In this document: piece after piece, positions 1-64,000 of the stretch
Layout of the letters: each line of letters opens with the position of its first letter
Numbering within the stretch: the first letter of the stretch is position 1
Translations under genes and position numbers: made by a program
NCBI RefSeq assembly: GCF_019679455.1
Contig: NZ_JAIEZQ010000003.1
Coordinates: 186,001 to 250,000 of the forward strand
Reading direction: 5' to 3'
DNA: 64,000 nt
Source: Nocardioides jiangsuensis
GTDB lineage: Bacteria; Actinomycetota; Actinomycetes; Propionibacteriales; Nocardioidaceae
The notes under the pieces: generated by a model
The model's input: only the letters and a program-made list of their open reading frames with translations
What the model was told of the DNA's origin: nothing
The model's database searches: none

Positions 1-38
1 TGACCTTCGCCGGGCTCGCGGCGGTCAGCCGGGCCTGA
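1..38 (+). CDS. 3' end of a gene cut by the window start (uncertain)
   Basis: One forward frame is open from the window edge to a TGA at 36-38 and encodes the tail TFAGLAAVSRA. This reads like a normal small-residue-rich C-terminus, and the next gene points the other way, so a convergent upstream gene is plausible. Eleven codons cannot prove coding and no family can be assigned. Confidence 0.3.
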   Translation, partial: TFAGLAAVSRA

Positions 39-78
39 GCGGTTGGTCGGTCCTGAGCGGCCAGCCGGGGCTGACCGG
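32..78. repeat. short 18-bp-period tandem repeat
   Basis: The 11-mers GGCCTGAGCGG (32-42), GTCCTGAGCGG (50-60) and GGGCTGACCGG (68-78) recur with an exact 18-bp period just past the possible end of the upstream gene and before the stop of the HTH gene. It may be a degenerate minisatellite or part of a transcription end. No function is evident. Confidence 0.35.
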
Positions 79-348
79 TCAGCCGGTCGGCTCGTCGGGC
101 CCGCTGGCCGGCTCGACGTACGGCTGGTTGGTGACCAGGGAGCGGGTCTCGTCGTACATCCGCTGGATGTAGGCCTCGAGCTCGGTGGTCTCCACCCGCC
201 ACTGGCCGCGACCGCCGATCTTGATCGCCGGGAGGTCGCCGCGGCGGACCAGCGCGTAGACCTGCGCGGTCGAGGTGTTGAGGATCTCCGCGACGTCGGC
301 GAGCTGGAGGAATCGCGGAGGGGTGCCGGAGCCTGCCATGCGGGTCAC
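79..348 (-). CDS. small helix-turn-helix DNA-binding protein (excisionase/MerR-like family)
   Basis: An 89-residue protein. Residues about 12-60 (LQLADVAEILNTSTAQVY, then LVRRGDLPAIKIGGRGQWRV) match the winged helix-turn-helix of the excisionase/AlpA/BldC-like class: a recognition helix followed by a beta-hairpin wing with a Gly-Arg-Gly-Gln turn. There is no effector domain, so it probably acts as a small DNA-binding regulator rather than a phage excisionase; no integrase is nearby. It is divergent from the CpaB-like gene, and an 11-bp direct repeat lies in the shared upstream region. The start may be GTG at 348 or ATG at 339; neither has a strong Shine-Dalgarno. Confidence 0.85.
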   Translation of the reverse strand: MTRMAGSGTPPRFLQLADVAEILNTSTAQVYALVRRGDLPAIKIGGRGQWRVETTELEAYIQRMYDETRSLVTNQPYVEPASGPDEPTG

Positions 349-359
349 TCTGCCACTGA

Positions 360-390
360 TTGCGGTCGTTCTCGACTCGTTGCGGTCGTT
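360..390. promoter_or_regulatory. 11-bp direct repeat in divergent promoter region
   Basis: TTGCGGTCGTT occurs at 360-370 and again, identically, at 380-390. The 20-bp period is about two helical turns. It lies 12 bp from the HTH start and about 90 bp before the CpaB-like start. Small MerR-like proteins of the BldC type are known to bind direct repeats head to tail, so autoregulation is a reasonable inference. Confidence 0.45.
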
Positions 391-482
391 TGCCTGTGGA
401 CAACCGTGTCCTCTTTGTCGTGATCAGGCCATGATGTCCGTGCAGCGCCCGCGTGCGACGGGCGGGACAGGGGGATTCGCGG

Positions 483-1163
483 GTGACTGGCAACGGAACC
501 GGCACGGTCGCCGCGCCGGCGGGGGTCGCGGGGAGTCCCGTCGCGCGGCGCACGACCGGCCGGACCTGGAAGGACCCCCGGCTCGCGGTCGGCGTGGTCA
601 TCGTCGCCGCCTGTGCGTTGTTGGGCGCGCGCCTCCTCGGCGGTGCCGACGACAGCGTCGCGGTGTGGGCGGTGCGGACCGACCTCGCCGAGGGCGCCGC
701 CCTCGACCCGGGCGCGCTCGAGCCGCAGGAGGTGCGGTTCGCCTCTCCGGAGGCCGCGGACCGGTACCTGTCCGCGGCAGGTGGCCTCCCCGACGGCGCG
801 GTGCTGCTGCGCGGGCTCGGGGCCGGGGAGCTGCTTCCTCGCGCGGCAGTGGGCACCGGCGAGGCGGCCGCACTGGTCGAGGTCCCGCTCGCCGTGGCCG
901 CCGACGCCGTACCCGCCACGGTCGGCCAGGGCTCGGTCGTCGACGTGTGGGTGACGCCGGACGCCGCCCTCGACCGCCGTCCTGGGGCGGTGCGGGTGCT
1001 CGACGACGTCGTCGTGGTGGCGGCGCCACGAGCCGGCAGTGCCCTCGGGCCCGCCGCGACCCGGCAGGTCGTCGTCGGGCTCCCCGCCGAGGACGAGGGT
1101 GAGCTCCCGGAGGCGCTGTCCGGGGTCGCGTCGGGCGCGGTCGTCATCGTCGGGCAGGGCTGA
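483..1163 (+). CDS. SAF-domain, CpaB/RcpC-like pilus assembly protein
   Basis: A 226-residue protein with one N-terminal transmembrane helix (about residues 36-52, LAVGVVIVAACALLGARL) followed by an extracytoplasmic SAF-type domain (about 60-150, AVRTDLAEGAALDPGALEP, then LRGLGAGELL) and a second beta-rich part. This is the usual build of CpaB-like proteins of Flp/Tad pilus systems in Gram-positives. GTG at 483 was chosen because AGGGGGA lies just upstream; an earlier GTG at 453 has no such site. It is followed after 3 bp by the CpaE-like ATPase, an obvious transcription unit. The rest of the Tad machinery is 25 kb away (27826-32399). Confidence 0.8.
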   Translation: MTGNGTGTVAAPAGVAGSPVARRTTGRTWKDPRLAVGVVIVAACALLGARLLGGADDSVAVWAVRTDLAEGAALDPGALEPQEVRFASPEAADRYLSAAGGLPDGAVLLRGLGAGELLPRAAVGTGEAAALVEVPLAVAADAVPATVGQGSVVDVWVTPDAALDRRPGAVRVLDDVVVVAAPRAGSALGPAATRQVVVGLPAEDEGELPEALSGVASGAVVIVGQG

Positions 1164-1166
1164 GCG

Positions 1167-2444
1167 GTGCTGGGGGAGCGCGTCTCGGTGCTGACCGCCG
1201 CGGCCGGCGCCGGGTGGGAGGTGACCGCGCTGCAGCAGCTCGCTCACGGCGACCCGCGCGTGGTCCTGCTCAAGCGCTGCGTCGACCTGCACGACCTGCT
1301 CGCCACCGCCTCGACCGGCCAGGGCAGGGTGGCCCTCGTGGCCGACGACCTCGCCGGCCTGGACGCCGACAGTGTCGACCGGCTGCGGCGCTGCGGCCTC
1401 GCCGTGGTCGTGGTGAGCGGCGAGGTCGGCGGCGCGCCCGGCCGTGCCCCGCACCTCGGGGTCTCCCGGGTGCTGGACCGCGACGCGCTGCACACCCTCG
1501 TCGACCAGGTGCTCGCCGTCGCCGCGGACACCGACCAGACCGTGGGGGTCGTCGACGGCGTGGGTGAGGTGCTCGAGGTCGCGCCCGACGACGCGGCCGA
1601 GGGTCGTCTGGTGGCTGTGTGGGGACCCACCGGAGCCCCCGGGCGGACGACGCTCGCGGTCGGTCTCGCGGCCGAGCTCGCCCACCGGCAGCAGACCACT
1701 TTCCTGGTGGACGCGGACACCTACGGCGGAGCCGTCGCGCAGCACCTCGGCGTGCTCGACGAGGTCTCCGGGCTCCTCGGCGCCGCCCGTCTCGCCAATG
1801 CCGGCCGGCTCGACCGCGAGCGGCTCGCCGGCGTCGCCCGCAGGCTCGGCCCGCACCTGCACGTGCTCACCGGGCTCCCGCGTCCGGACCGGTGGAGCGA
1901 GGTCCGCGAGAGCGCCTACGCGACGCTGCTCGACGAGGCCCGGGGGCTCGGCTCGCAGGTCGTGCTGGACCTCGGCTTCGGACTCGAGCAGGACCCCCCG
2001 GCGTACGGCGGAGCGGCTCCACAGCGCAACCAGATGACGGTGACCGCGCTCGAGCGGGCCGACGAGGTGCTCGTCGTCGGCTCGGCCGACCCGGTCGGGC
2101 TCGCCCGCCTGGCCCGCGGCCTCGTCGACCTGCTCGGGGTGGTCCCCGGGTCCACGGTGCGGGTGGTGGTCAACCGCGTGCGTCCCTCGCTCGGCTGGGG
2201 CGAGAAGGAGGTCCGGGCGATGGTGGAGGGCTTCGTGACGCCGGCGAGCATGCACTTCCTGCCCGACGACCGGCAGGCCGCCGACCGCGCCCTCGTGGCG
2301 GGGAGGACGCTCGTCGAGCTCGGCGACTCACCGCTGCGCCGGGGCGTGGCGGAGGTGGCGGACGCCGTCCTCGGCGGGAACGGCGCCGAGACCAAGCGGA
2401 CGGGGCGTCGGTGGCGCGCCGCCCGCTCGGGGGGCCGACGGTGA
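1167..2444 (+). CDS. CpaE/MinD-like ParA-family ATPase with GRTT P-loop
   Basis: A 425-residue protein. Residues 1-130 resemble a degenerate receiver-like domain; residues about 150-400 are a ParA/MinD-type ATPase with the P-loop GPTGAPGRTT, the Asp loop FLVDADTYGG, and a late segment VRVVVNRVRPSLG typical of the fold. CpaE proteins are thought to localise the Tad pilus machine at the membrane. The P-loop lysine is Arg here and the deviant signature lysine is absent too, so ATP hydrolysis may be altered. The start GTG lies 3 bp after the cpaB-like stop. The product is cytoplasmic or peripheral. Confidence 0.78.
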   Translation: MLGERVSVLTAAAGAGWEVTALQQLAHGDPRVVLLKRCVDLHDLLATASTGQGRVALVADDLAGLDADSVDRLRRCGLAVVVVSGEVGGAPGRAPHLGVSRVLDRDALHTLVDQVLAVAADTDQTVGVVDGVGEVLEVAPDDAAEGRLVAVWGPTGAPGRTTLAVGLAAELAHRQQTTFLVDADTYGGAVAQHLGVLDEVSGLLGAARLANAGRLDRERLAGVARRLGPHLHVLTGLPRPDRWSEVRESAYATLLDEARGLGSQVVLDLGFGLEQDPPAYGGAAPQRNQMTVTALERADEVLVVGSADPVGLARLARGLVDLLGVVPGSTVRVVVNRVRPSLGWGEKEVRAMVEGFVTPASMHFLPDDRQAADRALVAGRTLVELGDSPLRRGVAEVADAVLGGNGAETKRTGRRWRAARSGGRR

Positions 2445-2484
2445 CGCCGGCGAGGCCGTGCGACACCGCTCCGGGCGCCGGGCC

Positions 2485-3228
2485 CTAGGACTCCGCAGTG
2501 GAGGTGGCGTCGAGCACGTCGGCTACGCGCTGCCGGAAGACGCGCCAGCGGCGCTCGTTGTCGTGGACCAGGCCGGCCGAGTCGCTGGACAGGTCCGCCG
2601 CGTGGGAGACGAGCTCGGCCGCCGAGTAGAGGAGCCCGACCGAGACCCCGTCCGTGGCGAGATCGGCCCGGAGCGCCGCGGGTGCGAAGTCGACCCGGTC
2701 GAGGATGTCGGCTGCCCGGTCGAGGAGACGGCTCATCACCGTGTTCATGGTGGCGGCCTGCCAGTCGTTCGCGATGATGCGGTGCCGCTCACCGAGGACG
2801 TCGGCCAGACCGTCGATGCCGACCAGGGCAGCGGCCACGTCCCACGACGACTCCATCGCCCTGGCCAGCCACTCCCCGGTGCCTCGCTGGTCCTCGGCCG
2901 TGGTGCGCAGGTCCCGGATGAGATGGGTGATCTCCGTGGGACGGCCCTCACCCTCCATGAAGAGCACGCCGTCGAGCTGGAGCGCCGCCGGGCTGTTGAG
3001 GTCCTCCGCGCCCTCGTAGGGGCTGAGGGGGGTCCGCGGCGACGGTTCGCTCTCCGACCACTGGTCCGCGAGCGCCTGCAGGCTCCGTGCGTGACGTTGC
3101 AGCACGACGGCGAGCTCGCGGGGTGAGGAGGCGTAGAACTTCTCGTGCTCCCGGTGGAACTTCGTCAGGTTCAGCATGGCCTGGAGCAGGGGCGAGCTCG
3201 CGGTGGCCGGGCTGGTGGTGGCTGTCAT
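2485..3228 (-). CDS. unrecognised soluble actinobacterial protein
   Basis: A 247-residue protein without signal peptide or membrane segment, largely helical and acidic, with a repeated pattern of long amphipathic helices (for example LIRDLRTTAEDQRGTGEWL and RLLDRAADILDRVDF). I do not recognise the family. The ATG at 3228 was chosen over an in-frame start 42 bases upstream because GAGGAGC sits at the right distance before it. It is convergent with the CpaE-like gene (40 bp between stops) and 124 bp from the membrane-protein gene behind it. No motif suggests catalysis; a structural or sensory role is possible. Confidence 0.7.
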   Translation of the reverse strand: MTATTSPATASSPLLQAMLNLTKFHREHEKFYASSPRELAVVLQRHARSLQALADQWSESEPSPRTPLSPYEGAEDLNSPAALQLDGVLFMEGEGRPTEITHLIRDLRTTAEDQRGTGEWLARAMESSWDVAAALVGIDGLADVLGERHRIIANDWQAATMNTVMSRLLDRAADILDRVDFAPAALRADLATDGVSVGLLYSAAELVSHAADLSSDSAGLVHDNERRWRVFRQRVADVLDATSTAES

Positions 3229-3352
3229 CGCAGCTCCTCGGTCTCGGCAGAGGCACTGACCTCTGCACACCAGCGTGCGCCGCGACCGGTCGGTTCGTCA
3301 GGGCCCTTCGTCCCCGGACACCAGGGTCGACACGGCCCGTGCCGGGGCCGGG

Positions 3353-4666
3353 TCAGGCGCCGAAGAGCAGGTACAGGCCGCTGACGGTGTAGAAGACCAT
3401 CACGAGCAGCAGCGGGAGCTGGCCGGTGAGCTGGTGCCTGCGCGGCAGCAGCGCCACCGCGCGGTCGTGCGCCGCGATGACCCCGAGCACGTGCCCGGTG
3501 ACCACGGCGAGCACCTTGGTCACCGCGAGGAACGTCGGGTGCAGGGAGAGCCAGTAGCTGACCTGCCAGTCGGCGGTGCCGAGCAGGTTCGCGCCGGTGG
3601 CCATCGGGTCGCTCAGCTGGATCAGGGTCTGCTGCCCGCTCTCGACGAAGAACGTGAGGTAGTGCGCGACCATGTAGCCGACGATGATCGGCACGACCGA
3701 GTGCGCGAACAGGTCGGGCAGCTCGAGCCGTCGTAAGCCGTCACGCACCCCGGTGGCCATCACCGCGGCGGCCAGGCTGAGCCCGACGAGCATGCAGAAC
3801 CCGAGCAGCACACCGGTGTTCACCCAGGTGACGGGGAGGTCGGTGGTCTGGGTGAAGGTCAGCCAGACGTTGGAGTCCTTGAAGCTGTCGAAGGCGGTGC
3901 TGCCGAAGAGGACCGCGACCACGCCGACCAGCCCGGGGGCCGCGGGCACCGCGTCGAGGTTGGCCAGCGGGCTGCGCAGGACGAGCATCCCGTCCCGGCG
4001 GCCGAAGACCGACAGGTGCCCGACCAGCGTCGAGTAGACCTCGAACGGGTCCGCACGCTCCAGCCACCTGCTGCCGAACAGCGCGCTGCCGATCAGCATG
4101 ACCGCGAAGTACACCGCGAACCACAGCCGGACGGGGGAGAGGTACGTCGCGTCGGGGTAGACGAGCTCGAGCCAGACGAAGGCGAACAGGCCGAGCGCAG
4201 CCGGCCAGTAGCCGATCCAGCGGGGGAGGTCGTAGAGCCCCCGGTCGGGGTCACCCCCAGTCAGCCGCGAGAACAGCAGGTTGACGGTGCGGACCGGGCT
4301 GACCGCCCGGAAGAACGGGCCGCACAGCAGCGAGAGCGGGACGATGCCCACCCACAGCAGCACGTAGACGGAGCCGAACGTCGGGTTGACCAGGAGGTCC
4401 GGGCCGGCGAGGGCGGCCCACCCGACGTAGAGCAGGAACGCCAGGCCGAGCAGACGCAGCGCCGTGCCGAACACGGGGGAGTCGACGACACGGGCGAGCC
4501 ACGCCGGCGCCGGGCGGCCGGAGGTCGCGGCGTCGTACCGTGGGTGGCGCCAGGCGACCGCGAGCACGATGAAGGACACGGCGAGCGCGGCGGCGGCGCC
4601 GGCGATCGCCAGCGCGGCGGGGATCGGCAGGTCCTGGGCGCCGCCGAGACCGTGCGCGAGGACCAC
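3353..4666 (-). CDS. polytopic membrane protein of unknown function (pairs with lipoprotein)
   Basis: A 437-residue, very hydrophobic protein with about 10-11 predicted transmembrane helices. The N-terminus carries AHGLGGAQDLPIP just before the first helix, and several loops contain Trp/Tyr/His (YMVAHYLTFFVESGQQ, YWLSLHPTFLAVTKVL). From memory, relatives in actinobacteria carry database names such as hypothetical protein or fenitrothion hydrolase subunit; I could not check this and would not assign the activity. GTG at 4666 begins 2 bp after the stop of the lipoprotein gene, so the two are translationally close and probably work together at the membrane. Confidence 0.8.
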   Translation of the reverse strand: MVLAHGLGGAQDLPIPAALAIAGAAAALAVSFIVLAVAWRHPRYDAATSGRPAPAWLARVVDSPVFGTALRLLGLAFLLYVGWAALAGPDLLVNPTFGSVYVLLWVGIVPLSLLCGPFFRAVSPVRTVNLLFSRLTGGDPDRGLYDLPRWIGYWPAALGLFAFVWLELVYPDATYLSPVRLWFAVYFAVMLIGSALFGSRWLERADPFEVYSTLVGHLSVFGRRDGMLVLRSPLANLDAVPAAPGLVGVVAVLFGSTAFDSFKDSNVWLTFTQTTDLPVTWVNTGVLLGFCMLVGLSLAAAVMATGVRDGLRRLELPDLFAHSVVPIIVGYMVAHYLTFFVESGQQTLIQLSDPMATGANLLGTADWQVSYWLSLHPTFLAVTKVLAVVTGHVLGVIAAHDRAVALLPRRHQLTGQLPLLLVMVFYTVSGLYLLFGA

Positions 4667-4668
4667 GG

Positions 4669-5106
4669 TCAGCGGACCTCGAGCTGGAGGATGACGACGC
4701 CGGTCTCGTGCTCCTCGACGTCGACGAGGCCGGGGTTCTCGACGGTGATCTCCACCGTGGACTCGCCCTTGGCCACCTCGATCTCCTGCTCGGGGAGGGC
4801 ATGGACGTGCAGCTCCGCAGCCCGGTCGGACGTGATGCGCAGGGTCACCGGCTCACCAGTCGACGCGTCGATCCGCTTGCCGCTCGGGCTGATCTCGTCA
4901 CCCTCGATCTCGACCTCGATGGCGTCGTCGGGGCTGGGTGAGGGCGCTGCGGGCTCGGAGGGCGAGGAGGTCTCCTCGGCGCTCTCGCTCGGCGACGGCG
5001 CGGGGGAGACGGCGGCGGAGGCCCCGGGCTCCGGCTCCTCGGCGGTGCCGGTGCAGCCCGCGAGGGCCAGGGTGGTGATCACGGCGACGGCCAGCGCCCT
5101 GCGCAT
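4669..5106 (-). CDS. cupredoxin-like lipoprotein
   Basis: A 145-residue lipoprotein. The N-terminus MRRALAVAVITTLALAGC is a lipoprotein signal with lipobox LAGC, followed by a 50-residue Ser/Pro/Glu-rich linker. The C-terminal 75 residues (GEPVTLRITSDRAAELHVHA, later ITVENPGLVDVEEHE) look like a cupredoxin-type Greek-key barrel with HVHALP and a late His but no clear Cys-x-Met copper loop, so metal binding is unproven. ATG at 5106 follows AAGGAG; upstream in-frame codons lack such a site and would bury the signal peptide. It is co-transcribed with the membrane protein 2 bp downstream and divergent from the acyltransferase gene. Confidence 0.82.
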   Translation of the reverse strand: MRRALAVAVITTLALAGCTGTAEEPEPGASAAVSPAPSPSESAEETSSPSEPAAPSPSPDDAIEVEIEGDEISPSGKRIDASTGEPVTLRITSDRAAELHVHALPEQEIEVAKGESTVEITVENPGLVDVEEHETGVVILQLEVR

Positions 5107-5261
5107 GCGTTCTCCTTCGGGTCCGGTGCGTTTCCCCCTCCAGAATCCCATGTGTGCCGCGGCGACCGGACCGCAGGTCGGCGCCCGGCGTGCCGTGGGC
5201 GCCGGGGTCGTCCGCGGCACGGCTCGCTAGCCTGGGGCGCGACGGTGACGGAAGGAGCGGC

Positions 5262-6710
5262 ATGAGCGAGCGGCTTCGCCCGAGGGACATGGCTCTCCTG
5301 GCGAACGAGTCGGCGAGCGCGCCGGCGCACAACGCGACCCTCGAGGTGTTCGAGCCGTCCTCCGCCGGCTTCGACTACGAGCGGCTGCTCGCGCTGATCG
5401 CCGACCGGATCGCCTTCGTCCCGCGCTACCGGCAGCGGCTCCGGGCGGTCCCCGGCCGGCTGGCGAACCCGGTGTGGGTCGACGACGACGACTTCGACCT
5501 GACCTTCCACGTACGGCGCTCCGCGCTGCCGCGCCCCGGGTCGATGGAGCAGCTGCGCGAGCTCGTGGCACGGATCATGTCCCGGCGCCTGGACCGCAAC
5601 CGCCCGCTGTGGGAGGTGTACCTCGTCGAGGGCCTCGAGGGCGGCCGCTTCGCGATCCTGTCCAAGTCGCACCAGATCCTGGTCGACGGGATCTCCACCG
5701 TCGACCTCGGCCAGGTGATCCTCGACGTCGACCCCCGGCCGCGCGACACCGTCCACGACGACTGGCGTCCGGCGCGGGAGCCCAGCGCGTCCGCGCTGGT
5801 CGCCGAGGCGGTCAGCGAGACGGTCAGGCACCCGAGCCGGCTCCCGGAGACCGTCCTCGGCAACGCCGAGTCGGTCGCGCGCGTCGCCGGCTCCACCGGC
5901 CGGGCGGCGGTCTCCGCGTTGGCCGCGATCACCAACCGGCGGGCGACCCCGGAGACCCCGATCCACGCCGCGCTGTCCGAGCAGCGCCGGTTCGTGGCCG
6001 TGCGCACCGAGCTGGAGGACTACCGCCGGGTGCGCCGTGTCCACGGCGGCACCGTCAACGACGTCATCCTGGCCACGGTCACCGGTGCGATGCGGGCCTG
6101 GCTGATGACCCGCGCCGAGTCGGTGCACGGCAGTCGGAGCCTCCGGGCGATGGTGCCGATGAGCGTCATCGACAGCGACCTCGAGCCGACCTCGCTCGGC
6201 AGCCAGGTCACCGGCCACCTGCTCAACCTGCCGATCGGGGAGACCAGCCCGGTCGTGCGGCTGCACCAGGTCTCCTACGCGTTCAAGGCGCACAAGGACA
6301 CCGGGATGGCGGTCGCCGCGGACCGGCTCGCCGACGTCGCCGGGTTCGCCCCCACCACCTTCCACGCGCTCGGCTCACGGGTCGCCGCCGCGCAGGCCCG
6401 CCTCGGGTTCGACCTCGTCGTCACGAACGTGCCCGGGCCGCAGTTCCCGCTGTACGCCGCGGGCGCGCAGATGCTCGAGAGCTACCCGGTGCAGCCGCTG
6501 CTGCCGGGCCACGCGCTCTCGATCGGGGTGACGTCGTACGACGGCGGCGTCTACTTCGGGATCAACGCCGACCGCGATGCGCTGCCGGACGTCGACGTCC
6601 TCGGCCAGTGCGTCGTCGAGGCGCTCGCCGAGCTCGTCGACAGTGCCAGCGACACCCGTCCCCGCGCGCCGCGGGGACGCAAGAAGACCACCGGGAGCCC
6701 CACGACATGA
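5262..6710 (+). CDS. WS/DGAT-family acyltransferase with altered HHxxxDG motif
   Basis: A 482-residue member of the wax ester synthase/diacylglycerol acyltransferase family, which transfers acyl groups from acyl-CoA to alcohols or diacylglycerol for storage lipid. The family signatures are the N-terminal LRPRDMALLANES, the DRNRPLWEVYLVEGL block, TVNDVILATVTGA, and FDLVVTNVPGPQFPLY near the C-terminus. The active-site motif reads SHQILVDG: the second His of HHxxxDG, regarded as catalytic in the superfamily, is Gln. It may belong to a divergent or non-catalytic branch. ATG at 5262 follows GAAGGAG; a -10-like TAGCCT lies at 5228-5233. The next gene overlaps its stop as ATGA. Confidence 0.88.
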   Translation: MSERLRPRDMALLANESASAPAHNATLEVFEPSSAGFDYERLLALIADRIAFVPRYRQRLRAVPGRLANPVWVDDDDFDLTFHVRRSALPRPGSMEQLRELVARIMSRRLDRNRPLWEVYLVEGLEGGRFAILSKSHQILVDGISTVDLGQVILDVDPRPRDTVHDDWRPAREPSASALVAEAVSETVRHPSRLPETVLGNAESVARVAGSTGRAAVSALAAITNRRATPETPIHAALSEQRRFVAVRTELEDYRRVRRVHGGTVNDVILATVTGAMRAWLMTRAESVHGSRSLRAMVPMSVIDSDLEPTSLGSQVTGHLLNLPIGETSPVVRLHQVSYAFKAHKDTGMAVAADRLADVAGFAPTTFHALGSRVAAAQARLGFDLVVTNVPGPQFPLYAAGAQMLESYPVQPLLPGHALSIGVTSYDGGVYFGINADRDALPDVDVLGQCVVEALAELVDSASDTRPRAPRGRKKTTGSPTT

Positions 6711-7213
6711 CAGTGCGCGTCTACGTACCGAGCAGCCTGAGCCTCCTGCGCGACGTGGTGGTCTCCGGCGGCGTGGGCCCGGTGCCGATCCTCGCGCACG
6801 CCGTGACCGACGCGCTGCGCGAGGCCTACGCCGAGGGCGGCGAGGAGGAGTGGGAGTACGCCGCGATGTCTGCGGCGGCCCAGGACTCCCTGGCGCTGCT
6901 CACCGAGGACGAGCCGCAGCGGCGGGTGGTCATCGTGCTCGATGCCGACACCGTCTTCCCGGTCGAGGTGTCCGACGTGACGCTGGTGGAGGTTCCCGAG
7001 GTGCTGCCGGCCCGGCTGGTCGCCGCGGTGCACGTGGACGCCCCCGACGCCGAGGAGGCGGTGGCGGCGGCACGCGGTGCCTGGGCCGCCGCCGACGCGG
7101 GGGACGCGGACGCCGCCCGGGTCGTCGAGCGCTGTCTGGACCACGAGCTGGGCTGGTTCGCCGCGCAGGAGGTCAACGACCTCATCGAGAGCCTGGTCCC
7201 CGTCGACGAGTGA
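6707..7213 (+). CDS. conserved actinobacterial protein of unknown function
   Basis: A 168-residue acidic soluble protein (MTVRVYVPSSLSLLRDVVVS at the start, Ala/Asp/Glu-rich in the second half, ending in WFAAQEVNDLIESLVPVDE). It overlaps the acyltransferase stop as ATGA, so it is translationally coupled to it. There is no signal peptide, membrane helix or recognisable catalytic motif. Similar small proteins are common in Nocardioides-like genomes without a known role. The coupling suggests a link to the acyltransferase, but that is inference. Confidence 0.75.
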   Translation: MTVRVYVPSSLSLLRDVVVSGGVGPVPILAHAVTDALREAYAEGGEEEWEYAAMSAAAQDSLALLTEDEPQRRVVIVLDADTVFPVEVSDVTLVEVPEVLPARLVAAVHVDAPDAEEAVAAARGAWAAADAGDADAARVVERCLDHELGWFAAQEVNDLIESLVPVDE

Positions 7214-7277
7214 GCCGCGGGGCCACGGGCCCGCCGTACGACGGCACCGGGACTTGGGCGACACGGGTCACGTCTGA

Positions 7278-7283
7278 CACGAT
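7278..7283 (+). promoter_or_regulatory. -10-like hexamer of a probable leaderless transcript
   Basis: CACGAT ends 6 bases before the ATG at 7290, and no Shine-Dalgarno lies between them. Confidence 0.35.
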
Positions 7284-7289
7284 CGGCCC

Positions 7290-8918
<1,629 letters not shown>

Positions 8919-8925
8919 GCACGGG

Positions 8926-9099
8926 ATGAGCCCGCTGACCGTCCTGCCCCTCCACCTCGGGTCGCTGCACACCTACGAGGCGGTGCTGGTCGGGCTGCTC
9001 GCGTTCGGGCCGTTCGTGGTGCTGGCCGTGGTGGTGGCGGTGATGCGCCGCCGGGACCTCGCGGCCGAGGAAGAGACCGGACACAGCAGCGGGGACTGA
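8926..9099 (+). CDS. small single-span membrane protein
   Basis: A 57-residue protein: a short N-terminal stretch with HLGSLHTYE, one long transmembrane helix (VLVGLLAFGPFVVLAVVVAV), then a basic RRR and an acidic tail. It starts 7 bp after the pruA stop with GGGATG spacing and is probably in the same transcript. Small proteins with a similar LHLGSLH-YE start recur in actinobacteria, but I know of no function. The start is reasonably sure because longer in-frame starts would fall inside pruA. Confidence 0.6.
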   Translation: MSPLTVLPLHLGSLHTYEAVLVGLLAFGPFVVLAVVVAVMRRRDLAAEEETGHSSGD

Positions 9100-9145
9100 C
9101 CTCCCGGTCCGTCCCCGCCGCTGGTCGCGTGCTCCTGGCGCCGTC

Positions 9146-9622
9146 TCAGCCGGCGAGCCAGCTCGTGCCGACGCGCTGCTCCGCGCGCAGGGCGTGGCCG
9201 AAGAGGTCGCCGATCAGGCCCTCCAGCTTCCCGCCCACCAGCGGGATGCTCACCTTGAGGTCGCCGGCGACCTTCTGGACGGTGCCGTCGCCGTCGGGAC
9301 GCAGCGTGATCGTGCCCTTGAGGTGCCCCGGCTTGCCGGGGATGCTCACCTCGAGCCGGGCGTCCCGCTGCCCCGACCAGTCCTCCTGCTGGCGGATGTG
9401 GATGGTGTCGCCGACGAACTTCTGCGCGAAGCCGGGGACGCCGTCCGACGGGCGCTTCTGGTCGACGGTGACGGTCATGGTCTCGTCGACGCCGTCGATC
9501 GTCACGGTGCACTCCGAGACACGCTGGGCCTCGCAGACCCGCTCCCGGAAGGTGGGGTCGGCGAGCATCGCGCGGACCTCGTCGACGCCGGCGTCGTAGC
9601 GCAGCTCGTGCTCGAACCGCAT
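9146..9622 (-). CDS. DUF2505 family protein (second of tandem pair)
   Basis: A 158-residue protein of the DUF2505 family, whose fold is thought to be START/Bet v1-like, a lipid- or ligand-binding cup. Typical segments: FEHELRYDAGVDEVRAML at the start, IPGKPGHLKGTITL in the middle, and VSIPLVGGKLEGLIGDLF followed by EQRVGTSWLAG at the end. Its ATG overlaps the TGA of the upstream paralogue by one base (TGATG), so the two are coupled. It is convergent with the small membrane protein. Confidence 0.88.
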   Translation of the reverse strand: MRFEHELRYDAGVDEVRAMLADPTFRERVCEAQRVSECTVTIDGVDETMTVTVDQKRPSDGVPGFAQKFVGDTIHIRQQEDWSGQRDARLEVSIPGKPGHLKGTITLRPDGDGTVQKVAGDLKVSIPLVGGKLEGLIGDLFGHALRAEQRVGTSWLAG

Positions 9623-10104
9623 CAGCGCTCACCCGCCAGCCAGGCCGTGCCGACCTGGTGCTCGGTGTCCATGCCGTCGGTGAACAGCTCCGCGACCAGG
9701 CCCTCGAGCTTCCCGCCGACCAGCGGGATGGCGACCTTGGCCTCGCCCTCGAAGGCGTAGACCGTGCCCGACGCGTTCGACGTCGAGGTGAGCCGGCCGC
9801 GGATGTGGCCGGGCTTGCCGGGGATCTCCAGCACCAGGTCGGCCGCCTCCGCGGAGCCCCAGGACTCGGTCTGCACGATCCGGGTCCGGTCGCCGACCAC
9901 CTTCTTGGCGAAGCTCGGCACCCCCTCGGTGTGGCGGACCATGTCGACCAGCACCGACAGGCCGGAGCCGGCCTCGTCGATGCTCACGGTGTGGGAGACC
10001 GTGTCCAGCGCGGTGCACACCTTCTCGCGGAAGGCAGGGTCGGCGCGCATGGCGTAGATCTCGGCGGGGGAGGCGTCGTACGTCAGCTCGTGGCGGATCT
10101 TCAT
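9622..10104 (-). CDS. DUF2505 family protein (first of tandem pair)
   Basis: A 160-residue paralogue of the gene downstream; both share the E(I/V)x-A-(M/L)-DP-FRE-VC block, the IPGKPGH block and the VGGKLEGL(I/V)-(D/E)LF ending, so they arose by tandem duplication. A longer reading from 10131 exists, but ATG at 10104 gives the N-terminus MKIRHELTYDASPAEIYAM that aligns with the partner. It is divergent from the tryptophan dioxygenase gene, only 47 bp away. Confidence 0.88.
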   Translation of the reverse strand: MKIRHELTYDASPAEIYAMRADPAFREKVCTALDTVSHTVSIDEAGSGLSVLVDMVRHTEGVPSFAKKVVGDRTRIVQTESWGSAEAADLVLEIPGKPGHIRGRLTSTSNASGTVYAFEGEAKVAIPLVGGKLEGLVAELFTDGMDTEHQVGTAWLAGER

Positions 10105-10138
10105 GGCGGTCATCATGACGTACGGCCGCAACCGTGGC

Positions 10139-10144
10139 TACGCT
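10139..10144 (+). promoter_or_regulatory. -10 hexamer for leaderless tryptophan dioxygenase transcript
   Basis: TACGCT ends 7 bases before GTG at 10152, and no ribosome binding site is present. This supports the 10152 start over GTG at 10134, which would lie upstream of the promoter. Confidence 0.5.
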
Positions 10145-10151
10145 CGCCCGT

Positions 10152-11039
10152 GTGACCCCCGACAGCCGCGTCTCCGCGTCCACCGACCGTCCCGACCAGT
10201 GGGCGGGTGAGTGGGGAGGATCCCAGGTCGCCTTCGGCGAGCAGGGCGCCCGCCTGACGTACGGCAGCTACCTCCGGCTCGAGCAGCTGCTGTCGGCCCA
10301 GCACCTCGAGTCCGACCCGCACGCGCACGACGAGCTGCTGTTCATCACGATCCACCAGGTCTACGAGCTGTGGTTCAAGCAGCTGCTGCACGAGGCGACC
10401 GCGGCCCGTGACGCGATGCTCGGGGACACCTCGGGGGCCACCGAGCCCGGGAACAGCCCGAACCGGCTGTGGTGGGCCCAGCACCTCCTGCAGCGGATGC
10501 ACGTGGTCGAGCGCGTGCTCGTCCAGCAGGTCGACGTGCTCGAGACGATGACCCCGCAGGACTTCCTGCAGTTCCGGCAGACGCTCGCACCGGCCAGCGG
10601 CTTCCAGTCCGTGCAGTACCGCGAGCTCGAGTTCCTCTCCGGCGCCAAGGACCCGTCGTTCGTCGAGCGGTTCAAGGGGCTCACCGACCACGAGCGCGCG
10701 CGGCTGCGCCGGCGGCTGGAGGAGCCGACCCTGTGGGACGCGTTCCTGAACGTGCTGCGGGAGCGGGGGCTCGAGACCGGCACCGACGAGGACGTGGTGC
10801 GGTCGGTGCGCACCGCCGCGCACGACCGCGCGTCGTACTCCGACGTCTGGGCGCTCGCCGAGGCGCTGCTCCAGCACGACGAGCTCGCCGCCGCCTGGCG
10901 CGCCCGGCACGTGGTGATGGTCGAGCGGATGATCGGCGCGAAGACCGGCACCGGCGGCTCGTCGGGCGCGGAGTACCTGCGCTCACGCCTGCCGCTGCAG
11001 TACTACCCGCTGCTGTGGGACCTCCGCTCGCGGCTGTAG
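10152..11039 (+). CDS. kynA: tryptophan 2,3-dioxygenase
   Basis: A 295-residue haem enzyme that opens the indole ring of L-tryptophan to N-formylkynurenine, the first step of the kynurenine pathway. The family blocks are all visible: LTYGSYLRLEQLLSAQ, HDELLFITIHQVYELWFKQL (the proximal segment), RMHVVERVLVQQVDVLETM, SGFQSVQYRELEFLSG, and the haem-ligand region WRARHVVMVERMIGAKTGTG, with the late LWDLRSRL. Length is normal for bacterial TDO. No kynureninase or formamidase gene is in the window. Confidence 0.96.
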   Translation: MTPDSRVSASTDRPDQWAGEWGGSQVAFGEQGARLTYGSYLRLEQLLSAQHLESDPHAHDELLFITIHQVYELWFKQLLHEATAARDAMLGDTSGATEPGNSPNRLWWAQHLLQRMHVVERVLVQQVDVLETMTPQDFLQFRQTLAPASGFQSVQYRELEFLSGAKDPSFVERFKGLTDHERARLRRRLEEPTLWDAFLNVLRERGLETGTDEDVVRSVRTAAHDRASYSDVWALAEALLQHDELAAAWRARHVVMVERMIGAKTGTGGSSGAEYLRSRLPLQYYPLLWDLRSRL

Positions 11040-11104
11040 CGGCCCGGACGTCTCGGGGGCGAGACACGCGGGGCCGCCCCGTTGTTGTAGCCCGGAGTGG
11101 CAGG

Positions 11105-11115
11105 TCCTAGGGTCG
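11105..11115 (+). promoter_or_regulatory. possible promoter -10 upstream of glutamate dehydrogenase
   Basis: A CCTAGGGT segment containing TAGGGT lies about 55 bp before the GTG at 11168, with TTG-rich sequence about 20 bp upstream. It is a plausible sigma-A type promoter for the glutamate dehydrogenase gene, on weak evidence. Confidence 0.3.
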
Positions 11116-11167
11116 AGTGTGGCGGCACAACGGCGTGCCGTGTGGGAGCGACAAAGGTTGATGCCTC

Positions 11168-14100
11168 GTGCGTACGACGCTGGATGAGAGCAAGGACGAA
11201 CTCATCGACAAGGCGGCCGAGCTGGCCGCCACCCGCAAGGGGGCGGGCGGTCCTCCGGGGAGCACATCGGCGCAGTACCTCCGCTCCTACTACCGCCACG
11301 TCGCCGCGGAGGACGTGGTCGAGCGCTCCGACGTCGACCTGTACGGCGCCGCGATGAGCCACTACAAGCTGGCCGCCAACCGCCCGCAGGGCACCGCCAA
11401 CATCCGTGTCTTCACGCCCACGGTCTCCGAGCACGGGTGGGCCGCGAACGGCCACACCGTCGTCGAGGTCGTCACCGACGACATGCCATTCCTCGTGGAC
11501 TCCGTGACCATGGAGCTCAACGAGCAGAACCGCTTCGTGCACATGGTCGTGCACCCGCAGCTGCTCGTGCGCCGTGACCTGACCGGAGACCTCCAGGAGA
11601 TCCACACCTCCGAGGAGCAGGACGGCCCGGGCCGGGACATGCCGCACGACGTCTTCCGCGAGTCGTGGATGCACATCGAGATCGACCGCGAGACCGAGCC
11701 CGAGCAGCTCGAGGCCGTCGAGGCGGCGCTCGCCAAGGTGCTCCGCGACGTGCGCGAGGCCGTCGAGGACTGGGAGCGCATGCACCAGCAGGCGCTCGCG
11801 ATCGTGGACGACCTGGAGAAGGACCCGCCCCCGCTGCCGGACGCGGAGCTCGAGGAGGGCAAGGCCCTGCTGCACTGGCTCGCCGACGACCACTTCACGT
11901 TCCTCGGCTACCGGGAGTACCGCCTCTCGCGCGAGGGCGACGACGAGGTGCTGCGGGCGGTGCCCGGCACCGGCTTCGGCATCCTCCGCGCCGACCAGGA
12001 CATGTCGAAGTCGTTCGGCAAGCTGCCCCCGCTCGTGAAGGCGAAGGCCCGCGAGAAGACGCTGCTGGTGCTCGCGAAGGCCAACTCGAAGTCGACCGTG
12101 CACCGGTCGGTGTATCTCGACTACATCGGGGTGAAGGTCTTCGACCACGCCGGCGAGGTGGTCGGCGAGCGCCGGTTCCTCGGGCTGTTCTCCTCGGCGG
12201 CCTACACCGAGTCGCTGACCCGGATCCCGGTGATCCGGAAGAAGGCGCAGCAGGTGATCGACCAGGCCGGGTTCGACCCGCTGAGCCACACCGGCAAGGC
12301 GCTGATGGACGTGCTCGAGACCTACCCGCGCGACGAGCTGTTCCAGACCCCGGTCGAGGAGCTGGTGCCGATCGCGGAGGCGGTCCTGCACACCCGGGAG
12401 CGCCGTCAGCTGCGCCTGTTCGTGCGCCGCGACGTCTACGGCCGCTTCCTGTCCTGCTTGGTGTACCTGCCGCGCGACCGCTACACCACCGCCGTACGCG
12501 AGCGGGTCGCGCACATCCTCAAGACCCAGCTCCGCGGGGAGTCCCTGGAGTACACCGCCCGGGTCAGCGAGTCGATGCTCGCCCGGCTGCACTTCGTGGT
12601 CCGCCCCGTGAAGGGCGAGCTGATCGGCGACTTCGACCAGGCCGATCTCGAGCGCCGCCTCGCCGAAGCGGCCCGCTCCTGGCGCGACGACTTCACCGCC
12701 GCGGTCACCGCGGAGTACGGCGAGGAGAAGGGCTCGCGGCTGGGCCGGATGTACGCCGACTCGTTCCCCGAGGCGTACAAGGAGGACTACCCGCCGCGCA
12801 CCGGGTCGGTCGACCTCGGCCGGCTCGAGGCGATCGAGGGCGAGGAGGGGGTGGCCCTCTCGCTCTACGAGCGGATGGACGCCGTGGCCGGCGAGGCGCG
12901 GCTCAAGGTGTTCCGGATCGGCCCGCCGCTCTCGCTGAGCGAGGTGCTCCCGATCCTGTCCACGATGGGCGTGGAGGTCGTAGACGAGCGGCCCTACGAG
13001 CTCGAGGGGTTGCCGCGGCAGTCCTACATCTACGACTTCGGGCTGCGCTACCAGCGGTCCCTGCCGCACGGTGCCCGCGAGCTGTTCCAGGACACCGTCA
13101 ACGCGGTGTGGGACGGGCTCGACGAGAGCGACGGCTTCAACGCGCTGGTCCTCGCCGCGGGGCTCACCTGGCGCCAGGCCACCGTGCTGCGCGCCTACGC
13201 CAAGTACATGCGCCAGGGCGGCACCCCGTTCGCGCAGGACTACATCGAGGACGCGCTCCGCAACAACGTCGACATCACCCGCTACCTGGTCCGGCTGTTC
13301 GAGGCCCGCTTCGACCCGGGCCGCAACGGCGACCTGTCCGCGACCGGGGAGAGCCGTTCCGCGGCGATGGAGGACCTCGAGGACCGGATCCAGCGGGCCC
13401 TGGAGGACGTGGCCAGCCTCGACCACGACCGGATCCTGCGGTCCTACCTGACCGCGATCAAGGCGACGCTGCGCACGAACTACTACCAGCACGACGCGTC
13501 GGGGGCGCCGAAGAGCTACATCTCCTTCAAGCTCGAGCCGAAAGCGATCCCGGAGCTGCCCGAACCCCGGCCACGCTTCGAGATCTTCGTGTACTCCCCG
13601 CGGGTGGAGGGCGTGCACCTGCGCTTCGGCGCGGTCGCCCGGGGAGGCTTGCGCTGGTCCGACCGACGTGACGACTTCCGCACCGAGGTGCTCGGCCTGG
13701 TCAAGGCGCAGATGGTGAAGAACGCGGTCATCGTGCCGGTCGGCGCGAAGGGTGGCTTCTTCTGCAAGCAGCTGCCCGACCCGTCCGACCGCGACGCATG
13801 GATGGCCGAGGGCATCGCCTGCTACAAGACGTTCATCTCCGGTCTCCTCGACATCACCGACAACCTCGTCGGCGGCCAGAACGTGCCGCCGCCGCGCGTG
13901 GTCCGCCACGACTCCGACGACTCCTACCTCGTCGTCGCGGCCGACAAGGGCACCGCCACCTTCTCCGACATCGCCAACGGCGTCTCCAAGGACTACGGGT
14001 TCTGGCTCGGCGACGCGTTCGCCTCCGGCGGCTCCGCCGGTTACGACCACAAGGCGATGGGGATCACCGCCCGCGGCGCCTGGGTGTCGGTGCAGCGGCA

Positions 14101-16045
14101 CTTCCGCGAGATGGGGATCGACTGCCAGAGCGAGGACTTCACCGCGGTCGGCATCGGCGACATGTCCGGCGACGTCTTCGGCAACGGGATGCTGCTCTCG
14201 CAGCACATCCGGCTGGTCGCGGCCTTCGACCACCGCGACATCTTCCTCGATCCGGATCCCGACGCCGCGACGTCGTACGCCGAGCGCCGGCGGCTGTTCG
14301 ACCTGCCGCGGAGCTCGTGGCAGGACTACGACCGGAGCCTGATCTCCCAGGGCGGCGGGGTGTTCCCGCGGAGCCTGAAGTCGATCCCGTTGTCGACCCA
14401 GGTACGACGCGCCCTCGGCATCGAGGAGGAGGTCGCCGCGATGACCCCCGCCGAGCTGATGAGGGCGATCCTGCTCGCGAAGGTCGACCTGCTCTGGAAC
14501 GGCGGCATCGGCACCTACGTGAAGAGCGCGGTGGAGACCAACGCCGACGTCGGGGACAAGGCCAACGACCCGATCCGGGTGGACGGCGGCGACCTGCGCA
14601 GCCGCTGCGTGGGGGAGGGCGGCAACCTCGGCCTGACCCAGCGTGGCCGCATCGAGTACGCCCGCGCGGGCGGCCGGATCAACACCGACTTCATCGACAA
14701 CTCCGCGGGCGTGGACACCTCCGACCACGAGGTCAACATCAAGATCCTGCTCGACCGGGTAGTGGCCAACGGAGACCTCACCGGCAAGCAGCGCAACGAC
14801 CTGCTGGCGTCGATGACCGACGAGGTCGGCGAGCTGGTCCTCGTGGACAACTACGAGCAGAACATCGCCCTGGCCAACGCCGAGGCGCAGGCGCCGGGGC
14901 TGCTGCACGTGCACGAGGACTGGGTCCGGCGCCTGGAGCGGCGGGGCCTGCTCAACCGGGACCTGGAGTTCCTGCCCTCGCGCAAGCAGGTCGCCGACCG
15001 GATCGAGCGCAAGCGCGGGCTGACCGCGCCGGAGCTGTCGGTGCTGCTGGCCTACACGAAGATCGTGCTCGCCGACGAGCTGCTCGACAGCGGCCTGCCC
15101 GACGACCCGTTCCTGCGCGGCGAGCTGTTCAGCTACTTCCCGAGCAAGATGCGGCACGGCTACCGGCCGCAGATGAACGACCACCCGCTGCGGCGCGAGA
15201 TCATCGTGACCCAGATCGTGAACGAGCTGGTCAACGGCGCCGGGATCACCTACTTCCACCGGCTGTCGGGGGAGACGAACGCCTCGGCCGAGGAGATCAC
15301 CCGCGCCAACTTCCTGGCACGCGAGATCTACGGGTCGCCGGCGCTGCTCGAGGAGATCGCGACGTACGACAACAAGATCGACGCGCCGGTGCAGACCCGG
15401 ATGCGGATCGAGGCGCGCACGCTGGTCGAGCGGGCCTCGCGGTGGCTGCTGAACAACCGGCGCGCGCCGATGGACAGCGAGGCCGTGGTCGACTACTTCG
15501 GCGTGGTCACCCAGCAGGTGATGAGGGCGCTGCCCGAGCTGCTCACCGGACGCGAGCTCGACGCCTTCGAGAGCCGGCGCAAGGAGCTCGTGGCGGCCTC
15601 GGTGCCCGACGAGCTGGCCACGAACGTCGCGGTGCTGCCGCCGGCGTACGCCATCCTCGGCGTGATCGACACCGCGAAGCGTGACGGACTCGACCCGGTC
15701 GAGGTGGCGCGGGTGCACTTCGCGCTCGGCGAGCGGCTGGGCCTGTCGATCCTGGTCACCCGGATCCTGGCGCTGCCGCGCAACGACCGCTGGCAGACGA
15801 TGGCCCGGGCCGCGCTGCGCGACGAGCTGCACACTGTGCACGCCCAGCTGACCGCCCAGGTGCTCGCGGAGACCGCGTCCGGCGACCACGCGCCGCGCCG
15901 GGTCGCGGACTGGGAGGAGCAGGACCAGGTCGCGGTCACCCGGGCGGTGTCCACGCTGGCCGAGATCTGCTCCGACGACCGGGCCGACCTGGCTCGGCTG
16001 TCGGTGGGCCTCCGCGTGGTCCGGACCCTGCTCGCCACCCCGTGA
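11168..16045 (+). CDS. gdh: large NAD-specific glutamate dehydrogenase (GDH-180 class)
   Basis: A 1625-residue enzyme that oxidatively deaminates L-glutamate to 2-oxoglutarate with NAD+. Its size and blocks place it in the L-GDH180 class known from Streptomyces and Mycobacterium: a long N-terminal regulatory region (ACT-like segments, residues about 1-700), then the catalytic core with GGLRWSDRRDDFRTEVLGL, KNAVIVPVGAKGGF (catalytic Lys region), GIGDMSGDVFGNGMLLS, and a helical C-terminal domain. The Rossmann part contains CVGEGGNLGLTQRGRIEYA. GTG at 11168 follows AAAGG. It stands alone, likely monocistronic, and with pruA and kynA forms an amino-acid catabolic cluster. In other actinobacteria this class is allosterically regulated. 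Confidence 0.96.
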   Translation: MRTTLDESKDELIDKAAELAATRKGAGGPPGSTSAQYLRSYYRHVAAEDVVERSDVDLYGAAMSHYKLAANRPQGTANIRVFTPTVSEHGWAANGHTVVEVVTDDMPFLVDSVTMELNEQNRFVHMVVHPQLLVRRDLTGDLQEIHTSEEQDGPGRDMPHDVFRESWMHIEIDRETEPEQLEAVEAALAKVLRDVREAVEDWERMHQQALAIVDDLEKDPPPLPDAELEEGKALLHWLADDHFTFLGYREYRLSREGDDEVLRAVPGTGFGILRADQDMSKSFGKLPPLVKAKAREKTLLVLAKANSKSTVHRSVYLDYIGVKVFDHAGEVVGERRFLGLFSSAAYTESLTRIPVIRKKAQQVIDQAGFDPLSHTGKALMDVLETYPRDELFQTPVEELVPIAEAVLHTRERRQLRLFVRRDVYGRFLSCLVYLPRDRYTTAVRERVAHILKTQLRGESLEYTARVSESMLARLHFVVRPVKGELIGDFDQADLERRLAEAARSWRDDFTAAVTAEYGEEKGSRLGRMYADSFPEAYKEDYPPRTGSVDLGRLEAIEGEEGVALSLYERMDAVAGEARLKVFRIGPPLSLSEVLPILSTMGVEVVDERPYELEGLPRQSYIYDFGLRYQRSLPHGARELFQDTVNAVWDGLDESDGFNALVLAAGLTWRQATVLRAYAKYMRQGGTPFAQDYIEDALRNNVDITRYLVRLFEARFDPGRNGDLSATGESRSAAMEDLEDRIQRALEDVASLDHDRILRSYLTAIKATLRTNYYQHDASGAPKSYISFKLEPKAIPELPEPRPRFEIFVYSPRVEGVHLRFGAVARGGLRWSDRRDDFRTEVLGLVKAQMVKNAVIVPVGAKGGFFCKQLPDPSDRDAWMAEGIACYKTFISGLLDITDNLVGGQNVPPPRVVRHDSDDSYLVVAADKGTATFSDIANGVSKDYGFWLGDAFASGGSAGYDHKAMGITARGAWVSVQRHFREMGIDCQSEDFTAVGIGDMSGDVFGNGMLLSQHIRLVAAFDHRDIFLDPDPDAATSYAERRRLFDLPRSSWQDYDRSLISQGGGVFPRSLKSIPLSTQVRRALGIEEEVAAMTPAELMRAILLAKVDLLWNGGIGTYVKSAVETNADVGDKANDPIRVDGGDLRSRCVGEGGNLGLTQRGRIEYARAGGRINTDFIDNSAGVDTSDHEVNIKILLDRVVANGDLTGKQRNDLLASMTDEVGELVLVDNYEQNIALANAEAQAPGLLHVHEDWVRRLERRGLLNRDLEFLPSRKQVADRIERKRGLTAPELSVLLAYTKIVLADELLDSGLPDDPFLRGELFSYFPSKMRHGYRPQMNDHPLRREIIVTQIVNELVNGAGITYFHRLSGETNASAEEITRANFLAREIYGSPALLEEIATYDNKIDAPVQTRMRIEARTLVERASRWLLNNRRAPMDSEAVVDYFGVVTQQVMRALPELLTGRELDAFESRRKELVAASVPDELATNVAVLPPAYAILGVIDTAKRDGLDPVEVARVHFALGERLGLSILVTRILALPRNDRWQTMARAALRDELHTVHAQLTAQVLAETASGDHAPRRVADWEEQDQVAVTRAVSTLAEICSDDRADLARLSVGLRVVRTLLATP

Positions 16046-16078
16046 GGCCGGCGACCCGGAGCCGCTGAGGTCGGGTGC

Positions 16079-16849
16079 TCAGCTGCCGAACTCGCGGGCC
16101 AGCCAGGCGGCGCCGACGATCCCGGCGGAGTTGCGCAGCTTCGCCGGGACGATCGGCGTGCGCAGGTCGAGCAGCGGCAGGAACCTGTCGGCCTTCTTGC
16201 TGATCCCCCCGCCGACCACGAACAGGTCCGGCCAGAACAGCCCCTCGACGTGGGAGTAGTAGCGCTGCAGCCGCTTGGCCCACTGCTCGTAGGAGAGGTC
16301 CTCCCGCTCCTTGGCCGACTGGGCGGCGCGCTTCTCGGCGTTGTGCCCGTCGATCTCGAGGTGGCCGAGCTCGCTGTTGGGCAACAGGTTGCCGTCGAGC
16401 AGGAACGCCGACCCGATCCCGGTGCCGAGGGTGGTGAGGATGACCACGCCCGGGACGTCCTTCGCGGCGCCGTACCGGGCCTCCGCCACGCCCGCGGCGT
16501 CGGCGTCGTTGACCACGTGCACCGGCCGGCCGAGCCGCTCGGTGAACAGCGCGTCCACGTCCACGTCGACCCAGGAGGGGTCGATGTTGGCCGCCGAGCG
16601 GGCCACGCCGTGCTGGCAGACGGCGGGGATGGTGATCCCGATCGGGGTGTCCGCGATGCTGTCGGCGAACGCGTCCGCGATCTGCTCCACGACGACCGCC
16701 ACCGACTCGGGGGTGGCCGGCGACGGAGTCTCGATCCGGACCCGGTCGGCGGTGAGCTCACCGGTGGCCAGGTCGACGGGAGCGCCCTTGACGCCGCTGC
16801 CGCCGATGTCGATCCCCAGGACGGGCCGGGGGTCGTGTGCTGCACTCAT
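16079..16849 (-). CDS. ppgK: polyphosphate glucokinase
   Basis: A 256-residue ROK-type kinase that phosphorylates glucose using inorganic polyphosphate (or ATP). Visible motifs: the phosphate-1 loop [29 protein letters not shown] with the catalytic Asp, the phosphate-2 loop [16 protein letters not shown], and [20 protein letters not shown]. The ROK zinc-binding Cys cluster is absent, as is normal for PPGK. ATG at 16849 follows a perfect AAGGAGGA. It is convergent with the glutamate dehydrogenase and divergent from the M20 hydrolase. PPGK is an actinobacterial hallmark. Confidence 0.95.
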
Positions 16850-16875
16850 CGATTTGTCCTCCTTCGCGTTCACCT

Positions 16876-16881
16876 TAGACA
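16876..16881 (+). promoter_or_regulatory. -10-like hexamer of a probable leaderless transcript
   Basis: TAGACA ends 8 bases before ATG at 16890, and no Shine-Dalgarno is seen on this strand. The oppositely oriented ppgK ribosome site overlaps the same 40 bp. Confidence 0.4.
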
Positions 16882-16889
16882 CTCGCCGT

Positions 16890-18167
16890 ATGACCCACGC
16901 CGCACGCACCGCCTTCGAGTCCGACGTCCTCCGGCACCTCGACGAGGACGCCCTCGTCGAGGACCTCGCCAGCCTCGTCCGCGTGCCGAGCATGGGCGGG
17001 ACCGACGCGGAGGTCGAGGTGCAGGACCTCTGCGCCGACATCCTCCGCGGTGAGGGCGCCGACGTCGACCGGTGGGACCTCGACCTCGACGAGCTGATGG
17101 CCGACCCCTGGTTCCCCGGGACCGAGGCGCCGCGCACCCAGGGCGTGGGCGTGGTCGGGACGACGTCGGGCGAGGGCACCCCCGCGCTGGTGCTGCAGGG
17201 CCACCTCGACGTGGTGCCGCCCGGCGACCCGGAGACCTGGCAGGGCACCGACCCGTTCTCGGCGGAGATCCGCGGGAACGCGCTCTACGGCCGCGGCGCC
17301 TGCGACATGAAGGCCGGCGTGGCGGCGAACCTCGCGGTGGTGCGCACCCTCCGGACGGCCGGCGTCCGGCTGGGCCGCCCGCTCGCGGTGCACTGCGTGG
17401 TCGGTGAGGAGGACGGCGGGCTCGGCGCGTTCGCGACGCTGCGCCGCGGGCACCGGGGCGACGCCGCCGTGATCACGGAGCCGACGTCCGGCCGCATCGT
17501 CACCGCGACGGCCGGTGCGCTCACCTTCCGGATCGAGGTGGGCGGCCGCTCCGCGCACGGCAGCATGCGGCGGGAGGGGGTCAGCGCGTTCGAGGCGTTC
17601 CTGCCGGTGTACGACGCGCTGCGGGCCCTCGAGGCGGAGCGGAACGTCGACCCCGACCCGCTGTTCGGCAGCGACCTGCCCTACGCGCTGTCGGTCGGCC
17701 TGGTCGCGGCGGGGGACTGGGCCAGCAACGTGCCCGACAAGCTCACCGCCGAGGGGCGGCTCGGGGTCCAGCTCGACGAGGACCCGCGCCAGGCCCGGCT
17801 CGCGCTCGAGGACGCGGTCGCCGAGGCGAGCGCGAAGGACCCGTGGCTGCGCGAGAACCGGCCGGTCGTGACCTGGCCGGGCGGCCAGTTCGCCAGCGGC
17901 CGGATCGACCTCGACCACCCGCTGGTGGAGGAGGTCACCGCCGCAGTGCTCGACACCGGCGGCGCCCGGCCGCCGCTCGGCGCGGAGGTCTACGGCAGCG
18001 ACCTGCGGCTGTACGCCGGCATCGGCGGCATCCCGACCCTGCACTACGGCCCCGGCGACATCCGGCTCGCGCACGGCCCGCAGGAGCACGTGGACCTCGA
18101 CGAGGTGGTGCGGGTCGCGCGGTCCCTGGTGCTGCTCGCGGTGCGCCGCTGCGAGGCGCAGGCCTGA
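16890..18167 (+). CDS. M20-family metallopeptidase / deacylase (ArgE/DapE-like)
   Basis: A 425-residue di-zinc hydrolase of the M20 family, which cleaves acyl or peptide amide bonds. Zinc and catalytic motifs are in order: [10 protein letters not shown] (first zinc His and catalytic Asp), [19 protein letters not shown] (catalytic Glu pair), the dimerisation domain with [11 protein letters not shown], and the late [11 protein letters not shown] zinc His. Members with this build are annotated as acetylornithine deacetylase or succinyl-diaminopimelate desuccinylase; the substrate cannot be told from sequence. It is followed by a strong hairpin. No biosynthetic arg or dap genes are adjacent, so a catabolic deacylase role is as likely. 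Confidence 0.9.
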
Positions 18168-18178
18168 GACACGCCGCA

Positions 18179-18215
18179 CCCCGGCACCGGCGTCGTGACG
18201 ACGCGGGTGCCGGGG
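18179..18215. terminator. strong bidirectional hairpin terminator
   Basis: CCCCGGCACC (18179-18188) pairs perfectly with GGTGCCGGGG (18206-18215), with an inner GCGTC/GACGC extension. There is no long U tract. It sits between the convergent M20 hydrolase and the small protein at 18247. Confidence 0.8.
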
Positions 18216-18246
18216 CGCGGTGCTGTCCGTCTCGGTCGGACCGGGG

Positions 18247-18480
18247 TCAGGGGGCCGCGAGCCGGCCGTCCGCGGTCCGGGTCACGAGCCCGTCCGCCAC
18301 GGCGAGCGCGACCGCCCGCTCGTACCGGTCGTGCTCCCAGAAGCGGGCGCCGATGAGCTCGGCGAGCCGCTGCGGGGGCTGCGGGCCCTCGGTCTCGAGC
18401 GCGCGCAGGATCTGACCCATTTCGTGGAACACCTGACGGTCCCGGCGCTCCGTGCTGGCCTTCGGCGGGGGCATCGGCAT
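18247..18480 (-). CDS. small winged-helix-like protein of unknown function
   Basis: A 77-residue protein. Residues about 15-70 (VFHEMGQILRALETEGP, PPQRLAELIGARFWEH, AVALAVADGLVTRTADGRL) have the rhythm of a winged helix: helix, helix, recognition helix, then a strand-turn-strand ending DGRL. It lies downstream of the MFS transporter on the same strand, with 37 bp between them, so it is probably co-transcribed. It could be a regulator of that transporter or a nucleoid-type DNA-binding protein; neither is shown. Confidence 0.65.
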   Translation of the reverse strand: MPMPPPKASTERRDRQVFHEMGQILRALETEGPQPPQRLAELIGARFWEHDRYERAVALAVADGLVTRTADGRLAAP

Positions 18481-18517
18481 GGCACTGTCTCCTTCGTCGG
18501 TCGGGTGGGTCCGGCGG

Positions 18518-20008
18518 TCAGGCCGTGGTCGTCGCGGGACGCGGCGAGCCGGAGGCGTGGTCGCTCTCCTCGGCGGTGAGCGGCTGGGCGATGCTCTCGA
18601 GCGACTGCCCCTCCGCCTTGACGCCGAGGACCACCTCGGCGACGCCGCCGGCCACCATCAGCGCCGCGCCGATGAAGTAGCCGAGCGCGATCTGGGTGAT
18701 GTCCTTGCTCGCCGAGGCGTTCTCGATCAGCGCGCCGAAGAGCAGCGGGCCGCTGATGCCGCCGACCGCCGTACCGATGGCGTAGAAGAACGCGATGCAC
18801 AGCGCGCGGGTCTCCATCGGGAACACCTCGCTGGCGGTGAGGTACGCCGCGCTGGCGCCCGCCGAGGCGAAGAAGAAGATGATCGCGCCCATCATGGTCA
18901 GGGTGACCGCGTTCAGGTCACCGAGGATGAAGCCGGTGAAGCCGAGCAGGACACCCGAGAGGATGTAGGTGCCGGCGATCATCTTGACCCGGCCCAGCGA
19001 GTCGAACAGCGGGCTCAGCATCAGCGCGCCGAGGAAGTTGCTGGCGGCGAAGACGGCGATGTACCAGCCGACCTGCTCCACGCCCATGAACGTGCCGAGG
19101 GTGTCGCCGTAGGTGAAGAAGAAGGCGTTGTAGAGGAACGCCTGGCCCACGAAGAGCGAGAAGCAGAGGATGGTCCGCTTCGGGTAGAGGGTGAACACGG
19201 TCCGCGCGATCAGCCCGATCCCGATCGACTTCCGCTGACGGATGGTCAGGGTGTCCGAGACGCTCGGCAGGTCGCGGCCGGTCTCCTCGCGCACGGTGCC
19301 CTCGATCTCGGAGACGATCCGCTCGCTCTCCTCCTCGCGGCCGTGGATGAACAGCCAACGGGGGCTCTCCGGGACGTTGCGGCGGACGACCAGGATGCCG
19401 ACCGCGAGGATCGCGCCGAGGCCGAACGCGAGGCGCCAGCCCCACTCGGGGTTGATCACGGTCGGGTCGAGCAGCGGGATGGTGAGCAGCGAGCCGGCGG
19501 CGGCGCCGACCCAGAACGAGCCGTTGATCGCGACGTCGACCCGGCCGCGGTACCTCGCGGGGATCAGCTCGTCGATCGCGGAGTTGATCGCGGCGTACTC
19601 GCCGCCGATGCCCGCCCCGGTGAGGAAGCGGCAGAAGAAGTACCACATCGGGTTCATCGAGAACGCGGTGAGCACGGTGGCCACCGTGTAGACGGCCAGG
19701 GTGAGCAGGAACAGCTTCTTCCGGCCGAACCGGTCGGTGAGCTGGCCGAAGAACAGAGCGCCGACGCAGGCGCCGGCGACGTACACCGCACCCGCGAGAC
19801 CGACGTCGAAGCTGCTCAGACCGAGGCCGGTCTTCTCCTCCTGGAGGGCCGCCGACATCGAGCCGACGATGGTGACCTCGAGCCCGTCGAGGATCCAGAC
19901 GGTGCCCAGGCCGATCACCACGAGCCAGTGCCACCTGGCCCAGGGCAACCGGTCGAGCCGGGCGGGGATGTCGGTTGTGATCCGACCTGTTTCTACTCCA
20001 GATGACAT
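18518..20008 (-). CDS. MFS transporter, sugar/metabolite-proton symporter type
   Basis: A 496-residue membrane protein with 12 predicted helices. Major facilitator signatures: GQLTDRFGRKKLFLL between helices 2 and 3, GEYAAINSAIDELIPARYRG after helix 4, VPESPRWLF before the central loop, and FDSLGRVKMIAGTY as the second-half repeat. This pattern fits the sugar porter or metabolite:H+ symporter branches, hence uptake of an organic acid or sugar-like solute; the substrate is not readable. It is divergent from an amidase-SDR pair, separated by 112 bp that hold an inverted repeat. Confidence 0.9.
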   Translation of the reverse strand: MSSGVETGRITTDIPARLDRLPWARWHWLVVIGLGTVWILDGLEVTIVGSMSAALQEEKTGLGLSSFDVGLAGAVYVAGACVGALFFGQLTDRFGRKKLFLLTLAVYTVATVLTAFSMNPMWYFFCRFLTGAGIGGEYAAINSAIDELIPARYRGRVDVAINGSFWVGAAAGSLLTIPLLDPTVINPEWGWRLAFGLGAILAVGILVVRRNVPESPRWLFIHGREEESERIVSEIEGTVREETGRDLPSVSDTLTIRQRKSIGIGLIARTVFTLYPKRTILCFSLFVGQAFLYNAFFFTYGDTLGTFMGVEQVGWYIAVFAASNFLGALMLSPLFDSLGRVKMIAGTYILSGVLLGFTGFILGDLNAVTLTMMGAIIFFFASAGASAAYLTASEVFPMETRALCIAFFYAIGTAVGGISGPLLFGALIENASASKDITQIALGYFIGAALMVAGGVAEVVLGVKAEGQSLESIAQPLTAEESDHASGSPRPATTTA

Positions 20009-20083
20009 GGTGGCTCTCCCGTGCAGTCAGAACGTGTCTTCGTTTGTGACGCCGCTCACGCTCATACCCAGGTCGGGGCGGCG

Positions 20084-20101
20084 GTATGCGTGGCGGCATA
20101 C
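20084..20101. promoter_or_regulatory. inverted repeat, possible operator between MFS and amidase genes
   Basis: GTATGC-N6-GCATAC (20084-20101) is a perfect 6+6 dyad lying just upstream of the -10-like TACGGT before the amidase. It could be bound by a regulator encoded elsewhere or by the small winged-helix-like protein at 18247. Confidence 0.4.
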
Positions 20102-20107
20102 GCCCAG

Positions 20108-20113
20108 TACGGT
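20108..20113 (+). promoter_or_regulatory. -10-like hexamer of a probable leaderless transcript
   Basis: TACGGT ends 7 bases before ATG at 20121, with no ribosome binding site between. Confidence 0.4.
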
Positions 20114-20120
20114 CGCTTCC

Positions 20121-21536
20121 ATGACGGACGAGACGTTCTACGCCGGGGTGTCGGAGCAGGCGCGGCTGCTGCGGAAGGGCGCGGTCTCCGCGCGTGAGCT
20201 CCTCGACGGCTGCCTGGACCGGGTGGACCGGGTCGACGGACGGCTGCACGCCTTCACCGTGGTGCTCCGCGAGGAGGCGAGGGCGGAGGCTGACGCCCGG
20301 GACGCGGCGCGGTCGCGCGGGGAGGACCTCGGGCCGCTGCACGGAGTGCCGGTGGCGATCAAGGAGGAGCTCGACGTGGCCGGCCAGGTCACCACCTTCG
20401 GGGGCCGCGCGAACACCCGCCCGGCGGCCGCGGACGGCGAGGTCGTGCGGCGGCTCCGGGCCGCGGGCGCCGTCGTGGTCGGCAAGACCGCGATGCCGGA
20501 GTTCGGGCAGTGGCCGTTCACCGAGTCCACCGCGTACGGCCTCACCCGCAACCCCTGGGACACCACCCGGTCCACGGGCGGCTCCAGCGGCGGCAGCGCC
20601 GCGGCGGTCGCCGCGGGCCTGGTCCCGGTCGGCATCGGCGGCGACGGGGGAGGGTCGATCCGGATCCCGGCGGCCTGCTGCGGGCTGTACGGCCTCAAGC
20701 CCCAGCGCGGCCGGGTCACCAGCGCTCCGCACCCGCACCTGTGGTGGTCGCTGGGCACCACCGGCCCGCTGACCCGCGGCGTGCTCGACAGTGCGCTCGT
20801 GTACGACGTGATCCGCGGCGCCATGCCCGGCGACCGTTTCCACGCCGACGAACCGTCCTCGTCGTTCGTCGACGCGGTCCGGGCGGCCGAGGGGACGGTG
20901 CGCCCGCTGCGCATCGGCTGGTCCACCAGGTCCGCGGTCCGGGGCTTCCGCGCCGAGCTGGAGCACATCCACGCCGTGCACGAGACCGCGTCCCTGCTGG
21001 AGCGGCTCGGCCACCACGTGGAGGAGGTCGACCCGCACTACCCCGACAGCACCGCGGCGTTCGTGCCGCAGTTCTTCGGCGGGGTGCGCGCCGAGGCCGA
21101 CGAGGTCGAGCACCCCGAGCTGCTCGAGCGGCGCACCCGCGAGACGCTGCGCCTCGGTGCGTGGGTCCGCCCGCGCACCGTCGAGTGGGCGATCCGGCAG
21201 GGCGAGAAGGTGGCCGCGAAGGTGAACCGGGTCTTCGACACCCACGACCTGCTGCTCACGCCCACGATCGCCTCGCGGCCGCCGGAGGTCGGCGTCCTGG
21301 ACGGCGCGGGCGCGCTGCGCGCGGCGTGGAAGGCGCAGCCGATGATCGCCTTCACCGCGCTGTGGAACATCACCGGCAACCCCGCCGCGGCGGTCCCGGC
21401 CGGCTTCGGCTCGGACGGCCTGCCGCTGTCGGTGCAGCTGGTCGGCCGGCCGCACGACGAGCCCACCGTGCTCACCGTCTCCGCGCAGCTCGAGCAGGCC
21501 CGGCCGTGGGCCGACGCCCGGCCGGGGCTCGCATGA
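20121..21536 (+). CDS. amidase-signature family amidase
   Basis: A 471-residue serine amidase. The Ser-cisSer-Lys triad is visible: Lys in GVPVAIKEELDVAG, the cis-Ser region STGGSSGGSAAAVAAG, and the nucleophile in GIGGDGGGSIRIPA. The C-terminal block ITGNPAAAVPAGFGSDGLPL is typical. The enzyme hydrolyses carboxamides; it is not the GatA subunit because no GatC/GatB gene is near. ATGA overlap with the next gene (a short-chain dehydrogenase) makes a two-gene unit divergent from an MFS transporter, suggesting joint uptake and breakdown of an amide compound (inference). Confidence 0.9.
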   Translation: MTDETFYAGVSEQARLLRKGAVSARELLDGCLDRVDRVDGRLHAFTVVLREEARAEADARDAARSRGEDLGPLHGVPVAIKEELDVAGQVTTFGGRANTRPAAADGEVVRRLRAAGAVVVGKTAMPEFGQWPFTESTAYGLTRNPWDTTRSTGGSSGGSAAAVAAGLVPVGIGGDGGGSIRIPAACCGLYGLKPQRGRVTSAPHPHLWWSLGTTGPLTRGVLDSALVYDVIRGAMPGDRFHADEPSSSFVDAVRAAEGTVRPLRIGWSTRSAVRGFRAELEHIHAVHETASLLERLGHHVEEVDPHYPDSTAAFVPQFFGGVRAEADEVEHPELLERRTRETLRLGAWVRPRTVEWAIRQGEKVAAKVNRVFDTHDLLLTPTIASRPPEVGVLDGAGALRAAWKAQPMIAFTALWNITGNPAAAVPAGFGSDGLPLSVQLVGRPHDEPTVLTVSAQLEQARPWADARPGLA

Positions 21537-22432
21537 GCGGGCTGCTGCTCACCACGCCCAAGGCCTGGGCGCGGCGCGCCGTACGCCTGCTGCCCGGGGT
21601 CGACCCGGCTAGCCCGTTGAAGGGCAGGACGGTGCTGGTCACCGGCGCCTCGTCGGGGATCGGCGAGGCCACCGCGCTCGCCGTCGCCGCCCGCGGCGCG
21701 ACCCCGGTGCTGGTGGCCCGGCGCGCGGACGAGCTGGCCCGGGTGGTCGCGCGGATCGAGGCGGCAGGCGGCACGGCGTACGCCCACCCCTGCGACCTCA
21801 CCGACCCCCGCGCGGTCGACCGGCTGGTCGAGACGGTGCTGCGCGTGCACGGCGGCGTGGACATGCTGGTCAACAACGCCGGGCGCTCGATCCGCCGGTC
21901 GGTGGCGCTGTCCTACGACCGGATGCACGACTACGAGCGGACGATGGCGATCAACTACTTCGCGCCGGTGCGGCTGGTGCTCGGGCTGCTGCCGCACATG
22001 CGCGAGCAGCGCTTCGGTCACGTGGTGAACATCGTGACCTGGGGCGTGCAGGTGAAGGCGCCGAAGTTCTCCGCCTACATCGCCTCGAAGACCGCGCTCG
22101 ACTCCTTCAGCCGGATCGTGGGGCGGGAGGCGTACGGCGACGGGGTCACCTTCACCAACGTCCGGCTGTCCCTGGTGCGCACCGACATGATCGGGCCGAC
22201 CGACCTCTACGCGCGCACGCCCGCGCTGAGCCCGGAGCAGGCGGCGGCGAAGGTGGTGCGGGCGCTGGAGGAGCGGCCGCTGACCGTGAACACCCTCGCC
22301 GGGTCGGTCGCGGAGGTGCTCAACCTGGTCGCGCCGCGGCTGTCGGACGCGCTGAGCCACGCGGCCGCCGTACGCTTCCCCGACTCGCCCGCGGCGGCGC
22401 GGCACGTGACCGAGGAGCGCCCAACCGGCTGA
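21533..22432 (+). CDS. short-chain dehydrogenase/reductase, acyl-reductase-like, Thr at the Ser position
   Basis: A 299-residue classical SDR. NAD(P)-binding TGASSGIGEATAL at about residues 38-50, MLVNNAGRS, then HVVNIVTWGVQVKAPKFSAY and ASKTALDSFSR. The YxxxK motif is intact (YIASK), but the position 13 residues before the Tyr, normally the catalytic Ser, is Thr (IVTWG). The C-terminal region after the core is longer than in simple SDRs and resembles fatty-acyl reductase or wax-metabolism SDRs. It overlaps the amidase stop (ATGA). Substrate unknown. Confidence 0.88.
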   Translation: MSGLLLTTPKAWARRAVRLLPGVDPASPLKGRTVLVTGASSGIGEATALAVAARGATPVLVARRADELARVVARIEAAGGTAYAHPCDLTDPRAVDRLVETVLRVHGGVDMLVNNAGRSIRRSVALSYDRMHDYERTMAINYFAPVRLVLGLLPHMREQRFGHVVNIVTWGVQVKAPKFSAYIASKTALDSFSRIVGREAYGDGVTFTNVRLSLVRTDMIGPTDLYARTPALSPEQAAAKVVRALEERPLTVNTLAGSVAEVLNLVAPRLSDALSHAAAVRFPDSPAAARHVTEERPTG

Positions 22433-22460
22433 GCGCCGACGTCCCGCGGCGGCCACAAGG

Positions 22461-23516
22461 TCAGCTGGCCTTCTTCGCGGTCTTCTTGGCGGTGGTCTTC
22501 TTCGCGGTGGAGGACTTGCCCGCGGACTTCTTCGCGGCCGCCTTCTTGGCCGGGGCCTTCTTCGCGGCTGCCTTCTTGGTGGACGACGAGGTCGTGGCGG
22601 ACTTCTTCGTGGCCGTCTTGGTGCCGCCCCCGCCGGACGCCGCCTCCTCGGACGCGGCCTCCTCGGCCGGCTCCTCGCCGGCGGACTCGCCGGCGGGCTC
22701 GGCGGCCGCGGTGGTCTCGGAGGACGCGCTCTCCCCGCGGGAGGTCTTCGCCGCGTCGACGCTGCGCTGCAGGGCCGCGAGCAGGTCGACCACCTCGCCG
22801 GTGCTCTCCTTCGCCGCAGGGGCGTGCTTGACCTCGCCGCCCTCGAGCTTGGCCTGCACGATCGCCTCGACCGCTCCGCGGTAGTCGTCCTCGTACTCGG
22901 TCGAGTCGTAGTCGCCGGCCAGGGTGTCGACGAGCAGCCGGGCCATCTTCAGCTCCTGCGGCTTGACCTCGCTCTCCTTGGCGTCGAGGCCGGCGAAGTC
23001 GGGCTTGCGGATCTCGTCGGGCCACATCATCGTCTGGAGCACGATCACGTCGTCGCGCACGCGCAGCACCGCGGTGCTGGTGCGGTTGCGCAGGGCGACG
23101 GTGACCACCGCCATCCGGTCGGCCTCCTTGAGCGACTCGCGCAGCAGCGCGTAGGGCTTGGCGGCGGCCTTGTCGGGCTCGAGGTAGTAGGACTTCTCCA
23201 GCAGCAGCGGGTCGATCTGCTCGCTGGGCACGAACTTCTCCACCGAGATCTCGCGGCTGCTCGAGGAGGGCAGCTCGGCGAGGTCGTCGTCGTCGAGGAT
23301 CACCATCTGGCCGTCGTCGGTCTCGTAGCCCTTGGCGATGTCGGCGTACGCGACCTCCTCACCGTCGATGCTGCACACGCGCTGGTACTTGATCCGGCCG
23401 CCGTCCTTGGCGTGCACCTGACGGAACTGCACGTCGTGGCTCTCGGTCGCCGCGTAGAGCTTGACCGGCACGCTGACCAGGCCGAACGACACGGCGCCCT
23501 TCCAGATGGCACGCAC
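22461..23516 (-). CDS. ku: non-homologous end-joining protein Ku
   Basis: A 351-residue bacterial Ku, the homodimeric ring that threads onto DNA ends and recruits ligase. The N-terminus (MRAIWKGAVSFGLVSVPVKL) and core YQRVCSIDGEEVAYADIAKGY are diagnostic. The core ends near residue 255; then come a Ser/Glu/Ala-rich linker and a roughly 55-residue Lys/Ala/Pro tail of histone-H1-like repeats (KKAAAKKAPAKKAAAKK), as in Ku of other actinobacteria, where such tails bind DNA. It is divergent from the ligase gene (62 bp), forming an NHEJ divergon. Confidence 0.97.
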   Translation of the reverse strand: MRAIWKGAVSFGLVSVPVKLYAATESHDVQFRQVHAKDGGRIKYQRVCSIDGEEVAYADIAKGYETDDGQMVILDDDDLAELPSSSSREISVEKFVPSEQIDPLLLEKSYYLEPDKAAAKPYALLRESLKEADRMAVVTVALRNRTSTAVLRVRDDVIVLQTMMWPDEIRKPDFAGLDAKESEVKPQELKMARLLVDTLAGDYDSTEYEDDYRGAVEAIVQAKLEGGEVKHAPAAKESTGEVVDLLAALQRSVDAAKTSRGESASSETTAAAEPAGESAGEEPAEEAASEEAASGGGGTKTATKKSATTSSSTKKAAAKKAPAKKAAAKKSAGKSSTAKKTTAKKTAKKAS

Positions 23517-23566
23517 GTGGGGTCCCCTCTCTGCCGCGGTGCGACACGATGCACCGGCCTGTAGGT

Positions 23567-23572
23567 CAGGAT
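23567..23572 (+). promoter_or_regulatory. -10-like hexamer of a probable leaderless transcript
   Basis: CAGGAT ends 6 bases before ATG at 23579, and there is no Shine-Dalgarno. It lies in the 62-bp region shared with the divergent ku gene. Confidence 0.35.
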
Positions 23573-23578
23573 GGACCC

Positions 23579-24505
23579 ATGCGCCCGATGCTGGCTAGTC
23601 GAGGAACGGTCGTACCCACTGGACCGGGCTGGATGCACGAGGTGAAGTGGGACGGCATGCGCGTGCTCGCTGAGGTCCGCGACGGCGTCCTGCGGCTGTG
23701 GTCGCGCAACGAGAACGACGTGACCGCGAGCTTCCCGGAGCTGCACGACCTCGGCGGGCTCGGCCACGACGTGCTGCTCGACGGGGAGGTCGTCGCGATG
23801 GCCGGGGGAGTCCCGACGTTCGGCGCACTGGCGGACCGGATGCACGTCGGCAACGTGCAGCGGGCGCGGGTGCTCGCGGAGGCCAACCCGGTGACGCTGA
23901 TCGTGTTCGACCTGCTCGAGCTCGACGGCCGGGACCTGACCAGCGAGCCGCTGAGCGTCCGCCGCAAGACGCTGGAGTCGCTGGGTCTGTCCGGGCCGCG
24001 CTGGCAGGTGCCGGGCACGTACGACGACGGGCCGGCCCTGGTGCGGGCCACCGTGGAGCAGGGGCTCGAGGGCGTGGTGAGCAAGAAGCTCGACTCGCGC
24101 TACCTCCCCGGCCGGCGCAGCCCCGACTGGCTGAAGTTCCCGAACCGGCCGTCCCAGTCGTACGTCGTCGGCGGCTGGCGCTACGAGACCGACAGCACGA
24201 GCCGGGTGGGCGCCCTGCTCGTCGGGGAGCCCGGTCCGGAGGGCCTGCTCTACCGCGGCCGGGTGGGCAGCGGGATCGCCGGGCGGCGGGGGCAGCAGCT
24301 CAAGGAGCTGCTCGGGCCGCTGTGCGCGGACGCGCCCCCCTTCTGCGACGAGGTGCCGCGGGTCGACGCCGTCGGTACGGTCTGGGTGCGTCCCGGGCTC
24401 GTGGTCGAGCTGGCCTCGCTCGGGCTCACCCGCGGCGGGCGGCTGCGGCAGCCGAGCTACCTGGGCGTGCGGACCGACCTGTCACCCGACGACCTGGGGA
24501 AGTGA
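23579..24505 (+). CDS. stand-alone ATP-dependent DNA ligase (LigD ligase-domain type)
   Basis: A 308-residue ATP-dependent DNA ligase. Motif I with the adenylated Lys23 is EVKWDGMRVL; motif III is VTLIVFDLLELDG; motif IV EGVVSKKLDSRY; motif V DWLKFPNR; an OB-fold follows (YVVGGWRYE, YRGRVGSGI). It matches the ligase part of LigD but has no fused polymerase or phosphoesterase domain. The polymerase is encoded by the next gene (GTGA overlap). With Ku across the promoter this forms a split LigD end-joining system. ATG at 23579 was preferred to the in-frame ATG at 23549, which adds ten poorly conserved residues. Confidence 0.93.
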   Translation: MRPMLASRGTVVPTGPGWMHEVKWDGMRVLAEVRDGVLRLWSRNENDVTASFPELHDLGGLGHDVLLDGEVVAMAGGVPTFGALADRMHVGNVQRARVLAEANPVTLIVFDLLELDGRDLTSEPLSVRRKTLESLGLSGPRWQVPGTYDDGPALVRATVEQGLEGVVSKKLDSRYLPGRRSPDWLKFPNRPSQSYVVGGWRYETDSTSRVGALLVGEPGPEGLLYRGRVGSGIAGRRGQQLKELLGPLCADAPPFCDEVPRVDAVGTVWVRPGLVVELASLGLTRGGRLRQPSYLGVRTDLSPDDLGK

Positions 24506-25440
24506 GCGCGACGGTGCCCAAGCAGCAGGAGCAGGAGGTGACCGTCGAGGTGGACGGGCACCGGCTGAAGATCAGCAACCTCGACAAGGTGCTCTACCCG
24601 GCCACCGGGACCACCAAGGGCGAGGTGCTGCACTACTACGCGCAGGTCGCGCCGGTGCTGCTGCCGCACCTCGCGGACCGGGCGGTGACCCGGATCCGGT
24701 GGCCCAACGGGACCGGGGAGGGCAGCTTCTTCGAGAAGAACCTGCCGCCGGGGGCGCCGGACTGGCTGCGCTACGAGACCGTCTCGTCGACCGGGTCGCG
24801 CGGTGGCGGCGACACGATCAGCTACCCGGTGGTCGAGAGCCTCGCGGCGCTGACCTACCTGGCTAACCTCGCCTCGCTCGAGCTGCACGTGCACCAGTGG
24901 ACGTTCGGCCGCAACCACCAGCCGAAGAACCCCGACCGGCTGGTCGTCGACCTCGACCCGGGTGCGCCCGCCGGCCTGCACGAGTGCGCCCAGGTGGCGC
25001 TGCTGGTGCGGGACAAGCTCGCCGACCTCGGCCTGGCGTCGGCGCCGGTGACGAGCGGCAGCAAGGGGCTGCACCTGTACGCCGCGCTGCCCGGGCGGAA
25101 GAACGCCGAGGAGGTGCGCGACCTCGCCCAGCAGATCGCCAAGGAGCTGTCCGGGTCGCACGCCGACCTGGTCCTGTGGCAGATGACCAAGGCGAAGCGG
25201 CCGGGCAAGGTGTTCCTCGACTGGAGCCAGAACACCGCGTCGAAGACCACGATCAGCCCGTACTCGCTGCGGGGGACCGACGCGCCGTACGTCGCCGCGC
25301 CGCGGACCTGGGCGGAGGTCGAGGAGGGGGCGGAGAAGAAGGACGCGCTGCGCCAGCTCGACCTGGACGCGGTGATGGAGCGGGTGGCCGCGGACGGGGA
25401 CGTGTTCGGCCGGGAGCTCGGTACGGCGCCGAAGGGCTGA
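24502..25440 (+). CDS. stand-alone LigD-type polymerase (archaeo-eukaryotic primase family)
   Basis: A 312-residue NHEJ polymerase that fills gaps and adds ribonucleotides at DNA breaks. Features: KISNLDKVLYPATGTTKGEV near residue 20 (5'-phosphate recognition region), the metal-binding LVVDLDPGAP (Asp-x-Asp) at about 148-156, GSKGLHLYAAL, and WSQNTASKTTISPYSLRG at the end. Length equals the polymerase domain of LigD with no extra domains. GTG at 24502 overlaps the ligase stop (GTGA); GTG at 24514 is an alternative. A large hairpin follows the stop. Confidence 0.93.
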   Translation: MSATVPKQQEQEVTVEVDGHRLKISNLDKVLYPATGTTKGEVLHYYAQVAPVLLPHLADRAVTRIRWPNGTGEGSFFEKNLPPGAPDWLRYETVSSTGSRGGGDTISYPVVESLAALTYLANLASLELHVHQWTFGRNHQPKNPDRLVVDLDPGAPAGLHECAQVALLVRDKLADLGLASAPVTSGSKGLHLYAALPGRKNAEEVRDLAQQIAKELSGSHADLVLWQMTKAKRPGKVFLDWSQNTASKTTISPYSLRGTDAPYVAAPRTWAEVEEGAEKKDALRQLDLDAVMERVAADGDVFGRELGTAPKG

Positions 25441-25474
25441 AGCCGCGGCGGCCGCCGTACGACGGTGGGTGGCT

Positions 25475-25522
25475 GACGTGCGAGCCCCGCCGCTCCCGAG
25501 ACACGGCGGGGGCCCGCACGTC
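25475..25522. terminator. long hairpin after the ligase-polymerase operon
   Basis: GACGTGCG...GCCCCGCC pairs with GGCGGGG...CGCACGTC, leaving a 13-nt loop and a small internal mismatch. It is convergent with the deacetylase gene, so it may act for both strands. A second dyad with arms GCCCGGGC follows at about 25585-25620. Confidence 0.65.
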
Positions 25523-25652
25523 GATTGCACAACCGAGGACCTTTTACCCAGGCTTGTGGTCGCTTAACCCAGGTGTCCGAGAATCTGCCCGGGCATGCGG
25601 CGGCACACCTGCCCGGGCGGGAAGCAGGGGTGCCGGTCGCGATCCGGTCGGC

Positions 25653-27104
25653 CTACCGGGTGATGGAGACCGTGACGCCCGCGGACGTGGTCGAGCCGCC
25701 CGCGACGTCCGTGGCCACCGCGGTCAGCGTGTGCTGCCGCACCGCGGCGTTGCGCACCCGCCAGGACACCGAGTACGTCGTCGTCCCGGTGGTGGGCGCG
25801 GTCGCGGTGCCCAGCGTCGTGGTCCCGTCGTAGAACACGACGCGCGCGATGCCGGAGGGGGCCCCGGAGCCGGTGCCCAGGTCCTGGGCGGTGGCGCTGA
25901 CGGTCACCGTGCCCGTGCGGCGGGCGATGGAGGATCCCGCGGTCGGGCTGGTGATGCTCACCGCGGGCGCGGCGGCGTCGAGCCGGACGGTCTGCGAGCG
26001 CGGCGTCTCGTCCAGCCCGGCGGCGTTGGTCGAGTAGTACCGCACCGTCGTCGTCTGTGTCACCGAGAACGGTCCGGCGTACTGGACCCTCGACCCGCTG
26101 GTTGTCGGGTCGCTCCCGTCGGTCGTGTAGTAGGTGGTGGTCGCCGATCCGACCGGGTCGGTCGCCGTGAGCGCCACCGAGACCGAGGTCTTGCGGTACC
26201 AGCCGGTCGAGCACGCCGCCTGGTCACAGGCGATGCTCGTGGTCGGTGCGGCGGGCGCCGGCGGCGGGGGAGGCGTGGAGGTGCCGCCCATGACCTCGCC
26301 CACGGTGCGCACGACGGTGCCGCTGGAGCTGCGCTGCTGGAGCCAGTCGAGGAAGGCGGTGAACGTCGCCGGGCTGAAGGAGTTGCTGCCGGTGCAGGAG
26401 GGGCAGACCCCGTGGAACACCAGCGGGACCCAGCCGCCGCCGTTGTTCTCGGCGTTGATGACCACGGTCTGGAGCTGCGCCAGGGTCGTGCTGCTCGTGG
26501 CGTCGAGGGCGGTCCGCAGCCGGTACGGGTTGGCCGGCGGGATGGTCTCGGCGTAGGCACACCCGCCGCAGTCGTCGCGCAGGCTGCCCACCCCGCGGCC
26601 GCTGGTGTAGCCGCAGGACTCGACGACCGACTGGGAAGTGGAGTTCGCCGCCGCGTAGGGGTAGGCGAACGACGTCACCGGGCCGAGCCCCCGGTCGACC
26701 AGGTTGGTCCGGTCGTCGCAGACCTCGCGGGTGGCCGTGGAGACGCTCACGTTGTTGAGGTTCACGTGGGTCAGGGTGTGGCCGCCGATCTCGTTGCCGG
26801 CGGCGTACAGCTCCTGGATCTGCGGCCAGGTCATGTAGTAGCTGGAGTCGCCGACCAGGTCGGAGTTGATGTAGAAGGTGCCCTTCATGCCCCGGCTCTG
26901 CAGCATCGGGAGCGTCGAGTAGTGGCTGGCCTGGCCGTCGTCGAAGGTCAGGCTGACCACCGTGGGTGACGCCGCCTGGGACTGCGGTACGCCGACGACG
27001 GCAGCGGCAAGACCCAGCAGGAGGACCGTCAGGACCCGGGTGAGAGCAGGTCCCCTCCGGTGTGGTGCCCGCTTCCCCGTAGATCCCTGCGCGCTCGATG
27101 ACAT
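25653..27104 (-). CDS. secreted polysaccharide deacetylase with C-terminal Ig-like domains
   Basis: A 483-residue exported protein. A Sec-type signal (VLTVLLLGLAAAVVGVPQSQ, cut near AQA-AS) leads into a NodB domain with VSLTFDDG (catalytic Asp and metal Asp) and IGGHTLTHVNL (metal His pair). After about residue 265 a Pro-rich linker (TPPPPPAPAAP) joins a chitobiase-like beta domain (TTTYYTTDGSDPTTSG, TTTVRYYSTNAAG) and a terminal Ig-like domain (APAVSITSPTAGSSI). It likely N-deacetylates a cell-wall or environmental polysaccharide outside the cell. Two cysteine-rich loops suggest disulfides. The start is followed upstream by a long non-coding gap. Confidence 0.92.
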   Translation of the reverse strand: MSSSAQGSTGKRAPHRRGPALTRVLTVLLLGLAAAVVGVPQSQAASPTVVSLTFDDGQASHYSTLPMLQSRGMKGTFYINSDLVGDSSYYMTWPQIQELYAAGNEIGGHTLTHVNLNNVSVSTATREVCDDRTNLVDRGLGPVTSFAYPYAAANSTSQSVVESCGYTSGRGVGSLRDDCGGCAYAETIPPANPYRLRTALDATSSTTLAQLQTVVINAENNGGGWVPLVFHGVCPSCTGSNSFSPATFTAFLDWLQQRSSSGTVVRTVGEVMGGTSTPPPPPAPAAPTTSIACDQAACSTGWYRKTSVSVALTATDPVGSATTTYYTTDGSDPTTSGSRVQYAGPFSVTQTTTVRYYSTNAAGLDETPRSQTVRLDAAAPAVSITSPTAGSSIARRTGTVTVSATAQDLGTGSGAPSGIARVVFYDGTTTLGTATAPTTGTTTYSVSWRVRNAAVRQHTLTAVATDVAGGSTTSAGVTVSITR

Positions 27105-27825
27105 GGACGTTCCCCCTGACCGGTCGGCTCGGCCCTTCCCTGCGTTCCGCTGGGCCGCGTGGCAGCGCCGTCTGCTGCCGACAATTCACGACACCCATGA
27201 CGTTGCGCTCTACGCACCGTTTGGGTCCATGGCCCACATGGCTCATTGGGCCGCTGGCGAGCCGCGGTTCGTCCGCCGTGTCCGACAGTTCCCGAGTCCG
27301 GCAGCGCGGCGCTGGGGTCAGTCGGAGCTAGCGGACCGGCTTGCGTCGTACCTGGACCACCCGGACAGCCGGTCGCGAGACCCGGTGCCAGTCCGCGTAG
27401 CAGTGGCACGCGCGCATGCGGGTGTTGCAGCAGGAATGGATGCCGAGACTGCACGGCGTGCAGAGGCTCAGTACTTCGACGGTCTCCGCCCTCACGGTGG
27501 CAGCGGCCTCTACACGGCTTGTCTGAACCATTGGATCCCCCCAATGGGCCCGGGCCCCCCGGCCTGGACGTTAGTTCAAGTGTGAACAGTTCCGTCGGCC
27601 ACCCGCAATAGCGCACCTGGGCTGGCCTGGGAGTCGGCGGCGCCGGTCGGCGTCCCCCTCCGACAGGGCGGGGCAGCACCGGGCGTGGACGTCACTGGCG
27701 ACGCTCCTGTCACAGGAGCCCCGACCTGTCCACAGATCCTCGACCGGGGTCTAGCCGAATCGGACGAAGTTGGGTGAGACTGCCGAATCGGGAATCAGGG
27801 ACGAAACGGTGGACGGGGACCCTTC
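27105..27825. other. 721-bp gap with weak ORFs, dyads and a direct repeat
   Basis: No confident gene. Forward codons from about 27229 to 27585 read as a protein-like stretch (HAGVAAGMDAETARRAEAQ), and a reverse frame at 27328-27531 encodes 67 residues rich in Cys (CTPCSLGIHSCC); neither has a ribosome site, and third-position GC is lower than in neighbours. Either could be decayed coding sequence. Dyads: CCATTGG-N6-CCAATGG at 27528-27547 and GGCCCA/TGGGCC at 27231-27252. Promoters for the divergent deacetylase and tad genes must lie here. Confidence 0.5.
27754..27791. promoter_or_regulatory. 10-bp direct repeat upstream of the tad operon
   Basis: GCCGAATCGG occurs at 27754-27763 and again at 27782-27791 (28-bp period), 35-72 bp before the CpaF start. 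The position suits an activator or repressor site for the pilus operon; the binder is unknown. Confidence 0.45.
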
Positions 27826-29079
27826 ATGAGCCTGGTGCACGCCGACCCGCACGACGACGTGGTCGAGACGCTCGACGCAGCGCTGCGTGAGGTGGTCCGC
27901 CGGGACGGCGTGGACCCGCAGGCCGACGTACGCCTGGTCCGCGGGCTCGCCGAGCGGCTGGTCCAGGACCACGACCAGCGCAGCCTGACCGGATCGGTGT
28001 CGCCGCTCGGGGACCCCGAGGCCGTGGTCGAGGAGCTCGTCGCGCGGGTGGCCGGTTTCGGTCCGCTCCAGCGGTACCTCGACGACCCGACGGTGGAGGA
28101 GGTCTGGGTCAACGACCCGAGCCGGGTGTTCGTGGCGCGGGCCGGGCGGCACGAGCTGACCAGCACGATCCTCAGCCGGGCGCAGGTCGACGAGCTGGTG
28201 GAGCGGATGCTCAAGTCGAGCGGGCGCCGGGTCGACCTGTCCCAGCCGTTCGTCGACGCGATGCTGCCCGACGGCCACCGGCTGCACGTGGTGCTCGAAG
28301 GGATCTCGCGTGGCTTCAGCGCGGTCAACATCCGCAAGTTCGTGGTGCGCGCCTCGCGTATGCACGACCTGGTCGAGCTCGGCAGCCTCACCACGCAGGC
28401 GGCGTCCTTCCTCGACGCGTCGGTCCGCGCCGGGCTCAACGTCGTGGTGGCAGGAGGGACCCAGGCGGGCAAGACGACCTTCTTGAACTGCCTCGCGGCG
28501 AGCATCCCCGGCGAGGACCGGGTGATCTCGGCGGAGGAGGTCTTCGAGCTCCGGTTCAACCACCCCGACTGGGTCGCGTTGCAGACCCGGCAGTCCGGCC
28601 TCGAGGGCACCGGCGAGGTCACGTTGCGCGACCTGGTCAAGGAGAGCCTGCGGATGCGCCCCTCCCGGGTGATCGTCGGCGAGGTGCGGGCGCAGGAGTG
28701 CCTCGACCTGCTGCTCGCGCTCAACGCCGGACTCCCCGGGATGGCGTCGCTGCACGCGAACAGCGCCCGCGAGGCCCTGGTGAAGATGTGCACGCTGCCG
28801 CTGTTGGCGGGGGAGAACATCAGTGCACGGTTCGTCGTTCCCACCGTGGCCGCCTCGGTGGACCTGGTCGTGCACCTGGGCATCGACGAGCACGGGGTAC
28901 GACGGGTCAACGAGATCGTCGCGGTCCCCGGCCGGGTGGAGCAGGACACGATCGAGACCGAGACGGTCTTCGTGCGGCAGCAGGACGGGCTGGTGCGCCT
29001 CACCGGGATGCCGCCGCGTCCCGAGCGGTACGCCCGGATCGGGGTCGACGTGCACGCTCTCCTGAACGAGGCCGGCTGA
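27826..29079 (+). CDS. cpaF: Tad/Flp pilus secretion ATPase (CpaF/TadA)
   Basis: A 417-residue type II/IV secretion ATPase that powers pilin assembly at the cytoplasmic membrane. An N-terminal helical domain (about 1-90) precedes EEVWVNDPSRVFV and the ATPase core: Walker A VVAGGTQAGKTTFLN at about residue 209, the Asp box with VISAEEVFELRFN, Walker B MRPSRVIVGEVRAQE and GMASLHANSAREAL (His box). It opens an operon of seven genes with 1-4 bp overlaps or small gaps. A weak GGGGAC precedes the ATG. Confidence 0.94.
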   Translation: MSLVHADPHDDVVETLDAALREVVRRDGVDPQADVRLVRGLAERLVQDHDQRSLTGSVSPLGDPEAVVEELVARVAGFGPLQRYLDDPTVEEVWVNDPSRVFVARAGRHELTSTILSRAQVDELVERMLKSSGRRVDLSQPFVDAMLPDGHRLHVVLEGISRGFSAVNIRKFVVRASRMHDLVELGSLTTQAASFLDASVRAGLNVVVAGGTQAGKTTFLNCLAASIPGEDRVISAEEVFELRFNHPDWVALQTRQSGLEGTGEVTLRDLVKESLRMRPSRVIVGEVRAQECLDLLLALNAGLPGMASLHANSAREALVKMCTLPLLAGENISARFVVPTVAASVDLVVHLGIDEHGVRRVNEIVAVPGRVEQDTIETETVFVRQQDGLVRLTGMPPRPERYARIGVDVHALLNEAG

Positions 29080-29080
29080 C

Positions 29081-29935
29081 ATGGGGACGGCTCTCGGGCT
29101 CGGAGTCGGCGTCGGCCTGCTCCTGGTCTTCCTCGCTTTCGCCTCGCCGCGGCAGCCGGTGCGTCGGGATCGTCCGCCGTCCCGGCTGACCACGCTGTTG
29201 CACGGCGCCGGGCTGGCCGGGACCCGTCCGGGCGGCGTGGTCGTGGTGTGCCTCGGCGCAGCGGTCACGGCCGGGCTCTCGGTCCAGGTGGTCTCGGGGA
29301 CTGCGCCGGTCAGCATCACGTTCGCGCTGCTCGCCGGGTACCTGCCGCTCGCCCTGCTCAGCGGGCGCGCCCGCCGGAGGCAGCGGGAGCTCGCGGAGGT
29401 GTGGCCGGAGGCCGTCGACAACCTGGCCTCGGCCGTGCGGGCAGGCATGTCCTTGCCCGAGGCGCTGGCCCAGCTGGGCACCCGGGGACCCGATCCGCTG
29501 CGCGAGCCGTTCCGGGTCTTCGCCGTGGACTACCAGGTGACTGGCCGGTTCGGCGAGTGCCTCGACCGGCTCAAGGTCCGGCTGGCCGACCCCGTGGGCG
29601 ACAGGGTGGTCGAAGGGCTGCGGGTCGCGCGTGAGGTGGGCGGCGGGGATCTCGGTCGGTTGCTGCGGAACCTGTCGGGCTACCTCCGCGAGGACGCCCG
29701 CACCCGCTCCGAGCTCGAGGCGCGGCAGGCCTGGGCCGTCAACGGGGCGAGGCTGGCCGTCGCCGCACCGTGGGCGGTGCTGCTCCTGCTCTCCTTCCAG
29801 CGCGAGGTGATCTCGCGCTACGCATCGCCCGCCGGCGTGGTGGTGCTCGCCGTCGGTGCCGGCTGCTGTCTCGTCGCCTACCGGCTCATGGTCCGGCTGG
29901 GGCGGCTGCCGCAGGAGAGGCGGATCCTCTCGTGA
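29081..29935 (+). CDS. tadB: Tad pilus inner-membrane platform protein TadB
   Basis: A 284-residue type II secretion F-domain membrane protein. It has an N-terminal helix (GLGVGVGLLLVFLAFAS), one to two further helices around residues 50-90, the cytoplasmic F domain (AEVWPEAVDNLASAVRAGMS through DRVVEGLRVAREVGGGDLG), and a pair of C-terminal helices. TadB and TadC form the platform on which CpaF acts. It starts 1 bp after the cpaF stop and overlaps tadC (GTGA). Confidence 0.9.
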   Translation: MGTALGLGVGVGLLLVFLAFASPRQPVRRDRPPSRLTTLLHGAGLAGTRPGGVVVVCLGAAVTAGLSVQVVSGTAPVSITFALLAGYLPLALLSGRARRRQRELAEVWPEAVDNLASAVRAGMSLPEALAQLGTRGPDPLREPFRVFAVDYQVTGRFGECLDRLKVRLADPVGDRVVEGLRVAREVGGGDLGRLLRNLSGYLREDARTRSELEARQAWAVNGARLAVAAPWAVLLLLSFQREVISRYASPAGVVVLAVGAGCCLVAYRLMVRLGRLPQERRILS

Positions 29936-30867
29936 GCCTGGCGGCATGGGGCGGGCTGCTCGGCGCGGGGGTCGGCTTCGGCACCATCCTGGCGCTGAGC
30001 CGGGTGATCGTGCTGCGCCGCCCGAGGCTCGACACCCGCGTCCTGCCCTACGTCCGCGACCTGCCGCAGCTCGCCGTCCTGCCCGAGCTCCAGGCGGGCC
30101 GGGCGCCCGGTGTCCTCGGCGGCGCGTTCGGCCCGTTCCTCCGCTCCGGCGCCGACTCGCTCGACCGGGTGCTGGGCGGCGCCACGTCGGTGCGACGACG
30201 GCTCGAACGCGCCAACCTCGCCATGAGCGTGCACGACTTCCGGGTCGAGCAGGTGCTGTGGGGACTGGCGGCCTTCGCGGTGGCCGCGGCCCTGTCGCTC
30301 GTGGTCATGCTCCGCTCGCCCGGACGCGCCGTCCCCCTGCTCATCCTGTGCTGCGTCGCCTTCGTGCTCGGCGCGCTGTTGCGCGAGAACCGGCTGACGA
30401 CCCAGGTCCGCGAGCGGGAGCGGCGGATCCTGGCGGAGTTCCCCGCGATCGCCGAGCTCCTCGCCCTCGCCGTCGTCGCGGGGGAGGGACCCGTCTCCGG
30501 GCTGGACCGGGTCGTCACCCGCTCGCACGGCGAGCTGTCCGCGGACCTGTCCGGCGTCCTTGCCGCGATCCGGACGGGCACGCCGGTCGCCCGTGCGCTC
30601 GACGAGATGGCCGGGCGCTCCGGCCTTCCGGTGGTGGCCCGGTTCGCCGAGGCCATGGCGGTGGCGGTGGAGCGCGGCACCCCGCTCACCGATGTCCTGC
30701 ACGCGCAGGCAGCGGACGTGCGAGAGGCGGGGCGGCGCGCCCTCATCGAGTCGGGCGCGCGCAAGGAGGTCCTGATGATGGTGCCGGTGGTCTTCCTGGT
30801 CCTGCCGGTGACCGTGCTCTTCGCCTTCTGGCCGGGAGTCGTGGGGTTGCGGCTGGTGACGCCGTGA
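29932..30867 (+). CDS. tadC: Tad pilus inner-membrane platform protein TadC
   Basis: A 311-residue partner of TadB with the same F-domain plan: helices near residues 5-25 and 105-145, then REFPAIAEL-type segment (ILAEFPAIAELLALAVVAGE) and a final pair (MMVPVVFLVLPVTVLFAF). GTG at 29932 overlaps the tadB stop by 4 bases, which fixes the start. The gene for the pilin-like protein follows after a 34-bp gap with its own ribosome site. Confidence 0.9.
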   Translation: MSLAAWGGLLGAGVGFGTILALSRVIVLRRPRLDTRVLPYVRDLPQLAVLPELQAGRAPGVLGGAFGPFLRSGADSLDRVLGGATSVRRRLERANLAMSVHDFRVEQVLWGLAAFAVAAALSLVVMLRSPGRAVPLLILCCVAFVLGALLRENRLTTQVRERERRILAEFPAIAELLALAVVAGEGPVSGLDRVVTRSHGELSADLSGVLAAIRTGTPVARALDEMAGRSGLPVVARFAEAMAVAVERGTPLTDVLHAQAADVREAGRRALIESGARKEVLMMVPVVFLVLPVTVLFAFWPGVVGLRLVTP

Positions 30868-30901
30868 ACGAGTCGTTCGATGCAGACAAGAGGGGAAACC
30901 G

Positions 30902-31099
30902 ATGACCGACCTGCTGATCCGTACCTGTTCACTCGCCGCGGCCCGGTTGCGCGAGGGACGCACCGGCGAGCGGGGTGACGTGCCCGGCTGGGTGCTCATC
31001 ACCGTGATGACCGCCGGGCTGGTGGCGGCGCTGTGGGCGGTCGCCGGCGACGCGCTGTCGCAGATGCTGTCCGACGCGCTCAGCTCGGTGTCGGGCTGA
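30902..31099 (+). CDS. small Flp-type pilin-like protein
   Basis: A 65-residue protein in the place of the Flp major pilin. After a basic N-terminus comes GERGDVPGWVLITVMTAGLV, a hydrophobic helix preceded by a Gly-x-x-Gly kind of site, then a short Ala/Ser/Asp tail. It lacks the classic G/xxxxEY prepilin motif of Flp pilins, so the prepilin peptidase site is unclear. AGAGGGG lies 7 bases before the ATG. Position between TadC and TadE supports a pilin role; an assembly factor is the alternative. Confidence 0.75.
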   Translation: MTDLLIRTCSLAAARLREGRTGERGDVPGWVLITVMTAGLVAALWAVAGDALSQMLSDALSSVSG

Positions 31100-31102
31100 G
31101 CG

Positions 31103-31495
31103 ATGGCTCCGCTGGCGCGACGGTCCCAGGTCGGGTCCGCGGTGGTCGACTTCGTGCTGGTCCTGGTGGTGCTGGTGCCGCTGTTCCTCGGCATCCTCCA
31201 GGTGGCGCTGGTGCTCCACGTGCGGAACACCCTCACGGCGGCGGCATCCGAGGGTGCCCGGTACGCCGCCGTGGTGGACCGCCCAGCCGAGGCCGGCGCG
31301 GCACGTACCCGCGAGCAGATCGCGGGTGCCCTCGCGTCGCGGTTCGCCTCCGGGGTCACCGCGCAGATGGTCGACGTCCAGGGCGCCCAGGCGGTCCGCG
31401 TCGACGTGGAGGCCGAGGTCCCGCCGCTGGGTCTGTGGGGGCCGGGCGTGCGGCTCTCGGTGTCCGGGCACGCGGTCGAGGAGGTCGTGCCGTGA
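31103..31495 (+). CDS. TadE-like pseudopilin
   Basis: A 130-residue minor pilin-like protein: short basic N-terminus, prepilin-type site G-SAVVDF (Asp at the usual Glu+5 place) and one transmembrane helix (LVLVVLVPLFLGILQVALV), then an extracytoplasmic domain. TadE-family pseudopilins are processed by the prepilin peptidase and needed for Flp pilus assembly. It is 3 bp after the pilin-like gene and overlaps the next (GTGA). Confidence 0.85.
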   Translation: MAPLARRSQVGSAVVDFVLVLVVLVPLFLGILQVALVLHVRNTLTAAASEGARYAAVVDRPAEAGAARTREQIAGALASRFASGVTAQMVDVQGAQAVRVDVEAEVPPLGLWGPGVRLSVSGHAVEEVVP

Positions 31496-31944
31496 GCCGC
31501 GGCGGCGCGCCCCGCGGCGAGCGCGGCACGGCGCTGGTCGAGGTCACCTGGCTCGCACTCCTGCTCCTGGTGCCGCTGCTCTACATCGTGCTCGCGGTCT
31601 TCGAGGTGCAGCGGGCGGCGTTCGGCGTCAGCGGCGCGGCGCGGGCGGCGGGTCGTGCCTACGCGGTTGCGCCGAGCGAGTCGGTCGCGCCCGGACAAGC
31701 GACCGCGGCCGCGGTGCTCGCGCTGCAGGACCAGTCGCTCGACCCCGGACGCGAGACGCTCGGCTTCCGGTGCGAGCCCGACCCGCGGAACTGTCTCGCG
31801 CCGGGGTCCGTGATCACCGTGACCGTCGGCTACTCCGTGCCGTTGCCGCTGCTGCCGACCGCACTCGGCGGGCAGACCCCGAGCATCGCGGTCGACGCGG
31901 TGCACCGGGTGCCCTACGGCACCTTCCGGGAGGATCGGCCGTGA
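31492..31944 (+). CDS. TadE/TadF-like pseudopilin
   Basis: A 150-residue second pseudopilin. The processing-type site reads ERGTALVEVTWLALLLLVPL with Glu at +5 of G-TALVE, the classical TadE signature. The extracytoplasmic part has two Cys (FRCEPDPRNCLAPG) that could form a disulfide. The GTG overlaps the preceding stop by 4 bases. Confidence 0.85.
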   Translation: MSRGGAPRGERGTALVEVTWLALLLLVPLLYIVLAVFEVQRAAFGVSGAARAAGRAYAVAPSESVAPGQATAAAVLALQDQSLDPGRETLGFRCEPDPRNCLAPGSVITVTVGYSVPLPLLPTALGGQTPSIAVDAVHRVPYGTFREDRP

Positions 31945-32399
31945 GCCGGGTCCGCCCGGTCCCCAGCGGCCGCCCGGCGGGGGAGTGCGGTCAGACCAGC
32001 CTGCTGATCGTCGGCTTCGCCGTGGTCGCCGCGCTGATGGTCGCGGTCGTGGTGGACGCCTCGGCCGCCTACCTGCACCGGCAGGGGCTGAGCTCGCTCG
32101 CCGACGGCGCGGCGCTGGCCGCCGCCGACGGTGTGCAGGGCGAGCAGGTCTACACGGGTGGCCTGGGGGAGCGGGCGCGGATCGACCCGGTCGCGGCGGA
32201 GCAGTACGTCGCCGACTACCTCGGTGCGCTGGGCGCCACCGGCAGTTACCCGGGGCTCTCCTACGAGGTCTCCGCCCGGGCCGACCGGGTGGTCGTCCGC
32301 GTCGGTGCACCGCTCGACCTGCCCCTTTCCGTGCCCGGGGTCGCGCGCCGGCCGCTGGTCACCGCCACCGCCGCATCGGTGGTGATTATCGGAGACTGA
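31941..32399 (+). CDS. TadG-like pilus assembly protein, short form
   Basis: A 152-residue last gene of the tad operon: N-terminal ECGQTSLLIVGFAVVAALMV helix, then DASAAYLHRQGLSSLADGAA, the typical start of TadG/Flp pilus-assembly proteins, but without the long von Willebrand domain of proteobacterial TadG. GTGA overlap with the previous gene. Short versions like this are usual in actinobacterial tad loci. It is probably anchored by the helix, facing outward. Confidence 0.85.
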   Translation: MSRVRPVPSGRPAGECGQTSLLIVGFAVVAALMVAVVVDASAAYLHRQGLSSLADGAALAAADGVQGEQVYTGGLGERARIDPVAAEQYVADYLGALGATGSYPGLSYEVSARADRVVVRVGAPLDLPLSVPGVARRPLVTATAASVVIIGD

Positions 32400-32475
32400 A
32401 CAGAAGGGTCAGTGTCAGTAGTCCGTTCGGGGCAGTCGTTTAACTCTCAATCTGTGACATTCGGGTCATCCTGGC

Positions 32476-32504
32476 TTGCCGTCCTGACCACGAGGTGCTT
32501 TAGT
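32476..32504 (+). promoter_or_regulatory. putative sigma-A promoter for the sigma-factor gene
   Basis: TTGCCG (32476-32481), a 17-bp spacer and TTTAGT (32499-32504) lie 58 bp before the ATG. A three-codon ORF (ATG-AGT-AAG-TAA, 32541-32552) overlaps the ribosome site AAGAGG of the sigma gene and could affect its translation. Confidence 0.45.
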
Positions 32505-32561
32505 GCGAGTGGTGGTTCAGCCAACGTGCCACTCAGCTCCATGAGTAAGTAAGAGGTCACG

Positions 32562-33380
32562 ATGACCGCTTCACCTGAGCTACATGAGCAAGATCTGACC
32601 ACACAGCCCGTCTCGACCGATCTGGTCCCTGAGGCTGACCGCAGCGAAATCACCGCCCGCCTTCTGGCGCAGATCGCGGAGACCACCGACGACGTGGAGC
32701 GCAAGAGACTGCGCGACGAGGTCGTGGTGCTCAACATGGGGGTGGCCCGGGCCATCGCCGCCCGGTACCGCGACCGGGGCATCGCCAAGGACGACCTCCT
32801 CCAGGCCGCCTACGTCGGCCTCGTGAAGGCCGTCCAGGGGTTCGACCCGTCGTACGAGAGAGACTTCCTCAGCTACGCCGTCCCCACCGTCACCGGTGAG
32901 GTCAAGCGTTACTTCCGCGACTTCGGCTGGACGGTTCGCCCGCCCCGCCGGATCCAGGAGCTGCAGGCACAGATCTCCCGTGCGTCGACCGAGCTCTCGC
33001 AGACGCTCCACCGGTCGCCGAAGCCCAGCGAGGTCGCGGCGTACCTGTCCATCGACGTGGACTCGGTCGTCGAGGCTCTCGCCGCCGACGGCTGCTTCAC
33101 CCCGGCCTCGCTCGACGTCCCCGTCGGGGAGGACGGCTCCACGTCGCTTGGTGAGCTCCTCGGTGCCGACGACGCCGACCTGGGCCGCGCGGAGGCGCGG
33201 ATCCTGCTCGGCCCGGCGGTGCGCAAGCTCAAGCCGCGGGATCGCCGGATCCTCGAGCTGCGCTTCTTCCACGGATGGACGCAGGAGCAGATCGCCGGGG
33301 ACATCGGCGTGACGCAGATGCAGGTGTCGCGGCTGCTGTCGCGCATCCTGTCCGACCTGCGCACCGAGCTCTCCGACTAG
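32562..33380 (+). CDS. SigB/SigF-family alternative sigma factor
   Basis: A 272-residue group 3 sigma-70 protein. Region 2 (VVLNMGVARAIAARYRDRG, DDLLQAAYVGLVKAVQGFDP, FLSYAVPTVTGEVKRYFRD), region 3 (IQELQAQISRASTELSQTLH) and region 4 (LKPRDRRILELRFFHGWTQE, then MQVSRLLSRILSDLR) are complete. This family directs stress, stationary-phase or developmental genes and is usually held by an anti-sigma kinase; a HATPase protein of that type is at 53377. A terminator follows. A GATT-N15-GGGTAA site at 33918 could be one of its targets. Confidence 0.93.
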   Translation: MTASPELHEQDLTTQPVSTDLVPEADRSEITARLLAQIAETTDDVERKRLRDEVVVLNMGVARAIAARYRDRGIAKDDLLQAAYVGLVKAVQGFDPSYERDFLSYAVPTVTGEVKRYFRDFGWTVRPPRRIQELQAQISRASTELSQTLHRSPKPSEVAAYLSIDVDSVVEALAADGCFTPASLDVPVGEDGSTSLGELLGADDADLGRAEARILLGPAVRKLKPRDRRILELRFFHGWTQEQIAGDIGVTQMQVSRLLSRILSDLRTELSD

Positions 33381-33402
33381 GAGAACCTCAGCACGACAGA
33401 AG

Positions 33403-33454
33403 AGCCGGGCTCGTCGCTGACACGTACGCCGCTGTCAGGACGGCCCGGCTTTTT
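33403..33454 (+). terminator. rho-independent terminator with U tract
   Basis: AGCCGGGC (33403-33410) pairs with GCCCGGCT (33443-33450), followed by TTTTT. It is the clearest intrinsic terminator in the window, placed 23 bp after the sigma-factor stop. Confidence 0.85.
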
Positions 33455-33503
33455 CGTGCCCGCAGGTTCGGTGCGGCGGCGCGGCCCCCGGTCCACGCCC
33501 GGG

Positions 33504-33830
33504 TCAGCGGCCGACGGCCTTCTCCAGCTCCGCCTTGCTCATCTTCGAGCGGCCCTCCACGCCCTTCCGCTTGGCCTCCTCGTAGAGCTGGTCCCTCGTA
33601 CGCCCGCCGGCACCCTGGTGCGAACGCTTCCCGCCGCGGCGACCCGAGGAGACGTCCCTGGTCGACGTACGGCTCGCCTGCTCCGACTCGCCGGCGCGCG
33701 CCCGCTCCTTGTTGACCGTGCGGGCGGCGATCTCCTCCGCCTGCTCCTCGCCGCGGCCGCGGTCCTCGAGACCTTCCTTGATGTGGTCGTACTGCCGCTC
33801 GCGCTTCTTGCTCCACGACTGCTGGGGCAT
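33504..33830 (-). CDS. small basic protein with SAP/Rho-N-like C-terminus
   Basis: A 108-residue, strongly charged protein (MPQQSWSKKRERQYDHIKEG at the start, IAARTVNKERARAGE in the middle). The last 35 residues (TRDQLYEEAKRKGVEGRSKM, then SKAELEKAVGR) match the Rho N-terminal/SAP-like helix-extended-helix that binds nucleic acid. Related proteins are often annotated as plasmid stabilisation protein without proof. ATG at 33830 follows AGGAGC; a longer reading to 34058 would cross the divergent gene's promoter. Probably a stress-linked nucleic-acid-binding protein (inference). Confidence 0.8.
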   Translation of the reverse strand: MPQQSWSKKRERQYDHIKEGLEDRGRGEEQAEEIAARTVNKERARAGESEQASRTSTRDVSSGRRGGKRSHQGAGGRTRDQLYEEAKRKGVEGRSKMSKAELEKAVGR

Positions 33831-33917
33831 CGCCTGCTCCTCTCGTCGGGGCCCGGGTCCGCCGGCCCGGGCCTGGTCTCCCACGAGGTACCCGAGGCCA
33901 CGAAGACACATGCCCCT

Positions 33918-33942
33918 GATTGGAACCAGCCCGCCGGGGTAA
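33918..33942 (+). promoter_or_regulatory. SigB/SigF-type promoter upstream of YtxH-like gene
   Basis: GATT (33918-33921), exactly 15 bases, then GGGTAA (33937-33942) resembles the GTTT-N15-GGGTA consensus of actinobacterial SigB/SigF promoters. It lies 58 bp before the YtxH-like ATG and in the region shared with the divergent basic-protein gene. Confidence 0.45.
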
Positions 33943-33999
33943 CGCCTGGAGAGCAGGGCTTCCGTCAGGGAGCCACCAGAGACGACGAAGGGGACAGAC

Positions 34000-34275
34000 A
34001 TGATGAAGAAGCTGATGGTGGTCGGTGCGGCCGCCGCGGGGTACGTCCTCGGCGCCAAGGCCGGCCGTGAGCGCTACGAACAGATCGCCACCCAGGCCCA
34101 GAAGCTCCGCACCAACCCCACCGTGCAGAAGAAGGTGGACGAGGCGAAGCACGTCGCCAAGGACGCCGCCTCCTCCGCCGTGGACAAGGCCAAGAGCCAC
34201 ACCGGCTCCGGCGACAGCTACGAGAGCAGCTCGACCGGCCCGAACGGCTTCGGGCGCGGCGACGAAGCCAGCTGA
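34000..34275 (+). CDS. YtxH-domain-like small membrane-associated protein
   Basis: A 91-residue protein: short N-terminal hydrophobic helix (MMKKLMVVGAAAAGYVLGAK), then the YtxH-like AGRERYEQIATQAQKL and an amphipathic Lys/Ala/Asp helix, ending in a Ser/Gly-rich tail. YtxH-like proteins are general-stress proteins of unknown activity. GAAGGGGAC precedes the ATG; a second ATG is at 34003. Divergent from the basic protein above. Confidence 0.8.
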   Translation: MMKKLMVVGAAAAGYVLGAKAGRERYEQIATQAQKLRTNPTVQKKVDEAKHVAKDAASSAVDKAKSHTGSGDSYESSSTGPNGFGRGDEAS

Positions 34276-34283
34276 CCGGCGGG

Positions 34284-34354
34284 CGTGGTTCCGCACCCGT
34301 ACGGGGCCGGGTACGGGACCACGCGGACGGGTGACCTACCTGCGCCGGTAGGTC
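34284..34354. terminator. two stacked hairpins between YtxH-like gene and prfB
   Basis: CGTGGT...CCCGTAC pairs with GTACGGG-ACCACG (34284-34323, with a 6-nt bulge), then GACCTACC-N6-GGTAGGTC (34333-34354) is a perfect 8-bp hairpin. They probably end the YtxH-like transcript just before the prfB promoter. Confidence 0.6.
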
Positions 34355-34371
34355 AGCCGCCGAACGTCGCG

Positions 34372-34377
34372 TAACCT
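34372..34377 (+). promoter_or_regulatory. -10 hexamer for leaderless prfB transcript
   Basis: TAACCT ends 7 bases before GTG at 34385; no ribosome binding site is present. Confidence 0.5.
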
Positions 34378-34384
34378 TGCGCTC

Positions 34385-35503
34385 GTGGCAGGCCCCGACT
34401 TCGAAACCCAGATCAAGCAGCTCAAGGCGACGATGCACACCATCGAGCAGGTGCTCGACCTCGACGCCATGCGCGCCGAGATCGCCGACCTCGGTGAGCA
34501 GGTCGCCGCGCCTGACCTGTGGGACGACCAGGCCAACGCCCAGCGCGTGACCGGCCGGCTCTCCGCCCTCCAGGGCGAGCTGGACCGGTTCACCCGGCTG
34601 CACGGCCGGATCGAGGACCTCGGCATCCTCGCCGAGCTCGCCGCCGAGGAGAGTGACAGCGACTCCATGGCCGAGGCCGAAGCCGAGCTCCGCAAGGTGC
34701 ACAAGGCCGTCGAGCAGCTCGAGGTCCGCACCCTGCTCTCCGGCGAGTACGACTCCCGTGAGGCCCTCGTGACCATCCGCTCCGGCGCGGGCGGCGTCGA
34801 CGCGGCCGACTTCGCCGAGATGCTCATGCGGATGTACACCCGCTGGGCGGAGCGCAACAACTACAACGTCGAGGTCTTCGACACCTCCTACGCGGAGGAG
34901 GCCGGCCTCAAGTCCGCGACCTTCGCGATCCACGCGCCGTACGGCTACGGCACCCTCTCGGTCGAGGCCGGCACCCACCGCCTGGTGCGGATCAGCCCGT
35001 TCGACAACCAGGGCCGCCGGCAGACGTCGTTCGCCGCGGTCGAGGTCGTCCCGGTCCTCGAGCAGACCGACGAGATCGACGTCCCCGAGGACGAGATCCG
35101 CGTCGACGTCTACCGCTCCTCGGGCCCCGGCGGCCAGTCGGTCAACACCACCGACTCCGCGGTGCGCCTCACGCACATCCCGACCGGCACCGTGGTCAGC
35201 TGTCAGAACGAGAAGAGCCAGCTGCAGAACAAGGCCAGCGCGATGGTGATCCTCAAGGCCAAGCTGCTCGCCCTGAAGAAGGCCGAGGAGCGCGCGCAGC
35301 TCGACGAGCTCCGCGGCGACGTGCAGGGCTCGTGGGGCGACCAGATGCGCAACTACGTGCTGCACCCCTACCAGCTGGTCAAGGACCTGCGCACCGACTA
35401 CGAGACCGGCAACCCGCAGGCGGTCTTCGACGGCGAGATCGACGCCTTCCTGGAGGCGGGCATCCGCTGGCGCCGCGGCGCCGACAAGGCCGCCGTCTCC
35501 TGA
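34385..35503 (+). CDS. prfB: peptide chain release factor 2
   Basis: A 372-residue class I release factor for UGA and UAA stops. The tripeptide SPF that reads the stop codon is in [16 protein letters not shown], and the GGQ hydrolysis motif in [18 protein letters not shown]. There is no internal UGA frameshift site near codon 25, unlike E. coli and many other bacteria, so this gene is not autoregulated by programmed frameshifting. It heads the well-conserved prfB-ftsE-ftsX-smpB neighbourhood, here interrupted by a lipoprotein gene on the other strand. Confidence 0.97.
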
Positions 35504-35533
35504 CCTGCGCCTCACACGCGGCGTGCCGTCCCG

Positions 35534-36205
35534 TCAGGGGCGGGCGCCGATCGTGGTCACTACGTCGGTGCACCACTGCTCCGCGGCCGCGACCGCCTGC
35601 TCCGTGCGGCCCTCCTTGGCCGAGCCGGGCCGGGTCAGCTCGCAGCTGAGCCAGCTGTCGCCGAACAGGCCCTGCAGCCGCACCCGGACCGCCCGCTGGT
35701 CGGTGTCCGCGCGGCAGACCGAGGCGACGTACGGCGAGCCGAACCCGACCGTGTCCGGGAACGAGCAGCCGTCGTCCCGCCGTGCCTCCCGGACCAGGGA
35801 CCGGGCCTCCGGCTCGAGCACCGGGCGGGCGAACACCCACACCCGTGCCTTGGCGGGGGGAGCGCCGTAGTAGGTGCAGTTGAACTCGTGCGAGATGTCC
35901 TCGAGGTCCGGGGTGATGTTCACCTCGTCGCCGTTGCCGTAGTGGTCCGTGCCGATCACCGTGCCGCCGAGCGCGTCGCCGATCGACTCCTGGTCGAGCA
36001 GGTCGCAGAAGGCCGCCCGCGCGACGGGCAGCCCGCTCAGGTCGACCCGGCTGACCGGCGGCTCGCTCGCGCTGGGGGAGGGCCCGGCCTTCGGCTCCGG
36101 GGAGGACGTACAGCCGGTCACCGCGAGCACGAGCGGCAGGAGCGCCGTACCCCACCGGCGGCGGCTCCGTGGGACGGACACGGCGGCGGCGGTCGGACGG
36201 GGCAT
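35534..36205 (-). CDS. lipoprotein of unknown function
   Basis: A 223-residue lipoprotein: Arg-rich N-terminus, hydrophobic stretch and lipobox LAVTGC at about residues 27-32, then a Pro/Ser linker and a beta-rich domain with five conserved-looking Cys (FCDLL, FNCTYYG, GCSFPD, SVCRAD, SCELTR, WC near the end) that may form disulfides. The arrangement resembles DUF3558-type actinobacterial lipoproteins, but I am not sure. It is convergent with prfB and divergent from ftsE. Confidence 0.8.
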   Translation of the reverse strand: MPRPTAAAVSVPRSRRRWGTALLPLVLAVTGCTSSPEPKAGPSPSASEPPVSRVDLSGLPVARAAFCDLLDQESIGDALGGTVIGTDHYGNGDEVNITPDLEDISHEFNCTYYGAPPAKARVWVFARPVLEPEARSLVREARRDDGCSFPDTVGFGSPYVASVCRADTDQRAVRVRLQGLFGDSWLSCELTRPGSAKEGRTEQAVAAAEQWCTDVVTTIGARP

Positions 36206-36267
36206 GGCACCAACGTATGCGAAACACCCGACCGATCACCCTGTTAGGGAGGGTCACCATCGTCACC

Positions 36268-36273
36268 TAGACT
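36268..36273 (+). promoter_or_regulatory. putative -10 for the ftsEX operon
   Basis: TAGACT, with TTAGGG 18 bp upstream as a weak -35, lies about 83 bp before the ftsE GTG, in the 150 bp shared with the divergent lipoprotein gene. Confidence 0.4.
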
Positions 36274-36355
36274 CGTTTGTTGGTCGGATACGCCGCATAC
36301 CTCCAGGTGCGCGTGGCGTTGAATCCTGTGTCCCCGAGCCCGGCCAACCACGCCC

Positions 36356-37045
36356 GTGATTCGGTTCGAGAATGTGACCAAGACGTACGCCGGCCAGAGC
36401 CGCGCTGCGCTCGACGACGTAAGCCTGGAGGTGGAGAAGGGGGAGTTCGTCTTCCTCGTCGGCGCCTCGGGCTCCGGCAAGTCCACCTTCCTGCGGCTGG
36501 TGCTGCGCGAGGCGCGGCCCACCCACGGCAAGGTGTACGTCGCCGGCAAGGAGATCAACCGCCTGGCCGGCTGGAAGGTCCCGGGCCTGCGCCGCCAGAT
36601 CGGCACCGTCTTCCAGGACTTCCGCCTGCTGCCGAACAAGACCGTCACGGAGAACGTGGCGTTCGCCCTGCAGGTGATCGGCAAGCCGCGCAGCCACATC
36701 AACAAGGTGGTCCCCGAGACCCTCGAGCTGGTCGGCCTGGAGGGCAAGGGCAACCGGATGCCCGACGAGCTCTCCGGCGGTGAGCAGCAGCGCGTGGCGA
36801 TCGCCCGGGCGTTCGTGAACCGGCCGATGATCCTGATCGCCGACGAGCCCACCGGAAACCTCGACCCGAACACCTCGGTCGGCATCATGAAGCTCCTGGA
36901 CCGGATCAACCGGACCGGGACGACCGTGATCATGGCCACCCACGACGCAGGCATCGTCGACCAGATGCGCAAGCGCGTGATCGAACTGTCCGGCGGCCAC
37001 ATCGTGCGCGACCAGTCGCGCGGTGTGTACGGCTACCAGCACTGA
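36356..37045 (+). CDS. ftsE: cell division ATP-binding protein FtsE
   Basis: A 229-residue ABC ATPase. Walker [13 protein letters not shown] at about residues 36-47, Q-loop [14 protein letters not shown], signature [16 protein letters not shown], Walker [14 protein letters not shown] and the switch His in MATHDAG. With FtsX it forms the FtsEX complex that turns on peptidoglycan hydrolases at the division site. GTG at 36356 gives the standard N-terminus [12 protein letters not shown]. ftsX follows after 21 bp. Confidence 0.97.
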
Positions 37046-37066
37046 GCAAGGACCAGGAACTACTCG

Positions 37067-37987
37067 ATGCAGCTGACCTACGTCTTCTCCGAGCTCGGCA
37101 ACGGGCTCAAGCGCAACGTGTCGATGTCCATCGCGGTCATCGTCACGATCTTCGTCTCGCTCACCCTCGTCGGGATGGGCCTGCTGCTCAACGCGCAGGC
37201 ACAGAAGGCGGAGGAGTACTGGGGCAGCAAGCTCCAGATCACCGTCTTCCTGTGCAACCAGAACTCCACCACCGCGAACTGCCTGAACGGTGAGGTCACC
37301 GGGCCGCAGAAGGACGAGATCGAGAAGGTCCTCGAGACCCACCCCGAGGTCGCGTCGTGGCGCCTGCAGAGCAAGCAGGAGGCCTACCAGAAGTGGAAGA
37401 GCGCCTACGTCTCCAACGACGAGACGGAGCAGCGCGTCTACGAGTCGATCAAGGCCTCCGACATGCAGGAGTCCTACTGGGTGCAGCTGAAGAACCCCGA
37501 GAAGTTCATGGGCATCAAGAGCCAGGTCTCCGGGCTCGAGGGCGTCAACACGGTGCGGGACCTCCGCGAGGTGCTCAAGCCGATCTACTTCTGGATGAAC
37601 GTGATGAAGTGGGGGGCGATCGGCATCGCCGGCTTCCTGGTCGTCGCGGCGGTCCTCCAGGTCGGCAACACGATCCGGCTGGCCGCGTTCGCCCGGCGCC
37701 GCGAGATCGGCATCATGCGGCTGGTCGGCGCCTCCAGCCTCTACATCCAGCTGCCGTTCCTGATGGAGTCGCTGGTCGCGGCGTTCATCGGTGTGGCCCT
37801 GGCCGGGGGAGCGCTGGTCGCCTTCATGTACTTCGTGATCTACGAGCGGCTGAGACCGACGTCCAACATCGTTGCCTGGATCGACTGGGCCGACGGAGTG
37901 TGGGCACTTGGGTGGATTGCCCTGATCGGGTTGTTGCTCACCTTGGTGCCGACTCTCGTGATGACCCGGAAATACCTCAAAGTCTGA
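37067..37987 (+). CDS. ftsX: cell division membrane protein FtsX
   Basis: A 306-residue permease-like protein with four transmembrane helices: one near residues 22-42 (IAVIVTIFVSLTLVGMGLL), then a large extracytoplasmic loop (about 45-175, with CNQNSTTANC possibly disulfide-bonded) and three C-terminal helices. The extracellular loop of actinobacterial FtsX is the part that contacts coiled-coil peptidoglycan hydrolases such as the one encoded 57 bp downstream. Start ATG at 37067 is preceded by GGACCAGGAA. Confidence 0.96.
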   Translation: MQLTYVFSELGNGLKRNVSMSIAVIVTIFVSLTLVGMGLLLNAQAQKAEEYWGSKLQITVFLCNQNSTTANCLNGEVTGPQKDEIEKVLETHPEVASWRLQSKQEAYQKWKSAYVSNDETEQRVYESIKASDMQESYWVQLKNPEKFMGIKSQVSGLEGVNTVRDLREVLKPIYFWMNVMKWGAIGIAGFLVVAAVLQVGNTIRLAAFARRREIGIMRLVGASSLYIQLPFLMESLVAAFIGVALAGGALVAFMYFVIYERLRPTSNIVAWIDWADGVWALGWIALIGLLLTLVPTLVMTRKYLKV

Positions 37988-38044
37988 GTTAAGTCGGTTA
38001 CGGTCTAAACGATCTCGCAACAAATCAACAGCTAAGGCAGACCG

Positions 38045-39343
38045 GTGGTTCGCAACTTCCCCCGTACTACCCGTCGCCGCGTGATAGCCGCCCTGGCGGC
38101 GAGCAGCGTGCTCCTGGGCACCGCTGCGATCCCGCTGGCTTCGGCTGACGAGCTCGACGAGCGCAAGCAGCGCGTGCAGGGCGACATCAACGACACGCTC
38201 GAGCACCTGGACCAGTCCAGCGCGCAGCTTCAGGCTGCCGACGCGGCGCTGCGTGCCGCCCAGACCAAGCTCGCCGCCGCGGAGCAGCACCTCGCCGAGA
38301 CGCGGGGCGAGCTGGCGGCCGCGGAAGTGCTCGACCGGCAGATGCAGGCCAAGCTCGAGGCCGCGGTAGCCCGGCTGGAGGCCGCCCGCGCCGAGCTCGC
38401 CGAGGGCCGGGAGAAGATCGCCGAGCAGGAGGAGACCCTGGGCCAGATCGCGGTCCAGAACTACCAGAGCGGCGACCCGAGCCTGCTCGGGCTGTCCATG
38501 GTGCTCACCTCCCAGGACCCCGCCGAGCTGAGCAGCCAGCTGAACTCGGTGCGCAACGTCCTCGACAAGGAAGCCGTCACCCTCGACCGCCTCGAGGCGT
38601 CCCGGGTGCTGCTGACCGTCAAGGAGCAGGAGGTCGAGGAGGCCAAGGAGGAGGTCGCCGTCCAGCGCGAGCAGGCGGCGAAGAACCTCGAGCGCAAGAA
38701 GGCGCTGGAGGAGCAGGCCGAGCAGGCCGAGGCCCAGGTCTCCGACCTGGTCGCGATCCGGGCCGACGCGCACGCCGCCGCGGTGAAGGCGCGCGAGGCC
38801 GACCTGACCGTGCTGCGCGGGCTCCAGCAGGAGCGCGACAAGATCTCCGAGATGCTCCGCAAGCGCGCCGAGGCCGCCGCCGCACGGGCCGCGGCCGCTG
38901 CCGCCGCGGCAGCCGCCGCTGCCGAGAGCCAGGCGTCGCGTGCGTCGAGCGGGTTCCTCGACTACCCGGTCAACGGCTACATCACCTCGCCGTACGGCAT
39001 GCGCATGCACCCCGTCTACCACCAGTACACGCTGCACGACGGCACCGACTTCGGCGCCTCCTGCGGTACGCCGATCCGCGCGTCCGCCGGCGGCCAGGTG
39101 ATCGCGGCCTACTTCAACACCGGCTACGGCAACCGCGTGATCATCGACAACGGCTACCACCGCGGGGTCGGCCTGGCCACGGCGTACAACCACCTGAGCT
39201 CGTACTCCACCCATGTGGGGGAGAACGTCTCGCGCGGCGAGATCATCGGGTACGTCGGCTCGACGGGCTACTCGACCGGGTGCCACCTGCACTTCATGGT
39301 GTTCGAGAACGGCGCCACCGTGAACCCGATGGGCTGGCTGTAG
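38045..39343 (+). CDS. coiled-coil M23 peptidoglycan endopeptidase, likely FtsEX partner
   Basis: A 432-residue secreted hydrolase. A Sec signal (ALAASSVLLGTAAIPLASAD) is followed by a long coiled coil (about residues 35-290, heptads rich in Ala/Glu/Lys/Gln with an Ala-only run near 285) and a C-terminal LytM/M23 domain: HDGTDFGASCGTPIRASAGG and CHLHFMVFENG supply the zinc ligands (H..D, HxH). The layout matches EnvC/RipC/PcsB-type proteins whose coiled coil is opened by FtsEX. GTG at 38045. Confidence 0.93.
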   Translation: MVRNFPRTTRRRVIAALAASSVLLGTAAIPLASADELDERKQRVQGDINDTLEHLDQSSAQLQAADAALRAAQTKLAAAEQHLAETRGELAAAEVLDRQMQAKLEAAVARLEAARAELAEGREKIAEQEETLGQIAVQNYQSGDPSLLGLSMVLTSQDPAELSSQLNSVRNVLDKEAVTLDRLEASRVLLTVKEQEVEEAKEEVAVQREQAAKNLERKKALEEQAEQAEAQVSDLVAIRADAHAAAVKAREADLTVLRGLQQERDKISEMLRKRAEAAAARAAAAAAAAAAAAESQASRASSGFLDYPVNGYITSPYGMRMHPVYHQYTLHDGTDFGASCGTPIRASAGGQVIAAYFNTGYGNRVIIDNGYHRGVGLATAYNHLSSYSTHVGENVSRGEIIGYVGSTGYSTGCHLHFMVFENGATVNPMGWL

Positions 39344-39378
39344 AAACCTCGTTGTCCTGACCTGACAGAATCGTCGTC

Positions 39379-39855
39379 ATGGTCAAGGAGCAGGGACGCA
39401 AGCTGGTCGCGCAGAACAAGAAGGCGCGCCACGACTACCACATCGAGGACACCTACGAGGCCGGCATGGTCCTCATGGGCACCGAGGTGAAGTCGCTGCG
39501 TGCCGGCCGGGCCTCCCTCGTCGACGGGTTCGCCGAGGTGCACGACGGCGAGGTGTGGCTGCACGGCGTGCACATCCCCGAGTACACGCAGGGCACCTGG
39601 ACCAACCACGCCGCCCGGCGCAAGCGCAAGCTGCTGCTCAACCGCCACGAGATCGACAAGATCGAGTCGCGGGTCAACGAGCGCGGCCTGACCCTGGTCC
39701 CGCTGTCGCTGTACTTCAAGGACGGCCGCGCCAAGGTGGAGCTCGGTCTCGCCAAGGGCAAGAAGACGTGGGACAAGCGGCACGCGCTTGCCGAGCGGCA
39801 GGCGAACCGGGAGAAGGAGCAGGAGATCGGCCGCCGGCTCAAGGGCATCCGGTGA
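39379..39855 (+). CDS. smpB: SsrA-binding protein SmpB
   Basis: A 158-residue RNA-binding partner of tmRNA in trans-translation. Typical blocks: [33 protein letters not shown], the [13 protein letters not shown] segment and the C-terminal [19 protein letters not shown] tail that enters the decoding site. It lies 1 kb upstream of ssrA itself, with only the amidohydrolase gene between. Confidence 0.97.
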
Positions 39856-40724
39856 CGCTCGCCGACAGCGAGGTCCCTGCCTGGGCCGAGCGGCTCGGGC
39901 TGCCCGGGCTCTACGACGTGCACGTGCACTTCCTGCCGCCGGACATCATGGCCAAGGTCTGGGCGCAGTTCGACAGCGCCGGCCCTAAGATCGGCCGACC
40001 CTGGCCGATCACCTACCGCGGCACCGACGACGAGCGGGTCGCGCAGCTCCGCGCCCTCGGCGTACGGCGGTTCTCCGCGCTGCCCTACGCCCACCGCCCC
40101 GGTGTCGCGGGGTACTTCAACGACTGGGCCGCCGACTTCGCCGCGGCCACCCCGGAGTGCCTGCACTCCGCGACGTTCTACCCCGAGCCCGAGGCGGCCG
40201 ACTACGTCGCGGAGGCGATCGACGCGGGCGTGGAGATCTTCAAGGTGCACGTCCAGGTCGGCAACTTCGACGTCCGCGACCCGCACCTGGACAAGGTGTG
40301 GGGGCAGATCGCCGACGCCGGCACGCCCGTGGTGGTCCACGCCGGCTCCGGGCCGGTCCCCAACGAGCACACGGGGCCGGCTCCGGTGCTCGAGGTGCTG
40401 CGCCGGCACCCCAGGCTGACCGCGGTGTTGGCGCACATGGGCGCGCCGGAGTACGTGGAGTTCCTCGAGATGGCCGAGGAGTTCGAGCGGGTGCACCTCG
40501 ACACGACGATGGCGTTCACCGGGTTCTTCGAGGAGATGGCGCCGTACCCGGCCGATCTGCTGCCCCGGCTGCGGGACCTCGGCGACAGGGTGCTGCTCGG
40601 CTCGGACTTCCCGAACATCCCCTACCCCTACGCCCACCAGCTGGAGTCGCTCGAGGCGCTGGGGCTGGGGGAGGCGTGGCTGCGGAAGGTCTGCTGGGAG
40701 AACGCCGCGGCCCTGGTCGGCTGA
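39852..40724 (+). CDS. amidohydrolase-family metal-dependent hydrolase
   Basis: A 290-residue TIM-barrel protein of the amidohydrolase-2 (ACMSD-like) group. Metal-site motifs: [11 protein letters not shown] near residue 22, VVVHAGSGP near 160, [12 protein letters not shown] near 195, and the late Asp in [15 protein letters not shown]. Members are decarboxylases or hydrolases of organic acids; the substrate is not predictable. GTGA overlap with smpB is a common arrangement in actinobacteria. Confidence 0.88.
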
Positions 40725-40789
40725 GCCGTCCTGCCACCTGGAAACGGCTCCCGCGGGAATATCGTGCGCACCCGGTCGGTTGTGCCGGG

Positions 40790-40795
40790 TACAGT
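40790..40795 (+). promoter_or_regulatory. putative -10 of the ssrA promoter
   Basis: TACAGT lies 22 bp before the mature tmRNA 5' end. No good -35 is visible. A short 5' leader would be removed by RNase P. Confidence 0.4.
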
Positions 40796-40817
40796 AGTCA
40801 CGATTGACAACTCAACA

Positions 40818-41184
40818 GGGGCTGATCGGTTTCGACTTGGGACGTTAGTTCCAGGGGAAGCGGGTCGAGGATCCAAGGTCATCTCGTTAACGATCCTTGG
40901 AAACCAATAACTGCCGACTCCAAGCGCAGTTCGTTCGCCCTCGCCGCCTGAGCGACTGGTGAACGGGTCAGACTGAGCGCCGCCTCCGGCTCAGATCCTG
41001 GCCTCATCTAGGAGGCTTGCTGGTGAGTCCTGGCCACAGGGACTCACCGGGACTTTTCTGTGGCTGAGTCTGTCGGCGACGTGTTCGTGCGAGCGCCGGG
41101 ACTGAGAAAACGACATCACGAACTGCACCCGGAGAAGCCCTGGATCGACGCCGAAGGACGCGGGTTCGATTCCCGCCAGCTCCA
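40818..41184 (+). ncRNA. ssrA: transfer-messenger RNA (tmRNA)
   Basis: The 5' end GGGGCUGAUCGGUUUCGAC and the 3' end GGUUCGAUUCCCGCCAGCUC with discriminator A form the tRNA-Ala-like domain (GGGGCU pairs with AGCUCC); CCA is not encoded. The tag reading frame begins at 40913 (GCC) and ends at TGA 40949-40951, encoding ADSKRSSFALAA, whose ALAA end is the protease recognition signal. The RNA rescues stalled ribosomes together with SmpB, encoded just upstream. Length 367 nt is normal for actinobacteria. Confidence 0.96.
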
Positions 41185-41229
41185 CGTCGGGGTGTTCGCA
41201 CACAAGTGAGCACCCGGTCCGCGAAAATG

Positions 41230-41251
41230 GTCCTCGCAGCAGTGCGAGGAC
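41230..41251. terminator. hairpin downstream of tmRNA
   Basis: GTCCTCGCA (41230-41238) pairs perfectly with TGCGAGGAC (41243-41251) across a 4-nt loop. It is likely part of ssrA transcript ending or 3' processing. Confidence 0.6.
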
Positions 41252-41272
41252 TCCAGCGGACTCCCTGTTGAA

Positions 41273-41308
41273 GCAGAGCCGTGTTGACGAGAGTCAGCGC
41301 GGCTCTGC
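41273..41308. terminator. 16-bp hairpin with GAGA tetraloop
   Basis: GCAGAGCC-GTGTTGAC and GTCAGCGC-GGCTCTGC pair over 16 positions (two G-U) around a GAGA loop at 41289-41292. It may be the ssrA terminator (no U tract) or a structured RNA element of its own. Confidence 0.6.
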
Positions 41309-41579
41309 TGCGTTCTGGTCCCCCGTACGACAAGGGCTGGGGATGTCCCAAGGGCTCTGCGAAGGAGCGTGCTCGGGGGCTCCACGACCCGGACGTGCCA
41401 TGACCCGGTCATCCACGGCGCGGCGGTGATGACGGGTAGTGCTCACCCGGGGGTCCCTGCACAACCCTGCATCGGGGAATGTCGCGGTTTCGGCTCGAAC
41501 GGGGCCGGAGAGCACCCTCCCCGAACGGCGTGAGACGACCTAGTGTGGCTGGGGAGGGATACGAGAACGGGGAGTGACC
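41309..41579. other. non-coding gap between ssrA hairpins and the PepSY-like gene
   Basis: Only short frames lie here, all in poor codon usage, with no ribosome sites. Sequences before 41580 include GGGATACGAG, which might be a -10 region. No copy of the tmRNA 3' end (a potential phage att site) was recognised here or elsewhere in the window. Confidence 0.5.
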
Positions 41580-41927
41580 ATGAAGCGCACGACCAAGGCA
41601 ATCGCGTTCGGTGTCACCACCCTCGCCGCGATCGGCGTGGGCACCGGCATCGCCGTGGCGGCGATCGTCGACGACGACGCCGACGACACCGAGCAGGGCA
41701 ACGACGTGTCGATCTCGGGAAAGGCCTTGGACCGCGCGAAGGAAGCCGCGCTCGCCCACACGGGCCAGGGAACCGTTGTCGACACCGAGGTGGAGGACGA
41801 CGCCGAGGGCTACTACGAGGTCGAGGTCGAGCTCGGCGACGGGAGCGTCACCGAGGTCGAGCTGAGCAGTGACTTCAAGGTCCTGGGCACGGAAAGCGAG
41901 GAGGCCGAGGGCCAAGACGACGACTGA
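41580..41927 (+). CDS. small exported PepSY-like protein
   Basis: A 115-residue protein with an N-terminal signal/anchor (AIAFGVTTLAAIGVGTGIAVA), then an acidic linker and a domain of about 65 residues (LDRAKEAALAHTGQGTVVDT, EGYYEVEVELGDGSVTEVEL) that fits the PepSY fold, ending in a Glu/Asp-rich tail. PepSY domains often inhibit proteases or sense conditions at the cell surface. ATG at 41580 follows GGGGAG; a GTG two codons earlier is unlikely. Confidence 0.8.
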   Translation: MKRTTKAIAFGVTTLAAIGVGTGIAVAAIVDDDADDTEQGNDVSISGKALDRAKEAALAHTGQGTVVDTEVEDDAEGYYEVEVELGDGSVTEVELSSDFKVLGTESEEAEGQDDD

Positions 41928-42071
41928 CTGGGAGCGCCCTGCAGGTCGAGATGTCGAACGCCGCCGCGTCCCGTGGCTACGCGGGCGCAGGGTTCATCGA
42001 GCTCGCGACGTATCACCACCGGGTCCGCGAGGACTAGGGTCGATGAGCACCACAAGGAAAGGACATCTGTG

Positions 42072-42368
42072 ATGGCTGTCGATCGAGGACTGCTGGCCCT
42101 GCTCGAGGCGAAGCCTGGGAAAGGCAACGAGGTCGCGGACTTCCTCCGCCAGGGGCGTGAGCTCGCGGCGGCCGAGTCCGGGACCGTGACCTGGTACGCC
42201 TTCAAGATCAGCGACACGACGTACGGGATCTTCGACACCTTCGAGGGTGAGGACGACCGTCAGGCTCACCTGAACGGTCAGATCCCCGCCGCCCTCGGAC
42301 AGGTGGGACCCGATCTGCTCGCCGCTGACCCCGACATCCGCACCATCGACGTCCTCGCGGTGAAGTGA
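42072..42368 (+). CDS. antibiotic biosynthesis monooxygenase (ABM)-fold protein
   Basis: A 98-residue ferredoxin-like (ABM) fold protein: LLALLEAKPGKGNEVADFL, SGTVTWYAFKISDTTYGIFD, FEGEDDRQAHLNGQI and a final DVLAVK strand. Such proteins range from cofactor-free quinol oxygenases to stress proteins; no specific function can be given. AAAGGA precedes the ATG. Confidence 0.82.
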   Translation: MAVDRGLLALLEAKPGKGNEVADFLRQGRELAAAESGTVTWYAFKISDTTYGIFDTFEGEDDRQAHLNGQIPAALGQVGPDLLAADPDIRTIDVLAVK

Positions 42369-42654
42369 CCTCTGCGCAGCTCGACCTCCCGGGCTTCGGC
42401 GGCAACCCACCCCTGCCGGGCGTACCGCGCTCTCCTGACGCAGTTCTCGGCCGCACCCCCACGAGACGGTCCAGCTGATCCTCGCGCGGTCGGTTCAAAC
42501 GGGAGAGGCCGCCCGGTTCACGCCCTTGCCGTGCGCCCGTCACCGAGCGCACGATGGGATCGACGCCGGCCGACGGGGAAGCCGATGCGGCACCACGCAG
42601 GCGTTCGCAGCGGCCCGCGCCTTCACCTTGGTTTCTCTGGACCTGGAGGCGGAG
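42369..42654. other. intergenic stretch upstream of DUF1326 gene
   Basis: I see no gene here with usual codon bias and no clear hairpin. It includes the ribosome site GGAGGC for the DUF1326 gene. Confidence 0.5.
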
Positions 42655-43299
42655 ATGGCTGACATCCCACAGTGGCACCTGGCCGGGGACTGGTTCGACG
42701 TCTGCAGCTGTTCGATGCCCTGCCCCTGCGAGTTCGCCCAGGCGCCCACCGGCAACCACTGCCAGGGCGTGCTGGCCTACCACGTGCGTGAGGGCAGCTA
42801 CGGAGACGTGTCCCTCGACGGGCTCAACGTCGTGGCTCTCGGCGAGTTCGAGGGCAACGTCTGGGACGGCGCGAAGGTGGCGCTCGGCATGTACGTCGAC
42901 GACCGGGCCGACGAGGCCCAGCAGCAGGCGCTCCTGGCGATCTTCGGCGGGGAGGCCGGCGGCTGGCCCGGGCAGTTCGCCGAAACCGTCGGCGAGATGC
43001 GGGGCATGGAGCGGGTGCCGATCACGATGGAGGTGAGCGGGGACCTCTCGCGCTTCAGCGTCGAGGTGCCCGGTCGGGTCAGCGCTCTGGCCGAGGCCCT
43101 CACCGGTCCGACCACGCCTCCGGGCGCGCGCGTGCAGATGCTCAACCCACCCGGGTCCGAGGTGGGGCCCGGTCAGGTCGCGACCTGGGCCGTCGCCACG
43201 ACGGACCACGTCGACGCACCTGCCTTCGGCTTCCAGTGGCAGTGGGACGGCCGGTCCAGCAAGCACATCCCGTTCGACTGGCGCGGTCCGGACGAGTGA
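42655..43299 (+). CDS. DUF1326 family protein, Cys-rich N-terminus
   Basis: A 214-residue soluble protein of the DUF1326 family. The N-terminal FDVCSCSMPCPCEFAQ is a dense Cys motif (CxCxxPCxC) suited to metal binding; the rest is beta-rich. DUF1326 is regularly encoded next to DUF2182, as here: the next gene begins inside this stop codon (GTGA at 43296). The pair may handle a transition metal at the membrane, which is inference from the motifs. Confidence 0.88.
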   Translation: MADIPQWHLAGDWFDVCSCSMPCPCEFAQAPTGNHCQGVLAYHVREGSYGDVSLDGLNVVALGEFEGNVWDGAKVALGMYVDDRADEAQQQALLAIFGGEAGGWPGQFAETVGEMRGMERVPITMEVSGDLSRFSVEVPGRVSALAEALTGPTTPPGARVQMLNPPGSEVGPGQVATWAVATTDHVDAPAFGFQWQWDGRSSKHIPFDWRGPDE

Positions 43300-44165
43300 G
43301 GAGCGGCGGACCCGCGGGGGTGAGTCCTCCGCTGGGGCAGACCGGTGTGCTCGACGGCGTGTCACGCCGCGTGGTCGTCGTCGTGAGCGCCTGGCTCGTG
43401 GCCGGCTCGGTGCTGGCCTGGGTCGTGACGGCGGGCCAGTCGTCCGACATGGCCGGGATGGCCGGTGGGCTCGCCGAGATCGGGACGGCGTCGCCGATGA
43501 CGTTGACGGGGGCGACGTTCCTGGTGATGTGGGTCGGCATGACCACGGCCATGATGTTCCCCACCGCCGTACCGATGGTGGCAGCGCACCGCATGGTCAC
43601 CCGTCGCCGCGGCGAGGGTGCCGCGTCCACCGTGGCCTTCGTCCTGGGCTACCTGACGGCCTGGACCGTCGCGGGTGTCGTACCCATGGCTGCCCTGCTC
43701 GGGTTCCGGCACGTGTCGGCGACGGCGGGGGAGGGACGGTGGCTGCCCACCCTGGCCGGCGTGGCCGTCGCGGCGGCCGGCGCCTACCAGTTCACCCGCT
43801 GGAAGTCGGTCTGTCTTCGCACCTGTCGAAGCCCCCTGGCCTTCGTCATGAGCCATGACTTCGGCGGCGGCACGGTGGGCGCCCTCCGCGCCGGTCTCGT
43901 CCACGGCGGCTACTGCCTGGGCTGCTGCTGGGCGGCGATGAGCCTGTTGCTGGTGGTCGGACTGATGAACCTCGTCTGGATGGCAGGGATCGCGCTGCTC
44001 TTCCTCACCGAGAAGTGCTGGCGGCACGGCGTGGGCCTCACGCGCCTGGTGGGCGCCACCCTGATCGCACTCGGGCTCCTCGTCGCGCTCGAGCCCGCCG
44101 TCCTCCAGGCGCTGGCCGGAACCGGATCGGGCTCCGGTGAGATGGGGCGGCAGTCCGGCATGTGA
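43296..44165 (+). CDS. DUF2182 integral membrane protein, predicted metal-binding
   Basis: A 289-residue protein (start GTG at 43296 by overlap; GTG at 43320 is an alternative) with about seven transmembrane helices. DUF2182 hallmarks are visible: TFLVMWVGMTTAMMFPTAVP with its Met-rich core, WKSVCLRTCRSPLAFVMSHD, AGLVHGGYCLGCCWAAMSLL and GLMNLVWMAGIALLFLTEK. Met, Cys and His in helices suggest metal (copper-like) binding. An N-terminal Met-rich DMAGMAGG loop adds to this. Confidence 0.88.
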   Translation: MRSGGPAGVSPPLGQTGVLDGVSRRVVVVVSAWLVAGSVLAWVVTAGQSSDMAGMAGGLAEIGTASPMTLTGATFLVMWVGMTTAMMFPTAVPMVAAHRMVTRRRGEGAASTVAFVLGYLTAWTVAGVVPMAALLGFRHVSATAGEGRWLPTLAGVAVAAAGAYQFTRWKSVCLRTCRSPLAFVMSHDFGGGTVGALRAGLVHGGYCLGCCWAAMSLLLVVGLMNLVWMAGIALLFLTEKCWRHGVGLTRLVGATLIALGLLVALEPAVLQALAGTGSGSGEMGRQSGM

Positions 44166-44556
44166 CCGCCGCGGTACGGCCGGTCGCCGAGGCCCGCGAA
44201 TCTCCCTGGCGTCCGATACGTGACGTTCGCCCGTTTCGCGAAGAAGAAACACCCTCGGTGCACTTTGCGGACTACCCCAAGATGGGCATCACGGGTGATG
44301 TCCACACAAGCGGTACACGGGGCATTCTCAGGTAAAGGAAAAAGTAAAAAGCACGGGGGACCAACCGGCGTGGACTCGTCCACGGTCGGACACCTCGCCC
44401 AGCCGCGCTTCGCGAGAAGGCGGTGCAGGGCGAGGACATCACGCATCAGTCGATGACGATGTACCTGGACTCTCTCGACCCCAGCGGCCTCTGTCCGGGC
44501 ATGCTCCGCGGGGGGTCGGATCCCTCACACGTGAACTGCGGAAGGACAGTCGCGCA
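44166..44556. other. 391-bp gap with AT-rich stretch
   Basis: Codon usage in all frames is atypical. One forward frame (44220-44456) would encode 78 basic residues but has no ribosome site. AT content rises around 44330-44355 (AAAGGAAAAAGTAAAAAGC). A small dyad CATCAC-GG-GTGATG lies at 44287-44300. It may be relic DNA from the insertion that brought the neighbouring genes. Confidence 0.45.
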
Positions 44557-44823
44557 ATGTCTGCTTCAGGGGACAGAGAGAGAAAGTTGCTGCCGGACGA
44601 GAGGCACCTGAGATCCGGGCTCTGGGCGGTCTTCATGGCGCTCATCGGGCTGCTGGTCGCCGTCGTCGTCGTGGCGTTCCGCTGGAACAACGAGTCCGGC
44701 GTGGCGGCACTGGGCGCCGTCACCAGCTCCATCGCCGCCATCGTGAGCGCGTACTTCGGGATCCAGTACAGCCAGCGAGCCGTCGACGCGAAGTCGCCCT
44801 CCAAGAAGCGGAGGCCCCGGTGA
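44557..44823 (+). CDS. small two-helix membrane protein, holin-like
   Basis: An 88-residue protein: charged N-terminus, two transmembrane helices (GLWAVFMALIGLLVAVVVVA and AALGAVTSSIAAIVSAYFGI) separated by a short polar turn, and a strongly basic tail (SPSKKRRPR). This is the plan of small class II phage holins. The next gene, 48 bp downstream, encodes an amidase of the endolysin type, so a holin-lysin role is a reasonable inference. No other phage gene is near. Confidence 0.7.
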   Translation: MSASGDRERKLLPDERHLRSGLWAVFMALIGLLVAVVVVAFRWNNESGVAALGAVTSSIAAIVSAYFGIQYSQRAVDAKSPSKKRRPR

Positions 44824-44871
44824 CCCCCGCTCCCACCGCCCCGCGATCCCGACGAGCCCACGAGGAGTGAC

Positions 44872-45687
44872 ATGGCAGAACCCATGACGCCGGACGAGGT
44901 GGTGCGCGCCCTCACGCACTGGCGCGTCCCGTTCAGGCGAGTAGACGGATGGAGAACCCGGAACCGGAACAAGGTCGGCCCCTGGGGTCCGGTGTACGGG
45001 CTGGTCGTCCATCACACGGGCGACGACGCCGACGACAAGATCGACCTCGACCTGATCGTCCGCGGGCGAGCCGGCCTCCCGGGACCACTCGCGCAGTTCG
45101 GCTGTGATGACGACGGCACGATCTGGCTGGTCGCCTGCGGACGCGCCAACCACGCGGGCGGAGGTGACCCCCGCGTGCTGGGGGCGGTCATCGAGGAGTC
45201 GTACGGCGGCTACCCGCCCAAGTCGCGCGAGCACACCGGGTCGGATGGCTCGACCGACGGCAACAACAACTTCTACGGCGTGGAGACGTTCTACAGCGGC
45301 TCGAAGGCCCCCACCGCTCAAGCACGTCGTTCGCTGGTCCTGCTCGCCGCGGCCATCTGCCACCACCACGGCTGGAGCGCGAAGTCGGTCATCGGCCACA
45401 AGGAGTGGTCGGACTGGAAGTCGGACCCGGGCCACGTGGACATGAAGGCCTTCCGCAAGGCGGTGGCCAGGCGGCTGCGGGAAGGTCCGCCGAACCCGGT
45501 CGACCAGGACGTCTATCTCGAGCGTGCGGCTCGCCGTCTCAGAGCGGCATCGATCCATCTCGTGCTCGCCGACCAGAACCTGAAGCGGGCGATCGACGAG
45601 GGCGCGAAGGTCCGCGTGATCCGGGGGCGCACCCGTGCGTCGGCGGAGGCCACCAAGGAGGACGCTGCGCGGCTCGGCCGTCAGTAG
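44872..45687 (+). CDS. N-acetylmuramoyl-L-alanine amidase, endolysin-like (amidase_2/PGRP)
   Basis: A 271-residue amidase of the PGRP/amidase_2 fold. Zinc-ligand and catalytic motifs: YGLVVHHTGDDAD, CGRANHAGGGD, and VIGHKEWSDWKSDPGHVDM (late His, Lys and Asp-Pro-Gly). No signal peptide is present, unlike a normal cell-wall amidase, so export would need a holin or other route. The C-terminal 60 residues are helical and basic (RVIRGRTRASAEATK), perhaps a wall-binding tail. AGGAG lies upstream. Confidence 0.88.
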   Translation: MAEPMTPDEVVRALTHWRVPFRRVDGWRTRNRNKVGPWGPVYGLVVHHTGDDADDKIDLDLIVRGRAGLPGPLAQFGCDDDGTIWLVACGRANHAGGGDPRVLGAVIEESYGGYPPKSREHTGSDGSTDGNNNFYGVETFYSGSKAPTAQARRSLVLLAAAICHHHGWSAKSVIGHKEWSDWKSDPGHVDMKAFRKAVARRLREGPPNPVDQDVYLERAARRLRAASIHLVLADQNLKRAIDEGAKVRVIRGRTRASAEATKEDAARLGRQ

Positions 45688-45811
45688 GCCGCCCGGAGGG
45701 GGACGGGTGCTCCGCTCCGGGGACCGCCGCCGCCGTGGAAGCGCGGAAAAGCCGGACGGGGAGCGGTCTCGGGGGGCACGCTCGGGGGAGAGCCCACCGA
45801 GAGGACGTGCC

Positions 45812-47467
45812 ATGGACAGCGACGTGCCGGCTCCCGCGGTGGTCGCAGAGGTCGGTTCGATGACCGTCCTGCTGACCTTGGCGTCGGGCCAGTTCCTGAT
45901 GGCGCTCGACAGCTCGGTGATGAACGTGTCGATCGCGACGGTCGCCGAGGACCTCGGTACGACGGTCACCGGGATCCAGACCGCGATCACCCTGTACACG
46001 CTCGTCATGGCGTCGCTCATGATCACGGGAGGGAAGATCGGCCAGATCATGGGCCGCAAGCGGGCGTTCGCGCTGGGCTGCATCATCTACGGCGCCGGGT
46101 CGCTCACCACCTCGGTCGCCCCGAACCTGACCGTCCTGCTCATCGGCTGGTCCCTGCTCGAGGGGATGGGCGCCGCCCTGATCATGCCGGCGATCGTCGC
46201 GCTGGTGGCCTCGAACTTCGGCCGCGCCGAGCGTCCCAAGGCCTACGGCCTGGTGGCTGCCTCCGCTGCGATCGCCGTGGCCGTCGGGCCCGTGATCGGC
46301 GGCCTGCTGACGACGTACGCATCGTGGCGGTACGTCTTCGCCGGAGAGGTGGTCATCGTCCTGGTCATCCTCGTGTACGCCCGGCGCATGCAGGACGCGC
46401 CGCGGGAGGAGGGCGTGCACATGGACCTGGCCGGCACCGGCCTGTCGGCACTGGGTCTCGGTCTCATCGTCTACGGGATCCTCCGCGCGGGAGCCTGGGG
46501 GTTCGTCCTCCCCGAACCGGAGGCGCCGGTCTGGCTCGGCCTCTCGCCGGTGTTCTGGCTGGTCCTCGGCGGTGGCGTGGTCCTGCTCGGCTTCCTGAGC
46601 TGGGAGAGTCGCCGGCTGGGGAACGACGAGGCGGTACTGATCGACCCGGCGATGCTCGACAACAAGCGCCTCCGCGGCGGCCTCACCTCGTTCTTCTACC
46701 TCTACCTGCTCCAGGCCGGGATCTTCTTCGCGGTACCCCTGTTCCTCTCGGTCGCCCTGGGGCTGTCGGCCATCGCGACCGGGCTCCGGATCCTGCCGCT
46801 CTCGATCGCCCTGCTGGTGGCCGCGGTGGGCGTGCCCAGGTTCTTCCCCGAAGCGTCCCCGCGACGGGTGGTCCGGATCGGCTTCGCGCTCCTGTTCCTC
46901 GGCCTCGTGGCGCTGGTTGCGGTGCTCGACATCGGTGTCGGACCCGAGGTGGTGACCTGGCCGCTGCTGCTCGCGGGGCTGGGCATCGGGGCGCTGGCGT
47001 CGCAGCTCGGCAGCGTCACCGTGTCGGCGGTCCCGGACGAGCAGAGCGGCGAGGTCGGCGGCCTGCAGAACACGCTCACCTTCCTGGGAGCCTCGGTCGG
47101 GACCGCCCTGGCCGGAGCCGTGCTGATCTCGGGACTCACGACGTCGTTCTTCACGGGCATCGAGGACAACCCGGCGATCCCCGGGGACCTGTCCTCGGAC
47201 GCCCAGGTCGAGCTCGCCGGCGGTGTGCCGTTCATCCCGGACAGTGACCTGGAGCGCGCGCTCGCCGACGCCGGGGTGACGGGGGAGACGGCGGACGCGG
47301 TCGTCGACGAGAACGAGGAGGCCCGGATCGACGGCCTGCGGTCCGCGCTGTCCGTGCTGGCGCTGATCTCACTCGTGGCGCTGTTCTTCTCGAACCGCAT
47401 CCCCACACGCCAGCCCGGCGCCGACCCGGGGACGTCGGACGCCGTGGAGCCCGCGCAACCGGTCTGA
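45812..47467 (+). CDS. MFS drug efflux transporter, DHA2 (14-helix) type
   Basis: A 551-residue transporter with about 14 helices, of the EmrB/QacA (DHA2) class. Signatures: FLMALDSSVMNVSIATVAED in helix 1, GKIGQIMGRKRAFALGCIIY in the first loop, SLLEGMGAALIMPAIVALVA, and the SGEVGGLQNTLTFLGASVGT motif in the second half. It expels hydrophobic drugs or metabolites by proton antiport. ATG at 45812 follows AGAGGA. An insert of about 55 acidic residues lies before the last helix (DSDLERALADAGVTGETADA). Confidence 0.92.
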   Translation: MDSDVPAPAVVAEVGSMTVLLTLASGQFLMALDSSVMNVSIATVAEDLGTTVTGIQTAITLYTLVMASLMITGGKIGQIMGRKRAFALGCIIYGAGSLTTSVAPNLTVLLIGWSLLEGMGAALIMPAIVALVASNFGRAERPKAYGLVAASAAIAVAVGPVIGGLLTTYASWRYVFAGEVVIVLVILVYARRMQDAPREEGVHMDLAGTGLSALGLGLIVYGILRAGAWGFVLPEPEAPVWLGLSPVFWLVLGGGVVLLGFLSWESRRLGNDEAVLIDPAMLDNKRLRGGLTSFFYLYLLQAGIFFAVPLFLSVALGLSAIATGLRILPLSIALLVAAVGVPRFFPEASPRRVVRIGFALLFLGLVALVAVLDIGVGPEVVTWPLLLAGLGIGALASQLGSVTVSAVPDEQSGEVGGLQNTLTFLGASVGTALAGAVLISGLTTSFFTGIEDNPAIPGDLSSDAQVELAGGVPFIPDSDLERALADAGVTGETADAVVDENEEARIDGLRSALSVLALISLVALFFSNRIPTRQPGADPGTSDAVEPAQPV

Positions 47468-47685
47468 GCCGCGCCCCCGGCATCCCGGCCCACAGGGCAG
47501 GAACCGCGATGCCGCCAGGTGTGTCGTCTGCCCGCAGTCGGCGACGTGAGGGTCGGCCCGAACCGTGCCGAGATTTCTTTTACCGAGCCCCGTCGAAAGC
47601 CAGGACCGGCCGGGCGCGCCGGGGCGTCACCGGGCCCGTGCCTTCCGGAGAATGGGCTCCCGTCCTTCGACCCGTGGAGCGTGCC

Positions 47686-48366
47686 GTGCCGCCCGAGACC
47701 CCGTCGCCCCGCTCCGTCACGACCTCCGGACGGGCGACCGCCGCGCCGGAACCGGTGGCCGTCGCCGTCCGCCTGCGCCGACTGTGGCTGGGCGAGGTGG
47801 TGTCCTCGCGGGCCTTCCTGCGCAGCGACCTCGGCGACGCCGCGGACGAGATCGCGCTGCACCGGGTCGGGAACGCGCTCGAGCTGGTCACGCCGTACGA
47901 CTTCGGCGACGGTGACCCGCTCGAGGGCGGCCTCGGCCGGTCCCTGCGGCGGCGCGTCTCCGCGGTCACCGGGGGAGTCGTGCGCGAGGTGAGCTGGCGG
48001 TACGACGACGCGGCCGGCCGCCCGGTACGACGGACCCGCACCTCCGACCTGGACGTGTTCCGCCCCGGTGACCCCGGCCGCGACGCCTACCCCGACGTCC
48101 TCGCGGAGCTGCGCCGGAGGCTGCCCGCTGACACCGCCGACGCGGCCCGCGAGGTGCTCGGCGCGCTCGGCCTGGCGGCGGTGAGTGCCCACCGGGTCTG
48201 GTTCGCGGCGCCCAGCGCTGCCGCGGAGAAGGCGGTGGGCAGCACGCCGGGCGCCGCCTACGCGCTGTTCGCGAGCGTGAAGCGGTTGCAGAGGAAGGAG
48301 CCGCTGTACCGGGTCTACGCCGATGCCGACGGCGTCGACGAGGACCTGACGCTCGCGCCGCGCTGA
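47686..48366 (+). CDS. conserved protein of unknown function
   Basis: A 226-residue soluble protein starting at GTG 47686 (VPPETPSPRSVTTSG), beta-rich, with no membrane segment. Segments such as RLWLGEVVSSRAFLRSDLGD and VREVSWRYDDAAGRP suggest a folded domain, but I do not recognise it. The frame is open further up to 47509, yet the GTG with nearby GGAG gives the better start; codon usage before it is poor. A hairpin follows the stop. Confidence 0.65.
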   Translation: MPPETPSPRSVTTSGRATAAPEPVAVAVRLRRLWLGEVVSSRAFLRSDLGDAADEIALHRVGNALELVTPYDFGDGDPLEGGLGRSLRRRVSAVTGGVVREVSWRYDDAAGRPVRRTRTSDLDVFRPGDPGRDAYPDVLAELRRRLPADTADAAREVLGALGLAAVSAHRVWFAAPSAAAEKAVGSTPGAAYALFASVKRLQRKEPLYRVYADADGVDEDLTLAPR

Positions 48367-48372
48367 CACGAC

Positions 48373-48408
48373 GACGCCGCCCGCCCCGGAGCAGGGACGG
48401 ACGGCGTC
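48373..48408. terminator. hairpin between convergent genes
   Basis: GACGCCG at 48373-48379 pairs with CGGCGTC at 48402-48408; the inner stem continues with two C-A mismatches. It lies between the unknown gene and the end of the sulfur operon, so it probably serves both. Confidence 0.7.
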
Positions 48409-48420
48409 GGGGTGGTGCGG

Positions 48421-49284
48421 TCAGGCGCTGACGACCCGACGCAGCGGGCACGCGTTGACGAAGCGCCAGCACGCCGTGGCCGCGACGGCGACCAGGGCCA
48501 CCGTGAGCACGATCGGGACCACCATGGCGGCCGGTGCCTGCTGGACGAGCACGAACACGCCCATCACCAGGACGAACCAGCCGAAGCCCCTGCGCAGCGT
48601 CGCCTCCGGGATGCGTCCCGCGAGACGGCCGCCGACCACGCTGCCGACGACGGCGGCGGCGGTGACCCCGAGGGTCAGGCCCCAGTCGAGCTGCACCGAG
48701 GTGAGGTAGCCCGCCAGGCCGGCGAAGGACTTCATCGCGATGACGACCAGCGAGGTGCCGACCGCGACGGACATCGGCAGGCCGCCGAGCAGGGCCAGGG
48801 CGGGGACCACCAGGAAGCCGCCCCCGGCGCCGACGAGCCCGGTGACCAGGCCGACGACCGCGCCGTCGAGCAGCACCCGGAACAGCGGCAGCTCGGCGTG
48901 CTTCTTGGCCCCCTCGGGGGTACGGCGCCCGCGGAGCATGGCGAGCGACGTGGCCACCATCATCAGCGCGAAGGCCAGCAGCAGCAGCTGCCCCGGGGCG
49001 TGGCCGCCGACGAGGCCCCCGACGAACGCGCCCGCCATTCCGGCGAGGCCGAAGAGCAGCCCGGTGCGCCACATGACGCGCCCGCCTCGGGCGTGGCTGA
49101 CGACCCCGGCCGCCGAGGTCACGCCGACCACGAACAGCGAGGTGGCGATCGCCTCCTTGGGGTCGAGCCCGGCGACGTACACCAGGATCGGCACGGTCAG
49201 GATCGAGCCGCCGCCGCCGAGCACACCGAGCGAGAGCCCGATGAGCACGGAGAGGGCGAGGACGAGCACGAACATCAGGGACAC
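48421..49284 (-). CDS. sulfite exporter TauE/SafE family membrane protein
   Basis: A 287-residue permease with about eight helices. The duplicated family motif appears as GLSLGVLGGGGSILTVPILV near the start and GLVTGLVGAGGGFLVVPALA in the middle, each followed by a TSLFV/GTSLVV helix. TauE/SafE members move sulfite, sulfoacetate or other organosulfur anions. It is the last of three genes with a 4-bp gap to the rhodanese gene; in cst-type operons a TauE protein exports the sulfite made during persulfide oxidation. Confidence 0.92.
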   Translation of the reverse strand: MSLMFVLVLALSVLIGLSLGVLGGGGSILTVPILVYVAGLDPKEAIATSLFVVGVTSAAGVVSHARGGRVMWRTGLLFGLAGMAGAFVGGLVGGHAPGQLLLLAFALMMVATSLAMLRGRRTPEGAKKHAELPLFRVLLDGAVVGLVTGLVGAGGGFLVVPALALLGGLPMSVAVGTSLVVIAMKSFAGLAGYLTSVQLDWGLTLGVTAAAVVGSVVGGRLAGRIPEATLRRGFGWFVLVMGVFVLVQQAPAAMVVPIVLTVALVAVAATACWRFVNACPLRRVVSA

Positions 49285-49288
49285 CGGG

Positions 49289-49876
49289 TCACGCCCCTTC
49301 GGTCAGGGCCTTGACGACCTCGTCGATGTCGGTGTTCTCGTTGGGACGGTTCCACGGCATCTTGGACAGCGCGGTGCCCATCGCGCAGGTGTTGGTGACG
49401 GCCGCGCCGACCAGGCCGGTGCCGACGCCGGCGGCGAGCCACTTCAGCTTCGGGACGGCCGCGCTGCTGAGCACGCTGGCCGCGACGAGGCTGCCGGCGA
49501 CGAGCCGCACCTGGCGCTCGAGCTCCCAGGTCTTCCGGCCGCGGTTGACCGGCGCGCCGGCGTTCTCCCAGCTCACCATGCCGCCGTCGAGGACACGCAG
49601 GCCGGGCAGGCCGACCTCCGCGAGCGCCTTCTCGGCCTGGGTGGCGCGGGCGCCGGAGCGGCAGACGAGGACGACGTCCTCGTCGAGGTGGCGGCGGAGC
49701 TCGGCGCGGTGCTCGCGCAGGGTGTCCAGGGGCACGTTGTAGGCGCCGGGGATGTGGGCGGTCTCGAACTCGGCGGGCGTGCGCACGTCGAGCAGGCGCG
49801 GAGCGTCGTCCGAGGCCAGACGCTCCTTCAGGGTCTGCACGTCGAGGATGCGGGCCTCAGTAGGGGTGCTGGTCAT
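49289..49876 (-). CDS. rhodanese-DUF2892 fusion, sulfurtransferase at the membrane
   Basis: A 195-residue protein. Residues 1-110 are a rhodanese with the active-site loop VLVCRSGARATQAEKAL (Cys nucleophile), and residues 115-170 carry two DUF2892-type helices (RLVAGSLVAASVLSSAAVPK, GVGTGLVGAAVTNTCAMGT). It probably transfers sulfane sulfur next to the exporter. AGGAGAG overlaps the stop of the upstream gene, so expression is coupled. Confidence 0.92.
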   Translation of the reverse strand: MTSTPTEARILDVQTLKERLASDDAPRLLDVRTPAEFETAHIPGAYNVPLDTLREHRAELRRHLDEDVVLVCRSGARATQAEKALAEVGLPGLRVLDGGMVSWENAGAPVNRGRKTWELERQVRLVAGSLVAASVLSSAAVPKLKWLAAGVGTGLVGAAVTNTCAMGTALSKMPWNRPNENTDIDEVVKALTEGA

Positions 49877-49890
49877 GGGTCAGGTCTCTC

Positions 49891-51261
49891 CTAGGAGTTG
49901 CTGGTGAGGGGAAGTCCGGCAACAGAGGCGTTGTCGAACGAGTCGTCGACGGCCACCACGTCGTGGCCGCGGGCCTGGAGCAGCGCCGTCACGACGCTGG
50001 CGCGGTAGCCACCCGCGCAGTGCACCCAGAGCCGGGTGCGGGGGACGTCGTCGATGTGCGCGAGGACGTTGTGGATCGGCAGGTTCACCGCGTCGACGAT
50101 GTGCGACTCGGCGAACTCCTGGCCGCGGCGCACGTCGAGCACGACCGGACGCTCCGAGGGGTCCTTGCGCAGCTCGGCCGCGAGGTCCTCGAACGTGGCG
50201 ACCGGGTACGACGCCAGCGCGTCGCCTCCGGCCCAGTCCTCGGGCTTGCCGGTGGCCATCGCCGCCGGGCGCTCGAGGCCGATCCGGGCCATGTCCCGCT
50301 GCGCCTCGGCGACGTCCTGGGGGGTCTCGCCGAGCAGCGTGACCGTGGCGTCCCACGGGATCAGCCAGCCCAGGTAGGTGATGAACTGCCCGTCCAGGCC
50401 GAAGTTCAGGCTGCCCGTCAGGTGGCCGGCGGCGAAGGCCGACCGGGTGCGCAGGTCCACGACCCACTCGCCGGCGTCGATGCGGCGGCGAAGCTCGGCG
50501 GGGTCGGCGAGCTCGGGGGCGGACAGGTCGGGCGCGCTCGGGCCGGCGGAGTTCGCCGGGCCCATGTGGGCGTAGTAGGCGGGGAACTCGTCGAGGCCCG
50601 CGAGCAGCGCGTCGACGTACTCCTGCTCGCCCTGGGTCAGCGCCGGGTTGCTGGTCTTCTCCTGACCGATGGTGCTGGAGACGGCCTCGGACTGGGTGGC
50701 CGAGCAGAAGCTGCCGAAGCCGTGCGTGGGGAAGACCTCGGTCTCCTCGGGGAGCTCCTCGGCGAGCCGGTGGGCGGAGTGCCACTGCGCGCGGACCAGC
50801 GTGTCGGTGTGGTCCGGGCCGAGCAGGTCCGGGCGGCCGGTGGAGCCGAAGAGCAGCGAGCCCCCGGTGAACACGGCCACCGGGCGGCCCTCGGCCTCGA
50901 GGGCGTACGAGAGGTGGGTGTGGGTGTGGCCGGGGGTGTGCACGACGCGGACACGCATCGTGTCGCCCACCGCAAGGACGTCGCCGTCGCTGACACCGGT
51001 GCGCTCGAAGTCGACCGGGTCGTCGGCGTTGACGTGGTAGGTGGCGTCCACCTCCTGGGCCAGGGCGAGGCCGCCGGTCACGTAGTCGTTGTGGATGTGG
51101 GTCTCGAAGACGTGCGTGATGCGCACACCCGCCTCGCGGGCCACGTCGAGCACCCGGTCGTAGTCCCGCTGGGGGTCGACGACGAGGGCGACCTTGCCGT
51201 CGTGGGCGAGGTAGGTGCGGTCACCAAGCCCGGGGGTGTCGATGGGGATCACGGTGGTCAC
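49891..51261 (-). CDS. MBL-fold persulfide dioxygenase-rhodanese fusion (CstB-like)
   Basis: A 456-residue fusion. Residues 1-240 are an MBL-fold dioxygenase with iron ligands in VFETHIHNDYVTGGLALA and VVHTPGHTHTHLSYAL; such ETHE1-like enzymes oxidise persulfides to sulfite. Two rhodanese domains follow: the first (about 255-350, LRTRSAFAAGHLTGSLNFG) has no active-site Cys, the second (about 365-450) has it in LWVHCAGGYRASVV. This matches CstB of cst operons. GTG at 51261 has a perfect AGGAGGAA. It is the first gene of the operon, just behind two CsoR/CstR-like operators. Confidence 0.93.
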   Translation of the reverse strand: MTTVIPIDTPGLGDRTYLAHDGKVALVVDPQRDYDRVLDVAREAGVRITHVFETHIHNDYVTGGLALAQEVDATYHVNADDPVDFERTGVSDGDVLAVGDTMRVRVVHTPGHTHTHLSYALEAEGRPVAVFTGGSLLFGSTGRPDLLGPDHTDTLVRAQWHSAHRLAEELPEETEVFPTHGFGSFCSATQSEAVSSTIGQEKTSNPALTQGEQEYVDALLAGLDEFPAYYAHMGPANSAGPSAPDLSAPELADPAELRRRIDAGEWVVDLRTRSAFAAGHLTGSLNFGLDGQFITYLGWLIPWDATVTLLGETPQDVAEAQRDMARIGLERPAAMATGKPEDWAGGDALASYPVATFEDLAAELRKDPSERPVVLDVRRGQEFAESHIVDAVNLPIHNVLAHIDDVPRTRLWVHCAGGYRASVVTALLQARGHDVVAVDDSFDNASVAGLPLTSNS

Positions 51262-51283
51262 GAGGTTCCTCCTGGACGTCGAA

Positions 51284-51299
51284 ATACCTCTGGGGGTAT
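51284..51299. promoter_or_regulatory. CsoR/CstR-like operator 1 of the sulfur operon
   Basis: ATACCTCTGGGGGTAT, a palindrome of the form ATACC-N6-GGTAT, lies 22 bp upstream of the first gene start and just downstream of a likely transcription start. Confidence 0.7.
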
Positions 51300-51311
51300 C
51301 GGTTGATGCTG

Positions 51312-51317
51312 ACGCTA
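51312..51317 (-). promoter_or_regulatory. putative -10 of the sulfur operon
   Basis: On the minus strand TAGCGT lies between the two operators; operator 2 would cover the -35 region and operator 1 the first transcribed bases. No good -35 is seen. Confidence 0.4.
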
Positions 51318-51331
51318 ACAGACAATGGCCA

Positions 51332-51347
51332 ATACCCCCCTAGGTAT
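51332..51347. promoter_or_regulatory. CsoR/CstR-like operator 2 of the sulfur operon
   Basis: ATACCCCCCTAGGTAT has the same ATACC-N6-GGTAT form as operator 1, 48 bp away. Persulfide-sensing CstR and copper-sensing CsoR proteins bind such GC-centred palindromes; the gene content favours a persulfide sensor. Confidence 0.7.
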
Positions 51348-51613
51348 TCCCGACCATCGGGAGAGACCTGGTTCACACCCCGCGGCGACCCCCTCCCGGA
51401 GCGCCCGCACGACGTCGGTAGAGCCCCCTCCCGGGCACTCAGGACGATGTGTCGCACGTCTCAGCCCCGGGAGGTTTGAACTGGAATGTTGCGGGTTCTG
51501 CAGGCCCTAGGATTTCTCTCGCACCAGGTCACGTGTCCCGGCAGACCAAGCAAGACGGCGGACCAAAGTCGCACCTCCCGTCCGCCCATTTCCCCCAAGT
51601 GAGTCCTGCCCCC
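51348..51613. other. intergenic region upstream of PQ-loop gene
   Basis: No gene seen. A -10-like TAGGAT at 51508-51513 could start a transcript with a leader of about 95 nt. Codon usage in an extended frame from 51449 is poor, so the PQ-loop start is put at 51614. Confidence 0.45.
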
Positions 51614-52297
51614 GTGTCTGTCGTTGCCGTCGGCATTGCCGCGTCCTTCGTGTCCCTCTACGCCACCGTTCCCCAGGTCCTGCGCGCCGCGCGGACCCGC
51701 TCCGCCGACGGGATCTCCTGGACCTCCCTCGTGCTCAGCCTCGCCACGTTCACCCTCTGGTGCGTCTACGCCTTCGCGGTCGCCGACCACATCCAGCTGA
51801 TCAACAACACGATCGCGCTGCTGCTGCTCGTCGCGCTCGCGGTGGTCGTGCTGCGCACGGGGGAGGGCCGCAGCTACTGGACGGCGGTGCTCGCGGTCAC
51901 CGGCACGGCGGCCGCGTCGCTGTGGCTCGTCGACGTCAGCAACTCCTTCACCCTGGCCATGGTCGGCACCACGATCAGCTCGCTGCGGATGGTCCCGCAG
52001 ACCCGGCTGGCGCTGTCCCGCGCACCGCTGTGGGGGCTGTGCCCGTGGTCGACGGTGCTGGTGTGGCTCGGGATGGCGCTGTGGCTGGCCTACGCGGTCA
52101 TGGTCGGCGACGTCGCGGTGGCGCTGTGCAGCGTCATCGGCCTGGTGATGCAGTCCGCGATCCTGGCGTTCCGGCTGCCCCCGCGCCGTACCCTCGCCTC
52201 GCTCGCCGCCGGGCGGCTGGGCACCCCGGTCGCCCGGGTCGTCCGCCCGGTCTCGGCGCGCTTCCCGCACCAGCGGAACTACCAGCTCGCCGCCTGA
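51614..52297 (+). CDS. PQ-loop (SemiSWEET/SWEET-like) membrane transporter
   Basis: A 227-residue membrane protein with about seven helices, including two PQ-loop units: FVSLYATVPQVLRAARTRSA near the start and ISSLRMVPQTRLALSRAP in the middle. The tandem layout resembles SWEET-type sugar or amino-acid exporters. Start GTG at 51614 (VSVVAVGIAASF) has no Shine-Dalgarno. C-terminus is basic and probably cytoplasmic. Confidence 0.85.
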   Translation: MSVVAVGIAASFVSLYATVPQVLRAARTRSADGISWTSLVLSLATFTLWCVYAFAVADHIQLINNTIALLLLVALAVVVLRTGEGRSYWTAVLAVTGTAAASLWLVDVSNSFTLAMVGTTISSLRMVPQTRLALSRAPLWGLCPWSTVLVWLGMALWLAYAVMVGDVAVALCSVIGLVMQSAILAFRLPPRRTLASLAAGRLGTPVARVVRPVSARFPHQRNYQLAA

Positions 52298-52300
52298 GGC

Positions 52301-52306
52301 TAGGCT
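52301..52306 (+). promoter_or_regulatory. -10 hexamer of a probable leaderless HIT-protein transcript
   Basis: TAGGCT ends 6 bases before GTG at 52313, just 3 bp after the PQ-loop stop; no ribosome site is present. Confidence 0.5.
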
Positions 52307-52312
52307 CGCCCC

Positions 52313-52789
52313 GTGGCCGATTGCCTGTTCTGCGGGGTCGCCGCCGGTACGACGCCCGCCCACCTGGTGCTCGAGACCCCCGACCTGGTCGGCTTCCTCG
52401 ACCACCGGCCGCTGTTCAAGGGGCACGTGCTGCTCGTCCCGCGCCGCCACGTGGCCACGCTTCCGGACCTCCCGGCGGTGCTCCGCGACCCCTTCCTCGC
52501 TGCCGGCCAGCGGCTCGCCAGCGCGATGGTCGAGGTGCTCGGCGCGCAGGGCTCGTTCGTCGCGATGAACAACACCGTCAGCCAGAGCGTGCCGCACCTG
52601 CACCTGCACGTGGTCCCGCGGACCAAGGGCGACGGGCTGCGCGGCTTCTTCTGGCCGCGCACGAAGTACGCCGGCGACGAGGAGGCGGCCGGGTACGCCC
52701 GCCGGCTCTCGGCCTGGCTCGCGGCGGACGACGCGGCGCCGGTGGCAGGCGTGGGGGAGGAGGGCGGCGCGGATGTCGTGGTGGACTGA
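52313..52789 (+). CDS. HIT-family hydrolase
   Basis: A 158-residue histidine triad protein that hydrolyses nucleoside phosphates or dinucleotide substrates. The zinc-like N-terminal DCLFCGVAAG, the helix KGHVLLVPRRHVATL and the catalytic triad VPHLHLHVVPRTKGDGL are clear. The C-terminal 25 residues are Gly/Glu-rich and overlap the methyltransferase start by 17 bp. Confidence 0.93.
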   Translation: MADCLFCGVAAGTTPAHLVLETPDLVGFLDHRPLFKGHVLLVPRRHVATLPDLPAVLRDPFLAAGQRLASAMVEVLGAQGSFVAMNNTVSQSVPHLHLHVVPRTKGDGLRGFFWPRTKYAGDEEAAGYARRLSAWLAADDAAPVAGVGEEGGADVVVD

Positions 52790-53387
52790 CCAGGCGCTGC
52801 CGCACGTGACCGACCGGCTGCTGGGCGCGCGCGACATCCACCGGCTGCGCGAGCGGGTGTGCGCCGGCCTGCACGGCGAGGTCGTCGAGATCGGCTTCGG
52901 GTCCGGCCTCGACGTCGGGCACTACCCACCTGCGGTGACCCGGGTGGCGGCCGTCGAGCCGTCCGACGTGGCCTGGGGGCTCGCCGCGCCGCGCGTGGCC
53001 GCGTCGCCGGTGGCCGTGGACCGCGCGGGGCTCGACGGCGCCCGGCTCGACCTGCCCGACGCGTCCTTCGACAGCGCACTGTCGACCTTCACGCTGTGCA
53101 CGGTGCCGGCCGTCGAGTCCGCGCTGACCGAGATCCGGCGGGTGCTCCGGCCGGGCGGTGCCCTGCACTTCCTCGAGCACGGCCTCGCCCCGGACCCCGC
53201 GGTGGTGCGCTGGCAGCGCCGGCTCCAGCCGCTCCAGCTCCGGGTCGGCGGCGGCTGTCACCTCGACCGGCCGATCGCCGACCTGGTCCGGGGCAGCGGA
53301 CTCGAGATCGAGTGGCTCGACACGTTCTACGCCGGGCGGCCGCGGGCCTACGCCCACGTCTACCTGGGGCGCGCGGTCAGAAGTTGA
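52773..53387 (+). CDS. class I SAM-dependent methyltransferase
   Basis: A 204-residue methyltransferase. Motif I EVVEIGFGSGLDVGHY, motif II VAAVEPSDVAWG, motif IV ALSTFTLCTVPAVE and the post-motif VLRPGGALHFLEHGL fit the UbiE/Methyltransf_11 group; the substrate is unknown. It overlaps the HIT gene upstream and its stop overlaps the convergent HATPase gene by 11 bp. Confidence 0.9.
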   Translation: MSWWTDQALPHVTDRLLGARDIHRLRERVCAGLHGEVVEIGFGSGLDVGHYPPAVTRVAAVEPSDVAWGLAAPRVAASPVAVDRAGLDGARLDLPDASFDSALSTFTLCTVPAVESALTEIRRVLRPGGALHFLEHGLAPDPAVVRWQRRLQPLQLRVGGGCHLDRPIADLVRGSGLEIEWLDTFYAGRPRAYAHVYLGRAVRS

Positions 53388-53784
53388 TGGGGCTGCCGGT
53401 CATGGGCACCCGTGCCCAGACCGTCTTGCCACCCGTGGGCTGCGGGGTGACGCCCCAGTCGGAGGTCAGCGTGTCCACCAGGTCCAGCCCGCGGCCGGAC
53501 AGGTCGGCGGGGCCGTGGTCGCGGCGGTCGGCCGTGTCCGAGGAGTCGTCGTACACCTCGACCAGCACGAAGTCGCCCACCCGGGAAAGCCGCACCCGGA
53601 AGGGGGAGCGGGCGTGCACCACGGCGTTGGTGACGAGCTCGCTGACCACGAGCGCGGAGCAGTCGACGAGATGAGCGAGGCCGGCGGCACGTAGCTGGTC
53701 GCAGACGAACTGCCGGGCGTCGCGGATGTGGCGCGGCTCGGCCGGCCACCGTGCCTCGAAGGACCATTCGACTGCTCCGGGCAT
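53377..53784 (-). CDS. anti-sigma-type ATP-binding protein (HATPase_c_2, RsbW/SpoIIAB-like)
   Basis: A 135-residue GHKL ATPase domain: N box CSALVVSELVTNAVVHA, G1 VEVYDDSS and G2 LSGRGLDLVDTL. In actinobacteria such stand-alone domains act as serine kinases or anti-sigma factors in partner-switch control. It is divergent from a GAF-ANTAR regulator (175 bp). Its target may be the SigB/SigF-type factor at 32562, though that is 20 kb away. Confidence 0.88.
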   Translation of the reverse strand: MPGAVEWSFEARWPAEPRHIRDARQFVCDQLRAAGLAHLVDCSALVVSELVTNAVVHARSPFRVRLSRVGDFVLVEVYDDSSDTADRRDHGPADLSGRGLDLVDTLTSDWGVTPQPTGGKTVWARVPMTGSPINF

Positions 53785-53959
53785 GCCCGCGTCTTCTCCC
53801 CGTCAACGAACCGCATGGAACCGGTCACTGCAAGGTCTGGGCAACGGCACGGCTTCTGCCTCCGACTCTACCCGGGCACCAAGGCGATTGTCCGCTTTGC
53901 GTCCGGGGCCTCCCGGCCGGTGCCCGCATCGACGCGGCACCGCTGGGTACACGCCGCGC

Positions 53960-54742
53960 ATGAGCGGTGCGCACAAGGGGGACACGGGCCCGGACGTCGG
54001 TCGCGACGCCCGGGTCGCGCAGCGTCTCGTCGCCCTCGCCGACACGCTGGTGGACGACTTCGACGTCGTGGACCTGATGGACCGGCTCGTCGGGACCTGC
54101 GTGGAGCTGCTCGGCACCGACACGGCCGGCCTGCTCCTCGCCGACCAGCGGGGGAAGCTGCAGCTGGTCGCGTCCTCGAGCGAGGAGACCCGCCGGCTCG
54201 AGCTCTTCCAGCTGCAGAGCGAGGAGGGTCCCTGCCTCGACTGCTTCCACACCGGCCTTCCGGTCCGGGAGCCCGACCTCGCGGCCGCCTCCACCCGGTG
54301 GCCCCGGTTCACCCAGGCCGCGGCCGCTTTCGGCTACGTCTCGGTCTACGCCGTGCCGCTGCGCCTGCGGGACCAGGCCGTGGGTGCACTCAACCTGTTC
54401 CGCTCGGGCCGGCCGGCCCTGAGTGCCGACGACCAGCGGGTCGCGCAGGCACTCGCGGACGTCGCCACGATCGGCCTGCTCCAGCAGCGCACCAGGCAGC
54501 GCGCGACCGCGCTCGCCGAGCAGCTGCAGGGTGCCCTCGACAGCCGGGTGGTCATCGAGCAGGCCAAGGGCGTGCTCGCCGAGCACGGCCGGGTCGACAT
54601 GAGCACGGCGTACGCCGCGCTGCGCCGGTTCTCGCGGAACCACAACCAGAAGATCGCGGAGGTCGCCGAGCGCGTCGTGGGCCGGACCACCTCCCTCGAC
54701 GCGGTCCTCGAGACGTCGCCGTCCGAGACCGGATCTGTGTGA
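53960..54742 (+). CDS. GAF-ANTAR transcription antitermination regulator
   Basis: A 260-residue protein. Residues about 15-165 are a GAF domain (LVGTCVELLGTDTAGLLLAD, EGPCLDCFHTGLPVREPDLA); the last 60 are an ANTAR domain (DSRVVIEQAKGVLAEHGRVD, AYAALRRFSRNHNQKIAEVA) that binds RNA hairpins and prevents termination. GAF-ANTAR proteins in actinobacteria respond to small molecules or stress. A GGGTAC sits just upstream of the ATG, with only a weak GCAT 15 bp further up. Confidence 0.92.
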   Translation: MSGAHKGDTGPDVGRDARVAQRLVALADTLVDDFDVVDLMDRLVGTCVELLGTDTAGLLLADQRGKLQLVASSSEETRRLELFQLQSEEGPCLDCFHTGLPVREPDLAAASTRWPRFTQAAAAFGYVSVYAVPLRLRDQAVGALNLFRSGRPALSADDQRVAQALADVATIGLLQQRTRQRATALAEQLQGALDSRVVIEQAKGVLAEHGRVDMSTAYAALRRFSRNHNQKIAEVAERVVGRTTSLDAVLETSPSETGSV

Positions 54743-54848
54743 TCTACACCTATCCAGAGGGTCCGGAAATCCACGATTTCAGCCGCTCGGTGTGACGTGG
54801 GCAACTTTCGGCGTGTTTACGGATTGGATTCCGTGGGGAGTCTGTGCC

Positions 54849-54854
54849 TACGCT
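54849..54854 (+). promoter_or_regulatory. putative -10 for the NlpC/P60 leader
   Basis: TACGCT, with TTGGAT about 19 bp upstream, would give a leader of about 270 nt carrying the c-di-AMP riboswitch. The 54743-54939 stretch otherwise has no gene; it has GGGGATTCACC followed by GGGGTGA, a weak resemblance to riboswitch parts. Confidence 0.4.
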
Positions 54855-54939
54855 CATCGTTCGCTGAGACGTCGCCCGGATGGTGCAGGGGATTCACCGG
54901 GGTGACGTCAGCGTGACAAGTTCATAGCCGGAGCGGGCT

Positions 54940-55113
54940 ACGCCGAGTCCTACCCGCCCAGCGCTCCGGCCCGCACTGTCATGTCGTCGACCACAGTCAT
55001 GGGTAGGAGTGGGGGAACCACATCGTCACGCGTCCTCGGACGCTCGGGGTGTAGTCACCTTCTGGTGGCGGGGCACCTTTCAGCCCTAACCCGACAGCTC
55101 ACCTCACAGGCGT
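54940..55113 (+). ncRNA. c-di-AMP riboswitch (ydaO/yuaA class)
   Basis: The 5' segment ACGCCGAGTCC (54940-54950) can pair through ACGCC with GGCGT at 55109-55113 as the closing P1. Conserved single-strand parts are present: GGGTAGGAGTGGGGGAACC (55001-55019), GGGGTGTAGTCACC, and the 3' block ACCCGACAGCTCACCTCACA (55089-55108). In actinobacteria this RNA class commonly precedes genes for cell-wall hydrolases, as here. The ribosome site GGGAAGGGA begins right after P1, so control of translation start is possible. Confidence 0.82.
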
Positions 55114-55129
55114 GGGAAGGGATTTCTTC

Positions 55130-55612
55130 ATGCCTGCGACTCCTCGCATGCGTAGTTTCGCTGCGCTTCCGCTCCTCCTCGTCATGTTCCTCGTGGCCAG
55201 CACGTTCGCCCTCGCCACCCCGGCCGAGGCGCGCACCGCCCGCCAGTCCCGGATCTACGACGGCTTCCGCATCGTCGCCAACCAGAAGGGTGACCCGTAC
55301 CAGTACGGCGCGGACGGCCCGGGCGCCTTCGACTGCTCCGGCCTCACCTACTACTCGTTCCGCAAGGCTGGCTTCAGCAACATCCCGCGTACGTCGGACG
55401 CCCAGGCCCGCTGGACCGACCGCATCAAGCGCAAGAACATGCGCAAGGGCGACCTGATGTTCTTCTACGACGGCGGCGGCGTCTACCACGTCGGCGTGTT
55501 CGCCGGCTGGAAGAACGGCGAGCGGAAGATCATCCACGCGCCGTACGGCGGCCAGAACGTCCACCGCTCGTCCGTGTGGACCAACAAGTGGTTCCCCGGC
55601 ACCCTTCGGTGA
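55130..55612 (+). CDS. secreted NlpC/P60 peptidoglycan hydrolase
   Basis: A 160-residue exported hydrolase. A Sec signal (FAALPLLLVMFLVASTFALA) ends near AEARTA; the NlpC/P60 domain has catalytic Cys69 in GAFDCSGLTYYSF, His120 in VYHVGVFAG and His136 in IHAPYGG. It cleaves stem peptides in the wall. ATG at 55130 was chosen because GGAAGGGA lies 8 bases upstream; an in-frame GTG at 55112 overlaps the riboswitch end. A strong hairpin follows. Confidence 0.92.
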   Translation: MPATPRMRSFAALPLLLVMFLVASTFALATPAEARTARQSRIYDGFRIVANQKGDPYQYGADGPGAFDCSGLTYYSFRKAGFSNIPRTSDAQARWTDRIKRKNMRKGDLMFFYDGGGVYHVGVFAGWKNGERKIIHAPYGGQNVHRSSVWTNKWFPGTLR

Positions 55613-55638
55613 CCCGCGGTCTCCACGACTGAGCAAAG

Positions 55639-55672
55639 GCAGGGTCGCTCCCCGATCGGGGCGCGACCCTGC
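55639..55672. terminator. strong hairpin after NlpC/P60 gene
   Basis: GCAGGGTCGC (55639-55648) pairs with GCGACCCTGC (55663-55672); an inner CCCC-GATC-GGGG extends it. No U tract. Confidence 0.75.
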
Positions 55673-55674
55673 GC

Positions 55675-55680
55675 CACACT
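55675..55680 (+). promoter_or_regulatory. -10-like hexamer of a probable leaderless DUF3048 transcript
   Basis: CACACT ends 7 bases before ATG at 55688; no ribosome site is visible. Confidence 0.3.
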
Positions 55681-55687
55681 TAGCCCC

Positions 55688-56740
55688 ATGGTTGGATTTC
55701 CCATGCGTACCTCGACGTCCCTTTCGTCCCGCCGCCCCGGCGCCCGCTCCGCGTTCTCCCTGACCAGCCTGGCGCTCGTCGGTTCGCTGGCCCTCGCCGG
55801 CTGCAGCGACAGCACGTCGCCCGAGTCCGCCGACAGCCCGGACAGCCAGAGCACGGCCGCGGGCTCGACCCTCTCCGGCCAGTGGCCGCTCACCGGCCTC
55901 CCGGCCGAGGGCGAGGCCCCGAAGCACCCGGTGATGGTCGTCAAGATCGACAACACCGGCAGCAGCAACCCCCAGGTCGGGCTCGGCGAGGCCGACCTGG
56001 TCGCCGAGGAGCTCGTGGAGGGCGGCTCGACCCGCCTCGCGGTCTTCTACCACTCCCAGGTCCCCGACAAGGTCGGCCCCGTGCGGTCGATGCGCGCCTC
56101 CGACCTCGGCATCATCGAGCCCGCCGAGGCGGTGCTCGTGGCCAGCGGCGGGGCCCCGCAGACGGTGAAACGGGTGAAGGACGCGGGCGTGAAGGCGATG
56201 ACCGAGGGCGCTCCGGGCTACTTCCGGGACAACAGCCGCTCGGCGCCGTACAACCTGTTCATGGACCTGCCGAAGCTCGCGGAGACCCTGAAGTCCGACG
56301 GCACCCCCGAGGGCTACTTCCCGTGGGGCACCGAGGAGGACTTCCCCAAGGGGCAGCCGGCGGGCAAGATCTCGGCGACGTTCTCCGGGGGCCACACCAC
56401 GAACTGGCAGTTCAAGAAGGGCCGCTACGTCAACCTCAACAGCGAGGCGCCCGCGAACGACCAGTTCGACCCGGCGACCGTGCTCGTGCTGCGGGTCAAG
56501 GTCGGCGACGCCGGTTACAAGGACCCCGCGGGCAACCCCGTCCCGGAGACGAAGTTCACCGGCAAGGGCGAGGCGATGGTCTTCCACGACGGCTCGATGG
56601 TCCGGGCGACCTGGTCCAAGAGCGGGCTGGACGCCCCCGTGAAGCTGCAGACCAAGGCCGGCGAGCTCACCCTCCCCGCGGGCAAGGTGTGGATGGAGCT
56701 GGTCCCCAGCAACGGCGGGGACGTCAGCTTCAGCAAGTGA
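55688..56740 (+). CDS. DUF3048 (YerB-like) lipoprotein
   Basis: A 350-residue lipoprotein: signal with lipobox LALAGC near residue 34-39, a Ser/Asp-rich linker, and the two-part DUF3048 domain (HPVMVVKIDNTGSSNPQVGL, VFYHSQVPDKVGPVRSMRAS at first; then FKKGRYVNLNSEAPANDQFD and AMVFHDGSMVRATWSKSG). Homologues such as YerB are widespread; no reaction is established. A second ATG at 55703 is possible. Confidence 0.9.
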   Translation: MVGFPMRTSTSLSSRRPGARSAFSLTSLALVGSLALAGCSDSTSPESADSPDSQSTAAGSTLSGQWPLTGLPAEGEAPKHPVMVVKIDNTGSSNPQVGLGEADLVAEELVEGGSTRLAVFYHSQVPDKVGPVRSMRASDLGIIEPAEAVLVASGGAPQTVKRVKDAGVKAMTEGAPGYFRDNSRSAPYNLFMDLPKLAETLKSDGTPEGYFPWGTEEDFPKGQPAGKISATFSGGHTTNWQFKKGRYVNLNSEAPANDQFDPATVLVLRVKVGDAGYKDPAGNPVPETKFTGKGEAMVFHDGSMVRATWSKSGLDAPVKLQTKAGELTLPAGKVWMELVPSNGGDVSFSK

Positions 56741-56750
56741 GACGTGCGGG

Positions 56751-57449
56751 TCAGCCCGCCTCTTCGCCAGGCCCCGGCGCCTCGTCCGTGACGAGGTCGT
56801 CGGGGCCTGGCAGTCTCTCGCCCGACTCTGCCTGCTGGCGGAGCCCGGCGAGGATGAACGTGATCGCGGCCTCGACCTCGGCGCTGGCCCGGCGCGGGTC
56901 CTCCGCCGAGGAGACCGCGGACCCGGCCGCCGACATCGCCCCGAAGAAGACCCGGCTGAAGGTCTCGACCATGCTCGGCTCGAGGGCGTAGGACTCGAGC
57001 ACCGAGGCGACGATCTCCTGGACGATCCCGAACGTCGAGCGCTCCTCCTGCTCGCGGTAGCGCTCGTAGCCGAGCACCGCCGGGCCCTCCTGGATGACGA
57101 TCCGCCGGTACCCCGGCTCCTGGACCACCTCGAGGAACTTGCGCAGGCCCGACATCGACTTCTCCCACGGGTCGTCGTTGCCGCGGACCGCCTTGTGGAT
57201 GGTCTTGCTCGCCTCGGCCTCCACCTTCTCGAAGACGGCCTCGAACAGCGCCTGCTTGCCGCTGAAGTGGTGGTAGAGCGCGCCCTTGGTGACCCGGGCG
57301 CCGGCGACGATCTCGTCCAGGCTGGTCCCGGCGTAGCCCCGCTCGGTGAACAGCTCCGTGGCGACGTCGACCAGCGCCCGCTTGGTGGAGGCGGAGTACT
57401 GCTGGCGGCGTGACGTGCGCGGAACCTTCCGCAGGACCTTGGTAGTCAT
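56751..57449 (-). CDS. TetR-family transcriptional repressor
   Basis: A 232-residue TetR-type regulator. N-terminal HTH (STKRALVDVATELFTERGYA, SLDEIVAGARVTKGALYHHF) at about residues 23-62, then a helical ligand-binding domain. It is divergent from the gene at 57598; the 148-bp gap contains a 30-bp palindrome that overlaps the likely promoter, so it probably represses that gene and perhaps itself. Ligand unknown. Confidence 0.94.
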   Translation of the reverse strand: MTTKVLRKVPRTSRRQQYSASTKRALVDVATELFTERGYAGTSLDEIVAGARVTKGALYHHFSGKQALFEAVFEKVEAEASKTIHKAVRGNDDPWEKSMSGLRKFLEVVQEPGYRRIVIQEGPAVLGYERYREQEERSTFGIVQEIVASVLESYALEPSMVETFSRVFFGAMSAAGSAVSSAEDPRRASAEVEAAITFILAGLRQQAESGERLPGPDDLVTDEAPGPGEEAG

Positions 57450-57550
57450 CCCCCGAGCATATGGCCGATGCGGCGACCCGGGCGTTCGCCGGGCGCGGGG
57501 GAGGGGAGAGCCAGATCACGGTTTGCCCGATTGCGTACCCCGGGTAAGAG

Positions 57551-57580
57551 ACATACTGTTGGTACGTACCAACGGTATGT
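57551..57580. promoter_or_regulatory. 30-bp near-perfect palindrome, TetR operator
   Basis: ACATACTGTTGGTAC (57551-57565) and GTACCAACGGTATGT (57566-57580) are inverted copies with one mismatched pair. The left arm includes CATACT, a likely -10 of the rightward gene (TTGCGT about 15 bp upstream). It is 18 bp before the ATG at 57598. Confidence 0.8.
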
Positions 57581-57597
57581 GAGAAAGGAAGACGCCC

Positions 57598-58134
57598 ATG
57601 ACCTGGGACACTTTTCACCGCCGCGGAGAGGTACTCCGAGCCGTCGTCGACGCGACCGAGGCTCGCCGTGACGGGGTGCTCCCGATGGAGATGCCCGGCG
57701 TCGCCGAGACCTTCGGCGACGAGCTCACCCTGATCGGTGCGCTGCAGCTGCGCTGGCACACCCGCCTGGCGGGCTCCATCGAGCGCGAGCTGATGGACCA
57801 GCCGATGGACCTCGAGTCCGCGGTGATGGCCGCCTGGCGCCGTACGGCGACCGAGATGACCGGGGTCCGCCGGATCCTGGACGCCTACGCCGACGCCCCC
57901 ACCTCGGAGCAGATGGCACGGACGCTCACCAAGGCCCACCGCAAGGACTGGGCGCTGATGGCGTCCATGGCCGGCAAGGCCAGCCCCTCGGACCGCGCCG
58001 CGGCCGACGTCGGCCGCAGCATCGAGGAGCGCGCCCGCGCCGCCTACCGCCCGGTCGCGGTCGGACGGCACCGGGCCGACGACGCCGAGAAGGCCTCGCT
58101 GCTCCATCGGATCAAGGCACACCTCGCCGCGTAA
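57598..58134 (+). CDS. TetR-controlled protein of unknown function
   Basis: A 178-residue, soluble, helical and basic protein (MTWDTFHRRGEVLRAVVDAT at the start; RRTATEMTGVRRILDAYADA in the middle; SLLHRIKAHLAA at the end). No signal peptide, membrane helix or known motif is seen; I do not recognise it. AGAAAGGAAG precedes the ATG. Its promoter carries the 30-bp palindrome, so it should be inducible by the ligand of the divergent TetR regulator. Confidence 0.75.
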   Translation: MTWDTFHRRGEVLRAVVDATEARRDGVLPMEMPGVAETFGDELTLIGALQLRWHTRLAGSIERELMDQPMDLESAVMAAWRRTATEMTGVRRILDAYADAPTSEQMARTLTKAHRKDWALMASMAGKASPSDRAAADVGRSIEERARAAYRPVAVGRHRADDAEKASLLHRIKAHLAA

Positions 58135-58144
58135 CCCACGAACC

Positions 58145-58162
58145 CAGGGGCGCACGCCCCTG
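58145..58162. terminator. hairpin after the TetR-controlled gene
   Basis: CAGGGGC-GCAC-GCCCCTG forms a 7-bp stem. A second dyad with arms CGACGCTC (58181-58188) and GAGCGTCG (58217-58224) follows. Confidence 0.6.
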
Positions 58163-58330
58163 CCCGAGCAGCCCCGGCTGCGACGCTCCCGCGGTCTCCC
58201 TCCGCACTCCCTCCCCGAGCGTCGCGGTCGGGGCTTCAGGCTTCCCGGAGCCCCGCACGGCAGCCCGTCAAGCGGTCTCGAACGGCGCGGAGGGGTACGA
58301 CGCCCCGAGACGTCGTGAAACTATGTGCCC

Positions 58331-59740
58331 GTGGCTTCTACACCGAGCATCTCCTACTCGATCACCGTCCGTCTCGAGCTGCCGGCCGGAGGGACGGCGA
58401 TCAGCGAGCTGACCTCGACCGTCGAGAAGTGCGGCGGCATCGTCACCGCGCTCGACGTCACCGCCTCCGGGCACGACCGGCTGCGCATCGACGTGACCTG
58501 CGCCGCCTCCGACACCGGCCACGCCGACGAGATCGTCGCGGCGCTGCGTGCGATGGAGGGCGTCGCGGTGCACAAGGTCTCCGACCGCACCTTCCTCATG
58601 CACCTCGGCGGCACCATCGAGATGGCCTCCAAGCACCCGATCCGCAACCGTGACGACCTCTCCCTGGTCTACACGCCGGGCGTGGCCCGGGTCTGCGAGG
58701 CGATCGCGGAGAACCCCGACGACGCCCGCCGGCTCACCATCAAGCGCAACGCCGTCGCCGTGGTCACCGACGGCTCGGCGGTCCTGGGGCTCGGCAACAT
58801 CGGCCCTGCCGCGGCGCTGCCGGTGATGGAGGGCAAGGCCGCCCTGTTCAAGCGGTTCGCGGGGATCGACGCGTGGCCGCTGTGCCTCGACACCCAGGAC
58901 ACCGACCAGATCATCGAGATCGTCCGCGCCATCGCGCCGGGCTTCGCCGGCATCAACCTCGAGGACATCTCGGCACCCCGCTGCTTCGAGATCGAGGCGC
59001 GGCTGCGGGAGATCCTCGACATCCCCGTCTTCCACGACGACCAGCACGGCACCGCGATCGTGGTGCTCGCGGCGCTGAAGAACGCGCTGCGCGTGGTGGG
59101 CAAGCGGATGGACCAGGTCCGTGTCGTCATGTCCGGTGCCGGTGCCGCGGGCACCGCGATCCTGCGGGTCCTGCTCACCGCGGGCGTGCGGCACGTCGTG
59201 GTCGCCGACGTCGAGGGGATCATCCACCGCGGCCGCCCGGGGCTGCACGAGTCGCTGCGGTGGCTCGCGGAGGCCACCAACGAGGCCGAGCTGTCCGGCA
59301 GCCTCAAGGACGCGGTCGTCGACGCGGACGTGTTCATCGGCGTCTCCGCGCCGAACATCCTCACCGGCGAGGACGTCTCGCGGATGGCCGACGGCGCGAT
59401 CGTCTTCGCGCTGGCCAACCCGGTGCCCGAGATCGACCCGGCGGAGGCCCGCAAGTACGCCGCGGTCGTGGCCACGGGACGCTCGGACTACCCGAACCAG
59501 ATCAACAACGTGCTGGCCTTCCCGGGCGTGTTCCGCGGGCTGCTCGACGCGACCGCGAACCGGGTCGACAACGACCTGCTCGTGGCGGCGGCGGACGCGA
59601 TCGCCTCGGCCGTCACCGACGACGAGCTGAACGCCAACTACATCATCCCGAGCGTGTTCCACCCCGACGTGCACCACTCCGTGGCCACCGCCGTTCGGCA
59701 CGCCGCGGAGCGGCACGCACCCGGCGAAGGCGATGCCTGA
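58331..59740 (+). CDS. NAD(P)-dependent malic enzyme with N-terminal ACT domain
   Basis: A 469-residue enzyme that decarboxylates malate to pyruvate. Residues about 6-85 are an ACT regulatory domain (YSITVRLELPAGGTAISELT), then the malic core: SLVYTPGVARVCEAIAENP (catalytic Tyr), VTDGSAVLGLGNIGPAAALP, KAALFKRFAGIDAWPLCLD (catalytic Lys), INLEDISAPRCFEIE and FHDDQHGTAIV (metal), then GAGAAGTAIL for the nucleotide. GTG at 58331 is preferred; GTG at 58325 is also possible. Its end overlaps the YqgE gene by 8 bp. Confidence 0.93.
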   Translation: MASTPSISYSITVRLELPAGGTAISELTSTVEKCGGIVTALDVTASGHDRLRIDVTCAASDTGHADEIVAALRAMEGVAVHKVSDRTFLMHLGGTIEMASKHPIRNRDDLSLVYTPGVARVCEAIAENPDDARRLTIKRNAVAVVTDGSAVLGLGNIGPAAALPVMEGKAALFKRFAGIDAWPLCLDTQDTDQIIEIVRAIAPGFAGINLEDISAPRCFEIEARLREILDIPVFHDDQHGTAIVVLAALKNALRVVGKRMDQVRVVMSGAGAAGTAILRVLLTAGVRHVVVADVEGIIHRGRPGLHESLRWLAEATNEAELSGSLKDAVVDADVFIGVSAPNILTGEDVSRMADGAIVFALANPVPEIDPAEARKYAAVVATGRSDYPNQINNVLAFPGVFRGLLDATANRVDNDLLVAAADAIASAVTDDELNANYIIPSVFHPDVHHSVATAVRHAAERHAPGEGDA

Positions 59741-60314
59741 CCCGCCGACCGTGACCCTGGCGGCGGGACAGCTGCTGGTGGCCACCGCCGCGCTCGTGGA
59801 CCCCAACTTCGAGCGCTCCGTCGTACTCCTGCTCGACCACGACGAGGACGGCAGCCTCGGGGTGCTGCTGAACCGGCCCTCCCCGGTGCCGGTGCGCGAC
59901 ATCCTGCCCGACTGGCACGAGCTCGCCGACGAGCCGTCGGTGCTGTTCCACGGCGGGCCGGTGGCCACCGACTCGGCGCTCGCCGTGGCGGTGATGACCA
60001 CCGGCGAGGAGGACGACGAGGCGCCGGTGGGCTTCCGCCGGCTGTTCGGGCGGACCGGGATCGTCGACCTCGACACGCCGACGGAGCTGGTGGTGCCGGT
60101 CGTCTCACGGCTGCGGATCTTCGCCGGCTACGCGGGCTGGGGGACCGGCCAGCTCGAGGCGGAGGTCGAGGAGGGCTCCTGGTACGTCGTCCCGTCCCTG
60201 CCGGCGGACGCGTTCGCGGGCGACCCGCACGGGCTCTGGGCCCGGGTGCTGCGCCGGCAGCCCGGCGAGCTCGCCTGGGTCTCCACCCGGCCGGTCGATC
60301 CCACCCTCAACTGA
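59733..60314 (+). CDS. yqgE: YqgE/AlgH family protein
   Basis: A 193-residue protein of the YqgE/AlgH (DUF179) family: LAAGQLLVATAALVDPNFER, VVLLLDHDEDGSLGVLLNRP, and FAGYAGWGTGQLEAEVEEGS are diagnostic. The function is unproven; AlgH has been linked to alginate regulation in Pseudomonas. The ATG lies within the last codons of the malic enzyme gene. Confidence 0.95.
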   Translation: MPDPPTVTLAAGQLLVATAALVDPNFERSVVLLLDHDEDGSLGVLLNRPSPVPVRDILPDWHELADEPSVLFHGGPVATDSALAVAVMTTGEEDDEAPVGFRRLFGRTGIVDLDTPTELVVPVVSRLRIFAGYAGWGTGQLEAEVEEGSWYVVPSLPADAFAGDPHGLWARVLRRQPGELAWVSTRPVDPTLN

Positions 60315-60347
60315 GCGGGAGTGGTCCGCAACTGGGCACCGGCTCGT

Positions 60348-60353
60348 TAGACT
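60348..60353 (+). promoter_or_regulatory. -10 hexamer of a leaderless DUF3039 transcript
   Basis: TAGACT ends 8 bases before GTG at 60362; no ribosome site is present. Confidence 0.5.
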
Positions 60354-60361
60354 AGGGCGTT

Positions 60362-60616
60362 GTGAGCACCCAGATGAGCCCCGGAGTCCAGACCGTCGAG
60401 GACACTCGCACGGCCCCTACCGACGACGGCGACCACGAGCGCTTCTCGCACTACGTCCCCAAGGACAAGCTGACCGAGGCGATGGTCATGGGGACGCCCG
60501 TCGTCGCCCTGTGCGGCAAGGTGTGGGTGCCCAGCCGCGACCCGGAGAAGTACCCGGTGTGCCCGGAGTGCAAGGAGGCCTGGGAGGACCTGAAGAAGGA
60601 CGACGACGAGGACTGA
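60362..60616 (+). CDS. DUF3039 small zinc-ribbon-like protein
   Basis: An 84-residue acidic protein of the DUF3039 family. It has a His (HERFSHYVPKDKL) and Cys in VVALCGKVWVPSRD plus YPVCPECKEAWEDL, a CxxC pair that could bind zinc with the first Cys and His. It is found next to the helicase gene (47 bp) in many actinobacteria, so the two may work together; the function is unknown. Confidence 0.9.
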   Translation: MSTQMSPGVQTVEDTRTAPTDDGDHERFSHYVPKDKLTEAMVMGTPVVALCGKVWVPSRDPEKYPVCPECKEAWEDLKKDDDED

Positions 60617-60663
60617 CCGCGCCGTCCCCGGTCCCACCCGCACCTGCACCTGGAAGGAAGTTC

Positions 60664-62451
60664 GTGACCTCTGCGAACATCCCTGCGCCTCCGAACGAGC
60701 TACCCCCCGCCTACCCCGACCGCGCCGCCTGGGGCACCGCCACGAAGCTGCGTGCCTGGCAGGCCGGCGCGATGGAGCGGTACTTCTCCGAGAACCCCCG
60801 CGACTTCCTCGCGGTGGCGACCCCCGGGGCCGGCAAGACCACCTTCGCGCTGACCGTCGCCGCCGAGCTGCTCTCCCGGCGCGTGATCGACCGGATCACC
60901 GTGGTGGCGCCGACCGAGCACCTGAAGACCCAGTGGGCCGACGCCGCCGCCCGCGCGGGCATCCCCATCGACCCGACGTACTCCGGCCGGAAGGGCCCCA
61001 CGAGCAAGGACTACGTCGGGGTGGCGGTCACCTACGCCGGGGTCGCGGTGAACGCCCTGGCGCACCGGATCCGCACCGAGCGCTTCAAGACCCTCGTGAT
61101 CCTCGACGAAGTGCACCACGCCGGTGACGCGCTCTCCTGGGGCGAGGCGGTGCGCGAGGCCTTCGAGCCCGCCGCCCGCCGGCTGGCGCTGACCGGTACG
61201 CCGTTCCGGTCCGACATCAACCCGATCCCGTTCGTCACCTACGCGCCCGACGAGGAGGGCGTGCCGAAGAGCGTCGCGGACTACACGTACGGCTACGCGC
61301 ACGCGCTGGCCGACCACGTCGTCCGCCCGGTGCTGTTCATGGCCTACAGCGGCGAGATGCAGTGGCGCACCCGCGCCGGGGACGAGGTCGCCGCCCGGCT
61401 GGGCGAGCCGCTCACCAAGGACATGACCGCGCACGCGCTGCGCACCGCGCTCGACCCGGGTGGCTCGTGGATGCCGTCGGTGCTCGCCGCGGCCGACAAA
61501 CGGCTCGCCGAGGTGCGCCGGCACGTGCCCGACGCCGGCGGCCTGGTGATCGCCTCCGACCAGGACTCGGCCCGCGCCTACGCCGCGCTGCTCAAGACGA
61601 TCACCGGCGACCGGCCGACGGTCGTGCTGTCGGACGAGAAGGCCGCGTCGAAGCGGATCGCCACGTTCGCCGAGAGCGACGAGCGGTGGATGGTCGCGGT
61701 GCGGATGGTCTCCGAGGGCGTCGACGTGCCACGGCTCGCCGTCGGTGTCTACGCCACCACCGTGTCCACCCCGCTGTTCTTCGCGCAGGCGGTCGGCCGT
61801 TTCGTGCGTGCCCGCAAGCGCGGCGAGACCGCGTCGGTGTTCCTGCCGTCGGTGCCGAACCTGCTCGGCTTCGCCTCCGAGATGGAGGTGCAGCGCGACC
61901 ACGTGCTCAAGCGCAAGGTCAGCGACGAGGGCGACATCTTCGCCGCCGAGGAGGACCTGCTCAACCAGGCGCAGGCGTCGGAGGCGGCGAGCGCCGACGA
62001 GGCGCTGATGCCGTTCCAGGCGCTCGGGTCGCAGGCAGTCTTCGACCGGGTGCTGTACGACGGCGGCGAGTTCGGCCACTCCGGGGAGGTGCAGGTCGGC
62101 TCGGAGGAGGAGATGGACTTCCTCGGCATCCCCGGGCTGCTCGAGGCCGACCAGGTGCGCGACCTGCTCCACCACCGGCAGAGCGAGCGGGCCCGGCAGC
62201 AGCGCCGTACCTTTTCCACGCCCGAGGACGTGGTGCGCGACGTGTCCACGCACGAGCAGCTCGCGGTGCTGCGCCGCGAGCTGAACGGGCTGGTGGCCGC
62301 GTGGAACCACCGCACCGGCCAGCCGCACGGCGTCACCCACGCGGCGCTGCGGCGCGAGTGCGGGGGGCCGGCGGCGGCCGTGGCCACCGCGGACCAGCTC
62401 TCCACCCGGATCGAACGGATCCGGGACTGGGCGGCGCGCAAGAGCTCCTGA
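60664..62451 (+). CDS. DEAD/DEAH-box superfamily 2 helicase
   Basis: A 595-residue SF2 helicase or translocase. Motif Q/I: KLRAWQAGAMERYF and VATPGAGKTTFAL (Walker A), motif II VILDEVHHAGDAL (DEVH), motif III RRLALTGTPFRSD, and in the second RecA domain MVSEGVDVPRLAVGVYAT and AQAVGRFVRARKRGE (motif VI). The C-terminal 180 residues are not typical helicase sequence and may bind a partner. GTG at 60664 follows GGAAGGA; a longer frame reading back to 60511 lies inside the DUF3039 gene. Confidence 0.92.
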   Translation: MTSANIPAPPNELPPAYPDRAAWGTATKLRAWQAGAMERYFSENPRDFLAVATPGAGKTTFALTVAAELLSRRVIDRITVVAPTEHLKTQWADAAARAGIPIDPTYSGRKGPTSKDYVGVAVTYAGVAVNALAHRIRTERFKTLVILDEVHHAGDALSWGEAVREAFEPAARRLALTGTPFRSDINPIPFVTYAPDEEGVPKSVADYTYGYAHALADHVVRPVLFMAYSGEMQWRTRAGDEVAARLGEPLTKDMTAHALRTALDPGGSWMPSVLAAADKRLAEVRRHVPDAGGLVIASDQDSARAYAALLKTITGDRPTVVLSDEKAASKRIATFAESDERWMVAVRMVSEGVDVPRLAVGVYATTVSTPLFFAQAVGRFVRARKRGETASVFLPSVPNLLGFASEMEVQRDHVLKRKVSDEGDIFAAEEDLLNQAQASEAASADEALMPFQALGSQAVFDRVLYDGGEFGHSGEVQVGSEEEMDFLGIPGLLEADQVRDLLHHRQSERARQQRRTFSTPEDVVRDVSTHEQLAVLRRELNGLVAAWNHRTGQPHGVTHAALRRECGGPAAAVATADQLSTRIERIRDWAARKSS

Positions 62452-62452
62452 G

Positions 62453-62458
62453 TATCCT
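62453..62458 (+). promoter_or_regulatory. -10 hexamer of a leaderless IclR transcript
   Basis: TATCCT ends 6 bases before ATG at 62465, just after the helicase stop at 62451; no ribosome site is seen. Confidence 0.5.
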
Positions 62459-62464
62459 CGGCGC

Positions 62465-64000
<1,536 letters not shown>

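Follow-up and report, generated by a model that had tools for sequence, protein, structure and literature searches.

The window analysed here, a stretch of DNA of 64,000 nucleotides, carries on its + strand a leader between the end of a GAF/ANTAR gene (54742) and the ATG (55130) of a gene encoding a secreted NlpC/P60 peptidase of 160 aa (55130-55612, + strand, taken from the ORF list; PF00877, 75.7 bits). An in-frame GTG at 55112, which overlaps the 3' strand of the P1 helix described below, is a less likely start than this ATG. The upstream gene (53726-54742) codes for a GAF + ANTAR protein, a possible RNA-binding antiterminator, the downstream gene (55688-56740) codes for a DUF3048 protein, and a tmRNA gene lies at 40818-41187 (RF00023, 163.3 bits). 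Using cmscan, we obtained a match to RF00379, the c-di-AMP (ydaO/yuaA) riboswitch family, at 54975-55127 (+), spanning the complete model (1-134) with 59.0 bits and E = 3.9e-11, well above the gathering score of 38 bits. The sequence-only reading of this DNA had called a c-di-AMP riboswitch upstream of an NlpC/P60 gene and proposed a search with this covariance model; the significant match bears the call out. The source genome has four RF00379 matches, and such matches were present in 181 of 198 same-family genomes and in 202 of 297 genomes of the class. The genome also encodes a diadenylate cyclase domain, which is no more than supportive of c-di-AMP binding.

The 5' end of the Rfam match is misplaced. 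Specifically, the alignment forces the 5' strands of P1 and P2 inside the P2 loop, at CGUCG near 54985, where pairs are broken. We rejected this position for the two strands because orthologues keep ACGCCGAGTCCTGCCC where a layout starting at 54940 puts it, and the 5' boundary at 54940 given by the sequence-only reading is better than that of Rfam, as its layout recurs in relatives. With the 5' end set at 54940, the P1 expected of an RF00379 member is present as five Watson-Crick pairs between ACGCC (54940-54944, +), whose position is kept in orthologues, and GGCGT (55109-55113, +), the very strands that had been proposed to close it. Directly 3' of the P1 5' strand, GAG separates it from the 5' strand of an extended P2, TCCTACCC (54948-54955, +), which forms eight pairs with GGGTAGGA (55001-55008, +). 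The same P1/GAG/P2 layout was found in relatives with a conserved ACGCCGAGTCCTGCCC...GGGCAGGAG, and the extended-P2 pattern occurred in 114 of 395 genomes of the class, while a reversed control pattern was almost absent. The P2 sequence itself (TCCTGCCC/GGGCAGGA) is strikingly conserved class-wide, beyond the needs of a plain helix. The RF00379 alignment further places the conserved core GTGGGGGAACC at 55009-55019 (+), with its GUGGGG paired to CCUCAC at 55102-55107, and a hairpin GGGC-ACCUUUCA-GCCC at 55071-55086 (+) with the loop CCUUUC at 55076-55081. When the leader was folded into a nested minimum-energy structure, the aptamer was not recovered (z = -0.47); the result is uninformative, and it is a point against the explanation that we prefer below.

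The Shine-Dalgarno sequence (SD), GGGAAGGG, occupies 55114-55121 (+), with 8 nt between its last G and the ATG, and forms a duplex of eight pairs (-9.9 kcal/mol) with the 3' end of 16S rRNA in the form typical of Actinobacteria. P1 ends at 55113 and GGGAAGGGA begins at 55114, in agreement with the earlier observation that the ribosome site adjoins P1. We detected no terminator-like site within 54700-55700. Additionally, the distance from the end of P1 to the start codon has a median of 16 nt in 60 same-family leaders and of 17 nt in 55 class leaders outside this family, and therefore leaves no room for a terminator, as had been claimed for this leader.

Comparison with relatives indicates that the SD doubles as the 3' strand of the pseudoknot between loop and tail known for this class, and that the loop CCUUUC serves as anti-SD. 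In the window, the loop can pair with GGAAGG at 55115-55120, within the SD, over six pairs with a predicted energy of -8.0 kcal/mol; this helix is short and one of its six pairs is G-U, which counts against our preferred explanation. In the crystallised ydaO RNA (4QLM; sequence in PMC5393176), the loop of the hairpin that precedes the 3' core contains CUCCUUCG, and CGAAGGAG follows closely on P1; we deduced their pairing from the sequence in that paper, which itself mentions a pseudoknot. Changes in loop and SD go together in relatives (CCTTCTC/GAGAAGG, CTTTCC/GGAAAG, TCCTTCTCGC/GCGAGAGGGA and ACCTCC/GGAGGT). Across 72 same-family leaders, the pairing score of loops with their own SDs was 15.86, compared with 14.35±0.27 (maximum 15.44) after permutation of partners, and across 58 class leaders outside this family it was 14.78, compared with 12.84±0.31 (maximum 14.03). 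The own-partner score thus exceeded all 5000 permutations in both sets, which retain a few loci misparsed by the script (e.g., L254). Part of the match is constant sequence because SD sequences vary little. The loop-to-3'-tail pseudoknot that characterises RF00379 is hence represented here by six pairs, by covariation in relatives and by the comparison with the 4QLM sequence.

We consider it probable that the leader is a c-di-AMP riboswitch that turns translation of the secreted NlpC/P60 peptidoglycan hydrolase OFF. At the level of sequence, the components of this explanation are in place, namely the aptamer, P1 abutting the SD, the lack of a terminator-like site, the covarying loop-SD pseudoknot and a second covarying helix (helix X, below), and translational control of the gene is likely. 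Binding of c-di-AMP would stabilise the core and P1; in the ligand-bound RNA, CCUUUC would dock on GGAAGG and withdraw the SD from the 30S subunit, while without ligand the docking would be weak and the gene would be translated. Given the covariation of loop and SD and the short distance from P1 to the start, the simplest mechanism is docking of the loop on the SD, stabilised by the ligand; that this docking depends on ligand is something we infer. The sequence-only reading suggested that P1, once stabilised by ligand, could act on translation start; translation is the best supported mode, but it is unlikely that P1 acts alone. A steric block of the ribosome by P1 beside the SD, with no loop-SD pseudoknot involved, would draw on the direct adjacency of P1 and SD and on the ability of compact aptamers to block at a distance (review PMC10907184). 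We nevertheless regard it as very unlikely, as the SD-complementary loop covaries with the SD in two sets of relatives and the sequence of a crystallised class member holds the same pairing.

A switch acting on transcription, in which the ligand-bound RNA would lead to termination or Rho-linked attenuation with no canonical terminator, is also unlikely, if less so. It finds a parallel in Streptomyces coelicolor rpfA, where, as cited in PMC9960051, more transcript was seen without the riboswitch and terminated products were seen in vitro. The lack of terminator-like sites and the 16-17 nt between P1 and the start codon described above argue against it, as does the finding, in PMC9960051 as well, that the reporter transcript of Corynebacterium glutamicum nlpC was unchanged by c-di-AMP.

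A translational mode is not new for Actinobacteria, having been proposed already and partly tested elsewhere. The sequence-only reading called this mode less discussed for the class; proposals for Actinobacteria date from 2009-2010 and 2023. Reich et al. (2023, PMC9960051) report that c-di-AMP, acting through the C. glutamicum nlpC (cg2402) switch, lowers the reporter protein of the first gene but neither the transcript nor the output of the second gene; they conclude that the switch most likely acts on translation and suggest a CTCC:GGAG pseudoknot with the ribosome-binding site (RBS). The C. glutamicum leader resembles the present one in its NlpC/P60 target, its lack of a canonical terminator and its inferred translational OFF behaviour, whereas CTCC:GGAG is a hypothesis from one sequence and the loop-SD pairing reported here is backed by covariation in many leaders. 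Capture of the SD by the class pseudoknot would account for the terminator-free translational behaviour in C. glutamicum. For Streptomyces ydaO leaders, blocking of the RBS was proposed in work of 2009-2010, as cited in PMC8079986 (S. lividans); the leaders of S. coelicolor rpfA and others share cell-wall hydrolase targets and RBS blocking with the present one, but the element proposed there is a stem-loop, whereas here it is the class pseudoknot.

Among RF00379 leaders more broadly, the present one shares the core, P1, the hairpin and the loop-to-tail pseudoknot with crystallised ydaO/yuaA members, and differs from them in its extended P2, in the SD serving as the 3' strand of the pseudoknot and in the absence of a terminator after it. 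In the review PMC10907184, ydaO is already classed among the interdomain-docking riboswitches, and in the direct-occlusion and interdomain-docking riboswitches that it covers (SAM-II, preQ1-II, preQ1-III and cobalamin) the SD is likewise taken into a ligand-stabilised pseudoknot or loop docking, although aptamer and ligand differ from those of the present leader. A specific mechanism, in which the pseudoknot of the class itself carries the SD, would supersede the vaguer idea of P1 acting near the SD, with support across a whole bacterial class.

The sequence-only reading overlooked both this pseudoknot and a further helix, which we call helix X. In the window, its 5' strand GCCGGAGCG (54927-54935, +) forms nine consecutive Watson-Crick pairs with CGCTCCGGC (54962-54970, +), close to where the P2 loop begins; an alternative inner extension would pair GGGC at 54935-54938 with GCCC at 54956-54959. 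One segment closely precedes P1 and the other closely follows the P2 5' strand, so that helix X flanks the 5' strands of P1 and P2 and has no bases in common with either. The case for it rests on relatives, since the window alone gives a shuffle p of about 0.009. Helix X was found in nearly every extended-P2 leader examined (137 leaders, from many actinobacterial families), with covarying pairs such as CACGAGCGTTG/CAATGCTCGTG, CGAGTGGTCG/CGACCACTCG and GCACTCCGGGAC/GTCCCGGAGTGT. Because a three-sequence MAFFT alignment misaligned the P2 loop, covariation was scored by script with permutations. Own-partner pairing was 24.9 in 72 same-family leaders (permuted, 17.2±0.41) and 26.1 in 70 class leaders outside this family (permuted, 19.1±0.44). 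These permutations preserve base composition and not phylogeny, for which reason 84 representatives with less than 60% identity were tested separately; they gave 24.57 compared with 16.54±0.37 (z = 21.8), and for 60 of the 84 the own partner ranked among the best tenth. The signal disappeared when either segment was shifted, and mutual information, to which no pairing rule was applied, showed a stripe at the register expected for helix X. A GC-rich artefact was ruled out, as shuffled, permuted and moved-window controls do not reproduce the signal. A simple sigma-70 scan found no promoter-like site at the leader, so the presence of helix X within the transcript is an assumption. In several relatives, a conserved RYAACT-like motif precedes P1 by 23-28 nt and TANNNT precedes it by about 40 nt, and the window has a variant (ACAAGTTCATAG) at 54913-54926; the motifs in relatives suggest that the RNA may start shortly before helix X.

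The strands follow one another in the order X 5', P1 5', P2 5', X 3', P2 3' and P1 3', and helix X therefore crosses both P1 and P2. Of the 137 leaders, 83 have no nucleotide between P2 and X and 129 have no more than 2, 131 have no more than 3 nt between X and P1, and 134 have 9 nt or more in the remainder of the P2 loop; P2 itself has 7-9 pairs. Crossing helices, a short middle linker and a long third loop, as in an H-type pseudoknot, are thus all seen in the 137 leaders, and the predicted proportions of X and P2 fit such a pseudoknot, whose first loop would consist of the P1 5' strand and GAG. An early idea of ours that helix X must exclude P1 and P2 was weakened by these linker statistics.

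We favour coexistence of helix X with P1 and P2, as judged from these proportions, over a competing hairpin. Specifically, we lean cautiously towards the view that extended-P2 actinobacterial c-di-AMP riboswitches carry an undescribed second pseudoknot, in which X would stack on P2 and thread the P1 5' strand as first loop, making it a topological gate on P1 that controls docking on the SD. Helix X would form early and, once P2 has formed, the resulting X/P2 pseudoknot would pre-organise or gate P1. It is less likely, though the strongest of the alternatives considered, that helix X is a competitor: a 5' hairpin forming first would trap the 5' strands of P1 and P2 in its loop and hold the aptamer open, with the gene ON, until c-di-AMP causes P1 and P2 to form, a scheme whose output would still be translation and which differs solely in the role of X. 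Helix X would be transcribed first, it crosses both P1 and P2, and its strength in the window (-17.4 kcal/mol) exceeds that of P2 (-10.8), all of which suits a competitor. However, the usual switch competitors share bases and X shares none with P1 or P2, the linkers are tight (mostly 0 nt between P2 and X), and the remainder of the loop is sufficient to span X, which is what a coexisting H-type pseudoknot would show.

Helix X is the new element here and apparently undescribed. It is additional to the Rfam RF00379 model, in which this conserved second element has no place and which misaligns around it; CaCoFold lists RF00379 only as 'helix extended' and not as 'new pseudoknot'. Helix X was not found in the available part of the PMC9960051 account of the C. 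glutamicum nlpC switch, and the papers accessible to us contained no description of it. If real in three dimensions, helix X would alter the formation of P1, the regulatory helix, and constructs of actinobacterial c-di-AMP switches for binding or structural work should therefore include it.

The same genome holds a second NlpC/P60 gene, 61% identical to the first, with its own RF00379 leader (L003, G000:C1:188928-189116), which has the same extended-P2 layout together with helix X and the SD pseudoknot. We also noticed c-di-AMP leaders with a short P2 belonging to a longer NlpC protein (L001, G000:C1:640474-640625, as well as L006 and L008). In these, P1 is immediately preceded by a different hairpin, which apparently covaries (GACGCCTG/CAGGCGTC, GGCACCTG/CAGGTGCC and GGTGCCTG/CAGGCGCC).
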